Shown piece after piece: positions 1 through 64,000 of a stretch of 64,000 bases of DNA. Below the pieces are notes generated by a model, which saw only the letters and a program-made list of their open reading frames with translations, made no database searches and had not been told where the DNA came from. Numbering within the stretch: the first letter of the stretch is position 1; each line of letters begins with the position of its first letter. The translations under genes were made by a program, and so were the position numbers. The DNA is from Botrimarina mediterranea (lineage in GTDB: Bacteria > Planctomycetota > Planctomycetia > Pirellulales > Lacipirellulaceae). The stretch covers positions 1,025,363 through 1,089,362 of the forward strand of contig NZ_CP036349.1 in NCBI RefSeq assembly GCF_007753265.1. The letters run 5' to 3'.

Positions 1-1428
1 GCGGTACTGGTTGTTGAACTCGTAGCGGTGGCGGTGGCGTTCGCTGACCTCTTCCTTGCCATAGCACGAAGCGATCAGCGAACCCTCGGCGAGCACCGCG
101 GGCTGCGCGCCGAGTCGCATGGTGCCTCCCTTGTCGGTGACGTCGCGTTGCTCGTCGAGCAGGCAAATCACCGGGTGCGGCGTGTCCTTGTCGAACTCGG
201 TGCTGTGGGCGTTCTCGAGGCCGATGACGTCGCGGCCGTACTCGACGACGGCGCACTGCATGCCGAGACAGATGCCGAAGAACGGGACGCCGCGTTCACG
301 CGCCCAGCGGATCGCCTGGACCTTGCCCTCGATGCCGCGCTCGCCAAAGCCGCCCGGAACGAGCACGCCGTCGTAGCCCGACAGCAGGCGCTCGGGCCCT
401 TCGGCTTCGACGTCTTCGCTGCGGATGCGGCCGATGCGGATCTGCGCCTTGTGGTGGATGCCGGCGTGGTCGATCGACTCGTAGATGCTCTTGTAGGCGT
501 CGCGGTGCTCGGCGTACTTGCCCACCACGGCGATCGAGATCTCGTGGTCGGGGCGACGCAGGCGGTTGAGCAGGTCGTGCCAGTCGTCGAGGTTCGGCTC
601 GGGCGTATCGAGGCCGAGACGCTCGCAGATCTGCGCGTCGAGCCGGTTCTCCACCAGCGACAGCGGCACTTCGTAGATGCTGAAGTCCTTGTCGCGTTCT
701 TCGATGACGGCGTCGACCGGCACGTTGCAGAACAGCGCGATCTTCTCACGGTCGTCGCGGCCGATCGGCTGTTCGCAGCGACAGACGAGGATGTCCGGCT
801 GGATGCCGATCTGCCGCAACAGGCCGACGGAGTGTTGCGTAGGCTTGGTCTTCAGTTCGCGGGCCGCCTTGAGATACGGCACCAGCGTCAGGTGCATGAA
901 CAGGCAGTTGCCCTTGCCCGCGGTAAGCGCGAACTGGCGGATCGCCTCCATGAACGGCAGGCTCTCGATGTCGCCGACGGTGCCGCCGATCTCGGTGATG
1001 ACGACATCCGGCTTGCGGCCGCTGGAGTCCTTCGTCTCGGCAAGACGGGCGATGCACTGCTGGATCTCGCCGGTGACGTGCGGGATCACCTGCACCGTCT
1101 TGCCGAGGAACTCGCCGCGGCGTTCCTTCTCGATCACTGACAGGTAGATCTGCCCGGTGGTGTAGTTCGAGTCGCGCGTCAGCGGGCCGCTGGTGAAACG
1201 CTCGTAATGGCCGAGGTCGAGGTCGGTCTCGGAACCGTCGTCGAGGACGTAGACCTCGCCGTGCTGGTAGGGGGACATGGTCCCCGGGTCGACGTTGAGA
1301 TAAGGGTCGAGCTTCTGCATGCGGACCGAGAGGCCCCGCTTCTCGAGCAGCATGCCGACCGACGCGGAAGTGAGCCCCTTGCCGAGCGAGCTGACGACAC
1401 CGCCGGTAACAAAAATGTGCTTGGCCAT
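1..1428 (-). CDS. pyrG: CTP synthase, 5' part (gene runs off the left edge)
   Basis: CTP synthase makes CTP from UTP, ATP and glutamine in the cytoplasm. The visible 476 codons start at an ATG read from 1428 downward. The protein opens with a P-loop of the type [10 protein letters not shown] at residues 9-18, followed by the ATP-dependent synthetase domain (about residues 1-270). The glutamine amidotransferase domain follows and contains the nucleophile motif GICLGMQ with Cys387. The usual length is about 540 residues, so the last 60 or so lie beyond the window. The gene is divergent from the beta-helix surface protein. Identification is secure from motifs and overall sequence. Confidence 0.97.
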
Positions 1429-1659
1429 TCTGGGGGGCTCCATTCCGTGGGAAAGGGCAATCCTTGGGCAGGCCAATCCTCGGGCGGGGCTGGCCGTGGC
1501 GGGGCGGGAAAGCCCGAGTCTAGCAGCTAGCAGCGTCGATTCGGAGGCCCGGAAATGCGCAGACTCGGAACCTCGTGAAGAATGTCGTCGCGCCAATCGG
1601 AACCCTTCGCCAGAGGCGTTTGCAGCGAGAATGTCCGAGGTTTTAGCCACTTGATCGGC

Positions 1660-1665
1660 TATAAT
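1660..1665 (+). promoter_or_regulatory. Possible -10 box (TATAAT)
   Basis: A perfect TATAAT lies about 43 bases before the proposed TTG start of the beta-helix surface protein. No convincing TTGACA-like box is seen 16-18 bases upstream, so this is only a candidate housekeeping promoter. The rest of the 279-base gap to pyrG shows nothing distinctive. Confidence 0.4.
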
Positions 1666-1707
1666 CGACGCTTCCTTTCGACGCCTTCCTCGCCGGATTG
1701 AACGACA

Positions 1708-4614
1708 TTGTTTCCCTTGATTCGACAATGGACCGTTGCGACGCTCCTCTGCTTGGCGGGGGCCGCTCCTGGCAGCGCGGCGATCACGGCGACCGGGGAC
1801 TACCGCCCCGCGTATGACGGCGTCGCGGACCCGTGGGACCTGGGGACGACCACCGACATCTATGTGGGCGAGGACCTGAGCGGGTCGCTGACGATCGACG
1901 GCGGCAGCGATGTGGCGAACGACGACACGTACGTTGGATACGAGGCTCCCGCCGTTGGCGAGGTGACGGTGACCGGCGCGGGCTCGACCTGGACGAGCGA
2001 CAGTTGGGTGTATCTAGGCTATAGCGGCACGGGTTCGCTGACCGTTGCGGACAACGCCGACGTCACTGCCTACTCCGCGTACCTGGGCTATAGCCCGACG
2101 GGGCAGGGGACGGCGACCATCACCGGCGCGGGCTCGACCTGGACGCTTGAGTATTCGCTCGACGTGGGCGACCGCGGCGATGGGGAACTGTCGGTGCTCG
2201 ACAGCGCCCGGGTTTACGCGGATCGCCTTGCGATCGCCGACGGGTCCGGCTCGACGGGTGGGGTGACCGTCAGCGGGGACGATTCGCGGTTGGAGGTCGA
2301 AGGCTACCTCTACGTCGGCTATAGCGGATCGGGAGCGTTGCAAGTCGAAGAGGGTGGGTGGGTTTTCAGCGAAGATGTCTACCTCGGCCGCAGTTCCAAC
2401 GGCGCGGGTCAAGCAACGATCACCGGGCCGGGATCGCAATTGATTGCGACCAATGGCGTTTACATCGGCTCGGGCGACGTGGCGAGTTCGTTGGTGGTCG
2501 AGGATGGGGCCGCGATGACGGTCGTCATCCTTGCGGTCGGCGACAACCGTGAGGGAACCTTGCGGGTCGGCTCGGCGGCGACGGTGAACGCCACCAACCT
2601 CTATGTCGGACGGGGGTTTTCCGGCAGCGGCGAGGTGCAACTCGATGGCGGCGTCATCGCAACGCGGGGGCTGCTCGCCGCCCCTTCGGACTTGCAAGGG
2701 ACGGGCGTCATCAACACCAATGGCCTTGTCGCTGACTTCGACGTCACGATTGCGACCGCCGCCGATCGCAATCAGCAGTGGGTGTTCAACGAGTCGCCTG
2801 AGCAAAACGTGACGGTGAATCTCGACTTGGAGACCGCCGGCGGCGCGCTGGGCGCTGGGTATCGGGGCGCCTCGACGCTCTCGATCGCGGGCGGACAGGT
2901 GGTTTCTTCTGAACTTGGTGAAGTCGGGTATCACGACGGGGCCGTTGGAACCGTTGTCGTCTCGGGAGTTGGTAGCCGCTGGAATGTCACCAATCGAATG
3001 ACGCTTGGTCGCTATGGCGTGGGCAACCTCTCGGTTGAAGGGGGGGGCGTCGTTGCGGCGGGATCGATCGGCTTTGGGTCGCTTGCGGGCAACTCGCTGT
3101 CGGTGGGCGCCGAGAGCAAGGTCCTGGTGACTGGCGATTTGACGGTGGTCGGCGGAGGGGGCGGCGGCTTGACGCTCGACGACGGCGAAGTCGACGTTGG
3201 TGGGCTTCTTGCAACGCCGAGCGCTATGCAGGGAGTCGGCGTGATCCGGACGGGCGGGCTCGTGACCGACTTCGACATCACCTTCGACGCCACGCACGGT
3301 CTGTCGCAGCAGTTCCAACTCGTGGACGAGCAAGGGAAAGACATCACCATCGAGCTCCAGGCGCCTGTCGGCAGCGCGAACGCCCGTGGCGCGATGGGGG
3401 CTGGTTATCGGGGCCAGGCGTCGCTGTCGATCTCCGACGGTCGCGTCATCTATTCGAGGTCCGGCCACCTTGGCTACCACCAGGGCTCGTCGGGCGTCGC
3501 GACGTTGACGGGGCGAGGCTCGGCGTGGCTGATGTACGGTTCTCTGGATGTCGGAGCCGCCGGCAACGGTGAGCTTTCGATCAAATCAATGGCGCATGTC
3601 CAAAGCCAAACCACCCGGATCGGAGGCCGCCTTGGATCGACTGGCGTGATCCACGTCGAGCGCGCCTCGCTGAGTACGACGGACGTCTTTATCGACCGCG
3701 GCGGTTCATTGATCATCGAGGACGGCGCCAACGTCTTCTCGAGTTTCAGAGCCGAGATCGGTCCGTGTTGTGGGTCGGGTGGCACGGGCGCAGCGCCATC
3801 CGCGGTGGTGAGCGGCGAGGGGTCCGAGTGGAACGTGGGGAGTTATTTGACGGTCGCCGGCGGTTCGCCGTCGCAGGGCGTGCCCACGCCCGAACTCCGG
3901 ATCGAAGATGGTGGCCGTGTTGACGTGAATGAAGCCCGCATCTCGGACTACTACGGCGAGGGGCAGCTCACCATCACGGGCGTCGGCTCGGTCCTCGACG
4001 CCAATAGCCTGCGAGTGAACGCCCAGCCGCAACAGAGCGACGGCGTCCCAGACGTGCTCGTTGAGCGCGGGGGGCGGGTCGTTGTGAATAACTATCTCTA
4101 TCTCTTCAACCCGTACCCGCCGGGGTCCAACTCGCTGTTCGCACTGCGCGATGGCGGTCAGCTTGCGCTTACGGGCTTCCGAGAGTCGTCGCTTTCGCAG
4201 TTCCTCGCTGGCACAGTGGGGAGCTTGAGCTACTGGGACGGCGATAGCTACGAGGACCTCGCCTCGGCCCAGCGTGACGTCGATTACACGCTGGCGTACC
4301 AATCGACGGGTGAGCTAGCCGGCTACACGCTGCTCACCGTCGGAGAGCTTCCCGGCCTCGATGGCGACTACAACGGCGACGGCCTCGTTGACGCCGCCGA
4401 CTACACCGTGTGGCGAGACAACTTCGGCCAAGACGTGACGCTGCCGGGCGATACGACCCCCGGCGCGGTTACCCAGCAGGACTACGCCGTATGGGCGGCG
4501 AACTACGGCGCGTCCAGGGACGTTGAAGCAGCGCTGTCAACGCCCGAGCCGGTCGCCGCAGTGCTGGTTGGCGTCGCCGTGATGGGAGCGGGGCTTCGGC
4601 GTCCACGCCGTTAA
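1708..4614 (+). CDS. Secreted beta-helix repeat protein with dockerin-like segment and PEP-CTERM tail
   Basis: A 968-residue surface or exported protein. It has an N-terminal signal peptide ending near PGSAA, then at least seven degenerate repeats built around TGxGSxW followed by LxVGxxGxGxLxV. This pattern matches the repeat family seen in type V secretion and PEP-CTERM proteins and predicts a right-handed beta-helix. Near the C-terminus, [15 protein letters not shown] is a calcium-binding dockerin-like loop, followed by a weaker second copy. The end has PEP, a hydrophobic stretch and an RRPRR tail, the PEP-CTERM sorting signal expected to be processed by an exosortase. The start is TTG with no clear ribosome site, so the first residues are uncertain. 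The ligand is unknown; a role in matrix or polysaccharide attachment is inference. Confidence 0.85.
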
Positions 4615-4888
4615 CGGCGAAGGCCCGCGCCCGCGAGGGCGGCGATAGCTTGGTCGTTTGGCGAGCAGGGGAGAGACTCGCTCCCTCGGCCTCGGTGAGC
4701 GGCTCGGTCAACTCGCCTTAGGCCGCAGAGAATCCCAGGGCGGCGGAAGAAGTGGAGCCCGTGCAGGCTATTTGCTTGCTGACGGGGTGACGCGCCCCTA
4801 TGGTTGAGCGATTCGGGGCGGTCGGACCGGGGCGTTTGCCGCGGCTTTTCGGAGGCTGCCGCCCGTCAAGGCGACACGGAAGGAAGGG
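4615..4888. other. Gap without a recognised gene
   Basis: This stretch is GC-rich and holds short imperfect hairpins but no strong terminator. Short open frames here have no recognisable protein character. The purine-rich sequence AAGGAAGGG at its end is the ribosome site of the desaturase gene. Confidence 0.5.
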
Positions 4889-5905
4889 ATGGACGGAACT
4901 CAGGTCACGCCAACGCGGCGGTCACGCCGCGTCCGAGCCAAGGAGCGGGCTGCCGGCGTCAACGAGGAGAAGGGCCTTCCGCGCGGTGATCGATTGCCGT
5001 ACCCGCAGGGCGCGTCGCGGACGATCTACTGGCGTTACGCGGCGCCGATTGTGGTGATCCACCTGCTCGCGCTGACGGCGCTGATCCCCACGATGTTTAG
5101 CTGGTGGGGCGTGATCGCGTTCGTGGTGGGCGTCTATTTCTACGGCGGCGTCGGGATCAACCTATGTTACCACCGGCTGCTAACGCACCGCAGCTTCGTC
5201 GTGCCGGCATGGCTAGAGAAGTGCTTTGTCGTTGTGGCGGTCTGTTGCCTGGAAGACGCGCCGGGGACTTGGGTGGCGGCGCATCGGCTGCACCATCGCG
5301 ACTCCGATGAACAGGAGGACCCGCACAGCCCGCTCGCCGGCGCATTCTGGGGGCACCTCGGTTGGTTGCTCGTCGATAACCCCGCGGTGCGCAGCCTGCC
5401 GGTGTTCGAGCGTTACGCGCGCGACGTGCTTCGGACGCCGTTCTACCTGAGGCTGCAGCGCGGCGTGTTGCCGTTTGTGATTTACGTCGCCCATGCGCTG
5501 GTCTACGCGCTGGTGGGCTTCGGCCTGGGCTACGCGACGACGGGCGGCGAGGTGGCCGAAGCGACGCGGCTCGGCGCGAGCCTCTTGGTGTGGGGCGTGC
5601 TATTGCGGACCGTGGTGGTCTGGCACATCACTTGGTCGGTGAACTCGTTGACGCACCTCTTTGGGTACCGCAACTATGCGACGAAAGAGAACAGCCGCAA
5701 CAACTGGCTGGTCGCGGTGCTCAGCAGCGGCGAGGGTTGGCACAACAACCACCACGCCGAGCCCGCCAGCGCCTCGAACTGGCACCGCTGGTGGGAGATC
5801 GACCTGATGTACGTATGGATCTTGGGGCTGGAGCGGGTGGGGCTCGCTTGGGATGTAGTGCGGCCGCGCGAGCATCGTCGGGCTGGCTCCACCGCTAGTG
5901 CTTAG
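4889..5905 (+). CDS. Membrane fatty-acid (acyl-CoA type) desaturase
   Basis: A 338-residue integral membrane di-iron desaturase that should introduce a double bond, probably delta-9, into acyl chains and so tune membrane fluidity. The three histidine clusters are all present: HRLLTH near residue 95, HRLHH at about 132-136 and HNNHH at 285-289. Hydrophobic segments lie between them, as in the family. The family is usually about 300-330 residues; here a basic extension of some 35 residues precedes the first membrane segment. The ATG is preceded by a good ribosome site (AAGGAAGGG). It is convergent with the TPR gene, with a shared terminator between them. Exact substrate and regiospecificity cannot be read from the sequence. 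Confidence 0.92.
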   Translation: MDGTQVTPTRRSRRVRAKERAAGVNEEKGLPRGDRLPYPQGASRTIYWRYAAPIVVIHLLALTALIPTMFSWWGVIAFVVGVYFYGGVGINLCYHRLLTHRSFVVPAWLEKCFVVVAVCCLEDAPGTWVAAHRLHHRDSDEQEDPHSPLAGAFWGHLGWLLVDNPAVRSLPVFERYARDVLRTPFYLRLQRGVLPFVIYVAHALVYALVGFGLGYATTGGEVAEATRLGASLLVWGVLLRTVVVWHITWSVNSLTHLFGYRNYATKENSRNNWLVAVLSSGEGWHNNHHAEPASASNWHRWWEIDLMYVWILGLERVGLAWDVVRPREHRRAGSTASA

Positions 5906-5918
5906 CACCGCAGGTGCT

Positions 5919-6003
5919 GTGGTAGGCGTCTCCAGACGCCGATTACGGCATGCCAGCCGAATACGTGTGGTGCACGTTATCGGGGTCTGGAGACCCCTCC
6001 CAC
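5919..6003. repeat. Inverted repeat, family A (copy A1)
   Basis: The arms read GTAGGCGTCTCCAGACGCC and, on the other side, GGGGTCTGGAGACCCCTCC, around a loop of about 45 bases. The loop begins with GATTACG and ends with GTTATC, related to copies A3 and A4. The arms are imperfectly matched in this copy. Confidence 0.8.
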
Positions 6004-6036
6004 CGTTGGCAACAAGTGCCGCTCTACCAATAACGA

Positions 6037-6068
6037 AAGGCCCGGCTGCCTTGCGGCGGCCGGGCCTT
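6037..6068. terminator. Bidirectional intrinsic terminator
   Basis: A 10-bp perfect stem, AAGGCCCGGC paired with GCCGGGCCTT, encloses a 12-base loop. It lies between the convergent desaturase and TPR genes. There is an A-run on the left side but no long T-run, so termination strength is uncertain. Confidence 0.7.
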
Positions 6069-6195
6069 CGCTTCCCCCCCTTCTATGCCCGCCCGCTCGG
6101 TCTCGGCGGGCGGCGCCTCAGCGGTTGAGTGGGCAGCGCGCAGTGGGCTCGGGGCAGAAAGTAATTCCTGCCGACTGCCCACCGCCGACTGCCTA

Positions 6196-8544
6196 CTACT
6201 TCAGATACGTTGCCTGTCGCACGGCGACGGGTTGGCTGGTGAACGACGCGCCTTGCTGGTACATGGCGAGGCGTTCGCGGTAGGCGGCGGCGTCGGTCTC
6301 AGGAGCGGCGGCGATCGCTTGTTGCTGGACCTGGGCGGCCTCGTCAAAGCGGCCCGCGGCGGCGAGAGCGGCGGCCTTGGTGTCGAGCGTCAGGTCGTCG
6401 GCGCCACCGGCGAGCTCTTCGGCTCGTTGGGCGTTGGCGACCGCGGCGGCGCCGTCACGGAACTCGGCCACGGGGCACGTCGCCTGCATCCAGGCGAGGT
6501 TGCGATACGCGGCGGGGCTCTGCGAGTCGAGCGAGATGGCCCGCTCGTATGCTTGCTTCGCTTGGCCGTAGCGGCCGAGGTCCACGAGCAGGTCGCCGCG
6601 ACCGGTGGCGATCATGGCGTCGTTGGGAGCGAGCAGCTCGGCGGCGTCGAGGTGTTGGAGGCCTTCGTTGAGACGGCCCAGCATGTGGCAGACGCGGCCG
6701 CGGCCGGTGTGGGCGGGCTCGAAATCAGGATCGATCTCAATCGCTTGCTGATAGTCGCTGAGGGCGGCCTCGAAGTCGCCACGCTGCACGGCGAGGGCGG
6801 CGCGGTTCGAGTAGGCCTTGGCGAACTCCGGGTTCAGCAGCAGCGTGCGGTTGAAGCGGCGACCGGCCTCCTCGGCGTCGCCATTGCGAGCGGCGATCAC
6901 GCCCAGGGCGTGCTCGGCTCGCCAACACTCGGAGTCGCTGCGGAGGGCGTCGAGGTAGTCGGCCTCGGCCTCGTTCATGCGGCCTTCGTTCTCGAACGCC
7001 TCGCCACGCTTGGCGAGGGCCCAGCCGGCGAGCTGATTGGCGTAGCCGATGGCCTCTTGGGAATTGTCGATCGCCAGCACGTAGCTGCAACGCTTGATGA
7101 CGGCGGAGAACTCGTCGGGCGTCTCGGCGGAGGCGGCGAGTTGGTGCGCCTCGGTGAGCAGCGACTTGGCGCGTTCGGTAGCGACCTCAGTCGTCGGCTC
7201 GGCGGCGACGACCGCCGGGCGGCTCGTGGCGGTGTTGGCGTACGCCGCGGGCGCTTGGGCCGCGGGCAATAGTTCACGAACCGTCTCATCCGAGGGCGCC
7301 GGCATCGGACGCGGCGGCAGCGACACAACGACCGGGCCTTGCGCGGCGGTCGGGTTCGGCGGCGTCGGCTCGATCGCGCGGGGCTCTTCGGCCGGTGCGC
7401 TAACGACCTTCGGCATGTCGACTTGCGGCGTGTCGTCGGCGGCGAAGCTCGCGCTGTCGGCGGGTGCCCCGTTGGTCGGCTCTCGCTTGATCGGCGCCGG
7501 CTTGGTAGTCGCGAAGTGGTTCTCGAGGGTCTTCACCTCCGACGAACCTACCGACAGGTTGGCGGCGGTCGGCTTTGGCTGCGAGACGCTGGCAATCGGC
7601 GAACGCTTGACGACGGGCGCGGGCTCGTCGCTGACCATCACCACGCCTTGCGGCATGGACGACGGCTTTGCTGAAGGCTTCGGCACCTGCGGAGTACGTG
7701 CGCTCGACGTTGTGGCGTGCGAAGGCGCGTTGCTGGAGAGATAGCTCGGCGACGGCGTCGGTCCGGCGCTGTTGACCTTTGGCTGGCTGTTGCCGTTCAT
7801 CGCCATGCGTGTTGGCGCCGGCATGCTCGGACGGCTCGCGGTCTGAGTCCCGCCGAACAGCGGTTGCGGCTTCGGACGCTGCTGAGTCGGCTCGCTAGAG
7901 CCGCCGCCCCACAGGCCGGAGAGGAAGCCCTTCTTAGGCCCGGCGTCCTGACGGAGGGCGAGGCCGTCGGCGCGCTTGGCCTGCGACGGAGTCGGTTGAA
8001 GCCGCTGCTGAGGCGCGGCCGCGTGGCGAGTGGTTTGCTGGTTATTTGATTGCGAGGCGACGTAGGAAGGGATGCGCTGGACGCCTTCGTTGCGATTGAA
8101 CGACTTGGTGGCGGCGCCGACGGTTTGGATCCGGGCGTCTTGCGTCGCTTGGGCGAAGTGATCGACCTGGGGCGGCTTCTCTTCTTGGTTGCCGAACGGC
8201 CAGAGAGGCTTCAGCTTGCCGAAGAGTCCCCCCCTGGATGGCTCGGACTGATCAACCGCGCTGGGGCGGACGCCGCCGTTGAATCCGGCCGGGGTGACGT
8301 GGCCCGTCGCCGGCGCGCTCGCGGCGGCCTGGACGGCGCCGCCTTGCGGGGCGGTCCGGGGCGTCAGCGTCGGCCCCGACGCCATCGACGGCAACGGCAG
8401 GTCCGCGGCGTCGAGCATCGCCCGGTCGATCGACTGCATGTCGCCCGCGTAGACGACGCCGGACTGAGCCTGGGTGGCCGAAGCCCCCACGCCCATCGAA
8501 CCGAGAAGACAGCCGGCAATCAGCAGCGGTTGGCGCCTGGTCAT
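6196..8544 (-). CDS. Large secreted TPR-repeat protein
   Basis: A 782-residue protein that starts with a signal peptide (MTRRQPLLIAGC then ASATQAQ). A long proline-, serine- and alanine-rich low-complexity region follows to about residue 480, then a block of tetratricopeptide repeats (for example AYSNRAALAVQRGDFEAALSD). The C-terminal segment with the motif LAWMQATCP is shared with the smaller secreted TPR protein at 35536-36747, so the two are paralogues. An upstream in-frame extension exists, but the ATG at 8544 is preferred because it begins the signal peptide and follows a GAGGAA ribosome site. TPR blocks bind proteins; the partner is unknown. Export across the inner membrane is inferred. 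Confidence 0.85.
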   Translation of the reverse strand: MTRRQPLLIAGCLLGSMGVGASATQAQSGVVYAGDMQSIDRAMLDAADLPLPSMASGPTLTPRTAPQGGAVQAAASAPATGHVTPAGFNGGVRPSAVDQSEPSRGGLFGKLKPLWPFGNQEEKPPQVDHFAQATQDARIQTVGAATKSFNRNEGVQRIPSYVASQSNNQQTTRHAAAPQQRLQPTPSQAKRADGLALRQDAGPKKGFLSGLWGGGSSEPTQQRPKPQPLFGGTQTASRPSMPAPTRMAMNGNSQPKVNSAGPTPSPSYLSSNAPSHATTSSARTPQVPKPSAKPSSMPQGVVMVSDEPAPVVKRSPIASVSQPKPTAANLSVGSSEVKTLENHFATTKPAPIKREPTNGAPADSASFAADDTPQVDMPKVVSAPAEEPRAIEPTPPNPTAAQGPVVVSLPPRPMPAPSDETVRELLPAAQAPAAYANTATSRPAVVAAEPTTEVATERAKSLLTEAHQLAASAETPDEFSAVIKRCSYVLAIDNSQEAIGYANQLAGWALAKRGEAFENEGRMNEAEADYLDALRSDSECWRAEHALGVIAARNGDAEEAGRRFNRTLLLNPEFAKAYSNRAALAVQRGDFEAALSDYQQAIEIDPDFEPAHTGRGRVCHMLGRLNEGLQHLDAAELLAPNDAMIATGRGDLLVDLGRYGQAKQAYERAISLDSQSPAAYRNLAWMQATCPVAEFRDGAAAVANAQRAEELAGGADDLTLDTKAAALAAAGRFDEAAQVQQQAIAAAPETDAAAYRERLAMYQQGASFTSQPVAVRQATYLK

Positions 8545-10803
<2,259 letters not shown>

Positions 10804-10939
10804 GAAGCCGTTAGCAATTCGCAGTTAGTCGTTCACTCGACCGACATGTGGCAAATCGCTAACAGCTAACGTCCAACCGCTTGAATAACCAACTCGCTTC
10901 ACCGAAGCGACACATACACCGTTACAAAGGAACCCATTC

Positions 10940-11242
10940 ATGGCCAAAGGCATCAAGCTTCGTCCGCTCGACGACCGTGTTGTTGTTTCGCTCTTGGAAG
11001 CCGAAGAGGTCACCTCTGGCGGCATCGTGCTGCCGGACTCGGCGCGCGAGAAGCCGCAGCGTGGCAAGGTCGTCGCCGTGGGCGTCGGCAAGCTGCTCGA
11101 CAGCGGCGCGCGTGGCGAACTGTCGGTGAAGGTCGGCGACGAGGTGATCTTCGGCAAGTACGGCGGCTCGGAGGTCGAGGTCGATGGCGATGAGTACAAG
11201 ATCCTCCGCGAGTCGGACATCCTGGCGAAGGTCACCGCCTGA
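10940..11242 (+). CDS. groES: Co-chaperonin GroES
   Basis: A 100-residue 10-kDa co-chaperonin that caps the GroEL ring. It has the expected opening [12 protein letters not shown], a mobile loop ([19 protein letters not shown]) and the dome and C-terminal strands ending [13 protein letters not shown]. The ribosome site AAAGGAA lies before the ATG. It sits between two groEL genes, which it may serve jointly. An imperfect inverted pair, CGTTAGC with GCTAACG, lies in the 136-base gap upstream, of unknown role. Confidence 0.97.
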
Positions 11243-11250
11243 CGGCGGTA

Positions 11251-11330
11251 GGGGCGAGGGGTTAGGGATGGGGGATGAGGGAACTCGTCTCCGTAAACCC
11301 TTGTCCCCCCGTCCCTAACCCCTCGTCCCT
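11251..11330. repeat. Inverted repeat, family F (copy F1)
   Basis: The left arm GGCGAGGGGTTAGGGATGGG pairs with a right arm ending CCCGTCCCTAACCCCTCGTC. It fills most of the gap between groES and groEL2. Related copies lie at 44326-44424 and 54707-54777. Confidence 0.8.
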
Positions 11331-11383
11331 GTCCACTAACACGCTCACCAGTCGTCCCCGGCTGAAACCAGATAGGAGCCAAA

Positions 11384-13003
11384 ATGGCCAAACAACTCAT
11401 GTTCGACGACGCCGCGCGGGCGAAGATGATCGCCGGCGTCGATAAGCTCGCGGACGCGGTGGCGGTGACGATGGGCCCCACCGGCCGCAACGTGATCATT
11501 AACAAATCCTTCGGCGGCCCCACGGTCACCAAGGACGGCGTCACGGTCTCCAAAGAGATCGAACTCGAAGACCCCTTCGAGAACATGGGCGCGAAGCTCG
11601 TCCACGAGGTCGCCGACAAGACCAGCAAGTTCGCTGGCGACGGCACCACGACCGCGACGGTCCTCGCCCGCGCCATCCTCAAGGAAGGCGCCCGCAACAT
11701 CGTCGCCGGCAGCAACCCGACGGCCGTGCGTCGCGGCATCGAGAAGGCGGCCCAGGCCGTCTGTGAGCAACTCGACTCGGTCGCCAAGGCCGTCAGCAGC
11801 AAAGAAGAGATCGCCCAGGTCGGTTCGATCAGTGCGAACAACGACCGTGTGATCGGCGACCTGCTGGCCGACGCGATGGAGAAGGTCGGCAAGGACGGCG
11901 TCATCACCGTCGAAGAAGGCAAGACCACCGAGACGACGCTTGAGTTCGTCGAGGGCATGCAGTTCGACAAGGGCTACCAGTCGCCCTACTTCATCACCGA
12001 CCAAGGCGCGATGGAGGCCGTTCTTGAGGACGCCTACATCCTGATCCACGAGAAGAAGATCACGTCGCTGCGTGACCTGCTGCCGGTCCTCGAGGCCGTC
12101 AGCCAGAAGGGCAAGCCGCTGATGATCATCTCTGAGGACGTCGAGGGCGAAGCCCTGGCGGCCCTGGTGGTGAACAAGCTCCGCGGCGTGCTCAACGTCT
12201 GTGCCGTGAAGGCGCCGGGCTTCGGCGACCGCCGCAAGGCGATGCTTGGCGACATCGCCACCCTGACCGGCGGTACGCTGATCAGCGAAGATCTCGGCAT
12301 CAAGCTCGAGAGCGTCACGCTCGAGCATCTCGGTCGCGCGAAGAAGGTCAGCGCCAACAAGGAAGCGACCACCATCGTCCAGGGCGCCGGCAAGAGCGAC
12401 GACGTCAAGAAGCGGATCGACCAGATCCGTAAGACGATCGAGACCTCGACCAGCGAGTACGACAAGGAGAAGCTCCAAGAGCGCCTTGCGAAGCTCACCG
12501 GCGGCGTCGCGATCATCTCGGTCGGCGCCTCGAGTGAAGCCGACATGAAGCAGAAGAAGGCCCGAGTCGAAGACGCGTTGCACGCGACGCGTGCGGCTGT
12601 CGAAGAGGGCATCCTCCCCGGCGGCGGCGTCGCGCTACTCCGCTGCAAAGAGGCCGTTGAGGCCGCTCGTTCGTCCGCCAAGGGTGACGAGAAGATCGGC
12701 GTCAACATCGTGCTGGGCGTCCTCGACGCCCCGCTAAAGCAGATCGCCGCCAACGGCGGCCTGCACGGCAGCGTGATCGCCGACGAGGTCGCTCAGAAGG
12801 GCAAGAACATCGGCTACGACGCCAATGCCGGCGAGTACGTCGACATGTTCAAGGCGGGCATTATCGACCCGGCCAAGGTTGTGAAGACGGCCATCACCAA
12901 CGCCGCCTCGATCGCCGGCCTCCTGCTGACGACCGAAGCCCTGGTCACCAACTACGACTCGCACGACGACGCCAAGCGCGGCGTGATGGGCAGCATCCGC
13001 TGA
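11384..13003 (+). CDS. groEL2: Chaperonin GroEL, copy 2 (no GGM tail)
   Basis: A 539-residue chaperonin subunit starting [14 protein letters not shown], preceded by AGGAG. The ATP-binding motif GDGTTTATV and the general GroEL fold are intact. The protein differs from copy 1 at the C-terminus, which ends [17 protein letters not shown] and lacks the Gly-Gly-Met tail lining the ring cavity. It directly follows groES. Multiple groELs are common in planctomycetes and often specialise; a separate client set or expression condition is likely but not shown here. Confidence 0.96.
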
Positions 13004-13031
13004 CCCCGTGACGCTCGTAACGACCGTAACG

Positions 13032-13063
13032 CCGGGCCACCGCCGCAAGGGCGCGTGGCCCGG
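13032..13063 (+). terminator. Likely terminator after groEL2
   Basis: The stem CCGGGCCAC pairs with GTGGCCCGG around a 14-base loop, 28 bases after the groEL2 stop. No T-run follows, so it may slow rather than fully stop transcription. Confidence 0.55.
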
Positions 13064-13085
13064 TTCGCTAGACAGGAAGATGGGG

Positions 13086-13193
13086 AACCACAGATGAACA
13101 CGGATAAACGTTGATGTTTTGTGGGAGGCGTCTGGAGACGCCTCCCACAGGTCGGCTTTTTTTATCCGTGTTCATCTGTGTCCATCTGTGGTT
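13086..13193. repeat. Inverted repeat, family B (copy B1), interrupted by family A
   Basis: The left arm AACCACAGATGAACACGG and the right arm TTCATCTGTGTCCATCTGTGG are inverted copies. The centre is occupied by a short perfect family A palindrome at 13121-13148. The right arm ends 18 bases before the dnaJ start codon. Confidence 0.85.
13121..13148. repeat. Short perfect palindrome, family A (copy A2), nested in B1
   Basis: GTGGGAGGCGTC and its complement flank only four bases (TGGA). These are the arms of family A without the long loop seen at 28909-28994 and 32912-32997. Its location inside B1 suggests insertion of one repeat into another. Confidence 0.85.
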
Positions 13194-13211
13194 CCAAACC
13201 ACCAGCTTTGA

Positions 13212-14375
13212 ATGGCTACGCAGCGAGACTACTACGAAGTGCTCGGCGTCTCCCGCGATGCGGACGGGACGACGATCGCCACGGCTTATCGCAAGTTGGC
13301 GATCAAGTACCACCCCGACAAGAACCCTGGTGACGAGGAGGCCATCGCGCGCTTCAAAGAATGCGCCGAGGCGTTCGAGGTCCTCAACGACGCCGAGAAG
13401 CGCTCGCGCTACGACCGCTTCGGTCATGCGGGCGTGAACGGCGCCGCGGGTGGGCGGCACGGGTTCAACGACGTCGAGGACATCTTCTCGGCGTTCGGCG
13501 ACATCTTCGGCGATATGTTCGGCGGCGGCCGCGGCAGGACGCGCGTCCGGCAGGGCCGTGACGTCCGCTGCGACGTGACGCTCACGCTGCACGAAGCGGC
13601 CGAGGGGGTCACCAAGACCGTCGAGTTCCAACGCCACGAGCCCTGTGATGACTGCGACGGTTCGGGCGCGGCGCCGGGGAGCGAGCGGCAGACGTGCGGC
13701 TATTGCGCCGGCCACGGCCGCGTCGTGCAGTCGGCGGGCATTATCCGCATGCAGACGACGTGCCCGGCGTGCCACGGCGCCGGCAGCACCGTCAGCAAGC
13801 CCTGCCGCCCGTGCCGCGGCACGGGCCAACGACTCAAGAGCGTGCAGACCGAGGTCCGCATCCCGGCGGGCGTCGACGACGGCACGCGCGTGCGGATCAC
13901 GGGTCATGGCGAGCCGAGCCCCGACGGGGGCCCGGCGGGCGATTGCTACTGCTTCATCAGCGTGCTCAGCCACCCGCTCTTCGAGCGCGAGGGGCAGCAC
14001 CTCGTGGTGCGCGTGCCGATCAGCTACACGCAAGCGGCGCTGGGGTGCGAGCTCGAAGTGCCGACGCTCGACGGGCGCGACACGGTGACGCTGCCGCCGG
14101 GCACGCAGTCGGGCGACGTCTTCAAACTCGATGGCCGCGGCATGCCCGACCCACGCCGACACGGCCTGGGCGACCTGCTCGTCCAAGTGATGATCGAGGT
14201 GCCCAAGAAGCTCGCGCCGGACGAAGAGCGGCTGCTGCGTGAACTGGCGGGCCTCGAGCACAAGAACGTCGCGCCGCAGCGCAAGAGCTTCTTCAAACAG
14301 CTGAAAGACTATTTCGTCGGCGAAGAGGAGGGCGACAAGACCGCCCCCGCCGGCGCCAAATCGAGCGACAAGTAA
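13212..14375 (+). CDS. dnaJ: Chaperone protein DnaJ
   Basis: A 387-residue Hsp40 that stimulates the ATPase of DnaK and delivers substrates. The J domain (residues 1-70) carries HPD at 34-36. A Gly/Phe-rich segment follows, then four zinc-binding CxxCxGxG-type motifs (CDDCDGSG, CGYCAGHG, CPACHGAG, CRPCRGTG) and the C-terminal substrate-binding domains. No Shine-Dalgarno sequence is visible before the ATG, because the space upstream is the arm of repeat B1. grpE follows after 15 bases, and together they would form a DnaK-partner unit; dnaK itself is not in the window. Confidence 0.97.
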   Translation: MATQRDYYEVLGVSRDADGTTIATAYRKLAIKYHPDKNPGDEEAIARFKECAEAFEVLNDAEKRSRYDRFGHAGVNGAAGGRHGFNDVEDIFSAFGDIFGDMFGGGRGRTRVRQGRDVRCDVTLTLHEAAEGVTKTVEFQRHEPCDDCDGSGAAPGSERQTCGYCAGHGRVVQSAGIIRMQTTCPACHGAGSTVSKPCRPCRGTGQRLKSVQTEVRIPAGVDDGTRVRITGHGEPSPDGGPAGDCYCFISVLSHPLFEREGQHLVVRVPISYTQAALGCELEVPTLDGRDTVTLPPGTQSGDVFKLDGRGMPDPRRHGLGDLLVQVMIEVPKKLAPDEERLLRELAGLEHKNVAPQRKSFFKQLKDYFVGEEEGDKTAPAGAKSSDK

Positions 14376-14390
14376 CGACGGAGCCCTGCC

Positions 14391-14987
14391 ATGGCTGATG
14401 ACCCCCAAGACGAATTCCACGACGTTGACGACGCCCTCGCCGCCGAACAAGCCGCAGTGGACGACATCGAGGCCGAGACCGTCGAGTTCGTCAGCGAGCT
14501 CGAGTCGGGCGGCGACGCGCCGCCATCGCTCGAGGAGCAGGTGAAGGCGCTCGAAGACCGCAACCTGCGCTTGCAGGCCGAGCTGCAGAACGTGCTAGGC
14601 CGCGCACGGCGTGAGTCGGAAGAGACCCGCAAGTACGGGTCGCTGGGCGTCGCCCGCGACCTGCTGCCGGCGCTCGACAACATCGACCGCGCGTTGGAAG
14701 CCGCGGAGAAGGCCGGCCAATCTAGCGACCCGACGAGCACGCTGGCGGACGGCTTCCGCATGGTCCGCGACCAGATCGCGGGGGCCCTCGCCCAGCACGG
14801 CTGCCAGCTGATCGACACGGCGCCAGGCACGGAGTTCGACCCGTCGATGCACGAGGCGATCCTCCAGCAGCCATCGCCGGACCACCCGGCAGGCACGATC
14901 CTGCTCACCGCCCAACCCGGCTACAAACTCCACGACCGCGTTGTCCGCGCGGCGCAGGTGGTGGTGTCTTCGGGGCCCGCTGCTTAA
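14391..14987 (+). CDS. grpE: Nucleotide exchange factor GrpE
   Basis: A 198-residue dimeric co-chaperone that releases ADP from DnaK. It has a long acidic, helical N-terminal region (coiled coil about residues 45-80, EEQVKALEDRNLRLQAELQN). The conserved beta-domain has HEAILQQPSPDHPAGTI and ends with GYKLHDRVVRAAQVVV. The ATG follows ACGGAG. It lies immediately downstream of dnaJ in the heat-shock block. Confidence 0.96.
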   Translation: MADDPQDEFHDVDDALAAEQAAVDDIEAETVEFVSELESGGDAPPSLEEQVKALEDRNLRLQAELQNVLGRARRESEETRKYGSLGVARDLLPALDNIDRALEAAEKAGQSSDPTSTLADGFRMVRDQIAGALAQHGCQLIDTAPGTEFDPSMHEAILQQPSPDHPAGTILLTAQPGYKLHDRVVRAAQVVVSSGPAA

Positions 14988-14994
14988 TCGGTTG

Positions 14995-15247
14995 AAGGAG
15001 ATGAGGGGGATGTTGGTGATAGAGGGGGGATCGCAAATGGGTGGTGGGTTTGAGACGCCTCTGACCCTTTCGAGCCAAGTAGCTGATACATGATGAGAAG
15101 AATTAAAGAAGTGGTCGCGAAGCGACCTGCGATTTATCGCCAAGAGACCGAACGCAAAACACTGAACGTGTAGGCGGCCAGAACCAGAGACCTATCTTCA
15201 TCGTCCGCTTGCGATCCCCCCTATCACCAACATCCCCCTATCCCCTT
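14995..15247. repeat. Long terminal-inverted-repeat element, family E (copy E1)
   Basis: The left end runs AAGGAGATGAGGGGGATGTT and the right end is its near complement, ending AACATCCCCCTATCCCCTT. About 38 bp pair on each side around some 170 bases of unrelated interior with no gene. It ends 20 bases before the FmdB-like start. A second copy lies at 26364-26532 with a different interior. Confidence 0.85.
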
Positions 15248-15267
15248 TCCCGAACGAACCACCAAAG

Positions 15268-15600
15268 ATGCCCACGTACGACTACGTCTGTGACGCGTGC
15301 GACCACGAGTTTGAGTTGTTCCAGTCCATTTCGGAGCCGGTGAAGAAGAAGTGCCCCGAGTGCGGCAAGTCGAAGCTGCGGCGGCTGTTCGGCACGGGCG
15401 CAGCCGTGGTGTTCAAGGGCTCGGGCTTCTACGAGACCGACTACCGCAGCGACTCGTACAAGAAGGCGGCCGAGAAGGACAAGAAGTCGGGCGAGCCGAA
15501 GAGTGAGTCGAAGTCGGAGAGCAAGAGCGAGAGCAAGTCGGAAGGGAAGAGCGAGCCGAAGAAGGAAACGAAGAAGCCCGATTCGAAGCCAAAAAAGTAG
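15268..15600 (+). CDS. FmdB-family zinc ribbon protein
   Basis: A 110-residue protein. The first 45 residues form a zinc ribbon with two CxxC pairs (YVCDACDHEF and CPECGKSKL), as in the FmdB/putative regulatory protein family. After GSGFYETDYRS comes a highly charged tail of Lys, Ser and Glu, including repeated KSES units, probably disordered. The family is widespread but its role is not settled. The stop codon TAG is part of the left arm of repeat C1, and no Shine-Dalgarno sequence is seen before the ATG. Confidence 0.9.
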   Translation: MPTYDYVCDACDHEFELFQSISEPVKKKCPECGKSKLRRLFGTGAAVVFKGSGFYETDYRSDSYKKAAEKDKKSGEPKSESKSESKSESKSEGKSEPKKETKKPDSKPKK

Positions 15601-15685
15601 GGTCCGCTGTGCGGACCGTCGTTCGCAGCCTGAACCATCAACGCCACACCCTATCGACTAGAGCGGTCCGCACAGCGGACCCTAC
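15597..15685. repeat. Inverted repeat, family C (copy C1)
   Basis: GTAGGGTCCGCTGTGCGGACC on the left is mirrored by GGTCCGCACAGCGGACCCTAC on the right. The left arm supplies the stop codon of the FmdB-like gene and the right arm ends one base before the yacG start codon, so the repeat fills the whole gap. Confidence 0.9.
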
Positions 15686-15686
15686 C

Positions 15687-15845
15687 ATGCGCTGCCCCCT
15701 CTGTAACGCCGAGTTCGATCCCGCCGATTCGCCGGCGATGCCGTTCTGTAGCGAGCGCTGCAAGCTGATCGACCTGGGGCGGTGGCTCGAAGAAGGGTAT
15801 TCTTTCCCGGCGGACGACGACCCGGACAAGTACGAGGCGAACTGA
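15687..15845 (+). CDS. yacG: DNA gyrase inhibitor YacG-like zinc protein
   Basis: A 52-residue protein with a C4 zinc site: CPLC near the start and CSERC further on. The tail has the family hallmark IDLGRWLEEGYSFP. In Escherichia coli YacG binds GyrB and inhibits gyrase. The ATG at 15687 is chosen because the preceding in-frame codons belong to repeat C1. No ribosome site is present. Confidence 0.9.
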   Translation: MRCPLCNAEFDPADSPAMPFCSERCKLIDLGRWLEEGYSFPADDDPDKYEAN

Positions 15846-15903
15846 TCGCCACTGGGTCGCCTCATGGGGGCGCCGTCCCTCTGCGATATCACCCGGCCGC
15901 ACC

Positions 15904-16842
15904 ATGACGAACAACGAAGTACCGCCCACGCCCCAACGCGACGTGATCCGCGAGGTGGACTGGCTGGCAGTAGCGCCGTGGTTGTTGGTGCTACGGGCAG
16001 TTGGCGCGACGATCGGGTGGCCGTTGCTAGTGGGCGTGATCGGGTATGCGGTGCTCGATTGGGAAACTCAGCCGCTCAATTTGGATCGGCTTCTTAACCC
16101 CGCCGACTTGGTCCGCTACAACGCCGATGTATGGGCCACCAACGCTACTCAAATTTCGGACGGCGTCGCCGAGATTTCTTGGTATCGCCGAGTTGTCTGG
16201 CCTACGTTCCGACGCCTGGCGTGGATGATGCTTGGCGTCGTCATCGCTCAGCATGCGGCCCAAAGGCTAAGCAATAGCCCAAGAATCGGCTTCCTAACGT
16301 CGTTGCGTCGCGCTCTTCGGTATGGGCCTCGAGTGCTCGGCGCCATCGCACTGTTGGCAATCCCAGCCGCCTGCTGCGCGGTTTTTCTTGGAGTTTGCGG
16401 CTTGCTGGTGCATGCCGTCTTCTCATCGACGTTGGCGAACGGTATGGCGAGCATTGGTGGCGTTGTCGGAGGGCTGCCTCTCGCAATGCTGCTCGGCGTT
16501 GTCGTGTACGGGGCGCCGCTATTGGTCGCATCGGTTGTCGTTGACGACGCCGACCCCTTTGACGCTCTCAGTCGAACAGTCGCTTACGTCTTTCAAAAAC
16601 CAGGATCGCTCGCCACCTGCGTTTTCCTCGGCTGGATTGGACTGGTTGTTTCCAGCATCGTCATCCACTGGCTACTGACGACTAGCATTGAAATGACGAA
16701 CGCGTTTACCGATGGCGCCCCGTTAGCCTTGCATTGCGTGCTGTTAGGCTTCTTTCCCGCTTATTTCTACTGCGCAGGCGTCGCCACCTATCTCGTCATG
16801 CGACGACAAGTCGACGGTCAGCCGCTCGACGAGATCGGCTAG
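15904..16842 (+). CDS. Multi-pass membrane protein of unknown function
   Basis: I do not recognise a characterised family. The 312-residue protein has a short polar N-terminus and about five or six hydrophobic segments, for example around APWLLVLRAVGATIGWPL, LGAIALLAIPAACCAVFLG and CVFLGWIGLVVSSIVIHWLL. Between segments there are conserved-looking polar stretches such as DDADPFDALSRTVAYVFQKP. It resembles the multi-helix proteins common in planctomycete genomes. Its stop overlaps the convergent receiver-like gene by four bases. Confidence 0.75.
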   Translation: MTNNEVPPTPQRDVIREVDWLAVAPWLLVLRAVGATIGWPLLVGVIGYAVLDWETQPLNLDRLLNPADLVRYNADVWATNATQISDGVAEISWYRRVVWPTFRRLAWMMLGVVIAQHAAQRLSNSPRIGFLTSLRRALRYGPRVLGAIALLAIPAACCAVFLGVCGLLVHAVFSSTLANGMASIGGVVGGLPLAMLLGVVVYGAPLLVASVVVDDADPFDALSRTVAYVFQKPGSLATCVFLGWIGLVVSSIVIHWLLTTSIEMTNAFTDGAPLALHCVLLGFFPAYFYCAGVATYLVMRRQVDGQPLDEIG

Positions 16843-17210
16843 TTGGCTGATGAGGGGCCAGAAGGCGCAGCGTAGGTCCGCAGGAGGTCCGCCATCTTCT
16901 GGTGGAACTGGCCGCGGCTGACGACGAGGTCGAAGCCGCTTTCACGCGCTGCTTCGAGGCGGGCCTCGTGGACGTGGGGGCCGTAGGCCAGTAGCGTCGC
17001 GTTCGGCGCCGCTGTGCGGATCGACGCGGCCCAGGCGGCGAGGTCGGCGACCTTGGCCGTTAGGTCGAGAGCGACGAAGCGCGTGGCTTCGCCGGCGGCT
17101 TCTAACGCGGCGTTCGGCGAGACCGTCTTGAGCTCCACGCCCGCTTGCGACGCGGCGCCGTGGGCGGTGGAGGTCGCCATGAGGTCGGTGGTGACGAGTA
17201 ACGCTGTCAT
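16839..17210 (-). CDS. Receiver-like (degenerate CheY-type) protein downstream of PII
   Basis: A 123-residue protein whose pattern of strands and helices fits a response-regulator receiver fold: TALLVTTDL, then GVELKTV, then RFVALDLT with an Asp at the expected phosphorylation strand, then ATLLAYGP and FDLVVSRGQF. The usual acidic pair after strand 1 and the Lys after strand 5 are not clearly conserved, so it may not be a phospho-switch. The ATG lies two bases after the stop of the PII gene, which suggests translational coupling. Function is unknown. Confidence 0.7.
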   Translation of the reverse strand: MTALLVTTDLMATSTAHGAASQAGVELKTVSPNAALEAAGEATRFVALDLTAKVADLAAWAASIRTAAPNATLLAYGPHVHEARLEAARESGFDLVVSRGQFHQKMADLLRTYAAPSGPSSAN

Positions 17211-17212
17211 GC

Positions 17213-17560
17213 TCAAACCGCCCCTGGCCCCGTCAGCCCATCGCTGATCTGGTAGGCGTTATCGAGTGGCAGCACCATCACCTTGCCGTCGCCGATGTGG
17301 CCATCCTTGCTGGTGCGGGCGTGCTCTTCCAGGCAGCGGATTGTCGGCTCGACGAAGTCGTCGTTGACGGCGATTTGCACCTCGACCTTGCGGAGGAGGT
17401 GCGTCTCGTACTCGTGGCCGCGGTACGTTTCGGCGTGGCCGCGTTGGCGGGCGAAGCCCATCGCGTCGGCGACCGTCATGCGTGTGACGCCGATCGCTTG
17501 GAGCGCTTCGTGGACCGCTTCCAGCTTCGTCGGCTGGATCACCGCGAGTATGAGTTTCAT
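17213..17560 (-). CDS. glnB: PII family nitrogen regulatory protein
   Basis: A 115-residue PII signal protein, normally a trimer sensing ATP/ADP and 2-oxoglutarate. It opens MKLILAVIQPTKLEAVHEAL and has a T-loop, RGHAETYRGHEYE, with tyrosines at the positions equivalent to 46 and 51 of E. coli GlnB. The B-loop reads GHIGDGKVMVLPL. The C-loop after DNAYQISDG lacks the usual two Arg residues. No amtB or glnA lies nearby, so its target is unclear. It forms a two-gene unit with the receiver-like protein. Confidence 0.9.
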   Translation of the reverse strand: MKLILAVIQPTKLEAVHEALQAIGVTRMTVADAMGFARQRGHAETYRGHEYETHLLRKVEVQIAVNDDFVEPTIRCLEEHARTSKDGHIGDGKVMVLPLDNAYQISDGLTGPGAV

Positions 17561-17604
17561 GCCTGGACTTGCCGCAACAACCGATCGGGGAACCGCCTTC
17601 CCCG

Positions 17605-20490
17605 CTACGGAGCAGCGTACCCGGCGGCCTCGGCCTCGGACAGCGGCGCCCCCGAGCGGAGGGCGGCCGCGGCGGCCTCCTGCTGACTGGGCTCTTTGCC
17701 CAGCAGCAACAGGCTCATGAACGCCGACCCGCCGCCCGTGTCGAAGACGCGGTCGGTCTCGAGCGTCTTGCGGATACGGTCCGACGCCTCGCGGAGGTGC
17801 GCCTCGCTGTAGCGGTCGAGCTCCGGGTCGTCCTCCAGCAGCGTGTCGATCTCCTCCTTGAGGTCCGACAGCTCGGCGTAGGCGAGGGTCTGGCAGTCGT
17901 CCGGCGCCGAGGTGCGGTCGAGCGCCAGCTTCGCCAGCCGTTCGAGGTAGGTCCGCTGCAAATTGCGGCGGAGGCTGCTGATCAGCGGCTTGCGATTGGT
18001 GTACTCCGTGTCTTCCTTCAGGTCCTTCAGCTCGGCGAAGATCGAGTCACTGAGCGTCGAGAGCACGTCATCGACCGTGAGCATCTCGACCTCGCCGTCG
18101 ACTTTCAACTCGTTGTCGTGCAGGCGGGTGAGCGTCAGCGGGCCCATCAGCTGGTCGAGCGTGCGGTCCTGCATCAGGCGGATCGTGGCGTGGATCGGGT
18201 AATCGATCCGCGACGCGTTGGCGGCGCCCCAGTGCGACCAGCGCGACGGGATCAGCTTGTTGTAGATCGACGGCGGGATGTCGAACGGCTCGTCGCTGAA
18301 CATCTTCTCGGCCACGAGGTCGAGCGCCTCGCGCTGCCGCTCGGCCTCGACGAGCGAGAACGGCTCGGGGGCGTCCTTGTCGCCCTTGTGCGAACGGCTG
18401 ACGTAGACGCCGCCCACGTAGCGGGCCGCATTGAAGACCGAGCTCATCTGGGTGCCGAGCAACACGCCGAACGCCTGGCGGGCCTTCTGATAGCCCTTGC
18501 CGTCTTCGACCATGTCGTCGATGATGCGCGGCATGGCCTCGGCCACGAGCTCGGACTGCATCTCGGCGTGGGCCACCAGGTCGTCGCCGAAGTCGAAACG
18601 CCGGCTGTGCGGGTCGGGGTCGATGCCGCGGGTATCCTCGTCGGTGCTGAACGCGAGGCCACGCTCGCCGCTGCGAGAGGCGATAGCTGCCAGCTCCTTC
18701 TTCTCGTCCTTCAGCGGCTTGTAGCCGTACTCGATGGCCCAGTAGTCGTAGGGGCCGATGGTGGTCGTGTAGTAGTCGCCCTGCGTGTACTTCTCGGGGA
18801 CGATGAACGTCGGGACGTAGTCCATCACCGACGCCACGAGGCCTTCCTTGCGGGTCTTCTCGGTGTCGCGGGCGTCTTCGAGAGAGTGGAGCGTGCTCGC
18901 CTTGAAGTTGTGCCTCAGGCCAAGCGTGTGACCGACCTCATGCATCGTGACCTCTTTGAGGCCCTGGTTGATAAGCTTCTCGAGGTCGTCCTTGCTACGC
19001 TTGCGCGTGGCGGCGACGGTCGCGGCGAAAGCGAGCTGACGCGAAGCGCCGGCGAGCAGGTTGCAGCTGCAACGCCCGTCGTGGGCGTGCGACCGCATCC
19101 GCGCGGGCAGCGCCTCTTGCTGGGCGTAGTAGGTCTCCATCTGGATCGGGCCGCCGGTGAGCAGTTCGATGCCCTGCGGCGTGAAGTACTCGTACTCTTG
19201 CTTCCAGAACTGGAGGAAGTCGGCGTCGAGGATGATGTCGGCGTCGAGGATCTCGCCCGTCAGCGGATTGACGCGTGACGGGCCCATCGCGAAGCCCGCG
19301 CCGCTGGTGATCCAGCGGAACGTGTTGTAGTTGATGTCGCCCGGGTCCCAGTCGGCGCTGGTCTGCTGCTGCTCGACCTCGATGGCGTTGTAGAAGCCGG
19401 CCTTCTCGAAGGCCTTGTTCCATTCCTCGATGCCGTCGCGGATCGGCTTGCGGTAGGCGTAGGGGATCGTCTTCTCGAGCCAGAATTTGATCGGCTTCTT
19501 CGGCGTCGAGATGTCGGCCGAGGGATCAACCTTCTGCAGGTTCCAGCGCGTGATGTAACGCACGAAACGGTCGTCGGGGTCTTCCTTGGAGAAGTCCTTC
19601 ACCGCCGCGAGGAAGTAGCCGATCCGGTCGTCCGCTTCGCGTGGCTTGTAGTCGGTCGAGGGGAGCTTGCTGATCGAGTAGTGGATGTTGATGGTCGCGG
19701 CGCGCGAGTCGGGGACCGTGTCGAGCGACATGTAGCCGCTCGAGGAGTAGGTCGCGGCGACCTGGATCTCGACGTTCTTGTCGTAGCCACGCACCTCCGA
19801 CCAGCTGCTCCGCTGCGAGCTGAACGAGAAGCCCGGGAGCACTTGGCTGATCTGCGGCAGGTCGGTGAAGAAGACGCCCGACAGATCGACGATGTACGAC
19901 CCGCTCGACCCCTTCGCAGCGATCGGCAGGCTGAACAGGATGCTATCGGTGTAGGCGAGCTTGACGGCCTCGGCGGTCGGCGAGCCGGCGTCGGCCTTGA
20001 AGCGGACGTTGCGGCGGACGACCTGGATGTTGTCCCCCTGCTTGCGGAACTGCCACACCCAGTTGTCGTCGAAGTTCCAGCTGTAGCCGCCTAAGAGCGG
20101 CGACTGGCCGATGCCCTTGGCGATCGTGATCAGGACGATGAAGTCCTTGTCCAGGTCCGCGGGCTTCAGCTCGGCGAAGAGTTTGCTGTCCGAGCGATGC
20201 AGCGTCAGCACGCCGTCGATCTTCTTCGTGTCGGAGAGGACCTTCGACGCGGGCGGGTACTTCGGCTTGGAGGAGTCGCTCGACTCGGACTTCTTGGCGT
20301 CGCCCGACGAGGAGGGCTCGGCGGAGACCGTGTCTGCGGCCTTGGCCTTGTTGGTGTCTTCCTCGCCCTTGGCCTCTTCGGCCAGCGACGGAGTAGCGCA
20401 CAACGCCAGAGCGAGAGCGGTTCCGGTCGCGACAAGCCCGGTTGAAATCAAGGAGCGGCCAAAGCGGCTGGTCGAACGGCAAAACGACAT
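17605..20490 (-). CDS. Secreted zinc metalloprotease (DUF5117/DUF5118 type)
   Basis: A 961-residue exported protein. A signal peptide (RSLISTGLVATGTALALALC then PSLAEE) is followed by a low-complexity acidic and Ser-rich linker. The DUF5117-like region starts around KDFIVLITIAKGIGQSPLLGG. The zinc site HEVGHTLGLRHNF lies near residue 516, matching the metzincin-style HExxHxxGxxH motif, and a DUF4953-like C-terminal domain follows. The ATG at 20490 begins the signal peptide and is preferred over an ATG 16 codons upstream. The substrate is unknown. A role in extracellular or periplasmic protein degradation is inferred from the family. Confidence 0.9.
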   Translation of the reverse strand: MSFCRSTSRFGRSLISTGLVATGTALALALCATPSLAEEAKGEEDTNKAKAADTVSAEPSSSGDAKKSESSDSSKPKYPPASKVLSDTKKIDGVLTLHRSDSKLFAELKPADLDKDFIVLITIAKGIGQSPLLGGYSWNFDDNWVWQFRKQGDNIQVVRRNVRFKADAGSPTAEAVKLAYTDSILFSLPIAAKGSSGSYIVDLSGVFFTDLPQISQVLPGFSFSSQRSSWSEVRGYDKNVEIQVAATYSSSGYMSLDTVPDSRAATINIHYSISKLPSTDYKPREADDRIGYFLAAVKDFSKEDPDDRFVRYITRWNLQKVDPSADISTPKKPIKFWLEKTIPYAYRKPIRDGIEEWNKAFEKAGFYNAIEVEQQQTSADWDPGDINYNTFRWITSGAGFAMGPSRVNPLTGEILDADIILDADFLQFWKQEYEYFTPQGIELLTGGPIQMETYYAQQEALPARMRSHAHDGRCSCNLLAGASRQLAFAATVAATRKRSKDDLEKLINQGLKEVTMHEVGHTLGLRHNFKASTLHSLEDARDTEKTRKEGLVASVMDYVPTFIVPEKYTQGDYYTTTIGPYDYWAIEYGYKPLKDEKKELAAIASRSGERGLAFSTDEDTRGIDPDPHSRRFDFGDDLVAHAEMQSELVAEAMPRIIDDMVEDGKGYQKARQAFGVLLGTQMSSVFNAARYVGGVYVSRSHKGDKDAPEPFSLVEAERQREALDLVAEKMFSDEPFDIPPSIYNKLIPSRWSHWGAANASRIDYPIHATIRLMQDRTLDQLMGPLTLTRLHDNELKVDGEVEMLTVDDVLSTLSDSIFAELKDLKEDTEYTNRKPLISSLRRNLQRTYLERLAKLALDRTSAPDDCQTLAYAELSDLKEEIDTLLEDDPELDRYSEAHLREASDRIRKTLETDRVFDTGGGSAFMSLLLLGKEPSQQEAAAAALRSGAPLSEAEAAGYAAP

Positions 20491-20632
20491 AGGTAGCGTT
20501 CCGACGTGGGAAAGGCTGAGGGCCGACCGAAGTTCCACGGCGAAGGCCGCGGGCGTTAAGATCGGTGATGACGGAATAATTGGAACCGAGACTCCGAGCG
20601 ATAGCCCTTAATTATAGCTTATTCTGCCCGGT

Positions 20633-21658
20633 TTGCTTAATCAGATTAGCCACTATCTTGCGGCTTACGAGGACCTCTACGGCGCAATGCTCCCAACCGA
20701 GGCGATCCGTCGTTCGATCGAAGACCGATTGTTGGGGCGCGAATCAATCGGGGGGATCGCTGCCGGGAGGTCCTGGGAATGGACGCCGGCGTCGGGAGGC
20801 TTGAGCGGGGCGTCGGTTTGGCGCGTGACGGATGGCAAGCAGGGCTTTGCATTCCGCTGCTGGGGCAAAGGCGCCGATCTAGCGCGTCTCGCCTGGATAT
20901 CTAGTACGCTGCGTTTCGCGAAGAGTTCCGGATTAGCATTCATCGCCGCGCCGATCGGCCCCCCTTTTCACGACGCTCACGAATGCCTCTGGGAGGCCAC
21001 TGCGTGGCTCCCTGGCGAGCCGCTCTCCGAATCGGCCTACGAGTCGACCGCGGTTCGAGAAGCCGTGAGCGGGCTCGCTAGGGCCCACCAGAGCCTCATG
21101 GTGACCGAGGCCCAGCCGACCAGCGGACGAACGCTCGAAGAACGGCTGTCACGAGTCCTGACGCTGCAATCCACGCCGCCGCTTTTTGACCTCAGCACGC
21201 TGACGGCGTGGCCCGAACTGGGGGAGTTGGCCGTTCGACTCACCGCCGACGCCAACCGCGCGGCAAAGCAGTTGGCGCCTTTCGCCCTCCGGGAATGGGA
21301 CCTCCAGCCCATCCACGGGGACGCCCGGCCCGAGCACTTCTTGATGTCCGAGGGCAAGCTCACGGGGCTGATCGACTTCGGCGCGATGCGCCGGGACACG
21401 GTGCTAGCAGACGTGGCTCGTCTGGCGGGGGAGCTATCGCTGGGGGATGCGGCTCGCCGCGACGAGGTCGTCGGCTTCTACGAAACCGCCGCCGAACGGC
21501 CGATGGATCGGGCGGCCGTGGCGGCCCTCGACCTCGCCGGGGCGGTGCTCTCGGCGGCGAATTGGCTGCGGTGGCTGGGGGAAAAGCAGGCGGAATCCTT
21601 CGACGCGGAGCTGGTCCGCCAGCGGCTTCGGGCGATCGCCGCCAGGCTGCTAGCGTAG
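20633..21658 (+). CDS. Aminoglycoside-phosphotransferase-family kinase
   Basis: A 341-residue kinase-fold protein of the APH/choline kinase group. The catalytic loop is IHGDARPEHFLM and the metal-binding motif is LIDFGAMRRDTVLADVARL, both clear near residues 230-270. An N-terminal lobe with GLSGASVWRV resembles the nucleotide-binding loop. Substrates in this family vary widely (small metabolites, sugars, antibiotics) and cannot be assigned. The proposed start is TTG at 20633 without a visible ribosome site; an in-frame ATG at 20687 is an alternative that would remove 18 residues. Confidence 0.8.
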   Translation: MLNQISHYLAAYEDLYGAMLPTEAIRRSIEDRLLGRESIGGIAAGRSWEWTPASGGLSGASVWRVTDGKQGFAFRCWGKGADLARLAWISSTLRFAKSSGLAFIAAPIGPPFHDAHECLWEATAWLPGEPLSESAYESTAVREAVSGLARAHQSLMVTEAQPTSGRTLEERLSRVLTLQSTPPLFDLSTLTAWPELGELAVRLTADANRAAKQLAPFALREWDLQPIHGDARPEHFLMSEGKLTGLIDFGAMRRDTVLADVARLAGELSLGDAARRDEVVGFYETAAERPMDRAAVAALDLAGAVLSAANWLRWLGEKQAESFDAELVRQRLRAIAARLLA

Positions 21659-21799
21659 GCGAGCGATCAGCGTGAGCTGCGACACCCCCGCGGCGTCGCG
21701 TTGCAGCCCATAATGAACCCTCGCTAGCGGCATTGCGTTGCGAAGGCATTGCCGGGAATATTCCGCCGCCCGCTAGAATGGTGGGTGGCAGAAGAAAAA

Positions 21800-21893
21800 G
21801 GCGAGCCGGCGACGTGAGTCGTCGGTGGGAAGCGGGTACCCCCCCTGTTTTTCTCGATAGCATGGCTCCGACGACTCACGTCGCCGGCTCGCC
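21800..21893. repeat. Inverted repeat, family D (copy D1)
   Basis: The left arm starts GGCGAGCCGGCGACGTGAGT and the right arm is its complement, ending CACGTCGCCGGCTCGCC. The loop is about 35 bases. It lies upstream of the DsbD-type gene. Copy D2 at 36758-36833 has nearly the same arms. Confidence 0.88.
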
Positions 21894-21915
21894 GACGGTT
21901 TTGGAGATCTGGTTG

Positions 21916-23847
21916 ATGCGTTTCGCCCGTCCCGTGTTGTTCCTCCTCGCAGCTCTCACGCTCACAGCGGGCCCGGCGGCGGCGCAGTTCAAGTTCAACC
22001 CGGACGCCGGTGGCTTCGGCGGGCTGCTCGGCGACGGGCCGCTGGGCGACGCGGAAGACACCAGCAACCTCGTGAAGCTGTCGGCGCGGTTCGCCCCCGC
22101 GGCCGACGGCAAGCCCGCGATGGTCGAGGTGACCGCCAACATCAAGAGCGGCTACCACATCTACTCGATCACTCAACCCGATGGCGGCCCGCAGCGGACG
22201 ACCCTCACTCTCGATGAGTCGAGCGGCGCCGAGCTCGCCGGCGACTGGGTCCCCGACCCCGCGCCGAAGACGCACATCGACACGGAGGTCTGGATCGACC
22301 TGCCAATCGAGGAGCACTTTGGCCAGGTCACTTGGCGGGCGCCGATCGAACTGCCCGCGGGCGTCGATCCGGCGACGCTCTCGGTCACCGGCTCGGCCGA
22401 CATGCAGGCGTGCACCGAGGTGGCCTGCCACAACGTCGAGGACGCTGCGTTCACGGCGGAACTCGTCGAGCCGGGCGAGATCCCCTATGCCTCGGCCGAA
22501 GGCCCGCAACCAACGCAGCCGCTCACGCCGGGGGATTCACCCCTTACCGGAACTGCGGAACCGGCGCCCCCAGCGCCCGTGACACTGAGCGGCCTCGTGC
22601 CGATCCTCGGCGCCGCGTTCCTCGGCGGCTTGATCCTCAACCTGATGCCGTGCGTGCTGCCGGTGATCGGATTGAAGGTGCTGTCGTTCGCCGAACAAGC
22701 GGGCCATCAGCGCGGCAAAGTCCTGGCGATGAACCTCGCCTACACGGCCGGTCTCTTGAGCGTGTTCATGCTGCTGGCGGCGCTGGCGGCGTTCGCCGGC
22801 TACGGGTGGGGCGAGCTCTACACGATCACCGAGTTCAAGGTGGCGATGATCGCCCTGGTGTTCGTCATGGGGCTGAGCTTCCTCGGCGTGTGGGAGATCC
22901 CCCTGCCGGGGTTCGCCGGGGGGCGTGGCGCCAATCAACTGCAGCAGAAAGAGGGCTACGCCGGCGCGTTCTACAAAGGTGTCTTTACAACGATCCTGGC
23001 GACGCCCTGTAGCGGGCCGTTCCTCGGATCGGCGATCGGCTTCACGCTGACTCAGCCCGCTTGGGTGACCTTTCTGATCTTCGGCGCGATCGGCTTTGGG
23101 ATGGCTTCGCCGTACCTGCTCATCGGTGTATTCCCGAGCCTCGTGAAGACTCTGCCGAAGCCCGGCGCGTGGATGGAGACCTTCAAACAATTAATGGGCT
23201 TTGTGCTGATGGCGACGGTCGTTTACCTCATCTCGACCGTGGCGACGGACTACTACCTGCCGGTGCTGACGATGCTGGTGGCGATCGGCTTTGCGTGCTG
23301 GTGGATCGGCGTCACGCCAATAACGGCGACAACGGGCAAACGGATGACGGCGTGGGTGGGCGGCGTTGGTTCGGCGGCGGTCATCGGCTGGCTGGCGTTT
23401 GGCCTGCTCGGTCCCAGCGAGCATGGTTTGCCGTGGAAGCCCTACACCGAGACGGCGCTCGCCTCAGCGCAGACGCGTGGCAAGCCGGTACTGGTCGACT
23501 TCACCGCCGACTGGTGTCTAACGTGCAAGCTCAACCTTAAGCGGGCCATCAACACCGACCGTGTCAAAGAAGTGGTCGAAGCCAACGGCGTGACGCCGCT
23601 GCTGGCGGACTGGACCGATAAGAACGACGAGATCAAAGCGGCGATCGAGTCGCTCGGCAGCCGCAGCATCCCGCTCCTGGCGATCTACGCCCCCGGCAAG
23701 CCCGAACCGATCGTGCTCCGCGACCTGATCAGCGAAGACGAGTTGCTCGAAGCCCTCGCCGAAGCGGGCGCCGTCGAGGCCAACGGCGCGGCGACGGTGA
23801 TGCCCGAGATCGAGATCGGTGAAGCCACCACGGCAACGATGCGCTGA
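21916..23847 (+). CDS. dsbD: Thiol:disulfide interchange protein, DsbD type
   Basis: A 643-residue membrane protein that passes electrons from cytoplasmic thioredoxin to the periplasm. In order there is a signal peptide (MRFARPVLFLLAALTL), a periplasmic alpha domain with Cys pair CTEVACHN, a transmembrane core with Cys in LMPCVLPVIGLK and in TPCSGPFLGS, and a C-terminal thioredoxin-like domain with WCLTCK at residues 533-538. The ATG at 21916 is preferred over an upstream in-frame start because it begins the signal peptide, follows GGAG, and lies after repeat D1. Likely roles are cytochrome c maturation or periplasmic disulfide repair. Confidence 0.93.
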   Translation: MRFARPVLFLLAALTLTAGPAAAQFKFNPDAGGFGGLLGDGPLGDAEDTSNLVKLSARFAPAADGKPAMVEVTANIKSGYHIYSITQPDGGPQRTTLTLDESSGAELAGDWVPDPAPKTHIDTEVWIDLPIEEHFGQVTWRAPIELPAGVDPATLSVTGSADMQACTEVACHNVEDAAFTAELVEPGEIPYASAEGPQPTQPLTPGDSPLTGTAEPAPPAPVTLSGLVPILGAAFLGGLILNLMPCVLPVIGLKVLSFAEQAGHQRGKVLAMNLAYTAGLLSVFMLLAALAAFAGYGWGELYTITEFKVAMIALVFVMGLSFLGVWEIPLPGFAGGRGANQLQQKEGYAGAFYKGVFTTILATPCSGPFLGSAIGFTLTQPAWVTFLIFGAIGFGMASPYLLIGVFPSLVKTLPKPGAWMETFKQLMGFVLMATVVYLISTVATDYYLPVLTMLVAIGFACWWIGVTPITATTGKRMTAWVGGVGSAAVIGWLAFGLLGPSEHGLPWKPYTETALASAQTRGKPVLVDFTADWCLTCKLNLKRAINTDRVKEVVEANGVTPLLADWTDKNDEIKAAIESLGSRSIPLLAIYAPGKPEPIVLRDLISEDELLEALAEAGAVEANGAATVMPEIEIGEATTATMR

Positions 23848-23870
23848 CGCTTTTCAGTATGAATGGTGGA

Positions 23871-23939
23871 GAGCCCACGACGCGAATCGTGGGAGTGAAG
23901 CGTGATCGAGCGCACTCCCACGGCGCGAGTCGTGGGCTC
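23871..23939. repeat. Inverted repeat related to family D (copy D3)
   Basis: GAGCCCACGACGCGAATCGT pairs with a right arm CGCGAGTCGTGGGCTC, with an inner GGGAGTG/CACTCCC pair. The design matches D1 and D2 but the arm sequence is different. Confidence 0.75.
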
Positions 23940-23996
23940 GCCGATCGAGCGAAGAGATCCCGAAGTATTGGCTTTGGCCCCCACGAGGCGTGTAAG

Positions 23997-24599
23997 ATGG
24001 CCGAAATGGACTCCGCCCTATCAACGCCGCTCGAACCGATCGTGCCGACCTTCCCCGTGAAGCGGTTCACGGCGGATCAGTACATCGAGATGATCCGAGC
24101 GGGGATTCTAACCACGGAAGACAAGGTCGAACTCATCGACGGAGTAATCACGCCGATGGCGCCAGCGGGAGAAGAGCACACTTGGGAAGTTGTGTTCCTA
24201 AACCGGCTGTTCCGGTCGGTATGGGATACGCACTTCCTGTTCGTGCAGGGTACGATTCCCATCAACTCTGTTAATGTGTTCGACCCCGACTTCGTCCTAG
24301 TGCGTCAGGGCGAGGCAGAGCAGCAACTGCGTTATCCGCATGCTGACGAAATCGACCTCATCGTTGAAGTTGCCAAGTCATCGTTGAAGCAAGACCAGAC
24401 AAGGAAGGCGGCGGCCTATTCGCAAGCCGGCATTCCCGAGTATTGGATTGCGAACATCCCCGCCAAGAGTCTCATCGTTCACCGCGAACCGTCACCGTCC
24501 GGCTACCAAAGCATCCGTACGTTCGGAATCAACGAAACAGTGACGCCATTGGCGTTTTCGGATATGAGTGTCCGCGTCGGTGACATCTTCGGCGTCTGA
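23997..24599 (+). CDS. Uma2 family (DUF820) putative restriction-endonuclease-fold protein
   Basis: A 200-residue protein of the Uma2/DUF820 family, predicted to have a PD-(D/E)XK nuclease fold. Visible landmarks are DKVELIDGVITPM, FDPDFVLV and LIVEVAKSS, which supply the likely metal-binding acidic residues, then YSQAGIPEYWI, typical of the family. These genes are abundant in planctomycetes and cyanobacteria; their biological role is not established. The ATG at 23997 follows GAGG with eight bases spacing. An upstream in-frame extension runs through repeat D3 and is not supported. Confidence 0.88.
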   Translation: MAEMDSALSTPLEPIVPTFPVKRFTADQYIEMIRAGILTTEDKVELIDGVITPMAPAGEEHTWEVVFLNRLFRSVWDTHFLFVQGTIPINSVNVFDPDFVLVRQGEAEQQLRYPHADEIDLIVEVAKSSLKQDQTRKAAAYSQAGIPEYWIANIPAKSLIVHREPSPSGYQSIRTFGINETVTPLAFSDMSVRVGDIFGV

Positions 24600-24603
24600 A
24601 TCA

Positions 24604-25092
24604 CTAACCCAACCACGTCGCAATCACCTCTGCAAACATCGCTTCGTCGAGCGTTTCGTGCGCGAGCAGGTGATCGGCGACGCCGGCGAGGGCGTCCCAG
24701 TGCGTGTCGTCGGACAAGAGGCCGTGTAAACCCACCACACGGGCTTCGAGCCATTGTGTGCGGCGCATCTCGTCGGGGACGACTTCTGCGGCTTCATCCC
24801 ACGCCTGCCCCCAGTCGTGTCGCCACTCGGCCACCAGCGCCGGGTGCAATGGCTCGCCGCGGTAGATCATCTCCGCGACCGGACCGGCGAGCGCCACGAG
24901 CACCAACTTCTCCGCCAACTCCCGCGGCGTGAACCGCCGCCGCGACCAAGCGACCTGCGTATCGCCATACCGCTGCGGCCCATCATCCCAATCGGGCTCA
25001 ATCGTGACGCGCTGCACCTTTCCACCGGCGTACGCCGCAACGAAAGCGTGGCCGGCTTCGTGATAGGCGGTCAACTCCAGGTCGTCGTCCAT
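24604..25092 (-). CDS. Small M41 (FtsH-like) zinc peptidase domain protein
   Basis: A 162-residue protein with only the peptidase part of an FtsH-like enzyme. It opens MDDDLELTAYHEAGHAFVA, where HEAGH at residues 11-15 is the M41 zinc motif. This is followed by GGKVQRVTIEP and a helical region with LVALAGPVAEMIYRG, as in FtsH. No AAA ATPase domain or membrane segment is present, so it is a stand-alone form of unknown role. The start at 25092 is preferred, since codons upstream lie within an inverted repeat. Confidence 0.8.
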   Translation of the reverse strand: MDDDLELTAYHEAGHAFVAAYAGGKVQRVTIEPDWDDGPQRYGDTQVAWSRRRFTPRELAEKLVLVALAGPVAEMIYRGEPLHPALVAEWRHDWGQAWDEAAEVVPDEMRRTQWLEARVVGLHGLLSDDTHWDALAGVADHLLAHETLDEAMFAEVIATWLG

Positions 25093-25100
25093 CAGGTGTC

Positions 25101-25297
25101 GCGCCGAGACGCAGAGGGCTGCTTGGGAAGACTCACGCAAAGGCGCAAAGACGCAAAGGTTTCGCAGTTTAGCGGCGCCCAGCTACAGGCGTTGTTCTCT
25201 ACCTTATCTTTACTCTCTGTTTCTTTTCTTAGCGCCTTCGCGCCTTTGCGTGAGTCCTATAACCAAACCTTCCTTTCCAACTCCGCGTCTCTGCGCG
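25101..25297. repeat. Nested inverted repeat, family I
   Basis: There is an outer pair GCGCCGAGACGCAGAG and CTCCGCGTCTCTGCGCG. The inner pair is ACTCACGCAAAGGCGCAAAG with GCGCCTTTGCGTGAGT at 25131-25255. It fills the gap between the M41-like gene and purM. It contains short direct repeats (GCAAAG) but is not a CRISPR array. Confidence 0.85.
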
Positions 25298-25301
25298 AAC
25301 C

Positions 25302-26336
25302 TTACTGAATGCAACCTATCGGCCAATTCTCAAGCCCGAGGTCGCTGAGCTGCGCCGCGATGCTTTCTGCGAAATGCTCGCTCACCACCAGCGCCAGGCC
25401 GACGCCGCAGTTGAAGACGCGGGCCATTTCGTCGTCGGCCACGTCGCCGAGCTTTTGTAGCCAGGTGAACACGGGCGGGACGGGCCAGCTGTCCTTGTCG
25501 ATGACGAGCTGCGTTCCCGCGGGGAGGATGCGTTCGAGGTTCTCGCGCAAGCCGCCGCCGGTGATGTGGGCGATGCCGTGGATGACTTGTTTCTTACGGT
25601 AGTGCCCGAGGACACGGCGGATCGGGACCGTGTAGATGCGCGTCGGCGTTAGCAGCAGGTCGGCGACCGTGGCGCCGTCGCACTCGGCGACCGTGTCGGA
25701 CGCGGAGAGCTTGGCGGCGTCGAAGACGATTTTGCGCACCAAGCTATAGCCGTTGGAGTGCAGGCCGCTCGAGGCGACGCCGATCACCACGTCGCCGGGC
25801 GTGATCTTCGAGCCGTCGATGAGCCGTTCACGCTCGACCACGCCGACCGAGAAGCCGGCGAGGTCGTAGTCTTCGACGCCGTAGATGTCGGGCATGATCG
25901 CGGTCTCACCGCCGATCAGAGCCGAGTCGCTCTCGACGCAGCCGTCCGAGATGCCGCTGACGATCTGCTCGAGCCGCTCGGGGTCGTCTTTGCCCATCGC
26001 GACGTAGTCGAGGAAGAACAGCGGCTCGGCGCCGCAGCAGAGGGCGTCGTTGACGCACATCGCCACGAGGTCGATGCCGACCGTGTCGTGGCGGCCGACC
26101 ATCTGGGCGACCTTGAGCTTCGTGCCGACGCCGTCCGTGCACGAGACCAGCACCGGGTCGCGGTACTGCCGGGCGAACAGCTTGCCGGCGAAGTCGAGCC
26201 GGAACAGCCCCGCGAAGCCCCCTTCCAGCGGCATCACGCGCGGCGTGTGCGTCCGCCGCATCAGCCGCGGCAGCCGCGACATCGACTCTTCGTAGACGTC
26301 CAGATCGACGCCGGCGTCCTTGTAGGAGAGGGCCAT
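25302..26336 (-). CDS. purM: Phosphoribosylformylglycinamidine cyclo-ligase
   Basis: A 344-residue PurM (AIR synthetase) that closes the imidazole ring in purine synthesis using ATP. It opens [18 protein letters not shown], with the ATP-binding signature [14 protein letters not shown], then [37 protein letters not shown] and [16 protein letters not shown]. Length is typical (about 345). No other pur genes are adjacent. The element E2 lies just upstream of the start. Confidence 0.97.
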
Positions 26337-26363
26337 CTCTTTGAGGTGCTGCTTTTGGTTGGG

Positions 26364-26532
26364 AAGGAGATGAGGGAGATGTTGGCGATAGGGGGGATCG
26401 CAGATGATAGGCTTAGGGGTCGCAACGAATTTTTCAGAAACGGCTCACAGCGGCGGTGCTGGTCGCCAGATTGTCCGGCATTGTCGGCCGCTTGCGATCC
26501 CCCCCTTATCGCCAACATCCCCCTATCCCCTT
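26364..26532. repeat. Long terminal-inverted-repeat element, family E (copy E2)
   Basis: The left end AAGGAGATGAGGGAGATGTT and the right end AACATCCCCCTATCCCCTT are inverted copies of about 38 bp, as in E1. The interior of about 90 bases differs from E1 except near the right end. It separates purM and the glgX-type gene, which are divergent. Confidence 0.85.
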
Positions 26533-26732
26533 GGCTTCCTAGCGGCAATCCGCTGCGGGTCGTGACGGCGAGCGAAGGGGCGCGGGCCGGTCGTGGTAGG
26601 CTTGGGGCGGGTCGTCCCAGACGCCGATGCTAGCGTTACGTCCCCCGTTCGCGCAAGCTGTACGCTTGCTGGGGGGCGTTCTGGGCCAGGGAGGGCGGAG
26701 CACCGGTCCTTTGAACGACCCCAAGAGACTGA

Positions 26733-28856
26733 ATGATCGCAAACGGCGCCACCTCCTACCTCGCCCGGCAATCGGGCCTCGTGATGGCCAAGCCGCACAA
26801 GACTCTCCCCCCGATGCAATTCAGCTACCCGCTTCCGTACGGGGCGATTCTGCGCGAGGACGGCGTTCAATTCGTCGTCTATAGCCGCAGCGCCACGGCG
26901 ATGCGCGTGCTGTTGTACAAGGAGGTCGGCGACCCGGACCCATCGCGGCTCATCGAGCTGAACCCCGACACCGACCGCTGGGGCGACCTCTGGAGCGTCT
27001 TTGTCCCCGGGCTCAAGTCGGGGCAGCTCTACCATTTTCAGGCCGACGGCCCGTTCCAGCCCGAGCGCGGGCACCGCTTCGACCCGCACGCCCGGCTGAT
27101 CGATCCGTTCGCGAAGGCGCTGGCGGGGAAGTTCCTCCCATCGCATGACGGCATCGTCCGGCCGCCGAAGTGCGTCGTGATCGACGACCACTTCGACTGG
27201 GGCGGCGACCGCCACCTGCGTCGGCCGCTCGCTGAGTCAGTGATCTACGAGATGCACGTCCGCGGGTTCACGCAGAGCCCGACATCGGCTTCCGACCGTT
27301 CGGGGACGTACCTCGGCGTGATCGACAAGATCCCCTACCTCAAGTCGCTCGGAGTAACGGCGGTCGAGCTGATGCCGGTCCACGAGTATCCGACCGAGGA
27401 ATCCGACGGCAGCAAGGGCCACCGCAAGAACTACTGGGGCTACGACCCCATGGCGTTCTTCGCCCCGCACCGCGGCTACCAACACGGCTCCGAGCCCGGC
27501 GGGCAGGTGCGCGAGTTCAAGCAGATGGTGCGCGAGCTCCACGCCGCGGGCATCGAGGTGATCCTCGACGTGGTGTTCAACCACACGTCCGAAGGGAACG
27601 ACCACGGCCCGACCTTCAGCTTCAAGGGCTTGGAGAACAGCGTTTACTACATGCTCACCGCGGACGGTTCGTACAAGAACTACTCCGGGTGCGGCAACAC
27701 GGTGAACAGCAACCACCCGATCGTGCGCGAGATGATTTTCAATTGTCTCCGCCACTGGGTCTACAACTACCACGTCGACGGCTTCCGCTTTGACTTGGCG
27801 AGCATCCTCAGCCGCAACCGCAACGGCGACATCGTGCCGAACCCGCCGCTGGTGGAGTACATCGCCGAGGACCCGATGCTCTCGGACACGAAGATCATCG
27901 CCGAGGCGTGGGACGCGGCCGGAGCGTACCAGGTCGGTTCGTTTGCTAGCTCCCGCTGGGCCGAGTGGAACGGCGCGTACCGCGATAACGTCCGCCGCTA
28001 TTGGCGTGGCGACCTGGGCATGACGGGGCCGATGGCGACGCGTTTGGCCGGTTCGAGCGACCTCTATCAGGCGTCGGGCCGCCAGCCGTACCACAGCATC
28101 AACTTCGTTACCTCGCACGACGGCTACACGCTCAACGACCTCGTCTCGTACGAGCGGAAGCACAATCTTGCCAACGGCGAGGACAACCGCGACGGCGACA
28201 ACAACAACTACGCCGCCAACTACGGCGTCGAAGGCCCGACACGGCGTCTACCGATCCGCAAGCTCCGCCGCAGGCAGGCGAAGAACTTCATCGCCACGCT
28301 GATGCTCAGCCAAGGCGTGCCGATGATCGTCTCCGGCGACGAGGTGCTCCGCACGCAGCGCGGCAACAACAACGCCTACTGCCAAGACAACGCGATCAGT
28401 TGGTTCGACTGGCGGCTGGTGGACCGCAACGCCGACATGCTGCGGTTTACCCAGCAGCTGATTGCGCTGCGGCTGCACCAACCGGTGCTGCGTCGGGCCG
28501 ACTTCCTTACCGGCGCCCCGCACAAGCCCGGCGATCTGCCGGACGTGGCGTGGTACGGCGTCGGCGGCGCGCCGATCGACTGGCACCAGACGTTCCACAG
28601 CCTGTCGTGTGTGCTCAGCCCGACCGGCCTGAAGAACGAGCAGGCCCGCCATGTGCTGGTCTTCATGCACTCGGGCGGCCAGCCCCAGGAGTTCCGTGTG
28701 CCGAAGACGGTGCTCGGTCTCAACTGGCGCTTGGCGATCGACACGGCCGCCGAGAGCCCGAACGACGCATTCGCCGAGACGGTCGGCCCGCAGCTCGACA
28801 CGTCGGCGCCGGTGGTTCTCGATCACCACTCGTTGAAGTGCTACATCGAGGCGTAA
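26733..28856 (+). CDS. glgX: Glycogen debranching enzyme / isoamylase (GlgX type)
   Basis: A 707-residue GH13 alpha-1,6-glucosidase that trims glycogen or related branched glucans. An N-terminal CBM48-like domain (about residues 30-160) precedes the barrel. The four GH13 regions are visible: DVVFNHTSEG, GFRFDLASIL with the nucleophile Asp, IAEAWDAAG with the acid/base Glu, and NFVTSHDGYTLNDL. The region GDEVLRTQRGNNNAYCQDN matches GlgX and isoamylases. The ATG at 26733 is used; a second ATG at 26784 (MAKPHKTLPP) is possible. No other glg genes are adjacent. Confidence 0.93.
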   Translation: MIANGATSYLARQSGLVMAKPHKTLPPMQFSYPLPYGAILREDGVQFVVYSRSATAMRVLLYKEVGDPDPSRLIELNPDTDRWGDLWSVFVPGLKSGQLYHFQADGPFQPERGHRFDPHARLIDPFAKALAGKFLPSHDGIVRPPKCVVIDDHFDWGGDRHLRRPLAESVIYEMHVRGFTQSPTSASDRSGTYLGVIDKIPYLKSLGVTAVELMPVHEYPTEESDGSKGHRKNYWGYDPMAFFAPHRGYQHGSEPGGQVREFKQMVRELHAAGIEVILDVVFNHTSEGNDHGPTFSFKGLENSVYYMLTADGSYKNYSGCGNTVNSNHPIVREMIFNCLRHWVYNYHVDGFRFDLASILSRNRNGDIVPNPPLVEYIAEDPMLSDTKIIAEAWDAAGAYQVGSFASSRWAEWNGAYRDNVRRYWRGDLGMTGPMATRLAGSSDLYQASGRQPYHSINFVTSHDGYTLNDLVSYERKHNLANGEDNRDGDNNNYAANYGVEGPTRRLPIRKLRRRQAKNFIATLMLSQGVPMIVSGDEVLRTQRGNNNAYCQDNAISWFDWRLVDRNADMLRFTQQLIALRLHQPVLRRADFLTGAPHKPGDLPDVAWYGVGGAPIDWHQTFHSLSCVLSPTGLKNEQARHVLVFMHSGGQPQEFRVPKTVLGLNWRLAIDTAAESPNDAFAETVGPQLDTSAPVVLDHHSLKCYIEA

Positions 28857-28908
28857 GCAGAGAGTATTCGCTCTGAATTGCGACGCCCTATGTGGGAGGC
28901 GGATTGAT

Positions 28909-28994
28909 GTGGGAGGGGTCTCCAGACCCCGATTACGCGCACCATGCCGAAATAGGCCAAGACACCGTAATCGGGGTCTGGAGACCCCTCCCAC
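28909..28994. repeat. Inverted repeat, family A (copy A3)
   Basis: GTGGGAGGGGTCTCCAGACC pairs with GGTCTGGAGACCCCTCCCAC. The loop begins GATTACGCGCACCATGCC. The whole loop closely matches the reverse complement of copy A4, so the element is conserved beyond its arms. Confidence 0.9.
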
Positions 28995-29020
28995 AGATGC
29001 GCCTTCGGCGCGAGCAGGTT

Positions 29021-29085
29021 GTAGGGTGGGTCGTGACCCACCGGGAAGCGGGTACCGGTTAGCGGTGGGTTCCAACCCACCCTAC
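29021..29085. repeat. Inverted repeat, family J
   Basis: GTAGGGTGGGTCGTGACCCA is opposed by a right arm TGGGTTCCAACCCACCCTAC, with further small hairpins inside each arm. It lies in the gap between the glgX-type gene and cobL. Confidence 0.8.
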
Positions 29086-29140
29086 GCTATGCCGACGTCA
29101 TCAGAGCAGACTCTAGAGCAAGGCGCGCCAACCGAATACG

Positions 29141-29203
29141 TTAGGGGGCAAGGGAAAAGGCTACCAAACAACCCTGATCCCTGACTCCTGACCCCCGATC
29201 CCT
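29141..29203. repeat. Degenerate inverted repeat, possibly family F (copy F4)
   Basis: A purine-rich left part (TTAGGGGGCAAGGGAAAAGG) faces a pyrimidine-rich right part (CTGACCCCCGATCCCTG). Pairing is poor, so this is a weak call. The right part ends seven bases before the cobL start. Confidence 0.4.
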
Positions 29204-29209
29204 GCCGCC

Positions 29210-30460
29210 ATGCTCTCCATCATCGGTATCGGCGACGACGGCCTCAACGCCGCGTCGGCCGCGGTCCGTGACCGTATCGCCGCCGCCCAGGTCCTGCTCG
29301 GCGACGAGCGCGCCCTGTCGCTGCTCGGCGAGTCGGTCAAAGGCCAACGCGTCGTCCTCTCGGGCGACGTCGATCAGGTCGCAGCGCAGGTCGAGGCGGT
29401 CGGCGACAAGCCGGCGGCGCTCGTCGTGTTCGGCGATCCGATGTTCTACGGCCTGGCGCGGTTCCTCATCGAACGGTTTGGCAAGGACCGCTTCGAGGTG
29501 CTGCCGCACGTCAGCAGCATGCAGCTGGCGTTTGCTCGCGTCATGGAGAGTTGGGACGAGGCCTACCTCACCGACCTGGCGATCCACCCGCTGGCGACGG
29601 TCGTCGAGAAGATTCGCACCGCACAGAAGGTCGGCCTGTTCACCAACCCCACCGTCGGCCCCGCCCACGTGGCAAAGGCGCTGCTTGAGCGGAAGATCGA
29701 TTACTTCACCGCATACGTTTGCGAGAACCTCGGCGCACGCGACGAGCGGGTGACGCGCGCCGAGCTGGACGACATCGCGGCGGGCGACTATCGATCGCTC
29801 AACGTGATGATCCTCATCCGCCGCGCCGACGCGCCCGACCGGCCACGCGACGCGGTGGGCCGTCGCCTCTTCGGCAACCCCGACGACGCGTTCCTGCAAG
29901 CCAAGCCGAAGCAGGGACTGCTGACGCCGTCCGAGGTGCGCGCACTGGCGCTCGCGCAGATGGATATCGCCGCGGCGAGCATCGTTTGGGACGTCGGCGC
30001 CGGCTCGGGGTCGGTGAGCGTCGAGGCCGCGCAGCTGGCCCGCGACGGCGCCGTCTACGCCATCGAGATGGACGCCGAGGACCACGGCCTGATCCAAGAG
30101 AACTGCGACCGCTTCGACGTGGCGAACGTGATCCCGGTGCTAGGCAAAGCCCCCGAGGCGTTCGCCAAGCTCCCCGACCCCGACTGCGTGTTCGTCGCCG
30201 GCGCCGGCCGCGAGGTGACGCGTCTCGCCGAAGAGGCGTTCGCCCGGCTGCGTCCCGGCGGCCGCTTGGTGGTGAACCTGATCAGCATCGACCACATCGC
30301 CCAAGCCCGTGAGTCGCTTACCGCCGCGTCCCGCGCCGCCGGCTGCGAACCAAACATCGGCGTCTGGATGGTCAACATCGCCCGCGGCGCGGATCAGCTC
30401 GAACGGCTGAGCTTTGAGGCGTTGAAGCCGAGCTTCTTGCTGGCGGTGGTGAAAGGGTAG
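29210..30460 (+). CDS. cobL: Precorrin-6Y C5,15-methyltransferase (decarboxylating)
   Basis: A 416-residue fusion of CbiE and CbiT activities in cobalamin synthesis. It methylates C5 and C15 and removes the acetate side-chain carboxyl. The first half (about 1-205) is a tetrapyrrole methylase domain with GIGDDGLNAAS and FGDPMFYGLARFL. The second half (about 235-416) is a Rossmann methyltransferase with VWDVGAGSGSVSVEAAQLA as SAM motif I. No other cob genes are seen in the window. No clear Shine-Dalgarno sequence precedes the ATG. Confidence 0.94.
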   Translation: MLSIIGIGDDGLNAASAAVRDRIAAAQVLLGDERALSLLGESVKGQRVVLSGDVDQVAAQVEAVGDKPAALVVFGDPMFYGLARFLIERFGKDRFEVLPHVSSMQLAFARVMESWDEAYLTDLAIHPLATVVEKIRTAQKVGLFTNPTVGPAHVAKALLERKIDYFTAYVCENLGARDERVTRAELDDIAAGDYRSLNVMILIRRADAPDRPRDAVGRRLFGNPDDAFLQAKPKQGLLTPSEVRALALAQMDIAAASIVWDVGAGSGSVSVEAAQLARDGAVYAIEMDAEDHGLIQENCDRFDVANVIPVLGKAPEAFAKLPDPDCVFVAGAGREVTRLAEEAFARLRPGGRLVVNLISIDHIAQARESLTAASRAAGCEPNIGVWMVNIARGADQLERLSFEALKPSFLLAVVKG

Positions 30461-30468
30461 AGTCTCGA

Positions 30469-31041
30469 ATGTCAGGTCTTCGTGAACGCTGGGATGCATT
30501 GGTTGATCTCGCCGCTCGGGATATGCCAGCGCAGACGGTCCGAGCAGGCCGAGCATTTGTAAGAGACAATCCAGAGTTTGCCGCCGCCTGGATGCTCGTT
30601 GCCGAGGCGCTGTCGGATCTCGCTCGCTATGAAGAAGCTGAGCAAGCCTACGCCAAGGCTCTGGAGCATATGTCGGACGATGGAAAGCGGCTTGCCCTGG
30701 CGGGGTTGGGCCATTTGTTCCGAGCAGCCGGCGACTACGAGCAAGCGGCATCTTGGTATCGCAAAGCGATCGACGCAGCGCCGAACAATGCCGGCTATCC
30801 CATCTATCTAGGTGCTGTTCTGGCTAAGCAAGGCCGGCTGCACGAAGCAGAAGAAGCCCACCGCACGGCACTAACCTGTGACGAAGGCGATATCTCCGAA
30901 GCTTACTGGAATCTCGGTAGTGTTTTGCGATCAAGAGATCGATTTGCGGACGCAGCCGAGTGTTTCCGCGCGGCTTTACTCCTCGACCCGGACTACGCAG
31001 AAGCTAAGGCGGCGCTCGACGATGTTCTTGGCTGCTATTAA
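30469..31041 (+). CDS. TPR-repeat protein, probably cytoplasmic
   Basis: A 190-residue protein without a signal peptide, made of about four tetratricopeptide repeats, for example YEEAEQAYAKALEHM, YEQAASWYRKAIDAAPNN and FADAAECFRAALLLDPDY. It starts eight bases after the cobL stop, so it may be co-transcribed with cobL. Base usage is less GC-biased than cobL. The binding partner is unknown. Confidence 0.8.
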   Translation: MSGLRERWDALVDLAARDMPAQTVRAGRAFVRDNPEFAAAWMLVAEALSDLARYEEAEQAYAKALEHMSDDGKRLALAGLGHLFRAAGDYEQAASWYRKAIDAAPNNAGYPIYLGAVLAKQGRLHEAEEAHRTALTCDEGDISEAYWNLGSVLRSRDRFADAAECFRAALLLDPDYAEAKAALDDVLGCY

Positions 31042-31089
31042 CATGCTCGGGGTTCCGATCGACTGTCTGGTAGGGAGTTGAGGGACCGA

Positions 31090-31650
31090 ATGATCGATGC
31101 CGACGCCTACACATTATCTCCCGAACTGCGGAGGCTTGTTGATAACGAGCTTGACCGAGATGAGCGGCTCGTTTGGCTGGCTCAGCCCGATCCTAAGGCG
31201 TTCACGCGCGGCTACTGGCCGATCCAGCTCTTTGGCATTCCGTTCACTGCCTTCTCGGTGTTCTGGATCACCATGGCGGCGTCGATGGGCGGCGGCCTGT
31301 TTGCTCTCTTCGGCTTGCCCTTCGTGTTGGTTGGGTCGGGGATGCTGACGGCTCCTTATTGGGGCCGGCGTTGGGCGCGGAAGTCCGTCTATGCCCTCAC
31401 CGACGGGCGCGCGATTGTCTTCAAGCAAGAGTGGAACGGCATGAGCATCCGCTCGTTCCGACCCGAGCAGCTCGGCTCGATTGAACGCCGTCAATACGCT
31501 GATGGCGCCGGCGATCTCATCTTTGCAAAAGAGATCGCTTCGTATGGCAACCGCAATCATGGGCCACGCATCAACCAGATCGGCTTTATCGGCGTGGCGA
31601 ATGTCAAGCAGGTAGAAGACCTCTTGGAGAAGCTCGCCGACAGTGAGTGA
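31090..31650 (+). CDS. Small membrane protein of unknown function, paralogue 1
   Basis: A 186-residue protein. The opening LSPELRRLVDNELDRDERLVWLAQPDP is followed by two hydrophobic segments (about residues 45-90). A C-terminal soluble part with VYALTDGRAIVFKQ and SFRPEQLGSIERRQY resembles bacterial PH-like domains found after paired membrane helices. The ATG at 31090 follows GAGGGA. It overlaps the next gene by eight bases, and the two proteins share the same layout. I do not recognise a characterised function. Confidence 0.75.
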   Translation: MIDADAYTLSPELRRLVDNELDRDERLVWLAQPDPKAFTRGYWPIQLFGIPFTAFSVFWITMAASMGGGLFALFGLPFVLVGSGMLTAPYWGRRWARKSVYALTDGRAIVFKQEWNGMSIRSFRPEQLGSIERRQYADGAGDLIFAKEIASYGNRNHGPRINQIGFIGVANVKQVEDLLEKLADSE

Positions 31651-32227
31651 TCCGGACGTCAATTCGCCCAAGATTCTCGGCAAGACGATGAGTGACTTGC
31701 CTGATGCCCTTCGGTCGATCGTAAAGAGTCAGCTTGATAGGGAAGAGCAAGTCCTGTGGCTCGATCAACCGAATGAAAAGGCCTACGCATGGCGGATGGC
31801 GGGATGCGCTGCATTCGGCGTCATCTGGTGTATCGTCTCAATCGCCGCACTCGTCGCTTCTTTCTATAGTGAGCAAGACTTCCGCGAAGGTCTTTCAGTC
31901 TTCGTGACATTCTTCGGTGTAAGTTTTGCCGGGATGTTAGCTCCGCTCTGGGGCTATCGAATGGCACGACGCACTGTGTATGTCGTGACTAGTCGGCGAG
32001 CCGCTTGCTTTGTTGCCCGGCCGCTATTTCGCACGAAGTGGTCGCTGCCCCTGGGTGAAATCTACGACGTTCAGCGTTGGACTTGGCATGACCGATCCGG
32101 AACTCTGCACCTGCTTGAAAATTCCGCGACGCTGAACGACGAAGCCTATTATGTCTTCTATTGCGTGCCAGATGTCCGCGGTGTCATGGACCTGATCAAG
32201 CGGCACATCAATCAGCAGCTACCCTAG
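31643..32227 (+). CDS. Small membrane protein of unknown function, paralogue 2
   Basis: A 194-residue paralogue of the preceding protein. LRSIVKSQLDREEQVLWLDQPNEKAY corresponds to the conserved opening, two membrane helices follow, and the soluble part has VYVVTSRRAACFVAR and LPLGEIYDVQRW. The proposed GTG start overlaps the upstream gene by eight bases; an in-frame ATG at 31688 is equally plausible and matches the paralogue better. The pair look like a tandem duplication that has diverged considerably. Confidence 0.7.
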   Translation: MSDPDVNSPKILGKTMSDLPDALRSIVKSQLDREEQVLWLDQPNEKAYAWRMAGCAAFGVIWCIVSIAALVASFYSEQDFREGLSVFVTFFGVSFAGMLAPLWGYRMARRTVYVVTSRRAACFVARPLFRTKWSLPLGEIYDVQRWTWHDRSGTLHLLENSATLNDEAYYVFYCVPDVRGVMDLIKRHINQQLP

Positions 32228-32890
32228 CCGCTTCAAGAGTTGCCGCTTCCAGCTCTCGGAAAGCGGTCCCAACGCGGCGAGTTCGGCGTTCGCCTCGCGG
32301 TCGTCTCGCAGCTCGTACATCACACTGTTGGCGCGATCAATCGTCCAGTTCGGCAGCGGCCGTTCAACCAGCTCGATCTCATCGCCCGCGGTGACGGTAC
32401 CTTCGCGTGTGACGCGGACGTACCAGCCGGTGTAGCCGGTCTCTTGTGTCCAGAGGGTGAGCTTCGTGAGCCGCCAGCGGCGGGCGAGCTTCCAACACGG
32501 CTGTCTTGGCTGGCTGACCTCGAACTCGGCGTCGCCAATCCGCCAGCGGTCGCCGATGCAGACGCTCTCTTCGTCGAGGCCTTCGACAGAAAAGTTCTCG
32601 CCGAACGCCGCGGTCCCGAACTCTTCGCCGTCGCCCTCTAAAAAGGGCCTTAACTTGTCGCGCCAGTAAGGCCAGCGGTCGGCCGAGTAAACACACACCG
32701 CCTTGTCGGCGCCGCCGTGGACCTGCGTATCAGCAACGGCGTCCCCTTCGAGCCCAAGCTTGCCAACGCGCACCAGCCCACTGATCGGCTGCTTGAAGAA
32801 CGAAGTCGTCCATGGCTTCTGGCTCGTGTCGCCCGTGACGGGGTCGAGCGTTTGCGGCTGACCGACTTGGATGGAGAGTAGGCTTGGCAT
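32219..32890 (-). CDS. MOSC domain protein (YiiM type)
   Basis: A 223-residue MOSC-domain protein. Landmarks are VGKLGLEGDAVADTQVHGGADKAVCVY at the front of the domain, FGENFSVEGLDEESVCIGDRWRIGDAEFEVSQPRQPCWKL with the conserved Cys thought to carry sulfur or bind molybdenum cofactor, and a C-terminal three-helix segment. The relatives YiiM and YcbX reduce N-hydroxylated compounds using molybdenum cofactor. It is convergent with the membrane protein pair and overlaps the second by nine bases. Confidence 0.88.
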   Translation of the reverse strand: MPSLLSIQVGQPQTLDPVTGDTSQKPWTTSFFKQPISGLVRVGKLGLEGDAVADTQVHGGADKAVCVYSADRWPYWRDKLRPFLEGDGEEFGTAAFGENFSVEGLDEESVCIGDRWRIGDAEFEVSQPRQPCWKLARRWRLTKLTLWTQETGYTGWYVRVTREGTVTAGDEIELVERPLPNWTIDRANSVMYELRDDREANAELAALGPLSESWKRQLLKRLG

Positions 32891-32911
32891 TCCGTTTCAC
32901 CACCTGAAATT

Positions 32912-32997
32912 GTAGGAGGCGTCTCCAGACGCCGATTACGGTCTCTTGGCCGATTTTGGCATGGTGCGCGTAATCGGCGTCTGGAGACGCCTCCTAC
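32912..32997. repeat. Inverted repeat, family A (copy A4)
   Basis: GTAGGAGGCGTCTCCAGACG pairs with CGTCTGGAGACGCCTCCTAC. The loop contains GGCATGGTGCGCGTAATC, which read backwards matches the loop of copy A3. It lies between trpC and the MOSC gene. Confidence 0.9.
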
Positions 32998-33019
32998 AAA
33001 AATCTTCCTCTGTGCCTCG

Positions 33020-33835
33020 TTAATCCTTTCCTAAGAGCGACTTCACCGCCAAGGGAAGATCGGCTTGGCGCATCAAAGATTCGCCGACGAGCATCGCGTC
33101 GATGCCCGCGGCGCGGAGGCGTTGGGCGTCGGCGTGGGTTTTGACGCCGCTCTCGCCGACGAAGACCACCTCGGGCGGGACTTGTTGGCGGAGGCGGATG
33201 CAGTGCTCCCGGTCGACCGTCATCGTGCGGAGGTCGCGGTTGTTGACGCCCACCAGCTTCGGGTTGCAAGCGAGCACTGCCGGTAGGTTCGCTGGTTCGT
33301 AGAGTTCCACCAGGACGGTCAGGCCCAGGTCGGTCGCCAGGGCGTGGAGGTCGATCAGCTCGGCAGGGGTCAGGCACTCGGCGATCAGCAGCACGGCGTC
33401 GGCGCCGGCGACGCGGGCCTCGACCACTTGGTGCTCGTCGATCAGGAAGTCCTTCCGCAGCACGGGGAGGTCCACGGCCGCTCGGACCGCCTTGAGGTAG
33501 TCGAGCGAACCCTGGAAGTGCGGCTCGTCGGTCAGCACGCTGAGGCAGCTAGCCCCGCAAGCGGCGTATGTCTGGGCGATTTCCACGGCGTCGAAATCAG
33601 CCCGGATCAGCCCCGCCGAGGGGCTAGCCTTCTTCACCTCGGCGATCAGCTTGATCGGCCCTCCCCCGCCCGCTTGCGAAGGATCAGGCCGCTCGCGGCT
33701 TAGCGGCGCCAAATAATCCCGCACCGGCGGCGCATCCACCAAAGCGGCCCGCAATTCGCCCAAAGGCCGCTCGGCGCGGGCCTGTGCGACCTCCTGTCGC
33801 TTCACGGCGACGATTTTGTCCAGTACCGTCGTCAT
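33020..33835 (-). CDS. trpC: Indole-3-glycerol phosphate synthase
   Basis: A 271-residue TIM-barrel enzyme of tryptophan synthesis. Core motifs are IAEVKKASPSAG, SVLTDEPHFQGS, LPVLRKDFLIDEHQV, LVGVNNRDLRTM and VGESGVKTHAD, with the catalytic Lys and Glu residues in place. Residues 42-60 (LAPLSRERPDPSQAGGGGP), just before the first core strand, look like an insertion. Part of it is encoded by a 25-base sequence identical to a repeat near hemC (see findings). No other trp gene is adjacent. Confidence 0.96.
   Translation of the reverse strand: MTTVLDKIVAVKRQEVAQARAERPLGELRAALVDAPPVRDYLAPLSRERPDPSQAGGGGPIKLIAEVKKASPSAGLIRADFDAVEIAQTYAACGASCLSVLTDEPHFQGSLDYLKAVRAAVDLPVLRKDFLIDEHQVVEARVAGADAVLLIAECLTPAELIDLHALATDLGLTVLVELYEPANLPAVLACNPKLVGVNNRDLRTMTVDREHCIRLRQQVPPEVVFVGESGVKTHADAQRLRAAGIDAMLVGESLMRQADLPLAVKSLLGKD
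33688..33712. repeat. Family H repeat inside the trpC coding sequence (copy H1)
   Basis: The 25 bases beginning GCCGCTCGCGGCTTAGCGGC are identical to 43375-43399. Read on the minus strand they encode LAPLSRER of TrpC, residues 42-49. The sequence can fold on itself through GCCGCT and AGCGGC. Confidence 0.85.
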
Positions 33836-33841
33836 AGTTCA

Positions 33842-33912
33842 GTAGGGTCCGCTTGTAGCGGACCATAACGTTGGGGCCGGCTCAATTGTGGCGGTCCGCA
33901 CAGCGGACCCTA
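33842..33912. repeat. Inverted repeat, family C (copy C2)
   Basis: GTAGGGTCCGCTTGTAGCGGACC on the left is only partly complementary to the right arm, GGTCCGCACAGCGGACCCTAT. The outer 11 bases match copy C1. It lies between trpC and fumC, which are divergent. Confidence 0.82.
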
Positions 33913-34005
33913 TGGCCCGATCGGCATTCCGCCTTAGGAAGTATCCCCCTATCATCCGCCTCCCGGACGTGTCTCGCTAGCGTCCGATTCCTCGATTCCA
34001 ACGCC

Positions 34006-35514
34006 ATGAGCTCTACGAAGACGAACGCCGCCACGCGCACCGAGCGCGACACGATGGGCGAGATGCAGGTCCCCGCCGACGCCCTTTACGGGGCCTCGAC
34101 CGCGCGGGCCGTGGAGAACTTCCCCATCGCCAACCGGCCGCTCGCCCCGGCGGTGATCCACGCCTTCGGCCACCTCAAGGCCGCCTGCGCCCAGGCTAAC
34201 AAGGAACTAGGCAAGCTCGACACGCGCCTTGCCGACGCGATCGTCGCCGCGGCCGCCGAGGTCGCCCAGGGGAAGCACGACCAGCACTTCCCGGTCGATA
34301 TCTACCAGACCGGCAGCGGCACAAGCACGAACATGAACGCCAACGAGGTGATCGCCTCGCTGGCGAACGAAAAGCTCGGCCTCGGTCTGACGACGAAGGC
34401 CGACGGCGGCGTTCACCCCAATGACCACGTCAACATGGGGCAGTCGTCCAACGACACCTTCCCCACGGCGATGTGCATCGCGGCGACGATGGCCATCGGC
34501 CCGTTGCTCGAGGCGCTCGACCGGCTCGAAGACGAGCTCGCCCAGAAGGCAGAAGAGTGGGACGGCATCGTCAAGATCGGCCGCACGCACTTGATGGACG
34601 CCACTCCGATCCGCGTCGGCCAAGTCTTCAGCGGCTACGCGTCGCAAGTCGCCGGCGCGTTCGAGCAAGCGGCCACCGCCCACATGGTGGTGCGTTCGAA
34701 CTTGCCGATCGGCGGCACGGCGGTCGGCACCGGCATCAACACACACCCCGAGTTCGCCGGCCGCGTCGCCGCGGCGCTGACCGAGCGGTTGGAGCTCGGC
34801 TTGCCCGAGGCGGACGACAACTTCGGCGAGGAGTACGACGAAGACGATTTCGACGAGAGCTATGTCGATGACGGCGGCTTTCTCGAAGCAGCCGACCACG
34901 CCGAGGCCCAAGCGGCGAAGGACGACTTCGTCGAAGCCCACGCCTGTTTGAAGACCATCGCGGTCTCGCTCTCAAAGATCGCCAACGACATCCGCTGGCT
35001 CGGTAGCGGACCGCGGAGCGGCATCGGCGAGCTGATCCTGCCGGCGATCCAGCCGGGCAGCTCGATCATGCCGGGCAAGGTGAACCCGGTGATCTGCGAG
35101 AGCATGATGCAGGTCGCCTGCCGTGTGATCGGCAACGACGCGACAGTGACGATGGCGGGCATGGGCGGAATCGGCTCGATCTTTGAGCTCAACGTCGCCA
35201 TGCCCGTGATGATCGAGGCCTTCCTCGAGTCGGCCTCACTGCTCACGAACGTCAGCAATGTGTTCGTGGACAAGCTGCTGGTGGACCTCGAAGTGAACGA
35301 GCCGCGGTGCGCCGAACTGCTCGACGCGTCGCTGATGACGATCACGGCGCTCGCGCCGGAGATCGGTTATGAGAAGTGCGCGGCGCTCGCTAAGCAGGCC
35401 CACAAAGAGAACAAGACGATCAAGCAGCTCGTCGGCGAACTGGGCCTGATGGCCCCAGAGCGGCTGGCTGAGTTGATGGATTACGAAAGCATGACCCGCC
35501 CCGAGGCGGGTTAG
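34006..35514 (+). CDS. fumC: Fumarate hydratase, class II, with acidic insertion
   Basis: A 502-residue class II fumarase catalysing fumarate to malate in the TCA cycle. Motifs include GSGTSTNMNANEVIA, GQSSNDTFPTAM, GRTHLMDATPIRVGQ and the signature GSSIMPGKVNPVICES. Typical FumC has about 460-470 residues. Here a very acidic stretch (FGEEYDEDDFDESYVDDGG, roughly residues 270-295) sits in the region before the DDFVEAHACLKTIAVSLSKIANDIRWL helix. The ATG at 34006 gives the expected N-terminus MSSTKTNAATRTERDTMG; longer upstream reading is not supported. Confidence 0.95.
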   Translation: MSSTKTNAATRTERDTMGEMQVPADALYGASTARAVENFPIANRPLAPAVIHAFGHLKAACAQANKELGKLDTRLADAIVAAAAEVAQGKHDQHFPVDIYQTGSGTSTNMNANEVIASLANEKLGLGLTTKADGGVHPNDHVNMGQSSNDTFPTAMCIAATMAIGPLLEALDRLEDELAQKAEEWDGIVKIGRTHLMDATPIRVGQVFSGYASQVAGAFEQAATAHMVVRSNLPIGGTAVGTGINTHPEFAGRVAAALTERLELGLPEADDNFGEEYDEDDFDESYVDDGGFLEAADHAEAQAAKDDFVEAHACLKTIAVSLSKIANDIRWLGSGPRSGIGELILPAIQPGSSIMPGKVNPVICESMMQVACRVIGNDATVTMAGMGGIGSIFELNVAMPVMIEAFLESASLLTNVSNVFVDKLLVDLEVNEPRCAELLDASLMTITALAPEIGYEKCAALAKQAHKENKTIKQLVGELGLMAPERLAELMDYESMTRPEAG

Positions 35515-35535
35515 TCCCTTGAGGGATGGCGACGC

Positions 35536-36747
35536 ATGGAAGCGTGCCGCAACCGACGGATCGAGACCTTCGCAGCGATCACGCTGGCGATGGCGCTTTG
35601 CGCCATCGGCTACGCTGACGAGGCGATCCGCCTGCCATCTTGGATCGAACCAACCAGCGAAACCGAGGCGGTCGAGCAAGCCGCGTATGCGCCCGCGCCA
35701 CGGCCGTTCGACCACGAGCCGAAGCTGCTGACGCCGCCGCCACGCCTCGCTTCGATCGGTCAGGAGACGGATTCGGTCCGACAGGTTCGGCAGCTGGAAC
35801 ACGCCGCCTCAACCGCTGAGTCGCACCATGCGCTGACACGCCTACTCAAGCGTTGTGACGAGACCCTGGCGTCGCTCGACGCCCCGGCGCTCCGTCAGCA
35901 GGCCGAGCGCGTCGCGAGCTGGGCCCGGCATGCCCGCGGCCGGTTGGTGATGCAACGTGGCGACGCCAAAAAGGCCCTTGAGGACCTGCGCGCAGCGGTC
36001 GCCGCCAACCCCAAGAACACCGCCGCGCTCGGCGACCTGGCCGTCGCTCTCGCCGAGGCCGGTGACCAGGCGGTTGCGCTTGAGACGCTCGACCAGTTGC
36101 TGGCGATCGACCCCCGTTCGGTAGTCGGGTTGCAGAACCGCGCCTCGCTCCGTCTGGCGTTGGGCAATCCGGGTCTCGCCGTCGCCGACTGCGACGCGTC
36201 GCTCGCCAAGCTTGTGGACGACGCCCCCGACCGACCCGCCGTGCTGACGACGCGCGGCGTCGCGTTCCACTCGCTCGGCCGGCTGCGCGAAGCGGCCGCC
36301 GACTTCGACGAAGCATTGCGGCTGGACCCAAAACTCTCCCCGGCCCGGACCGCCCGGGGCCACGTCTACGCCGAAGCCGGCTACTACGAGCAGGCGATCA
36401 GCGACTACCGCGGCGCGCTCGACGCCGATCCGGAGAGCGTCGAAGCCTACCGCTCGCTCGCATGGATGTTGGCGACGTGCCCGCAGCCATCCCTTCGTTC
36501 ACCGCAAACCGCGATCGAGGCCGCTTGGCGCGCCAGGCGATTGCTCGGCAGCGAGGACTTCTTAACGCTCGACGCCAGCGCCGCTGCCCACGCATCGGCG
36601 GGCGAGTTCGCTGAAGCGGTGCGTCTCCAACAACGCGCCGTCGTCCTTGCCGACCCCACCTCGGCCGCCGAAGCACAGCAGCGACTGCGACTTTACGAAC
36701 GCGGCAAAGCGTACGTGGCTGGTGGGCCAGCGATGCTAAAGCGCTAG
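35536..36747 (+). CDS. Secreted TPR-repeat protein, paralogue of the gene at 6196-8544
   Basis: A 403-residue exported protein with an N-terminal hydrophobic signal (RRIETFAAITLAMALCAIGYADE) and about five tetratricopeptide repeats. These include ALEDLRAAVAANPKNTAALGDL, LAVADCDASLAKL and EQAISDYRGALDADPESV. The final segment LAWMLATCPQPSLRSPQTAIEAA followed by LTLDASAAAHASAGEFAEA matches the end of the larger secreted TPR protein almost position by position. The start lies 21 bases after the fumC stop. The role is unknown. Confidence 0.82.
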   Translation: MEACRNRRIETFAAITLAMALCAIGYADEAIRLPSWIEPTSETEAVEQAAYAPAPRPFDHEPKLLTPPPRLASIGQETDSVRQVRQLEHAASTAESHHALTRLLKRCDETLASLDAPALRQQAERVASWARHARGRLVMQRGDAKKALEDLRAAVAANPKNTAALGDLAVALAEAGDQAVALETLDQLLAIDPRSVVGLQNRASLRLALGNPGLAVADCDASLAKLVDDAPDRPAVLTTRGVAFHSLGRLREAAADFDEALRLDPKLSPARTARGHVYAEAGYYEQAISDYRGALDADPESVEAYRSLAWMLATCPQPSLRSPQTAIEAAWRARRLLGSEDFLTLDASAAAHASAGEFAEAVRLQQRAVVLADPTSAAEAQQRLRLYERGKAYVAGGPAMLKR

Positions 36748-36757
36748 CGCAGTCCAA

Positions 36758-36833
36758 GGCGAGCCGGCGACGTTAGTCGTCGGTGGAACCCGCGCAACCA
36801 CTTCCCACCGACGACTAACGTCGCCGGGTCGCC
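36758..36833. repeat. Inverted repeat, family D (copy D2)
   Basis: GGCGAGCCGGCGACGTTAGT pairs with ACTAACGTCGCCGGGTCGCC. Compared with D1, the GACGTGAG of the arm is GACGTTAG here on both sides, so the change is compensated and pairing is kept. Confidence 0.88.
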
Positions 36834-36844
36834 AATTTCGGGAT

Positions 36845-38092
36845 TCAATACTCTCGCGCGTTCTCGATCTCGGGGATGTTCGTAAACGCGATCCGCAGCG
36901 GCGCCGCGTTACGGGTCTCGTGCATCGATGCGAAGTACATCGAGCCCGTGCCGAAGACGGCGTTCACGGCGTCCATGGTGCGGGCGGCTTGCGACGCCTG
37001 ACGGTCTTCGACGAAGAGCGGCAGCGTGGTCGTCGCGGCGGGCTCGAGCTTCCAGAGTGTCAGCGACACCTTGAGTGGCGTCGCCGCGCGGTCGTCGGGG
37101 CCACGCATCCGCCATGCCGTATCGAGCGCCTTGAGCATCGTCGGCGTATCGCCGCATTGGGCGAGCGTTGAACGCGCCTGCCACTTGCCGCCGCGCACGC
37201 CGCCGTGCCCAACGTAGCGGACGCCGAACTCGATCCGCCGGGCGACGTAGCCCATCTTACGCAGCCGCGCCGCCGCCTTGTGCAACAGCCGCACGAGGAC
37301 CCCACGGGCGCCCTCGTCGGTGCGAAGTTCGGGTGGCAGCACGTGCGAATGGCCGACGGTGCGGCGGTGCGTGGGCTGCTCGACAACGTCGTCGCCGCGC
37401 AACGCATGCCACCAAGCAGCGCCGACACAACTGCCCCAGATTTCGATCATGTCGTTGCGAGACAGCGCGCATAGCTGCCGAGTCGTCCGAACGCCGCGTT
37501 CGGCGAGGCGGCGCTCCATGTTGCGACCGATGCCGGCAAAGGCTTGGAGCTCCAGCGAGTAGAGCCGGCGGGGCAACTCTTCACGGGTGATGACGGTTAA
37601 GCCATTGGGCTTCTTGAGGTCGCTGGCGAGCTTGGCGAGCATCTTGTTCGGTGCAAGTCCTACTGAGCAGCGGAGGTGCTCGCCGACCTGCTCGTAGATG
37701 GCCCGCTTCGCCCCCTCGCCAACTTCGATGGCGCGTCTCACCTCGCGGTCGGGCGGGGACAGCTTGCAGGCGACCTCGTCGATCGAGTGGACCTTCTCGA
37801 TCGGCAGCACTGTCTCGATCGCGGCGAGGATCTGGTGGTGGAGGCGGATATAGTCCTCGTGGTTGCCATGAACGAGCACAAGCCCCGGGCACTGGCGGCG
37901 GGCCTGGCCGACGTTCGTGCCCGTTTTCACGCCGTACCGCCGGGCCTCGTAGCTGGCGGCGATACAACAGGTCGTGTCCGTCATTGCCGGCACGACCGCC
38001 ACGGGGCGGCCGCGCAGCTCGGGGTGGAGTTGCTGTTCGCATGACGCGAAGAACGCGTTCATGTCGAGAAAAAGCCAATCGACCTGTGGCAT
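36845..38092 (-). CDS. Y-family DNA polymerase (DinB/Pol IV type)
   Basis: A 415-residue translesion polymerase. Catalytic acidic residues are visible: Asp10 in LFLDMNAFFAS and Asp105-Glu106 in VHSIDEVACKL. Further landmarks are YEARRYGVKTG, SVGLAPNKMLAKLASDLKKPNG and a helix-hairpin-helix FAGIGRNMERRLAERGV. A little-finger domain follows. Near the C-terminus TTLPLF resembles a sliding-clamp-binding motif. The ATG at 38092 is preferred, as it directly precedes the catalytic strand and follows GAGG; a start 20 codons earlier is possible. Neither imuA nor dnaE2 lies nearby. Confidence 0.9.
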   Translation of the reverse strand: MPQVDWLFLDMNAFFASCEQQLHPELRGRPVAVVPAMTDTTCCIAASYEARRYGVKTGTNVGQARRQCPGLVLVHGNHEDYIRLHHQILAAIETVLPIEKVHSIDEVACKLSPPDREVRRAIEVGEGAKRAIYEQVGEHLRCSVGLAPNKMLAKLASDLKKPNGLTVITREELPRRLYSLELQAFAGIGRNMERRLAERGVRTTRQLCALSRNDMIEIWGSCVGAAWWHALRGDDVVEQPTHRRTVGHSHVLPPELRTDEGARGVLVRLLHKAAARLRKMGYVARRIEFGVRYVGHGGVRGGKWQARSTLAQCGDTPTMLKALDTAWRMRGPDDRAATPLKVSLTLWKLEPAATTTLPLFVEDRQASQAARTMDAVNAVFGTGSMYFASMHETRNAAPLRIAFTNIPEIENAREY

Positions 38093-38180
38093 GACGGCGG
38101 CCTCGCGGTGGGGTGACAAGCGTACACTATCGACCGCGGCGGCCCCAGTCAATCAACTCTTCAATCAAGACAAGAAAAAG

Positions 38181-38279
38181 AGCCACAGATGGACACAGAT
38201 CAACACAGATAAGAGGGATTTGCGGCCGTCCTACGGCCGACCCTTTCTAATCTGTGTGGATCCGTGTTCATCTGTGGTT
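38181..38279. repeat. Inverted repeat, family B (copy B2)
   Basis: AGCCACAGATGGACACAGAT and ATCCGTGTTCATCTGTGGTT are inverted copies of the family B arm. The centre has another small palindrome, CGGCCGTCCTACGGCCG. It lies between the polymerase gene and the GlcG-like gene. Confidence 0.85.
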
Positions 38280-38311
38280 CCCTCTCCCGGAATAAATAAG
38301 GAAGACAAACG

Positions 38312-38725
38312 ATGCCGTCCGCCGTTGGAATTACGCTCAAGCAGGCCCAGGCCGCTGTTGAGGCTGCGCTGAAGAAGTCGCAAGAGATTGGCACGCTGAT
38401 GAACGTCGCCGTGGTGGACGCCGGGGCGAACCTCGTCGCGTTCGCTCACGAGGACGGCGCCTGGCTGGGCTCGATCGACATCTCGCAGAAGAAGGCCCGC
38501 ACGGCCCGCTACTTCGACATGCCCACCGGCGCGATCGGCGGGCTCTCGCAGCCAGGCGGCTCGCTCTACAACATCGAACACTCCAATGGCGGCCTGATCA
38601 CGTTCCCCGGCGGCGTGCCGATCAAGAACGGTTCGGGCGAGGTGATCGGCGCGATCGGCGTCTCGGGGAGCACCGTCGAGAACGACCACACCGTGGCCGA
38701 AGCCGGCGCCGCGGCGGTCAAGTGA
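38312..38725 (+). CDS. GlcG/HbpS family protein (DUF336)
   Basis: A 137-residue single-domain protein of the GlcG/HbpS family. Landmarks are [50 protein letters not shown] and the C-terminal [22 protein letters not shown]. HbpS of Streptomyces binds haem and senses redox stress; GlcG lies in glycolate operons. Neither context is present here, so the role is open. The ATG follows AAGGAAG. A strong terminator lies downstream. Confidence 0.9.
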
Positions 38726-38753
38726 GACCTAGCAGATAGGCCTGAACGACAGC

Positions 38754-38787
38754 ACGCCGCGACGCCACGAGCGTCGCGGCGTCTTTT
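38754..38787 (+). terminator. Intrinsic terminator after the GlcG-like gene
   Basis: A 12-bp perfect stem, ACGCCGCGACGC with GCGTCGCGGCGT, has a five-base loop and is followed by CTTTTGTT. It starts 28 bases after the stop codon. Confidence 0.85.
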
Positions 38788-38840
38788 GTTGGACGCGTGC
38801 CCGGAGTGAACGTCCGCGCGATGTGACGAATCGTTGGTTC

Positions 38841-38911
38841 TAAGCCATGGGCGCTAGCCCTCGGTGGGGAGTGGGCGCCCGCTTCCGCCGCTGGCTGCCG
38901 CCTACGGCTGA
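38841..38911. repeat. Inverted repeat, family G (copy G3)
   Basis: TAAGCCATGGGCGCTAGCCC pairs imperfectly with the right arm GGCTGCCGCCTACGGCTGA. The left arm with CTAGCCCTCGGTGG matches copies G1 and G2. A half-copy of family C (GGTCCACGCAGCGGACGCTAC) follows near 38959-38980. Confidence 0.7.
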
Positions 38912-38976
38912 GGCGTTCGTGTCTTTTGCAAACTGCGCGGGCTGTAAGATTCAACGAACGGTCCACGCAGCGGACG

Positions 38977-40113
38977 CTACTGACGAAGCGAATCGAACTG
39001 GTACGCCGCGACCGGCACGAACGCGATCAGCGGGAGCCAAGCGCCGAGGGCGGGTTTGAGCCAGCCGCCGCCGCCGAGGGCCTGGCCACCGAGCGTCAGC
39101 ACGAAGAACGCCGTCACCACCGCGACGCAGAGGCCGATCGCCACGAAAGGGTTACCCGAGCCTCGCGACACCACCAGCGGTAGGCCGATCAGTAGCAGCG
39201 TCACATCGAGGAAGGGCTGCGCCAAGCGGCTGTGGACGGCCACACGCACGTCGGGGCCGAGGTCGGTGCTGGGGTTCGCCAGCTCCCGCACGAGTTCGCT
39301 CGTCGAGGCGAGGTCTCGCCACTGCGATCCCTGAGCAAGCAAGTCGAACGACACGCCGCTGACGACGAAGGCCTGACCCGGCTGGAGCCACGGGGCGTCG
39401 CGCCGCGTGACGACGATCGCCCCCTTGTCGTCGGCGAGCATTGACTGCGTGTCGATCTGCGCGGGGCGCGTCACGTCCGTCAGCAAGTAACCGCCGGGCC
39501 GATCGCCCTCGGCTTGGAGGTAGGCCGCGTTCTTGGCAAGGATCTGCTTGCCGTACGGGCCCGAGAGCCGCGGCGGGAGCGTGAAGTTGACGTTTTCGAT
39601 GGTGCGCTTCGAGAGATTGGCCGTCTCGCCACCGAGGAGGATGTCGGTGACGTTGTCGTAACGGGGTTTCAGTTCGACGCCGCGCTCACCGTTCAGGTCC
39701 TTCGAGTCGAGTGACAACTCGTGACGGATCGACGGCAGCACGAACTCACGCAGCCCCGCGGCGCCGAAGGCGATTGAGACCGACGCGATGATGACGGGCA
39801 GCAGCACCTTGAGCCTTGGCACTCCAGCGGCGAGGAGGGCCGTCATCTCGTTGTGGCGCTGGATCCAGGTGACCGTGAACATCGCCGCGATCAGCGTGAG
39901 GATGCCGCTGGTCTTGTTGAAGAAGCCGAGCGATTGCAGGGCGTAGTAGCGTCCCGCCGCCAGCGCGGCGTCGCCTAATGAGGCGCCGCCCTGCGAGAAG
40001 TCATCGAGTCGGCCAAAGGCGTCGATCACCGTGTAGAGCCCGGCGAGGCTCACAAAGCAGATCACAAAGACCTGGACAAACTGCCGGAGCAGGTAGAAGT
40101 CGATCTTGCGCAC
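38977..40113 (-). CDS. LptF/LptG family permease
   Basis: A 378-residue permease of the YjgP/YjgQ family, part of the complex that extracts lipopolysaccharide from the inner membrane. It begins MRKIDFYLLRQFVQVFVICF (first membrane helix), followed by SGILTLIAAMFTVTWIQRHNEMTALLAAGV, which is the most conserved region. A large periplasmic domain and three C-terminal helices follow. Only one such gene is seen, so whether it is LptF or LptG is undecided. LPS-type export in planctomycetes is expected from other genomes. Confidence 0.88.
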   Translation of the reverse strand: MRKIDFYLLRQFVQVFVICFVSLAGLYTVIDAFGRLDDFSQGGASLGDAALAAGRYYALQSLGFFNKTSGILTLIAAMFTVTWIQRHNEMTALLAAGVPRLKVLLPVIIASVSIAFGAAGLREFVLPSIRHELSLDSKDLNGERGVELKPRYDNVTDILLGGETANLSKRTIENVNFTLPPRLSGPYGKQILAKNAAYLQAEGDRPGGYLLTDVTRPAQIDTQSMLADDKGAIVVTRRDAPWLQPGQAFVVSGVSFDLLAQGSQWRDLASTSELVRELANPSTDLGPDVRVAVHSRLAQPFLDVTLLLIGLPLVVSRGSGNPFVAIGLCVAVVTAFFVLTLGGQALGGGGWLKPALGAWLPLIAFVPVAAYQFDSLRQ

Positions 40114-40222
40114 GGGAAAACGTGGTTGCTAGCAACGGGCGGGGCGGGGACCGAATTGTTCGGGAGTCTGAGGCGGCGACGGAAAGCGGTCAACACGAGT
40201 AGCGTCGGCCCGATAGGTTGAT

Positions 40223-40433
40223 CTGAGCCGTGGGCGGTACAGGATTATGCAACTGCTAGCAAATGGACGTTTAACAAAGGACTTACGTCGATGATGCACT
40301 GCTGCGATAGCAGTCCGACGACGCTTAAGTCCTTATCTGAACGTGGTAACTGCTAGCCCTTGCATAATCCTGGGCAGCCCTCGGTGTGGAGGGGGTACCC
40401 GGGGTCCACTGAGGGCTGCCGTCCCCGGCTCAG
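40223..40433. repeat. Inverted repeat, family G (copy G1), split by an insertion
   Basis: The outer ends CTGAGCCGTGGGCGGTA and CCCCGGCTCAG match the intact copy G2 at 60561-60626. In G2 the motif GGCGGTAGCCCTCGG is continuous; here it is separated into GGCGGTA and GGCAGCCCTCGG by the element at 40240-40372. Confidence 0.85.
40240..40372. mobile_element. 133-bp MITE-like element with terminal inverted repeats
   Basis: The left end CAGGATTATGCAA and right end TTGCATAATCCTG are perfect 13-bp inverted repeats. Inside them CTGCTAGC and GCTAGC, then GGACTTACGTCG and CGACGACGCTTAAGTCC, continue the pairing imperfectly. The centre holds a hairpin, ACTGCT and AGCAGT, with a GCGAT loop. The element has no gene and would depend on an outside transposase. 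No clear target duplication could be proved. Confidence 0.7.
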
Positions 40434-40465
40434 ACGTGTCGGTGGGTTCTGATTACGCTAGCGGG

Positions 40466-41212
40466 ATGCTCGCCTCGATCCGCACCGCCGCTGCGCAGCT
40501 GCTCGATGTAGCGTTTCCGCCGACTTGCGTCGCATGCGGCCGCGGCGCCAGCAGTGGCTTGCGCGAGGTGGAGGGATTCTGCCCCGATTGCGAGGCGGAA
40601 CTCGGGGTGTTCGATGAGCCGGTCTGTGGCCGTTGCGCGGCGCCGCTGGTGGGGACCGCGCCGAGCGTGGTGGACTGTCCGGCGTGCCGGCAGGAACGCT
40701 GGGCATTCGATGGGGCGGTTGCTCTGGGGCCTTACGACGGCTTGCTGCGGCGGCTGGTGCTGACTGGCAAGGGTCGGGCGGGTGAGGCGGCGATGGCGGC
40801 GCTGGGGCGGGCCCTGGCTCGGCAGCATGGCGAGCAGTTGCGGGGCTACCCGGCGGCGATGGTCACGTCGACGCCGCAGCATTGGCGGCGGCGGCTGGTC
40901 CGACGCACCGATGGCGTGGCGACGCTAGCGAAGGCGTTGGCGGACGCAGCGGGTCTGCCTTTCGAGACCGCCCTGCAGCGGACGCGGCCGACGCGGCGGC
41001 AGACCGAGGTCGCCCCCAGCGATCGGCGGGCCAATGTCCGTGGCGCCTTCGTAAGGACGCGTCGAGCCATTCTGGAGGGACGAACCGTCCTCTTGGTGGA
41101 TGATGTACTGACCACGGGATCGACGTGCCACGCGGCGTCCCAGGCCCTCAAAAGGGCCGGCGCCGTGCGGGTGGTGGCGGTTGTCGCGGCAAAACGGTTG
41201 GGGCACTGGTGA
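40466..41212 (+). CDS. comF: ComF family phosphoribosyltransferase-like protein
   Basis: A 248-residue ComF/GntX-type protein. An N-terminal double zinc ribbon has CVACGRG, CPDC, CGRC and CPAC pairs. The C-terminal phosphoribosyltransferase domain has the PRPP motif VLLVDDVLTTGSTC. ComF proteins act in natural transformation, possibly linking DNA uptake with primosome proteins. The ATG at 40466 is preferred, as an upstream in-frame extension is repeat G1 sequence. No other competence gene is adjacent. Confidence 0.9.
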   Translation: MLASIRTAAAQLLDVAFPPTCVACGRGASSGLREVEGFCPDCEAELGVFDEPVCGRCAAPLVGTAPSVVDCPACRQERWAFDGAVALGPYDGLLRRLVLTGKGRAGEAAMAALGRALARQHGEQLRGYPAAMVTSTPQHWRRRLVRRTDGVATLAKALADAAGLPFETALQRTRPTRRQTEVAPSDRRANVRGAFVRTRRAILEGRTVLLVDDVLTTGSTCHAASQALKRAGAVRVVAVVAAKRLGHW

Positions 41213-41371
41213 GTTACCGCCGAATGGGCCCTAATTGGAGGTCCAGCCTGGGGCGGCTTGCTGGCGCCGGTCGATTCCGAAGAATGCTAGCTTCGGGAGT
41301 CTGGGCAACCTTGTCCGGTTGCGCCGGCTGCCCCAACCCGCTGCTCGCCCCCTCCCACCGCGATAGCCGCA

Positions 41372-42406
41372 ATGGCGACCCCGCCGACCGTCACCCCCGA
41401 GCCGCCCAGCCGGTCGCTCGACCCCTTCCGCCGCGCCGTGCTGCGCGGTCTGGGCGTCGTGCTGCCGCCGCTGCTGACGGTGGTGATCTTCATTTGGGTG
41501 GGCGGCACCGTTTCGCGCTACGTGCTGACGCCCTTGGAGGACGCGACTCGCTACGTGCTGGTCGAGTACGTCTCGGACATCCGGCGTCCCGAGGAATTTG
41601 GTGAAGCGAATCCCGGCGAGACCGCCGTGGATGCGAAGGGGAAGGTATTCCACCGCGCGCCCGATGAGCTTTACATTTCAGATCGGGTCTACACGGAAGT
41701 CGAAAAGCGGCTCCGCAAGAGCGAAGCCGTGCCCGCCACGGCGCGCGACTGGGTGCGTCGCTACGTGAATGACGTGTGGTTGGTGCCGTGGATCGTGGTG
41801 CCAATCTTTCTGCTGGTCTTCTTGCTCCTGCTGTACGCGGTCGGCAAGTTCCTGGCTGCGGGGATCGGAAGGTTCTTCCACCACCAGTTCGAGTCGCTGA
41901 TCACCCGCGTCCCGCTAGTGAGTAATGTCTACACCTCGGTCAAGCAGGTGACCGACTTCGCGTTCACCGAGCCGGACCTCGACATCTCGAGGATCGTCGC
42001 TGTGGAGTACCCGCGACAGGGGATTTGGTCGATCGCGTTTGCAACCGGTGAGAGCATGCTCGACATTGAGGCAGCCGCGAACGAGCCGGTGATGAGCGTG
42101 TTGATCCCGACCTCGCCGATGCCCTTCACGGGCTTCACCATCACGGTGAAGAAGAGCGAGACGATCGACATGAACCTGACGATGGACCAAGCCCTGCAGT
42201 TCATCTTCAGTTGTGGCGTCGTCGTACCGCCGCATCAGATCACGCGAGCAATCAACGATCGCCGCGGAGTCGATGGCGCGCCGCCGGACACGTCCGCGTA
42301 CGGTTTAGCGATGGGCAACCCGCCGCTGAAGGGGATGGCTCACCCGCACGGCGCGGTTGGCTCGGGGCCCGTCGAAGCCGATCTCCACAAGGACGAAGAT
42401 GATTGA
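41372..42406 (+). CDS. DUF502 family membrane protein
   Basis: A 344-residue protein of the DUF502 family. The first membrane helix (GLGVVLPPLLTVVIFIWVGG) is followed by a soluble insertion of about 90 residues and a second helix (WIVVPIFLLVFLLLLYAVG). The conserved region VYTSVKQVTDFAF, then VEYPRQGIWSIAFATG and VLIPTSPMPFTGF is typical of the family. The family is conserved in many bacteria without a settled role. The stop overlaps the hemC start by eight bases. Confidence 0.9.
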   Translation: MATPPTVTPEPPSRSLDPFRRAVLRGLGVVLPPLLTVVIFIWVGGTVSRYVLTPLEDATRYVLVEYVSDIRRPEEFGEANPGETAVDAKGKVFHRAPDELYISDRVYTEVEKRLRKSEAVPATARDWVRRYVNDVWLVPWIVVPIFLLVFLLLLYAVGKFLAAGIGRFFHHQFESLITRVPLVSNVYTSVKQVTDFAFTEPDLDISRIVAVEYPRQGIWSIAFATGESMLDIEAAANEPVMSVLIPTSPMPFTGFTITVKKSETIDMNLTMDQALQFIFSCGVVVPPHQITRAINDRRGVDGAPPDTSAYGLAMGNPPLKGMAHPHGAVGSGPVEADLHKDEDD

Positions 42407-43352
42407 GCCGAGCAGCTGTCGACCGTTGCGCCTGGGAACCCGCGGCAGCCAACTCGCGCGGTGGCAGGCGGATTGGGTCGCGGATCGATTGCGGGCGCTC
42501 GGTCAGCCGGTAGAGATTATCGAGGTCCGTACCCGCGGCGACGTTCAGCAGTCGGGGCCGATCAGCGCGATTGTTGAAGGAAGCGGCGTTGGCGGGCAGG
42601 GCGCCTTCACGAAGGAGTTGCAACGCGCGTTGCTCGATGGTTCGATCGACCTCGCGGTCCACAGCCTCAAGGACCTGCCGACGACGCCCGTCGATGGACT
42701 CAAGGTGGGGGCGGTTCCCCAGCGCGCGCCGATTGGCGATGTGCTCGTGTCGCACCTGGCGACGACGATCGATGAATTGCCGCAAGGCGCACGCGTTGGC
42801 ACCGGTAGCTTCCGCCGCCGCGCGCAGTTGCTCAACCGCCGGCCCGACCTGGTGATCGGCGACCTCCGTGGCAACCTCGACACGCGCTTGCGGAAGCTCG
42901 ACGACAGCGAGCACGACGCCATCCTGCTAGCGGAAGCGGGCCTGACGCGGCTCGGCTGGAACGACCGCCTTGCCGGACGCATCCCGCCGAGCGAGCTGCT
43001 TCCGGCGCCGGGGCAAGGGGCGCTGGGGATCGAGTGCCGCTCGGACGATGAACAAACGCTAGCGGCGCTACGGCCTCTCGACGACTTCGGGACGCACGCC
43101 GCCATCGCCGCAGAGCGCGCGGCGCTGGCGCGGCTTGAAGGGGGCTGCCTTGCCGCCCTAGGCGCCTGGGGGCGCTGGGATGCTAGCGAGTTGCGGCTTT
43201 CGGTCGTCGTGTTGAGCGAGGACGGAGTGGAGCGGCTCGACGCGGAGTCGTCGTTCTCCGTCAGCACGCTAGCGGATGCTACGACGCTTGGCGTGACGGT
43301 GGCTGATGAGTTGTTAGCGCGCGGGGCGGCGGCGCTGCTACGCGACCGCTAA
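42399..43352 (+). CDS. hemC: Porphobilinogen deaminase (hydroxymethylbilane synthase)
   Basis: A 317-residue enzyme that joins four porphobilinogens in tetrapyrrole synthesis. Motifs are RLGTRGSQLARWQADW, VHSLKDLPTT, GTGSFRRRAQLL, GDLRGNLDTRLRKL, PAPGQGALGIECR and LEGGCLAALGAW, the last with the cysteine that holds the dipyrromethane cofactor. The ATG at 42399 follows AAGGA. It overlaps the DUF502 gene by eight bases, suggesting coupling. The stop codon lies in the left arm of a family H repeat. Confidence 0.95.
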   Translation: MIEPSSCRPLRLGTRGSQLARWQADWVADRLRALGQPVEIIEVRTRGDVQQSGPISAIVEGSGVGGQGAFTKELQRALLDGSIDLAVHSLKDLPTTPVDGLKVGAVPQRAPIGDVLVSHLATTIDELPQGARVGTGSFRRRAQLLNRRPDLVIGDLRGNLDTRLRKLDDSEHDAILLAEAGLTRLGWNDRLAGRIPPSELLPAPGQGALGIECRSDDEQTLAALRPLDDFGTHAAIAAERAALARLEGGCLAALGAWGRWDASELRLSVVVLSEDGVERLDAESSFSVSTLADATTLGVTVADELLARGAAALLRDR

Positions 43353-43399
43353 GCCGCCAGCGGCACGTTATCCCGCCGCTCGCGGCTTAGCGGCGCCAA
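43348..43399. repeat. Inverted repeat, family H (copy H2)
   Basis: The left arm GCTAAGCCGCCAGCGGC (43348-43364) and right arm GCCGCTCGCGGCTTAGC (43375-43391) match at 16 of 17 positions. The left arm contains the hemC stop codon. The right arm with its flank is identical over 25 bases to a stretch inside trpC. Confidence 0.85.
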
Positions 43400-43491
43400 C
43401 TGCCGCTCTTCTTCCGGCAGATTCCGCCGATCGGCCGTTCGTGCCGAAGAGCGATCGGCTTAAACACCGGGATTCAAGCGGCACGGCCCAT

Positions 43492-43508
43492 TGGCGCCGC
43501 ATGTGCTT
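43492..43508 (+). promoter_or_regulatory. Possible sigma-54 promoter before flgF
   Basis: TGGCGCC, four bases, then GTGCT has the GG and GC elements in the right spacing. It sits 52 bases before the flgF start, with a predicted transcription start near 43518. Sigma-54 often drives flagellar rod and hook genes, which supports the call, but the -12 box is not perfect. Confidence 0.5.
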
Positions 43509-43559
43509 AAGGGTTGCTCGCCAGCAGGGGGGCAATCCTGCTAGCACAAGCCAATCATC

Positions 43560-44318
43560 ATGTCGTACGGCATGTACCTCTCCGCCGAAGGGGCCCGCGC
43601 CCAATCGCAACGGCTCGAGGTCGTCTCGAACAACATGGCCAACGTCAACACGGTCGGCTTCAAGCCGGACGTGGCGATCTTCCAGGCCCGCTACGCCGAA
43701 GCCATTCAGAATGGCGACGCCCGCCCCGGCATGAAGGGCCTCGCCGACATCGGCGGCGGCGTTAAGACGATCGAAACCCGCACGTCGTTTGCCCCGGGCA
43801 AGCTCCAGCGCACCGGCAATGACGGCGATGTGGCGATCCTCGGCGAGGGTTTCTTCGCCGTTCAGCCCGACGAGGGCGAGCAGCCGCTGTTGACCCGCGC
43901 GGGGACGTTCCGCGTCGACCAGCTGAATCGCCTGGTGATGGCCGACTCGGGCCGTCCGGTCCTGTCCGCGGGCGGCGGGCCGATCCTGCTCGATCCGACT
44001 CAGCAGTACGCCATCACCGCCGATGGTTACGTCGAGCAGGAAGGCGAGTTGATTCCCATGGCGCTCGTCAAGCCCGCTTCGACCGACCACCTCGACAAGA
44101 TCGGCGGCAACCTTTTCAAGTCACGCGAGGAAGTGTTCCCCGTCCCCGCGGGGCAGCGTGAGGTTGCTCAAGGTTTCCTCGAGATGTCCGGCGCCAACTC
44201 TACGCAGCAGATGCTGCAACTGATCGAGACCAACCGCGCGTTCGAAGCGAACACGCAGATGATCCGCCACCAAGACACCGCGACGGGCAGCCTGATTGGG
44301 CGATTGCTCGTCGGCTAA
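43560..44318 (+). CDS. flgF: Flagellar basal-body rod protein FlgF
   Basis: A 252-residue rod protein of the FlgF/FlgG family forming the proximal or middle part of the rod. The N-terminal signature is SAEGARAQSQRLEVVSNNMANVNTVGFKPD. The central part has GDVAILGEGFFAVQ and LLTRAGTFRVDQLNRLV. The C-terminal coil is MSGANSTQQMLQLIETNRAFEANTQMI. It is the first gene of the co-directional flagellar run. FlgF rather than FlgG is inferred from gene order and divergence. Confidence 0.9.
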   Translation: MSYGMYLSAEGARAQSQRLEVVSNNMANVNTVGFKPDVAIFQARYAEAIQNGDARPGMKGLADIGGGVKTIETRTSFAPGKLQRTGNDGDVAILGEGFFAVQPDEGEQPLLTRAGTFRVDQLNRLVMADSGRPVLSAGGGPILLDPTQQYAITADGYVEQEGELIPMALVKPASTDHLDKIGGNLFKSREEVFPVPAGQREVAQGFLEMSGANSTQQMLQLIETNRAFEANTQMIRHQDTATGSLIGRLLVG

Positions 44319-44325
44319 CGCCGAC

Positions 44326-44424
44326 AGGGACGAGGGGTTAGGGACGGGGGACGAGGGATTCAACCCCACGCTCAAACGTCCCCGCCAAACTCCCTCGTCC
44401 CCCGTCCCTAGCCCCTAACCCCTC
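44326..44424. repeat. Inverted repeat, family F (copy F2)
   Basis: AGGGACGAGGGGTTAGGGAC on the left faces CCCGTCCCTAGCCCCTAACC on the right, with an additional CCCTCGTC block in the right half. It fills the flgF-flgG gap. Its right arm ends eight bases before the flgG ATG, which has no Shine-Dalgarno sequence. Confidence 0.82.
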
Positions 44425-44431
44425 CACCACA

Positions 44432-45235
44432 ATGTCCTTCCAATCTCTCTACACCGCCGCCACCGGCATGCAGGCGATGGAGACGAAGCTGGACGTGATC
44501 GCCAATAATCTGGCGAACAACAACACGACCGCCTTCAAGCGGGACCGCGCCAACTTCGAAGACCTGCTTTATCGGCAGTACCGCCTCCCCGGTTCGCAAG
44601 ACACCGACGGCAATATCACGGCGACAGGAGTCGATGTGGGTCTCGGCGTCCGTGTCTCGAGCACCCAAGCCGACTTCAACCAAGGGGCGATGCAGAACAC
44701 GGGCAACCAGCTCGACATCGCCATTGAGGGCAACGGGTTCTTCGAGGTCACGGGCCCTAATGGACAGACCCTCTACACCCGCGCTGGCAACCTCAACGTT
44801 AACGCCAACGGCCAACTCGTCCTTGGCTCCGCGACGCTGGGCTACCTGCTCAACCCGCCGGTGACGATCCCGCAGGAAGCGACTTCGGTCGTGATCGACC
44901 CTACTGGCGAAGTTCGTTACTCCGAGGCCGGTGTTGAGCAGTACGCCCAAGCCGGAACGATCACGCTCGCCACCTTCGTCAATCCCGATGGCCTGTTGAA
45001 GATGGGCGACAACCTGTTCGCCCCGACGCCGGCCTCTGGCAACGCCAACAGCAATCAAACGCCGGGCCAGCAGGGCGTCGGCACTTTGCAGCAGGGCTTC
45101 TTGGAAGCGTCCAACGTCGAACCCACGACCGAGCTGATCGACCTGATCAACACGCAGCGGAGTTTCGAACTCAACTCGCAGATGATCCGCGCCGGTGACG
45201 AGATCATGCAGCTTATCTCCAATCTGCGTCGTTAG
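44432..45235 (+). CDS. flgG: Flagellar distal rod protein FlgG
   Basis: A 267-residue distal rod protein. The opening LYTAATGMQAMETKLDVIANNLANNNTTAFKRDRANFEDLLYRQ is the classic FlgG N-terminus. It continues with LDIAIEGNGFFEV and LYTRAGNLNVNANGQLV and ends with GFLEASNVEPTTELIDLINTQRSFELNSQMIRAGDEIMQ. Length is usual (about 260). It is separated from flgF by repeat F2 and followed by flgA. Confidence 0.96.
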   Translation: MSFQSLYTAATGMQAMETKLDVIANNLANNNTTAFKRDRANFEDLLYRQYRLPGSQDTDGNITATGVDVGLGVRVSSTQADFNQGAMQNTGNQLDIAIEGNGFFEVTGPNGQTLYTRAGNLNVNANGQLVLGSATLGYLLNPPVTIPQEATSVVIDPTGEVRYSEAGVEQYAQAGTITLATFVNPDGLLKMGDNLFAPTPASGNANSNQTPGQQGVGTLQQGFLEASNVEPTTELIDLINTQRSFELNSQMIRAGDEIMQLISNLRR

Positions 45236-45269
45236 TACCGCTTTAGGTTAGCTACCCCGTTACAACGTC

Positions 45270-46409
45270 ATGCGTTTCGCCCTCGTCATCCTGATCACCT
45301 TCGCCGCGTCGCTCACCGCGACGGCGGCGGACATTACGCTTCGCGAAGAGGCGGCGGCCGTACCGGGCGTGCTAGTGAGGTTGGGCGACGTCGCGACGAT
45401 TCGTGGCGTGGGCGCCGAGGTGCTCGCCGAGGCGCCTCTGATGCCGAGCCCCGCCCCGGGAACCTCGCAGCACCTGTCCGCCGGCGCGGTGCGTGACTTG
45501 CTGAAGGCCCAGGGAGTTGATCCCGGCCGTCACGAGTTCCGCGGCGCCTACCGCATCCAAGTGACGACACCCCTTGGCAAGTCTGCCCCGGCTTTCGGCG
45601 ACGCAGCAACGAGCGCGGCGCCGGCGCCTCTTGGCGACAGCTCGATGGCTTTCCGTGTTCGCACGGGCGCCGCTGTTCCCATGACGGCGACCGATGTGAT
45701 CCGTCAGGCGAGCCCCCGCCAATCGAAGACCGTTGAAGACGCGATCAAGGCGGCGATTCAGCAGACGCTGGATGGCCGCCGTCAAGCGGGCGAGCCGCGA
45801 CTAGCGGTGCGGAGCGTCGAGGTGACTTCGACGACGGTGAACGAACTGCTCGAGAAGATCGGTCAGCCGCTGACGGCAGCGATCGCTTCCACCAGTGGTC
45901 CGCAGGCCGGGCCCTTGCAGTGCAAGGTCTGGCCAGCCGAGGGGCTGGCCGATGAGCCGTATCTCATTCTCGCCGATCTGGTCGAACAACCGATGCGGGC
46001 GGTGGCGACGACGCCTCTCTCGCGCGGCGCATTAGTGACGGCCTCGGCGGTGCGGCTCGAGCCGACGCCGCTCGAGGAGATTGGTAGGAGCGGCGCCGTT
46101 GGCTTCGCGTCACTCGAAGAGGCGATCAGCAAAGAGACCACGCGACCGATCCGCGTCGGTGAAGTCTACTCCGATCTTAACACGGCTCCGCCGTTGATGG
46201 TCCGCAAGAACGACGTCGTCAAAGTCGTCAGTGGCGGCGGCGGCGTTATGGTCACGATGCACATGAACGCCACCCAGGACGGCCGCACGGGCGACCTGAT
46301 CGTCGTCAAGACGATCGACGGCGACGAGCGGTTCGCGGCGCGTGTCGTCGGGCCGCGTCGGCTGTCGGTGCTCGCTGGCGGACCTGTCCAGCTAGGAGGT
46401 CTGCAATGA
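45270..46409 (+). CDS. flgA: Flagellar P-ring assembly chaperone FlgA
   Basis: A 379-residue periplasmic protein with signal peptide MRFALVILITFAASLTATAA. The C-terminal half has the SAF-type region (MRAVATTPLSRGALVTASAVRLEP) and PLMVRKNDVVKVVSGGGGVMVTMHMNATQDGRTGD, the FlgA hallmark. E. coli FlgA has about 220 residues, so the N-terminal 150 or so residues are an extension. It helps FlgI assemble the P ring. Its stop overlaps the flgH start by four bases (ATGA). Confidence 0.92.
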   Translation: MRFALVILITFAASLTATAADITLREEAAAVPGVLVRLGDVATIRGVGAEVLAEAPLMPSPAPGTSQHLSAGAVRDLLKAQGVDPGRHEFRGAYRIQVTTPLGKSAPAFGDAATSAAPAPLGDSSMAFRVRTGAAVPMTATDVIRQASPRQSKTVEDAIKAAIQQTLDGRRQAGEPRLAVRSVEVTSTTVNELLEKIGQPLTAAIASTSGPQAGPLQCKVWPAEGLADEPYLILADLVEQPMRAVATTPLSRGALVTASAVRLEPTPLEEIGRSGAVGFASLEEAISKETTRPIRVGEVYSDLNTAPPLMVRKNDVVKVVSGGGGVMVTMHMNATQDGRTGDLIVVKTIDGDERFAARVVGPRRLSVLAGGPVQLGGLQ

Positions 46410-47077
46410 ATCGCTTCTTAATGACGCTGTCCATCGTCGCTTGCTGCTCGGGAGTCGCCCGGTCGCAGGAAGGGAGCCTCGCCTTCACGGCGGCGCCCAC
46501 CAATGCCGCAACGCCCAACCTCACCAACAGTTCGTTCATCTATCAGACGCTCCCGCCAGAGGCGATGACCCGCCCGTTGGAGGTGCAGAGCATCATCCAG
46601 GTGCTGGTTGACTACCGGGCAGTCACTGAGACCGACGGTAACAGCCAGACCCGCCGCACCGGATCGTACAGCGCGGCGTTGACGAACTGGTTGCGGTTCG
46701 ACGGCAAGAGCATCAAGCCCGCCCCGCAGAACGACGGCTCCCCGACGATTTCCGGCACGCTCAATAGCCAGATGCGGACGCAGAACGACATGGACCAGTC
46801 CGAGGCCGTGACGTTCACGATGGCCGCCACGGTTGTCGACATCCAGCCGAACGGGAACCTGGTGATCGATGGGACGTCGGAGATCCGCATCAACGAAGAG
46901 GTGTGGATGGTCTACATCTCCGGCACCGTCCCGCGCGAGGCGATCGGTCCTGACCGTGTCGTGCGGGATTCGTCGATCGCCAACAAGCGGATTCACAAGT
47001 ACGAGAAGGGCATGATCCACGACGGATACGCCCGCGGCTGGCTCGGCCGTTGGTACGGCAAATACAAGCCTTTCTGA
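46406..47077 (+). CDS. flgH: Flagellar L-ring protein FlgH
   Basis: A 223-residue outer-membrane ring protein. The N-terminus MNRFLMTLSIVACC has IVAC as a likely lipobox, so Cys13 would be lipidated as in other FlgH. The core has TFTMAATVVDIQPNGNLVIDGTSEIRINEEVWMVYISGTVPREAI, and the end reads YARGWLGRWYGKYKPF. Presence of L and P rings implies an outer membrane. It is translationally coupled to flgA. Confidence 0.94.
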   Translation: MNRFLMTLSIVACCSGVARSQEGSLAFTAAPTNAATPNLTNSSFIYQTLPPEAMTRPLEVQSIIQVLVDYRAVTETDGNSQTRRTGSYSAALTNWLRFDGKSIKPAPQNDGSPTISGTLNSQMRTQNDMDQSEAVTFTMAATVVDIQPNGNLVIDGTSEIRINEEVWMVYISGTVPREAIGPDRVVRDSSIANKRIHKYEKGMIHDGYARGWLGRWYGKYKPF

Positions 47078-47131
47078 GCGGTGTTGCGATGGCTGTCCTT
47101 GTTAGCTGCCAAGTCGTCTTGGGTCTTTGAT

Positions 47132-48229
47132 ATGAATCACTATTTCGCCATCGCCCTTGTCACGGCTCTTGCGATCGTCGCTCCCTCGGGCGACGCCTAC
47201 GCGCAGGGCAAGACGAAGCTCGCTAACATCGCCCGCCTGAAAGGGCAAGAAGAGAACGTGTTGCGTGGCATCGGCTTAGTGGTCGGTCTCAACGGCACCG
47301 GTGAAGCCAACGACCCGGCAACGATGCGCGCCCTGAGCCGTGCGCTCGAGTTGATGGGGAACCCCGTTACGTCCACCGGACGCTTCGACCAGGAGGCTCA
47401 GCAGGCGTTGCGGAACATCAAGAATGTCTCGCTGGTGACGGTGACCGCGACGATCCCCGCCACGGGCGTCCGCAGCGGCGAGCGTCTGGACTGCACTGTC
47501 GCGGCGCTGAACGGCAAGAGCCTCGTCGGCGGCCAGCTGATCACCGCTGCTTTGCAAGGGCCGAATACGCAAGACCCGTCGGTCTTCGCTCTCTGCGAAG
47601 GCCTCTTGCAGGTGAACGACCCGACGACGCCGACTGTCGCGACGATTCACCACGGCTGCCAGATGGTCCGCGACCACCACACCCCATTCGTCTCGGAAGA
47701 CGGCTGGGTGACGGTCGTCCTCGACCCGCACCACGCGAGCTTCAGCGTCGCGGAGTCGGTGGCGGACAAGGTTGGCAACCTCTACATGGAAGACTTCCTC
47801 GACGAACCGATCGAGTACGAAGAGGTCCGTGAGCGGTTCGTTCGCCCGATCGACGCGGCGAACATCCGCGTCAAGGTCCCGACGAAATTCGCGACCGACC
47901 CGGTCGCCTTCGTCTCAGAGTTGCTCAACGCTGATCTTTACGACGCGGCGCCCGAGGCGCGGGTCGTCTGCAACACCCGGACAGGCAGCATCGTTATCAG
48001 TGGCAATGTCGAGATTGGCGACGTCGTCTACACGCATCGCAACCTCGTCGTCGAAGCACAGGCGGCGAACAGCTTCCTGGCGGTCACTCCCGGCGATACG
48101 TCTCGTCCGAAGCTCGAGAAGCTCGTCGCGGCGCTGGCGAACCTGCGGGTGCCGGCCAACGACGTGATCGAGATCATCCGAGGCATCAACGACCTCGGCC
48201 TGCTGCACGCGAAGCTCGTCATCCTTTGA
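47132..48229 (+). CDS. flgI: Flagellar P-ring protein FlgI
   Basis: A 365-residue periplasmic ring protein. The signal peptide MNHYFAIALVTALAIVAPSG ends near AYAQ. The mature part begins KTKLANIARLKGQEENVLRGIGLVVGLNGTGE, typical of FlgI, and the middle has VTATIPATGVRSGERLDCTVAAL. The C-terminus is VPANDVIEIIRGINDLGLLHAKLVIL. The ATG at 47132 is chosen for the signal peptide; a GTG at 47081 in the same frame is possible and would add 17 residues. Confidence 0.95.
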   Translation: MNHYFAIALVTALAIVAPSGDAYAQGKTKLANIARLKGQEENVLRGIGLVVGLNGTGEANDPATMRALSRALELMGNPVTSTGRFDQEAQQALRNIKNVSLVTVTATIPATGVRSGERLDCTVAALNGKSLVGGQLITAALQGPNTQDPSVFALCEGLLQVNDPTTPTVATIHHGCQMVRDHHTPFVSEDGWVTVVLDPHHASFSVAESVADKVGNLYMEDFLDEPIEYEEVRERFVRPIDAANIRVKVPTKFATDPVAFVSELLNADLYDAAPEARVVCNTRTGSIVISGNVEIGDVVYTHRNLVVEAQAANSFLAVTPGDTSRPKLEKLVAALANLRVPANDVIEIIRGINDLGLLHAKLVIL

Positions 48230-48259
48230 TACCCCGCTGATCGCTGCGGAGATTCGCCA

Positions 48260-48655
48260 ATGATCCAGTCCGTTTCACTCGGTGCGTTAAGCGCCTCGAA
48301 GCCGGCAAACCTGCCGTCACAGCTCGCCAATGCCAACGGCGGCGAGACCGACGTCGAGAAGGCGCGCGACTTGAAGAAGGCGTTCTCGCAATTCGTCGGC
48401 GAGTCGTTCTATGGCGAGATGTTTAAGGCGATGCGGCAGAGCGTCGGCAAGCCCGCCTACTTCCACGGCGGGATGGCGGAAGACCAGTTCCAGTCCCGGC
48501 TCGACATGCAACGGGCCCAGGACCTGGCAAGTTCGGAGAACAATCCGTTCGCCGAGGGCATGTTCGCCCAACAGTTCCCGGACGAGGCAAAGCTGCTCGC
48601 GGTGGAAAAGCCGTCGTCGGGCCTCGCGGACCTGGGCGCCCTGAGGAGGCGGTGA
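48260..48655 (+). CDS. flgJ: Flagellar rod-binding protein (FlgJ N-terminal type)
   Basis: A 131-residue protein matching only the rod-binding half of FlgJ: ARDLKKAFSQFVGESFYGEMFKAMRQSVGKPAYFHGGMAEDQFQSRLDMQ. The C-terminal muramidase domain of enterobacterial FlgJ is absent, as in many other phyla, so peptidoglycan cutting must be done by another enzyme, or may differ in this cell wall. It follows flgI and precedes the flgN-like gene. Confidence 0.92.
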   Translation: MIQSVSLGALSASKPANLPSQLANANGGETDVEKARDLKKAFSQFVGESFYGEMFKAMRQSVGKPAYFHGGMAEDQFQSRLDMQRAQDLASSENNPFAEGMFAQQFPDEAKLLAVEKPSSGLADLGALRRR

Positions 48656-48662
48656 GACGAGC

Positions 48663-49238
48663 ATGTTGGAAACTAACAAGCAACCAGCGACAGACCTAGC
48701 GATGACGCTCACTCCAGATACGCCGCCTTTTGACCCTGCCAACCTGCCGGCGACGGCGGACGGTTGGGAGGGCCCGCTCGGGCAGTTGCTCTCGGACCTG
48801 AGCGAGACGCAAACCGCGCTGCTGGACGTGCTGAGTCGTAAGCGCGACCTGCTGGTGAGCGGCGACCGCGAAGGGCTCGCCTCGATCCAACCCGAGGAGG
48901 AGAGCCTCGCCGCGCGGCTCATGGAGTGCCATCAACGCCGGCAGGGCTTGCTCGCCGCGGCCGCCGAGCGCGGGTTGCCGAAGAGCGACCTGCGTTCGCT
49001 CGCCGACGCGATGCCCGACGCAGCACGCAAGTCGTTACGGCCTAAGGTCCGCGAGGCGCAGGCACGGGCGCGACTTCTTCAGCATCAAAGCCTCGCCAAC
49101 TGGGTGTTGGTCCAGAGGACGCTCCTACATCTGTCACAATTGATAGAGATAGTCGCTACCGGTGGTCAAAAAGCGCCGACCTACGAGAAGAACGGTCAAT
49201 CTCGGGCCGGTGGGGTGCTGATGGACCGCGCCGCCTGA
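48663..49238 (+). CDS. flgN: FlgN-like flagellar export chaperone
   Basis: A 191-residue helical protein with the FlgN layout: LGQLLSDLSETQTALLDVLSRKRDLLVSGDREGLASIQPEEESLAARL, then QRRQGLLAAA and a C-terminal helix. FlgN binds the C-termini of FlgK and FlgL before export. Its position directly before flgK and flgL supports the call. Sequence conservation in this family is low, so the name rests partly on context. Confidence 0.85.
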   Translation: MLETNKQPATDLAMTLTPDTPPFDPANLPATADGWEGPLGQLLSDLSETQTALLDVLSRKRDLLVSGDREGLASIQPEEESLAARLMECHQRRQGLLAAAAERGLPKSDLRSLADAMPDAARKSLRPKVREAQARARLLQHQSLANWVLVQRTLLHLSQLIEIVATGGQKAPTYEKNGQSRAGGVLMDRAA

Positions 49239-49314
49239 GCCGGCGCCGCTAGCAACCGCCGCGAACTTCAACACGAACCCCCCAAGCGCCATAAGGACCT
49301 GCTGATACGCGACT

Positions 49315-51027
49315 ATGTCCCTGTTCGGTACGTTACAGACGTCGAGCAACACGCTTCAGGCCATGCAGATTGGCCTGCAAGTGGTGAGCAACAACATCGC
49401 TAACGCGAACACCCCCGGATTTATTCGCGAGAAGGCCAACTTCACCCCCGCCCCGATCCAGCGGCTGGGGAGTCTGAATATCGGCCTGGGGGTGATGGTT
49501 GATAGCATCACCCAGGTCACCGACAACTTTCTTGCCGACCAGTTACGCAACGCTTCGAGCGACCGCGTCAGCGCCGACATCCAGAACAACGCGTACAAGG
49601 GGCTCGAACAGCTCCTTGGCGAGCTTTCCGACTCCGACCTCAGCACGGCGCTGACCGAGTTCTTCGGCAGCATCGAGGACACCGTCAACCCGACGGCCGG
49701 CGACGCGATGAGCGTCCGCAACCTGGCGGTGCTAGAGGGCTCGCAACTCGCCGACGAAATCCGCCGCATCGAGAACCGCGCGAAAGACCTCCGCGACAGC
49801 TACGACACGCAGATCACGCAGTCGGTTGGTCAGATCAATCAACTGACCGAGCAGATCGCCAAACTCAACGTCCAAATTACGCAGGTCGAAGGCGGTTCAG
49901 CCGGCAAGAGCGACGCCGGCGCGCTCCGTTCAACGCGACAACAGGCCGTCAACAAGCTGACCGAACTCGTCTCGGCGACCGTTGTCGAACAGCCGAGCGG
50001 CGGCCTGAGCATCGCTGTCGGCGGCGAGTTTCTTGTCTTCGAAGGCCAGCGTCGCGACGTAGCGCTTGAGACCTCGGGCGTCGCGGAAGAGGCTCAGTCG
50101 CAGCTGATCTTCGTCGATACGGGAAAAGAACTCGATATCCGCAGCGGTCGGATCCAGGGTCTCTCGGCCGCCCGTGACGTGATCGTTGACGGGTTTCGTG
50201 AGAGCCTCAACGACTTCGCCGCGACGATGATCCACGAGTTCAACCTCGCTTACTCACAGGGGCAGGGACTCGAGGGATTCAAGACGCTCACCAGCGTGGA
50301 GAACGTCGATGACGCTTCCCTTGCGCTCGACGCGGCGGGCTTGGCGTTCGCTCCGAAGCACGGGTCGTTCGAGATTGCAGTGGAGAACGGCGACGCACCG
50401 GTCGCGAACTCCACGATTCGGATCAACCTGCGTGAAGACGGCAGCGAATTGAAATCGACGCTCGCGAACATCGCGGCCCAGATCAACGCGGTCGAGGGCC
50501 TCAACGCCTCGGTGAATTCAGAGGGCCGCCTCATCATCGAGGGGCAGAGCGACGAGGTCAGCTTCACCTTCGCCAAAGACACCAGTGGGTTTCTCGCCTC
50601 GATCGGCCTGAACACGTTCTTTACAGGGTCGGGCTCGATTGACATGTCGGTCAATCAAGAGCTCAGTGGCATCCGGAACGCCGACAAGCTGGCGCTCAGC
50701 CTCGACGGCCCGGGCGGCACCACACGCAACGCGACGGCCCTGGCGAGCCTGATCGATAAGCCGCTCGACTCGCTGGACGGCGCCTCGATCACCGAGCGCT
50801 ACGACCAAGTTGTGAACGAACTCGCGCAGAACTCGACCGTCGCCGGTTCGGTGGCCGACGGACTCGGCGTGTTCGAGGCGACGCTCGCCAACGAATTCCA
50901 GGCGGTTAGCGGAGTCAACATTGACGAAGAGGCGATCGAGATGATCTCGCTCCAGCGGATCTACCAGGCGACCGCCCGGGTGATCTCGACGATCCAAGAA
51001 ATGCTCGACACCCTCGTTAATCTCTAA
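49315..51027 (+). CDS. flgK: Flagellar hook-associated protein 1 FlgK
   Basis: A 570-residue hook-filament junction protein. The N-terminal coil is LQTSSNTLQAMQIGLQVVSNNIANANTPGFIREKANF. The central section includes VGQINQLTEQIAKLNVQITQ and LRSTRQQAVNKLTELV. The C-terminus is EFQAVSGVNIDEEAIEMISLQRIYQATARVISTIQEMLDTL. Length is in the usual range, in contrast with FlgL and FliC next to it. Confidence 0.95.
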   Translation: MSLFGTLQTSSNTLQAMQIGLQVVSNNIANANTPGFIREKANFTPAPIQRLGSLNIGLGVMVDSITQVTDNFLADQLRNASSDRVSADIQNNAYKGLEQLLGELSDSDLSTALTEFFGSIEDTVNPTAGDAMSVRNLAVLEGSQLADEIRRIENRAKDLRDSYDTQITQSVGQINQLTEQIAKLNVQITQVEGGSAGKSDAGALRSTRQQAVNKLTELVSATVVEQPSGGLSIAVGGEFLVFEGQRRDVALETSGVAEEAQSQLIFVDTGKELDIRSGRIQGLSAARDVIVDGFRESLNDFAATMIHEFNLAYSQGQGLEGFKTLTSVENVDDASLALDAAGLAFAPKHGSFEIAVENGDAPVANSTIRINLREDGSELKSTLANIAAQINAVEGLNASVNSEGRLIIEGQSDEVSFTFAKDTSGFLASIGLNTFFTGSGSIDMSVNQELSGIRNADKLALSLDGPGGTTRNATALASLIDKPLDSLDGASITERYDQVVNELAQNSTVAGSVADGLGVFEATLANEFQAVSGVNIDEEAIEMISLQRIYQATARVISTIQEMLDTLVNL

Positions 51028-51060
51028 ACGCCACGTAACTCTCCAGGTAATAGTGCGATC

Positions 51061-54000
51061 GTGGCCTCGATTCAGCCCATCTCGACGACCCGTGTGACCG
51101 ACGCGATGACGCGCGGTCGGCTCACGTCCCAGGTCCAGAACGATCAACTCGAGCTGTTCCGGCTGCAGAACCAACTCAGCACCGGCTATCGTATCTTCCT
51201 GCCGAGCGACGACGCGGCCTCGGCCCAGCGGGCGATGGCGCTGCAGCGGACCATCGAGCGGAAGGACCAGTCGCTGACGAACCTCCAGGGCGCGCGAACG
51301 GCGTTGGCGACGACGGACTCGGCGCTCAACGAGGTCAACCAGGGCCTCAACGAACTGAAGGCCTCCGCCCTTGGAGCCCTCGACAGCCTGTCATCCGACG
51401 AGGACCGGCAAGCCGTCATCGATCAGATCAATGAGCTGATGGACCAGCTGGTCCGTGTCGGCAATTCGACCCTGTCGACCAATTACTTGCTCGGTGGGGC
51501 GGAACGATCAAGCATCGCCTACCGCGAGACCTCTGAGGGTTACGTCGAGTATCTTGGCGACGAGTCGAGCCCTCAAACGTTCATCGACATCGGGCAACTG
51601 TTCAACACGGGCACTTCGGGCAACGACGTCTTCGGAGGACTCTCTGACGACATCCGCGGCAATTCGGACCTCAATGCGGCCCTCACCCGGGAGACGCGAC
51701 TCGATCAGTTGAATAGCGGCGTCGGCGTGACGCCCGGCGGATCGATCGAGATACGCTTCGTGCCGACGCTTGGCACGTCGTCGGCGACGAGTTCGATCAT
51801 CGACCTCTCGCAGGCCGAAACAATCGACGACGTCGCGCGGCTCGTCGAGGCCGGCGCGCCGGAAGGATCGGACATCGTCGTGGCGGTTGACGGCGACGGG
51901 CTCCGTATCGACGTGACCGGAGGCGGAATCACGATCAACGAGGTGGGCGTCGGAAAGACCGCCAAGGAACTAGGCATCCTCCAAACCGGCGCCCCGCAGG
52001 CGAGCGTTGCGGGTTCCGATCTCGACCCCACGATCAGCTCCGCGACCGACCTCAACGACCTCTTCGGCTCGAAAGCGCGGGGCAGGATCGTGTCCGGCGG
52101 CGTCGACAACGACATCGTGTTGACCGCCAACCGCAACGGCTCCGAGTACAACGGCGTCACGGTCAACTACGCCAACGATGGCTCAGCCGGACTAGAGACG
52201 GCCGATTACGACGCCATGACAAACACCCTAACGGTGCACGTATCGCCGGGCGTCACAACGGCAGTGGGCGTTAGGAACGCCATCAACTCGATGCCGGACC
52301 CGCCGTTTACGGCGGAGTTGGACTATCGTGACCAAACGACGCCCACATCGCGTGGCGGCGGGACGGTCCTGGCGGGCGCCGACCTTGGCGTCGCGATCGC
52401 GGGCGGCGTGGATGGACAGCTCGACCTCGACTCCGGCCTGCTTGTCACCAATGGGGCAGACACCTACACGATCGACACCTCGTCGGTGGAGACCGTCGAA
52501 GACTTGTTGAACGTGCTCAACAATCCGCAGTACGGGCTAGCGGCGACGATCAATTCGGCGCGGGACGGCATCGACGTCCGCACTCGCCGCAGCGGCGCGG
52601 ACTTCTCGATCGGCGAGAACGGTGGAACGACCGCCACACAGCTCGGCATCCGCACCTACACCGAGGACGCGCGGCTGGCGGACTTCAATCACGGGGTTGG
52701 CGTCATTATCCCCGGCGACAACGACGCAGAGACGCTCGCGCAGAACAAGTTCCAGATCACGGTGACGGAGGACGGCGTCACGAATGTCTACGACATCGAT
52801 CCTCTCGGCCTGACGACGGTTGGCGACCTGATCCAGCGGATCTCGGACGCCACGGGGGGCGCCGTCGTCGGGTCGCTGGCGGAAACGGGCAACGGGCTGG
52901 TGCTCACGGTCACCGACCCCGACCAACCCGCCGCGGCGGCGACAGGTTCGTTCTCGTTGGGAACAACTCCGGACACGGTCAGCATCACGGCTAACGCGAC
53001 GGGCCCGGGCGGAAACCGCCCCTTCACGGTTGAGATCGTGGATAGCGGGGTCCCCGGACCGATCACCGCGACGGTCACCGACGACGCCATCGTGGTCGAT
53101 CTCGCTGCTGTCACAACGGCAACGACAGCTGACATCGCCGCAGCGATTCAAGCCCAGCTGCCGGGCTTCACCGTCGAGTCGAGCGGAACGGACCCGATCA
53201 CGGCGCCGGTCGCCCAGCAACCCGCCGCGACGATCGGCGGCGCCGATGCGAGCCACTTGGCGACCACCGCGTCGAGCGACTTCAACCTTCTCGGCGACAC
53301 GATCACCATCGCGGCGGCCACACCGGGGTCCGAAGGGAACCTCCCCTTCAGCGTCGTCGTCCGCGATTCGACCGCCGGAGCGGGCACGGGGCCGCTCGAA
53401 ACGACGTTCGACGCCGACACGAACACCATCACCGTGGACTTGCAAGGCGTCGACACGACGACCGACGCGATCGCCGCCAGCATCGAGGCCGCGCTGAGCG
53501 GCGTGACAGAAGTCCCCTTCAATGTCACGTCGAGCGGTTCGACGGCGGTGACTCTTGCCGACGTCTCACCGACGCCGACGCCGAGCACCGTCTCGAAAGA
53601 CTACGCGCTGCTGGCCGATACGCTTACGGTAGCCACGGCGGCGGCCGGTGACGAAGACACGGTGCCGTTCAGCATCGTCATCAGTGACTCGACCGCCGGC
53701 GCCGGAACGGGCCCGCTCTCGACGACGTTCGACTCCGGCACGAACACGATTACCGTCGACCTGCAGGGTCAGGACACGACGACCGACGCGATCGCAACCA
53801 GTATCGAGAACGCGCTAAGCGGCGTCACGGCGGTTCCCTACACCGTCGCGTCGAGCGGCACGGCGGCGGTAACGCTTGCCGATGTCTCGCCGGCGGAGCT
53901 GACAAGCTCCGTCTCGAAGGACTTCCCGCTGCTGGGCGATACGGTCACGATCGAAACGGCGACAATCGACGACGCCAGCAGCGTGCCGTTCGACGTCGTC

Positions 54001-54708
54001 TTTATGGACTCGACGGACGGCGCCGGTTCGGGCCCGCTTTCGACGACGTTCGACCCCGACTCGAACACGATCACCGTCGACCTGCAGGGCGCCGACACGA
54101 CGTCCGACGCGATCGCCGCCAGCATCGAGGCCGCGCTAAGCGGCGTCACCGCCGTTCCGTTCACGGTTTCGTCGAGTGGGACGGCGACCGTCACCGTCGC
54201 TGACGTCTCGCCGACCGAGCTGAACATCGCTGCGCCGACAGCCGGAGGCCGCGACAACGACTCGATCACGCTCACCGGCAACGTCGCCGAGCGGCTGGGG
54301 TTCCTCGCCGAAGGCGAAACCACCGTCATGGTCGAAGCGACCACGATCGCCTCCACCGACCGCAAGCCGCTCGAAGTCCAGAGCGTTTTCACCACCTTGC
54401 TGCGGATGCGGGAGGCGCTCGAGGCGAGCAACTCCGAAGCGCTGGGCCGTGCGACCAATCAGCTCGATGAAGACCTCGACAGGGTCTCTTTCGCCCGGGC
54501 CGAGGTCGGCGTCAGGTCGAGGACGCTCGACTCCGTCGAGCAACGGCTCGAAGACGAGTCGGTAACGCTCGAGACAGCGCTCTCCAACGAGATCGACGCC
54601 GACATGGCGGAAGTCATCTCCGAGTACATGCTGAAGCAGTACGCCTTGCAGGCGTCGCTCCAGACGGCCGGCACGCTGCTCAACATGACAATCCTTGATT
54701 TTATTTAG
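51061..54708 (+). CDS. flgL: Giant flagellar hook-associated protein 3 FlgL
   Basis: A 1215-residue FlgL; usual FlgL has 300-500. The N-terminal domain (residues 1-170) has VTDAMTRGRLTSQVQNDQLELFRLQNQLSTGYRI and NYLLGGAERSS. The C-terminal domain (about 1090-1215) has LEVQSVFTTLLRMREAL and ends MLKQYALQASLQTAGTLLNMTILDFI. Between them lie two modules starting LNSGVGV and FNHGVGV that resemble the FliD repeats. Four tandem units follow at 52951-54234, each 321 bp long. The start is GTG with a weak ribosome site. It should cap the junction between FlgK and the filament. Confidence 0.93.
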   Translation: MASIQPISTTRVTDAMTRGRLTSQVQNDQLELFRLQNQLSTGYRIFLPSDDAASAQRAMALQRTIERKDQSLTNLQGARTALATTDSALNEVNQGLNELKASALGALDSLSSDEDRQAVIDQINELMDQLVRVGNSTLSTNYLLGGAERSSIAYRETSEGYVEYLGDESSPQTFIDIGQLFNTGTSGNDVFGGLSDDIRGNSDLNAALTRETRLDQLNSGVGVTPGGSIEIRFVPTLGTSSATSSIIDLSQAETIDDVARLVEAGAPEGSDIVVAVDGDGLRIDVTGGGITINEVGVGKTAKELGILQTGAPQASVAGSDLDPTISSATDLNDLFGSKARGRIVSGGVDNDIVLTANRNGSEYNGVTVNYANDGSAGLETADYDAMTNTLTVHVSPGVTTAVGVRNAINSMPDPPFTAELDYRDQTTPTSRGGGTVLAGADLGVAIAGGVDGQLDLDSGLLVTNGADTYTIDTSSVETVEDLLNVLNNPQYGLAATINSARDGIDVRTRRSGADFSIGENGGTTATQLGIRTYTEDARLADFNHGVGVIIPGDNDAETLAQNKFQITVTEDGVTNVYDIDPLGLTTVGDLIQRISDATGGAVVGSLAETGNGLVLTVTDPDQPAAAATGSFSLGTTPDTVSITANATGPGGNRPFTVEIVDSGVPGPITATVTDDAIVVDLAAVTTATTADIAAAIQAQLPGFTVESSGTDPITAPVAQQPAATIGGADASHLATTASSDFNLLGDTITIAAATPGSEGNLPFSVVVRDSTAGAGTGPLETTFDADTNTITVDLQGVDTTTDAIAASIEAALSGVTEVPFNVTSSGSTAVTLADVSPTPTPSTVSKDYALLADTLTVATAAAGDEDTVPFSIVISDSTAGAGTGPLSTTFDSGTNTITVDLQGQDTTTDAIATSIENALSGVTAVPYTVASSGTAAVTLADVSPAELTSSVSKDFPLLGDTVTIETATIDDASSVPFDVVFMDSTDGAGSGPLSTTFDPDSNTITVDLQGADTTSDAIAASIEAALSGVTAVPFTVSSSGTATVTVADVSPTELNIAAPTAGGRDNDSITLTGNVAERLGFLAEGETTVMVEATTIASTDRKPLEVQSVFTTLLRMREALEASNSEALGRATNQLDEDLDRVSFARAEVGVRSRTLDSVEQRLEDESVTLETALSNEIDADMAEVISEYMLKQYALQASLQTAGTLLNMTILDFI
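52951..54234 (+). repeat. Four 321-bp tandem units inside flgL
   Basis: Units begin at 52951, 53272, 53593 and 53914, so each is exactly 107 codons. Units 2-4 share FxLLxDTxTI, VPFxxVxxDSTxGAG, TTFDxxxNTITVDLQG and DAIAxSIExALSGVT; unit 1 is more diverged. DNA similarity between units 3 and 4 is high, pointing to fairly recent duplication. Confidence 0.88.
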
Positions 54709-54777
54709 AGGCTAGAGGCTGGGGTCGCGGCTCGGGCATGACTCCCTCGTCCCTAGCCCCCCGCCCCTGGCCCCTCC
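54707..54777. repeat. Inverted repeat, family F (copy F3)
   Basis: The left arm AGAGGCTAGAGGCTGGGGTC faces CCCTAGCCCCCCGCCCCTGG on the right. It starts at the flgL stop codon. Pairing is imperfect. Confidence 0.65.
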
Positions 54778-54799
54778 GTAGTGCCCCAATCGGTGGATT

Positions 54800-54816
54800 T
54801 GGCTTAACTGCTGCAA
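54800..54816 (+). promoter_or_regulatory. Possible sigma-54 promoter before fliW
   Basis: TGGCTTA, four bases, then CTGCA keeps the GG and GC elements of the -24/-12 consensus in register. The predicted start near 54826 gives a 66-base leader to fliW. It could drive fliW and csrA separately from the flgF-flgL run. Confidence 0.5.
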
Positions 54817-54891
54817 CTCCGTTGGCCGATCCTACCAGGGTAGAACCAAGCCGCTCAACGTGAGGGGCCCCGTGCGCCAAGGAGGGCGACC

Positions 54892-55344
54892 ATGCAGATC
54901 AACACAACGCGATTCGGCGCGGTTGAGGTCCAACCATCCGACGTGCTGGAGTTCCCGCTCGGCCTGATCGGTCTGGAGCCTTGGACGAAGTGGGTAGTGC
55001 TCGCTGACGGCGAGAACCCCGGCCTCGGCTGGTTGCAATCGACCGAGCGCGCCGACCTGGCGTTGGCGGTCGTCAGCCCCCGCCGCTACGTGCCGGACTA
55101 CAAGGTGCGGCTGTCGGCCCGCGACCTCTCGCCGCTGGAGGCGCCCGAGGGCGTCACTCCGCAGGTGGTCGTGGCGGTGAGCAGCCACGGCGTCGAAGGC
55201 CAAGGAGCGGCCCTCTCGCTGAACCTCAAGGCGCCGATCCTGGTCTGCCTCGAGACGCGCCGCGGCCGTCAGGTCGTCGCCAAGGACGACCATCCCGTCC
55301 AGCACTGGCTCGGCGGACCGGCGCAACTGCGTCGATCGGCCTAA
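54892..55344 (+). CDS. fliW: Flagellar assembly factor FliW
   Basis: A 150-residue protein that in Bacillus binds either flagellin or CsrA and so couples filament assembly to flagellin translation. Landmarks are TTRFGAVEVQPSDVLEFPLGLIGLEPWTKWVVL, GLGWLQSTERADLALAVVSPR and LNLKAPILVCLETRRGRQVV. A strong ribosome site AAGGAGG precedes the ATG. The gene lies directly before csrA and fliC, the same three partners as in the known switch. Confidence 0.95.
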   Translation: MQINTTRFGAVEVQPSDVLEFPLGLIGLEPWTKWVVLADGENPGLGWLQSTERADLALAVVSPRRYVPDYKVRLSARDLSPLEAPEGVTPQVVVAVSSHGVEGQGAALSLNLKAPILVCLETRRGRQVVAKDDHPVQHWLGGPAQLRRSA

Positions 55345-55603
55345 CGGGGTCGATCGGACTGAGGGGAGCGGGCTGTGCCGGTTGTGCCGGCGCGACTCGC
55401 TCAATGAGCCCCGTCGCCAGCGGGGTAAACGAATTAACCGGCTCTCCCAGGCGGTCTCTGAACGATCCGCTAGCGGCAGGCCGATAGCAATTACCGAAGC
55501 CAGGTAGCAGCCCTATCTGGATAGTTACGGCGCCGCGTGGTCGCCGTTCTCGCCCCACCAGCCCGCGTCGCCGAGCGCGCTCGCCTCAACCAGGGTCAAG
55601 CCC

Positions 55604-55834
55604 ATGTTGGTACTGTCACGCCAACGCGACGAGAGCATCATCATCGGCGACAACGTCGTGATCACGGTCGTTGATGTCCGTGGCGACAAGGTGCGGCTGG
55701 GCATCGACGCGCCGGTCGAGATCCCGGTGCACCGCCGCGAGGTGTACGAGGCGATCCAGCGCGAAAACCGCCGCGCCAGTGAGATCAGCACCGAGCAAGC
55801 CCGCCAAGCGGGCGGCGAAAACGCCGGCTCTTGA
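55604..55834 (+). CDS. csrA: Translational regulator CsrA
   Basis: A 76-residue RNA-binding protein: MLVLSRQRDESIIIGDNVVITVVDVRGDKVRLGIDAP, then IPVHRREVYEAIQRE with the RNA-contacting Arg. The C-terminal tail is somewhat longer than in E. coli CsrA. It normally binds GGA motifs in mRNA leaders. Located between fliW and the flagellin gene, it probably represses fliC translation until FliW removes it. A weak 28-type -10 box (GCCGATAG, 55480-55487) lies upstream, without a good -35. Confidence 0.95.
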   Translation: MLVLSRQRDESIIIGDNVVITVVDVRGDKVRLGIDAPVEIPVHRREVYEAIQRENRRASEISTEQARQAGGENAGS

Positions 55835-55865
55835 GCAGTGGCTTTCTGCCTGCTGTCCGCAAGTT

Positions 55866-55952
55866 AACCACAGAGCCACCGAGGGCACTGAGGAAGGCAC
55901 AGAGGATCGATTTCTCTGTGCGTCGCTCCGTGTTCTCAGTGGCTCTGTGGTT
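55866..55952. repeat. Inverted repeat, family B variant (copy B3)
   Basis: AACCACAGAGCCACCGAGGG on the left and CTCAGTGGCTCTGTGGTT on the right are inverted copies. The loop also pairs CACAGAG with CTCTGTG. It lies just after csrA. Confidence 0.82.
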
Positions 55953-56532
55953 TTAGTTTTTGGACATTTGTCAGCAGGCTTGGCTGGCAGTCTTTCGGGT
56001 TGAGTTCGGGATTCCAGGCCGGCGTCTCTTCGCCGTTGTCCGCGCTGCGGTAGGGACCATGACTCCACGGTTGGACGCCGATTCCAACCCCTACGCGCGC
56101 TTCGGGATCAAGCAATCCGCTTGCGGTTTTTACCTTGAAATTTGGGCAAAGCGGGCGGGTGTTGACGGTTGTGCCGCTCGTAGCGGAGGGCGGCGTCCCG
56201 CAGCCTCGGGAAAGTGTGCTTCCCGCTCAGGCGCGCCCCGATAGCGGACGATACGTTCGCGTAGGCCTGTGGTCCGGCAACGGGCAACGTGGTCATGGAA
56301 ACACAAAGAGGATCGCTCGCTAGGCAAGAGTGTGTGTGTTGGGGGCGTGGACGCACGACCCCTGAGGCTCACGACCGGCCGTCACGAGAGTCCGCACCAA
56401 GGACGCCACACCGCGACGGCGATCGGAGCCATGGGGTTCCCGTCCCGACCCGGCGCGAGACTCCGCCCCACGAGCGGAGCAGACACGCGCCAACCCAAAC
56501 CCGCTGATAAAAACACTAAGGGGTTAAGTTAG
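55953..56532. other. Long leader region before the flagellin gene
   Basis: About 580 bases without a recognisable gene lie between repeat B3 and fliC. A poor sigma-54-like match (TGGACATTTGTCAGCA, 55961-55976) is at its beginning. Several GGA triplets occur (near 56308, 56400, 56425 and 56476) that could be CsrA contacts, but none covers the start codon. The sequence AAGGGG at the end is the likely ribosome site of fliC. Confidence 0.5.
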
Positions 56533-59500
56533 ATGACACGCATTAACACGAACGTCGGTTCGCTCATCGGTCGGAATAACCTGAACCGTGCGAACGCCAG
56601 CCTGTCGCAATCGCTGACGCGGTTGTCGACCGGTCTGCGTATCAACACCGGCAAGGACGACCCGGCCGGTTTGATCGCGAGCGAGAATCTCCGCAGCGAC
56701 ATCACCTCCATCAAGAAGGCGATCACCAACACCGACCGCGCCAACCAGGTCATCGCCACGGCGGACTCGGCCCTCGGCCAGGTCAGCTCGCTGCTGAATG
56801 ACATCCGCGGCCTGGTGACCGAGTCGGCCAACTCGGGCGCCCTGTCGGACGACCAGATCGCGGCGAACCAGCTGCAGATCGACTCGTCGCTGAAGGCGCT
56901 CAACCGGATCGCCCAGACGACGACGTTCCAGGGCCGCCGCCTGCTCGACGGCTCGCTCGACTTCCAGACCTCGGCCGGCACGGACTTCAGCAAGCTGTCG
57001 GCTCTGCAAATCAACCAAGCCAACCTCGGCGCCGCCGGCGAAGTCAACGTTGACATCAACGTGACCCGCGCCGCGACGAAGGCGTCGGTCGAGATCGGTG
57101 GCATCACCGCCGGCGTCGAAGGCGCCAAGGCCAACGGCTCGCTCAGCTTCACCAGCAGCGCCCCCGGCACCGCCGAGGTTGACTTCGAACTCGCGGGCAG
57201 CGCCGATGTCGCCGGCACTGGCTCGGGCAACTTCACCGTCCAGGATGTCGCCAGCACCTCGGCCACCGGCACCGCTGTTCTCGAGACCCAGGTCACGGGC
57301 ACGCTGAGCATCGAGACCGAAGCCAACGCCGTGTTCGAACTGAACAGCAAGGCGACGGGAGAGCTGTCGATCGGCGGCAACACGATTGACCTCGTGGCAG
57401 CCGACGGCGGTAACGCCGATGGCGCTGACGGCAACGACGCAGCGGTCCTGCAAATCAATTACGGCCAGGGCGCCGACACGTCGTCGTACGACGCTGGGTC
57501 GGGTGTCTTGACGGTCAATGTGCAGGCGCTCGCTAGCGCGGCGACAATCGCCGACGTGGTCACGGCGATCAATGCGGGCACCGACTTCACCGCGGCCTCG
57601 GCCGACGGCGCCAACACGTTCACGGCATCCGAAGGCGACGCCGCGACGTTCGCGCTCGAAGGCGGCGGGCTTGAGTTGACGCTCCAGGCGCTGAACGACG
57701 GCGATGCCGGCGCTGGAACTGGCAATGCGGAGATCTCGGCTATCGAGATCGTCTCGAACGGCGTAAACGGCACCAGCTTCAACACTGGCACCGGTGTCTT
57801 GACCATCACGACCGCGGCGGACTTGACCAGCGCCCCGGCGACGGTTGGCGACATCGTCACAGCGATCAATGCGGGCACCGACTTCAGCGTCGATGCAGCG
57901 GGGTTGACCGCAGGTGAGCTCGCGGCCGAGTTCGACCTCGGCGCCGTCAACGGCACGTTCACTGGCGCCACCGTCGCCGGCGCCCCGACCGTTACCGGCC
58001 AGAACGAGTCGATCAACCTGACGGCTCTGATCGACGGCACCGACGCCAGCGCGATCGATTCGCTGACCATCGCCTTCGGCGGCCCGCTCGGCACCTCGGT
58101 CGCCGGCAACGCCCTGACGGTGAACGTCGGCGGCGCCGACCGCAACGTGACGTTGCAAGAGCTCGTTGACGCCATCAACGCCGGCTCGGACTTCCAGGCC
58201 GACCTCGGCGGCGCCGACGGCTCGGCGACGTTCGACCCGGCCGGCACGGTTCCGGACGACGACCTCAACGCCAACTTCGACCTGAGCCTGACTCCGGATA
58301 GCACGATCGAGCTCACCGCCTCGGCCAGCGGCGCTGCCGCTGGCATCGAGGGCAACTCCGCTGCGACCATCGCCTATTCGTTCGGCGCGGCGACAGCGGG
58401 ATCGGCTTACGACGCCGGGACGAACGTCCTGACCGTCAGCCTGACGCAGGCCGAAGGGACCGCCACGGTTGCGGACTTGGTCTCGGCGATCAATGCCGGC
58501 TCGGACTTCACCGCCGCTGCCGGTGCGGCCAATACCGCGGCAGTGCTCCAAGCGGCCGACGATTCGGCCGCCGGCACGATCGCGCTAGCGGGCGGCGTTG
58601 ACGCCACCACGCGGACCGAGAGCTTCACGTTCAACACGGTCGCCGGCGCTGGAAACGATTTCGACATCACCTTCCAGACCGCTGCTACGGGTTCGATCAC
58701 GGACTTCGATGGCGGAGACTCGACGGTGTTCGGGTTGTCGGGCAGCGCCAGCCAGGGTTACGTCGTGACTCTCGCCAATGACGGCACGACGAACCTGTCG
58801 AACCTCGCCAACGACCTAGCCGCAGCGATCGGAGAACTGGACAGCGTCACGTTCAGCGGCGGCGCGGGCGACATCTTCAACCCCTCGACCGCCCCGGCCG
58901 GCGCCGCTCCTTCGGGAGTGATCAACGTCGCCGGTTCGGACGACGGCACGACGTCAAACCAGACGATCTCGCTGAGCGGTGTTGATGGTGGCGCGGCCGC
59001 CGATGTCACCTTCCAGTTCGGGACGGTGCTCAGCGGTTCGACCAACATCACCGGCGACGCCACCAACGGCTACGTCGTGACGATCGATGATCAGGCCCCC
59101 GTGGCGCTGAGCACGATTGCCTCGGACATCACCGCCGGCATCGACGGCGTTACCGCGACGTTCACCGGCAGCGGTTCGGTCTCCGACCCGAGCGAGCTGA
59201 TCACGACCAACGTCCAGCTGACCGGCGGCACGCCCGAAGGCGACGACGTGATCACAATCACGGCCGACGAGAACGGCGAAGCCGCTAACCGGACGATCGT
59301 CTTCGACGACAGCCAGGACCTCGGCGCCGGGGCGGTCTCGGTCACCGACGACGGCACGACGATCACGATCGCCGTGGACGACGACTCGGACGTCAACCTC
59401 TCGACGATCGTCAGCACGCTGAACTCGCAGCTCGATGGCTTCACGGCCGCGTTGAGCGATGATTCCGCCGGCACCGGCGTCTACAACGGGGGCTCCTCGA

Positions 59501-60405
59501 CCAGCCCGCAGCTCGCCCAGGCCAACAACGGCGCCACGCAGACGGGCGGCATTCTGGCCGACGCGGTCCTCGAGTTGACCGGCGGCACCGGCGCCGAGGT
59601 GCTGAACCTCAAGGCCGGTACGACGATCGACTCGATCGTGGAGCAGATCAACCTGACCCAGGACTCGACCGGCGTCGAGGCCTCGTATACGACGGACGAT
59701 CTGACCGGCGAGTCGACGCTAATCCTCACTTCGACCACCTACGGCTCGAAGGGGGTTGTCGGCCTCGACGTTATCAGCGAGGACGCGGACGGCACGTTCA
59801 AGACCGGCTTGGGCAACGTCAAGACCCTTGAGACGGGCACCGACATCGAGGCCACGGTCAACGGCGTCGCGGCCAATGGCAACGGCAACAAGCTGTCGAT
59901 CAACACCTCGACACTCGAACTTTCGACCACGGTCGAGGCGGGCTTTGAAGGGACGTCGTCGTTCACCATCACCGGTGGCGGCGCCAACTTCCAGCTCGGT
60001 CCGGATGTCGTGACGAACCAGCAGGTCCGTCTGGGCATCGGCAGCGTCAACACGTCCGCCCTCGGTGGCGTGAGCGGCCTGCTGTACCAGCTCGGTCAGG
60101 GCGAGTCGGCCGACCTTGCGACCGACCCGACCAAGGCCGCCGCGATCGTCGAAGAGTCGATCAACCAGGTGACCTCGCTCCGTGGTCGTCTGGGCGCCTT
60201 CCAGCGGACGTCGCTGGAGACGAACAAGAACGCCCTCAACGACACGCTGGCGAACCTGACCGAGGCCGAGAGCTCGATCCGCGACGCCGACTTCGCCGAA
60301 GAGACCGCGAACCTCACCCGTTCGCAGATCCTCGTGCAGTCGGGCACCCGGGTGTTGGGCATCGCCAACCAGAACCCGCAGAACGTTCTGTCGCTCCTCG
60401 GCTAA
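56533..60405 (+). CDS. fliC: Giant flagellin FliC
   Basis: A 1290-residue flagellin; typical ones have 270-500. The N-terminal D0/D1 part (1-170) is fully conserved: TRINTNVGSLIGRNNLNRANASLSQSLTRLSTGLRINTGKDDPAGL. So is the C-terminal part (about 1170-1290), ending NLTRSQILVQSGTRVLGIANQNPQNVLSLLG. The roughly 1000-residue centre is low in aromatic residues and built of repeats. At least four units contain INAGxDF (starting at residues 346, 445, 548 and 653), and three later units have a V-T-I and TxxLxxxLxG pattern. I noticed no cysteine. It should form an unusually thick filament. Confidence 0.95.
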   Translation: MTRINTNVGSLIGRNNLNRANASLSQSLTRLSTGLRINTGKDDPAGLIASENLRSDITSIKKAITNTDRANQVIATADSALGQVSSLLNDIRGLVTESANSGALSDDQIAANQLQIDSSLKALNRIAQTTTFQGRRLLDGSLDFQTSAGTDFSKLSALQINQANLGAAGEVNVDINVTRAATKASVEIGGITAGVEGAKANGSLSFTSSAPGTAEVDFELAGSADVAGTGSGNFTVQDVASTSATGTAVLETQVTGTLSIETEANAVFELNSKATGELSIGGNTIDLVAADGGNADGADGNDAAVLQINYGQGADTSSYDAGSGVLTVNVQALASAATIADVVTAINAGTDFTAASADGANTFTASEGDAATFALEGGGLELTLQALNDGDAGAGTGNAEISAIEIVSNGVNGTSFNTGTGVLTITTAADLTSAPATVGDIVTAINAGTDFSVDAAGLTAGELAAEFDLGAVNGTFTGATVAGAPTVTGQNESINLTALIDGTDASAIDSLTIAFGGPLGTSVAGNALTVNVGGADRNVTLQELVDAINAGSDFQADLGGADGSATFDPAGTVPDDDLNANFDLSLTPDSTIELTASASGAAAGIEGNSAATIAYSFGAATAGSAYDAGTNVLTVSLTQAEGTATVADLVSAINAGSDFTAAAGAANTAAVLQAADDSAAGTIALAGGVDATTRTESFTFNTVAGAGNDFDITFQTAATGSITDFDGGDSTVFGLSGSASQGYVVTLANDGTTNLSNLANDLAAAIGELDSVTFSGGAGDIFNPSTAPAGAAPSGVINVAGSDDGTTSNQTISLSGVDGGAAADVTFQFGTVLSGSTNITGDATNGYVVTIDDQAPVALSTIASDITAGIDGVTATFTGSGSVSDPSELITTNVQLTGGTPEGDDVITITADENGEAANRTIVFDDSQDLGAGAVSVTDDGTTITIAVDDDSDVNLSTIVSTLNSQLDGFTAALSDDSAGTGVYNGGSSTSPQLAQANNGATQTGGILADAVLELTGGTGAEVLNLKAGTTIDSIVEQINLTQDSTGVEASYTTDDLTGESTLILTSTTYGSKGVVGLDVISEDADGTFKTGLGNVKTLETGTDIEATVNGVAANGNGNKLSINTSTLELSTTVEAGFEGTSSFTITGGGANFQLGPDVVTNQQVRLGIGSVNTSALGGVSGLLYQLGQGESADLATDPTKAAAIVEESINQVTSLRGRLGAFQRTSLETNKNALNDTLANLTEAESSIRDADFAEETANLTRSQILVQSGTRVLGIANQNPQNVLSLLG
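57568..58650 (+). repeat. Degenerate tandem repeats in the flagellin variable region
   Basis: Four copies of a unit of 99-105 residues are marked by [TV]xxxxVxAINAG[TS]DF. The marker begins at 57568, 57865, 58174 and 58489. Spacing varies by a few codons, so these are older than the FlgL units. Confidence 0.75.
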
Positions 60406-60455
60406 ACGTCAGCGGCCTCTTACTAAGAGGGAAACGCAGTAGCAGAGTAACAACG

Positions 60456-60495
60456 AGCCGGTCCGACCCCCCCGTGGGTCGGGCCGGCTTTTTTT
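60456..60495 (+). terminator. Strong intrinsic terminator after fliC
   Basis: AGCCGGTCCGACCC pairs with GGGTCGGGCCGGCT (14 bp with one G-T wobble) around a five-base loop, and is followed directly by TTTTTTT. It is the clearest terminator in the window and isolates the flagellin transcript from fliD. Confidence 0.92.
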
Positions 60496-60560
60496 GTTGG
60501 GCCACCCCCCTCATGAGCCGTCGGCGCTAGCCGCGGGCGCCGGCCCCCATCCGCGACCGT

Positions 60561-60626
60561 CTGAGCCGTGGGCGGTAGCCCTCGGTGGACTCCGGGTACC
60601 CGACTTCCACCTCGACCACGGCTCAG
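60561..60626. repeat. Inverted repeat, family G (copy G2, intact)
   Basis: CTGAGCCGTGGGCGG pairs at its outer part with CCACGGCTCAG. The inside contains TAGCCCTCGGTGG and GGGTACCC. It is the uninterrupted form of the repeat that is split at 40223-40433. Confidence 0.8.
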
Positions 60627-60920
60627 ACGCCACGGTTTAGCGAAGCGTGCTCAGAGAGCCGCTGAGAGCCCGTTTCAGGGGTCGGACGCGGGGGCCTGGG
60701 TAAACCCTGAGGCCACCGCTACGAGGGCCCGCAAGGGCCCTTTATGTGGATATGGACGCATGTTCATGGCATCGGCTGGCGGCGGCTGGCCCGTCGCTCC
60801 GCGAACCTCATCGGTGACGGCCGCAATCGACCGGCTAACCCCCGCCTGACTCAAGCGGAAGAGTCTGCCTGACCGATACCGTTGGAGAGAGGCTGCGCCC
60901 CGGGGGTGACCTACCCTTTC

Positions 60921-60937
60921 TGGCGCCGCGGGCGCAA
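60921..60937 (+). promoter_or_regulatory. Weak sigma-54-like site before fliD
   Basis: TGGCGCC, four bases, then GCGCA keeps GG and GC in register and shares TGGCGCCGC with the site before flgF. The predicted transcription start would be only about 14 bases before the ATG, so the call is doubtful. Confidence 0.25.
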
Positions 60938-60960
60938 TCCCTTCCGCCAGCCCCCTACGC

Positions 60961-63900
60961 ATGTCAGCGATTTCCTCCAGCGTCGGATTGATTTCCGGTA
61001 TCCCGATCGAGGATACCGTGAATCAGCTCATGCAGGTCGCCGCCCGGCCGCGGGCGACGCTGCAGAGCCGCACCGATAGCCTGAAGTCGCAGCAGTCCGC
61101 ACTCGACCAGTTGTCGTCGCTGGTCCTCAGCTTGCAGTTCGATACGACGGCGCTCGATCGCCAGAGCATCTACGGCACCCGCACAGCGACCTCCAGCAAC
61201 GCCAACGCCGTCAGCGTCAGCGTCGCCGCCGGCGCGACGCCCGCGGTTGGCTCGTACCAGTTGACGCCCCTGCGGGCGGCGTCGGCGCACCAGATCGTTA
61301 GCGGCAGCCTCGGCGGGCTCGGTTCGGCGCTGGGGACGGGCGAACTCGAGCTGCAGTTCGGCGGACGCGTCAACAAGGGGGTCGCCCTCACCCAAATCAA
61401 CGGCGGGACCGGTTTCCAGGCGGGGTCGATCAAGATCACCGATCGCGCCGGCGAAACCGCGACGATCGACCTCCGCGCGGCGACCTCGATCGACGAAGTC
61501 CTCTACGCAATCAACACCAGCGACGGCGTCGATGTCACCGCGTCGGTCGAAGGGGACCGGCTTGTCCTCACCGACAACACCGGCGAGACCGGGACGCTCC
61601 GCGTCCGTGAGGTCGGCGCCGGCACGACCGCGGCGAGCCTCGGCCTGCTCGGCGCCGGCGCGACGACGGTCGATAGCAAGCTGACGGGCGGCGACATCTT
61701 CGGCCTCTCGAACTCGACGAAGCTCGCATCGCTCAACGACGGCCTCGGCATCGCGGTCAATGAGTCCGAAGACATCGCGGACCTCAAGATCTCGCTCGCC
61801 GACGGCACGATCGCCAGCATCAATCTGTCCAGCGCGGCGTCGCTTGGCGACATCATCTCGGCGGTCAACGATCATGAAGACCTTGCCGGGAAGGTCTCGA
61901 TCAGCATCGCCGGCGACGGCAATCGGATCGTTGTCACGGACCACACCGAAGGGGACGAGACGTTCCTCGTCGAGGGTTCGTCGGCCGACGACCTCGGCAT
62001 CGACTCAGCGGCGGTCGATGGCGTCGTCACCGGCAAGCGGCTCGTCTCGGGCCTGCAGAGCGTCCTGCTCGACGGCCTCAACGGCGGGCAAGGCGTCGAC
62101 GCGGGATCGATCTCGATCACCAACCGCGCCGGCGACCCGTCGGTCGAAGTCGATCTCTCCGCGGCCGAGACGCTCAACGACGTCATCGCGGCGCTCAACA
62201 CGGCCGGCGAGGCGATCGGCGTCGCGGCGCGCGTCAACGACAACGGCACGGGCATCCTGCTCACCGACACAAGCGGGGGCTCGGGCGCGCTCGTGATCGC
62301 CGAGGCAGGCGACACCACAACGGCCGCCGACCTTGGCCTGCTCGGCGAGCAGGCGACCGGGTCGTTCGACACCGGCACGCTCAACCGCCAATCCGTCGGC
62401 CGCCAGACCCAGCTCAGCACGCTCCGCGGCGGGCAGGGCATCTCCCGTGGACAGGTCCGCATCACCGATTCGGATGGAAAGACCTCGACGGTCGACCTCC
62501 GCTTCAACGGCGTCGATAACCCGACGCTTGGCGACGTGATCGACCGTATCAACGCTTCGGCGGTCGAGGTCACCGCGAGCCTCAACGAGGCCGGCGACGG
62601 CATCCTCCTCACCGACGACGCCGGCGGAACGGAGAAGCTCAGCGTCGTCGATTTCGGTAGCGGCACGACCGCCAGTCAGCTGCGTCTGTTGGGCGACTCT
62701 TCAACGACCGACAGCCAAGGCCGCCAGACGATCGACGGCACCGGCCGCCTCAGCATCGACCTGGAGTCGATCGAGTCGTCGGCCGGCGAGACACTGCTGA
62801 CCTCGGTCAACAACGGGTCAGGCGTCCAGCGCGGGATCATGCAGATCACCGATACGAGCGGCGCCTCGGCGACGATCGACCTGTCGGCGGCCGTTACCGT
62901 CCAAGACGTCATCGACGCGATCAACGGCGCCGGCGTGGGCGTCTCGGCGGAGATCAACACGGCCGGCACCGGCATCCAAGTCAACGACACGGCGGACGGC
63001 AGCGGGACGCTGGCGTTCAACGACATCACCGGGTCGTCGGCGGAAGACCTGCGGCTGACCCGCGCCGTCAGCACGACGGCGTCCGGCAAGCAGTCCATCA
63101 ACGGCGTCGGCCTCTTCGAGGACGGGACGCCCATCCAGCTGCTCGCCAAGAAGATCAACGACTTCGGCGGCGGCTTCAACGCGTCGGTCGTGTTCGACGG
63201 CGTTGGGTATCGACTCTCGATCGCCTCGGCGAAGACGGGCGCGGCCAACGAGATCGTCGTCACCAGCTCCGGCTCCAATATGGGGTTCACCGAGTCGAGC
63301 CGGGCCGCGGACGCGGTCGCCAGCTTCGGCCAGGGCGGCGGTGGCGGCGTGACCGTGACCAGCAAAGACGGGGCGTTCAACAACGTCGTCTCCGGCCTCA
63401 ACATCAACGTCAAACAAGCGACCGGCGAGCCGGTGCGCCTCGACGTCGCGCAGAACGACACGCCGCTCAGGAACGCGGTCCAAGACTTCATCACGTCGTA
63501 CAATTCGATCCGTGACGCCCTCGCCGCGGTCACCGACTTCGACCCCGACTCGTTGACCACAGGCATCCTGTTCGGCAGCAACGAGGCCGTCCGGGTCGAC
63601 TCGGAACTGTCGCGGATCGTCTCGGGGAGGTTCACGACCGGTTCGAACTTCACGTCGCTCGAATCGATCGGCGTCAGCCTCGATGACAAAGGGAAGCTCT
63701 CACTCAACCAAGCGAAGTTTGACGAGGCCCTCGCCTCGGACCGCGGCGCGGTGGAGCGGATGTTCCGCGACGACAAGAACGGCGTCGCCGCCAAGTTCAA
63801 GGAAGCGACCGACCGGCTCGCCGGCGACGAGAACTCACTGCTCTCGGCGCGGTCGATCTCGCTCACGAACACCATCGACGCCAACAACGACCGTATCACG

Positions 63901-64000
63901 CGGTTCGACGAGACGCTCACCCGTCAACGCGAGCGCATGCTCACCGAGTTCTATAAACTCGAAGAAGTCATCGCGATGATGCAGGCCAATCTCGACACCG
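60961..64000 (+). CDS. fliD: Giant flagellar filament cap protein FliD (3' end beyond window)
   Basis: At least 1013 residues; usual FliD has 400-700. The N-terminal part MSAISSSVGLISGIPIEDTVNQLMQ followed by RTDSLKSQQSALDQLSSLVLSLQ is typical. The C-terminal part (about 840 on) has AVQDFITSYNSIRDALAAVTDFD, GSNEAVRVDSELSRIV and a final coiled coil with LYxLEE-like EFYKLEEVIAMMQANL, so only a few residues are missing. Five repeats of a module beginning LNGGQGV start at residues 146, 258, 373, 488 and 616. The cap folds flagellin subunits at the filament tip; its large size may match the giant flagellin. Confidence 0.93.
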   Translation, partial: MSAISSSVGLISGIPIEDTVNQLMQVAARPRATLQSRTDSLKSQQSALDQLSSLVLSLQFDTTALDRQSIYGTRTATSSNANAVSVSVAAGATPAVGSYQLTPLRAASAHQIVSGSLGGLGSALGTGELELQFGGRVNKGVALTQINGGTGFQAGSIKITDRAGETATIDLRAATSIDEVLYAINTSDGVDVTASVEGDRLVLTDNTGETGTLRVREVGAGTTAASLGLLGAGATTVDSKLTGGDIFGLSNSTKLASLNDGLGIAVNESEDIADLKISLADGTIASINLSSAASLGDIISAVNDHEDLAGKVSISIAGDGNRIVVTDHTEGDETFLVEGSSADDLGIDSAAVDGVVTGKRLVSGLQSVLLDGLNGGQGVDAGSISITNRAGDPSVEVDLSAAETLNDVIAALNTAGEAIGVAARVNDNGTGILLTDTSGGSGALVIAEAGDTTTAADLGLLGEQATGSFDTGTLNRQSVGRQTQLSTLRGGQGISRGQVRITDSDGKTSTVDLRFNGVDNPTLGDVIDRINASAVEVTASLNEAGDGILLTDDAGGTEKLSVVDFGSGTTASQLRLLGDSSTTDSQGRQTIDGTGRLSIDLESIESSAGETLLTSVNNGSGVQRGIMQITDTSGASATIDLSAAVTVQDVIDAINGAGVGVSAEINTAGTGIQVNDTADGSGTLAFNDITGSSAEDLRLTRAVSTTASGKQSINGVGLFEDGTPIQLLAKKINDFGGGFNASVVFDGVGYRLSIASAKTGAANEIVVTSSGSNMGFTESSRAADAVASFGQGGGGGVTVTSKDGAFNNVVSGLNINVKQATGEPVRLDVAQNDTPLRNAVQDFITSYNSIRDALAAVTDFDPDSLTTGILFGSNEAVRVDSELSRIVSGRFTTGSNFTSLESIGVSLDDKGKLSLNQAKFDEALASDRGAVERMFRDDKNGVAAKFKEATDRLAGDENSLLSARSISLTNTIDANNDRITRFDETLTRQRERMLTEFYKLEEVIAMMQANLDT

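Follow-up and report, generated by a model that had tools for sequence, protein, structure and literature searches.

How does a repeat word that also stands between genes come to be read as part of an enzyme? In the window, i.e., the whole stretch of 64,000 nucleotides of Botrimarina mediterranea (genome G000) that was analyzed, the 20-mer GCCGCTCGCGGCTTAGCGGC occurs exactly inside trpC, at 33688-33707 on the plus strand and antisense to the gene, and a second time behind hemC, at 43375-43394 (+), where it faces an inverted partner with two mismatches at 43345-43364 (-). These three matches compare with 0.05 expected, and none of 100 shuffles contained three. The trpC gene (33020-33835, -) encodes an indole-3-glycerol phosphate synthase of 271 amino acids (Pfam IGPS, PF00218, 280.8 bits against a cut-off of 27; PDB match 3tsm), in which the word reads APLSRERP (A43-P50), within a long linker of residues 42-60 (33656-33712, -) ahead of the first barrel strand. 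The gene that the initial annotation named hemC is listed at 42357-43352 (+). The best explanation, with a probability of about 0.7, is that the 20-mer is the unit of a REP-like family, linked to RAYT transposases in relatives, and that the trpC copy was written in place.

The initial annotation had described 25 identical bases in trpC and in the inverted repeat behind hemC, and exact matches confirm these, with GCCAA directly 3′ of the word in both copies. Of the six exact word copies in the genome, only these two carry the 25-mer. The bases GCCA follow the word position in trpC of two relatives (G001 and G003) that lack the word, and are therefore native to trpC. Behind hemC, the stop codon TAA (43350-43352) falls within the first arm; the doublet comprises 37 nt absent from G001 and folds at -24.1 kcal/mol (z -5.5). 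Upstream of trpC, a different inverted repeat, TAGGGTCCGC / GCGGACCCTA, is present at 33843-33852 and 33903-33912, with GGTCCGC/GCGGACC pieces between its arms as well.

The repeat family in this and other genomes

The genome contains six exact copies, and 90 at up to three mismatches, compared to 25 for the reversed word. With at most two mismatches and position 7 left free, the family numbers 75 copies against nine for the reversed control, and at one mismatch or less the reversed word has none. The three genus mates have five, two and one copies against 10, two and three controls, i.e., no excess. The family is genuine, and among the four genus members compared its amplification is confined to this lineage. 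Between genes, a unit occurs alone or paired in an inverted doublet, and it can provide a stop codon. In six inverted pairs the spacer measures 2-16 nt, and in one further pair it measures 315 nt. Single 20-mers fold weakly (z -0.9 to -1.5) and doublets strongly, one example being the intergenic, poorly alignable doublet 1683992/1684014 (-32.5 kcal/mol, z -8.6). The copies are unevenly spread, with three of the 75 in the stretch of 2.2-3.5 Mb; after collapsing, the emptiest 1.3 Mb holds three of 68 places, and 22 of 5000 simulations were as empty. A site that avoids the replication terminus is a candidate reading of this pattern; GC skew of the sampled DNA did not locate the terminus of G000.

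The 20-mer would be the unit of a REP-like family with core GCCGCTNGCGGCTTAGC, found mainly in Planctomycetota. In the GTDB collection, 45 of the 48 stretches with exact matches (position 7 free) come from records labeled as planctomycete. The word is patchy across genomes: at one mismatch or less it is absent from 211 of 246 genomes of the order, and of 294 genomes of the phylum, 278 lack a 14-base core. Core copies number 111 in G020, 84 in G302, 61 in G523, 57 in G000, 35 in G370 and 28 in G379. The 3′ end varies by genome, all 13 copies in G008 ending in TTAGCCGC. The foot of the unit reads GCTAA (CTAA), or GCGAA in most G126 units; a GTAG or CGTC foot beside the hairpin was looked for and not encountered, and the family is therefore filed under neither of these superfamilies.

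Other repeats occur in the same genomes. A repeat of about 88 bp (L108:18219-18306; L111:1479-1565, 6940-7025 and 10505-10592) is dispersed in G001 and G003, where both of its strands find numerous matches, and is thus itself palindromic; a 58-bp stretch (L108:768-825) recurs many times in G001, G002 and G003.

Words at RAYT loci

The transposase domain PF01797 (Y1_Tnp) was detected in 30 of 31 genomes, both with and without amplification of the word, so that its mere presence is uninformative. More can be learned from the surroundings of the genes. With the RAYT of G126 as query, homologs were found in 31 of 60 chosen genomes, and words at these loci were counted at one mismatch or less from the degenerate core CGCTNGCGGCTTNGC. 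The loci of G126 and G193 contain six words each and those of G207 and G029 five each, compared to a G001 background of 15 per 799 kb. The RAYTs of G193, G207 and G029 are 61-62% identical to that of G126. Words flank all four genes on both sides, mostly as inverted doublets, a single unit taking the place of a doublet on the 5′ side in G207 and on the 3′ side in G029. The G126 locus holds words of the TTCGC and TTAGC types, and the G207 locus holds the exact 20-mer of trpC and hemC. In G193, G207 and G029, the RAYT stop codon is the TAA of a REP unit, like that of hemC.

The word is also present inside the four RAYT genes, where it reads LSRER, the reading found in TrpC, or LSRQR (RLRLR in G126). 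A second in-gene word, 135 nt away, reads AASGLA- or AARGL/FA-like in G193, G207 and G029. Related RAYTs without the word read, e.g., LKGAATRRLRAEG (GAATRRLRAEG) at the first position, and the spacing looks the same by eye. The remaining homolog loci number 26: 21 are without a word, four contain one or two with one mismatch, and that of G379 has an exact core 1.2 kb away. The homolog loci of the amplified genomes G020, G523, G302 and G370 are without the word, and G029 has a RAYT with flanking words, yet no 20-mer at one mismatch or less genome-wide. The G126 RAYT passes Pfam Y1_Tnp (27.4 against a cut-off of 23) and scores 52.3 bits with REP_Tyr_transpos (NF047646), below the NCBI cut-off of 80.

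In G000 itself, a RAYT of the G126 clade was sought and none was found (best match 24%), and for this reason the family looks orphaned in this genome. The five Y1_Tnp loci of G000 (L216-L220) are without CGCTNGCGGCTTAGCG at two mismatches or less; one of them, L219, which has no intact frame, holds the bare 10-mer GCGGCTTAGC and a GCGGCTTGGC, at distances from the match of roughly 140 and 67 nt, and these were left uncounted. The link between word and RAYT is direct in four genomes, and in G000 it runs through word identity only. The word would belong to one RAYT clade in some relatives and would have multiplied in scattered lineages, this one included. Amplification was probably the work of a RAYT of the G126/G193/G207/G029 clade, which G000 may have lost or met only in passing.

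Some RAYT genes have other companions. Words beside the RAYTs of G024 and G020 (L235, L230) were rejected, being by eye parts of other repeats. The RAYTs at L221 (G302) and L226 (G370), 36-38% identical to that of G126, lie by eye between other palindromic TTTAGCG repeats. At L216 (G000, 938300-941600), a RAYT-like gene is flanked by TGTAGGAGGCGTCTCCGACGCC and its inverse, and 10-mers of this kind rank near the top for enrichment in the sampled DNA of G000 (GTCTGGAGAC, 29 against 0.6; GGAGGCGTCT, 23 against 1.3). This locus appears to be a separate GTAG-type REP system of G000.

The trpC copy and other copies inside genes

A TrpC match was present in 59 genomes, of which 30 were aligned and compared. 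Measured from the RDF-like motif to the first barrel strand, the linker has nine residues in 25 of these 30 relatives, compared to 19 in G000, and it is seven residues longer in G000 than in the best PDB match, 3tsm; the initial annotation was right to call residues 42-60 unusually long. It had attributed the extra segment to the palindrome, and here the comparison divides. The word occurs in trpC of this species only, but the linker of the closest relative, G001, has the same length of 19 residues (LAPLAADRPAPTQTGGGGP against LAPLSRERPDPSQAGGGGP), and those of G003, G002 and G007, the last from another genus, have 15, 14 and 14 residues, all without the word. At three mismatches or less, the 30 loci yield the trpC copy of G000 and one near-word in L018 (G048), which has three mismatches and lies within the locus, not placed relative to trpC. 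The long linker thus predates the word.

At the word itself, TrpC reads LAPLSRERP in G000, LAPLAADRP in G001 and LAPLAAQRP in G003. LAPL and RP are kept, partly with other codons, whereas SRE is not; the outcome that the initial annotation named as refuting its reading, the same residues conserved over differing DNA, is therefore seen in part. In trpC of G001 and G003, GGCGCCGCT already precedes the changed codons and CGGCC already follows them. Compared to G001, the DNA aligns without a gap at the word, with 13 of 20 bases agreeing against 78% in the flanks. The gap-free alignment and the restriction of the word to this species argue that trpC was rewritten in place, by substitution and not by insertion. 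AAD became SRE by base changes without a change in length, in a variable and already long linker, probably after the split of this species from G001. As the segment ahead of barrel strand 1 is under loose constraint, TrpC was presumably unaffected in function. The initial annotation had proposed that a mobile palindrome was domesticated in frame. A repeat of a mobile type is indeed read as protein, also beyond trpC; domestication implies an adopted function, of which this analysis gave no sign.

By codon-usage score, 44 of the 75 copies lie in coding frames, compared to 1163 of 1500 random positions. By number of mismatches, these are 15 of 25 copies with none (position 7 left free), 14 of 25 with one and 15 of 25 with two. 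Four of the six frames of the word are open, the other two containing stops, and the copies are read as AAKPQAA type (20), AACGLAA (14), LSRER (5) and RLRLSG (5). In the DNA comparison, 30 of the 75 copies have a match in 1.46 Mb of G001, 23 of them covered on both sides. The protein-level set comprises 12 of the 75 copies (six exact, two with one mismatch and four with two), and length changes were tallied for eight, the four with two mismatches being set aside. Compared to G001, the exact copies in trpC, at 1439180 and at 1691111 cause no length change, while those at 274078, 218947 and 4516523, the last in the tail of ribosomal protein L28, go with -2, +4 and +3 residues. Of the copies with one mismatch, 271617 gains seven residues and 4661977 none, its RLRLSG being identical in G001. 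Among those set aside, 5769660 and 1007927 are unchanged in length, 4534233 gains three residues in a poorly aligned linker, and 5381559, with 17 of 20 bases already in G001, gave no protein-level result. The copy at 5856990, which failed the in-gene score, has 18 of 20 bases in G001 and no gain in G000.

Five enzymes with the word, picked by eye as recognizable, were aligned to solved homologs. Rpe and LeuRS (both G020), ClpB (G523) and topoisomerase I (L158) show no gap at the word, and purine nucleoside phosphorylase (G000) has a one-residue gap at or near it.

One alternative, which seems improbable, is that the word is selected or driven in the manner of DNA uptake sequences or protein-binding sites, so that mutation toward it is favored in genes and between them. 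Length-neutral words in conserved genes and inverted pairs near gene ends would fit, as would the 13-15 of 20 bases already matching in G001 at five compared copies and the emptiness of the 1.3-Mb stretch. Near-words matching 17 of 20 bases number 29 per Mb in G000 against 4.8 in G001, and those matching 16 number 79 against 44, the G000 rates being biased upward by a sample taken around copies. However, there is no excess worth the name at 15 matches or less, copies are few even in G020, most genomes of the phylum lack the word, and in four genomes it is tied to a transposase. An uptake-like frequent word was discarded as the main reading on copy number and the weak excess of sub-words; outside the sites, GCGGCTTAGC occurs five times against 1.35 expected in 327 kb.

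Somewhat less probable still is in-frame insertion into the trpC linker, as in Rickettsia palindromic elements, with later deletions restoring the G001 length. The in-frame gains at 271617, 218947 and 4516523 demonstrate that family members can go with added residues, and in G020 (L119, L319-L320, L327-L328) both doublet arms are read in frame in one protein, as AARGLAA...AKPQAA in one of 286 amino acids and AACGLA...AAKPQAA in one of 313; these two-arm proteins look like true in-frame doublet insertions. For trpC, however, the in-frame insertion test against G001 gave 0 residues, and the residues on either side of the changed codons are common to G001 and G003. Moreover, the five copies without gain (trpC, 1439180, 1691111, 274078 and 4661977) do not exceed their flanks in divergence from G001, with 72 of 100 bases identical against a flank mean of 0.70, and therefore no foreign tract shows.

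Lastly, that GC-rich, alanine-rich coding sequence produces the word by chance is very improbable: some weaker copies, such as 4661977 and 5381559, may be native, and the reversed word gives nine matches at two mismatches or less, but 25 copies match at every position other than the free position 7, and 15 of these score as lying in genes, whereas the reversed word has none at one mismatch or less. The absence of the word from most genomes of the order means that chance cannot explain the exact in-gene copies as a group. Chance is refuted for the family as a whole, and not fully for a single copy such as trpC.

For the preferred reading, writing in place, candidate routes are repair of partly matching sites with other copies as template, or gradual drive toward the word. 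A tentative and rather doubtful extension holds that the REP family spreads into coding DNA without insertion, by rewriting sites that already match in part; the template would probably be single-stranded REP DNA produced by the RAYT, whose own gene is marked by the word. If repeats can enter genes without a length change, conserved enzymes may be altered genome-wide in a manner invisible to methods that seek insertions. For the question of how REPs multiply, the four RAYT loci provide a test system in which both enzyme and word are defined.

Comparison with known systems

A description of this word was not found in the open-licence literature searched, also when its core GCGGCTTAGC was used, and neither were uptake sequences in Planctomycetes. 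As far as this literature goes, what is new is the family itself, the clade of RAYTs tied to it and the copies written in place. DNA uptake sequences (DUS/USS) combine words inside genes without length change with inverted pairs after genes, and occur in very high copy number. The present word shares the first two traits, but has far fewer copies (57 of the 14-base core in 5.87 Mb), is patchy across genomes and stands beside a transposase in four of them.

Other traits do have precedents. Intragenic REPs, REP-supplied stop codons, in-frame Rickettsia palindromic elements (RPEs) and planctomycete REP/RAYT types are already on record (PMC3733652, PMC6006769, PMC10969869). RPEs (PMC10969869, PMC3733652) are likewise palindromes read in frame in unrelated proteins, and some copies of the present family likewise add residues in frame; however, RPEs are inserted and, according to a review, about 150 bp long, whereas in trpC the copy measures 20 bp and leaves the length unchanged.

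The closest parallels are with REPs and REPINs and their RAYTs (PMC3733652; TnpAY1 survey, PMC6006769): they share a short palindromic unit, tens of copies, inverted doublets, unit-supplied stops, units inside genes and a unit-flanked RAYT, the latter seen here in four genomes. Counting against a REP reading are the length-neutral copies, which are not expected from an inserting transposase, and the location of more than half of the units in genes, unlike typical REPs, which lie mostly between them. Since intragenic REPs are reported (PMC3733652), the in-gene share is a difference and not an exclusion. The family further differs in the lack of a cognate RAYT among the loci found in G000, and in its CTAA foot, compared to the GTAG and CGTC superfamilies (PMC3733652). 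The family is REP-like, but its foot is unusual, and so is the proportion of copies that lie in genes without altering their length, that in trpC included.
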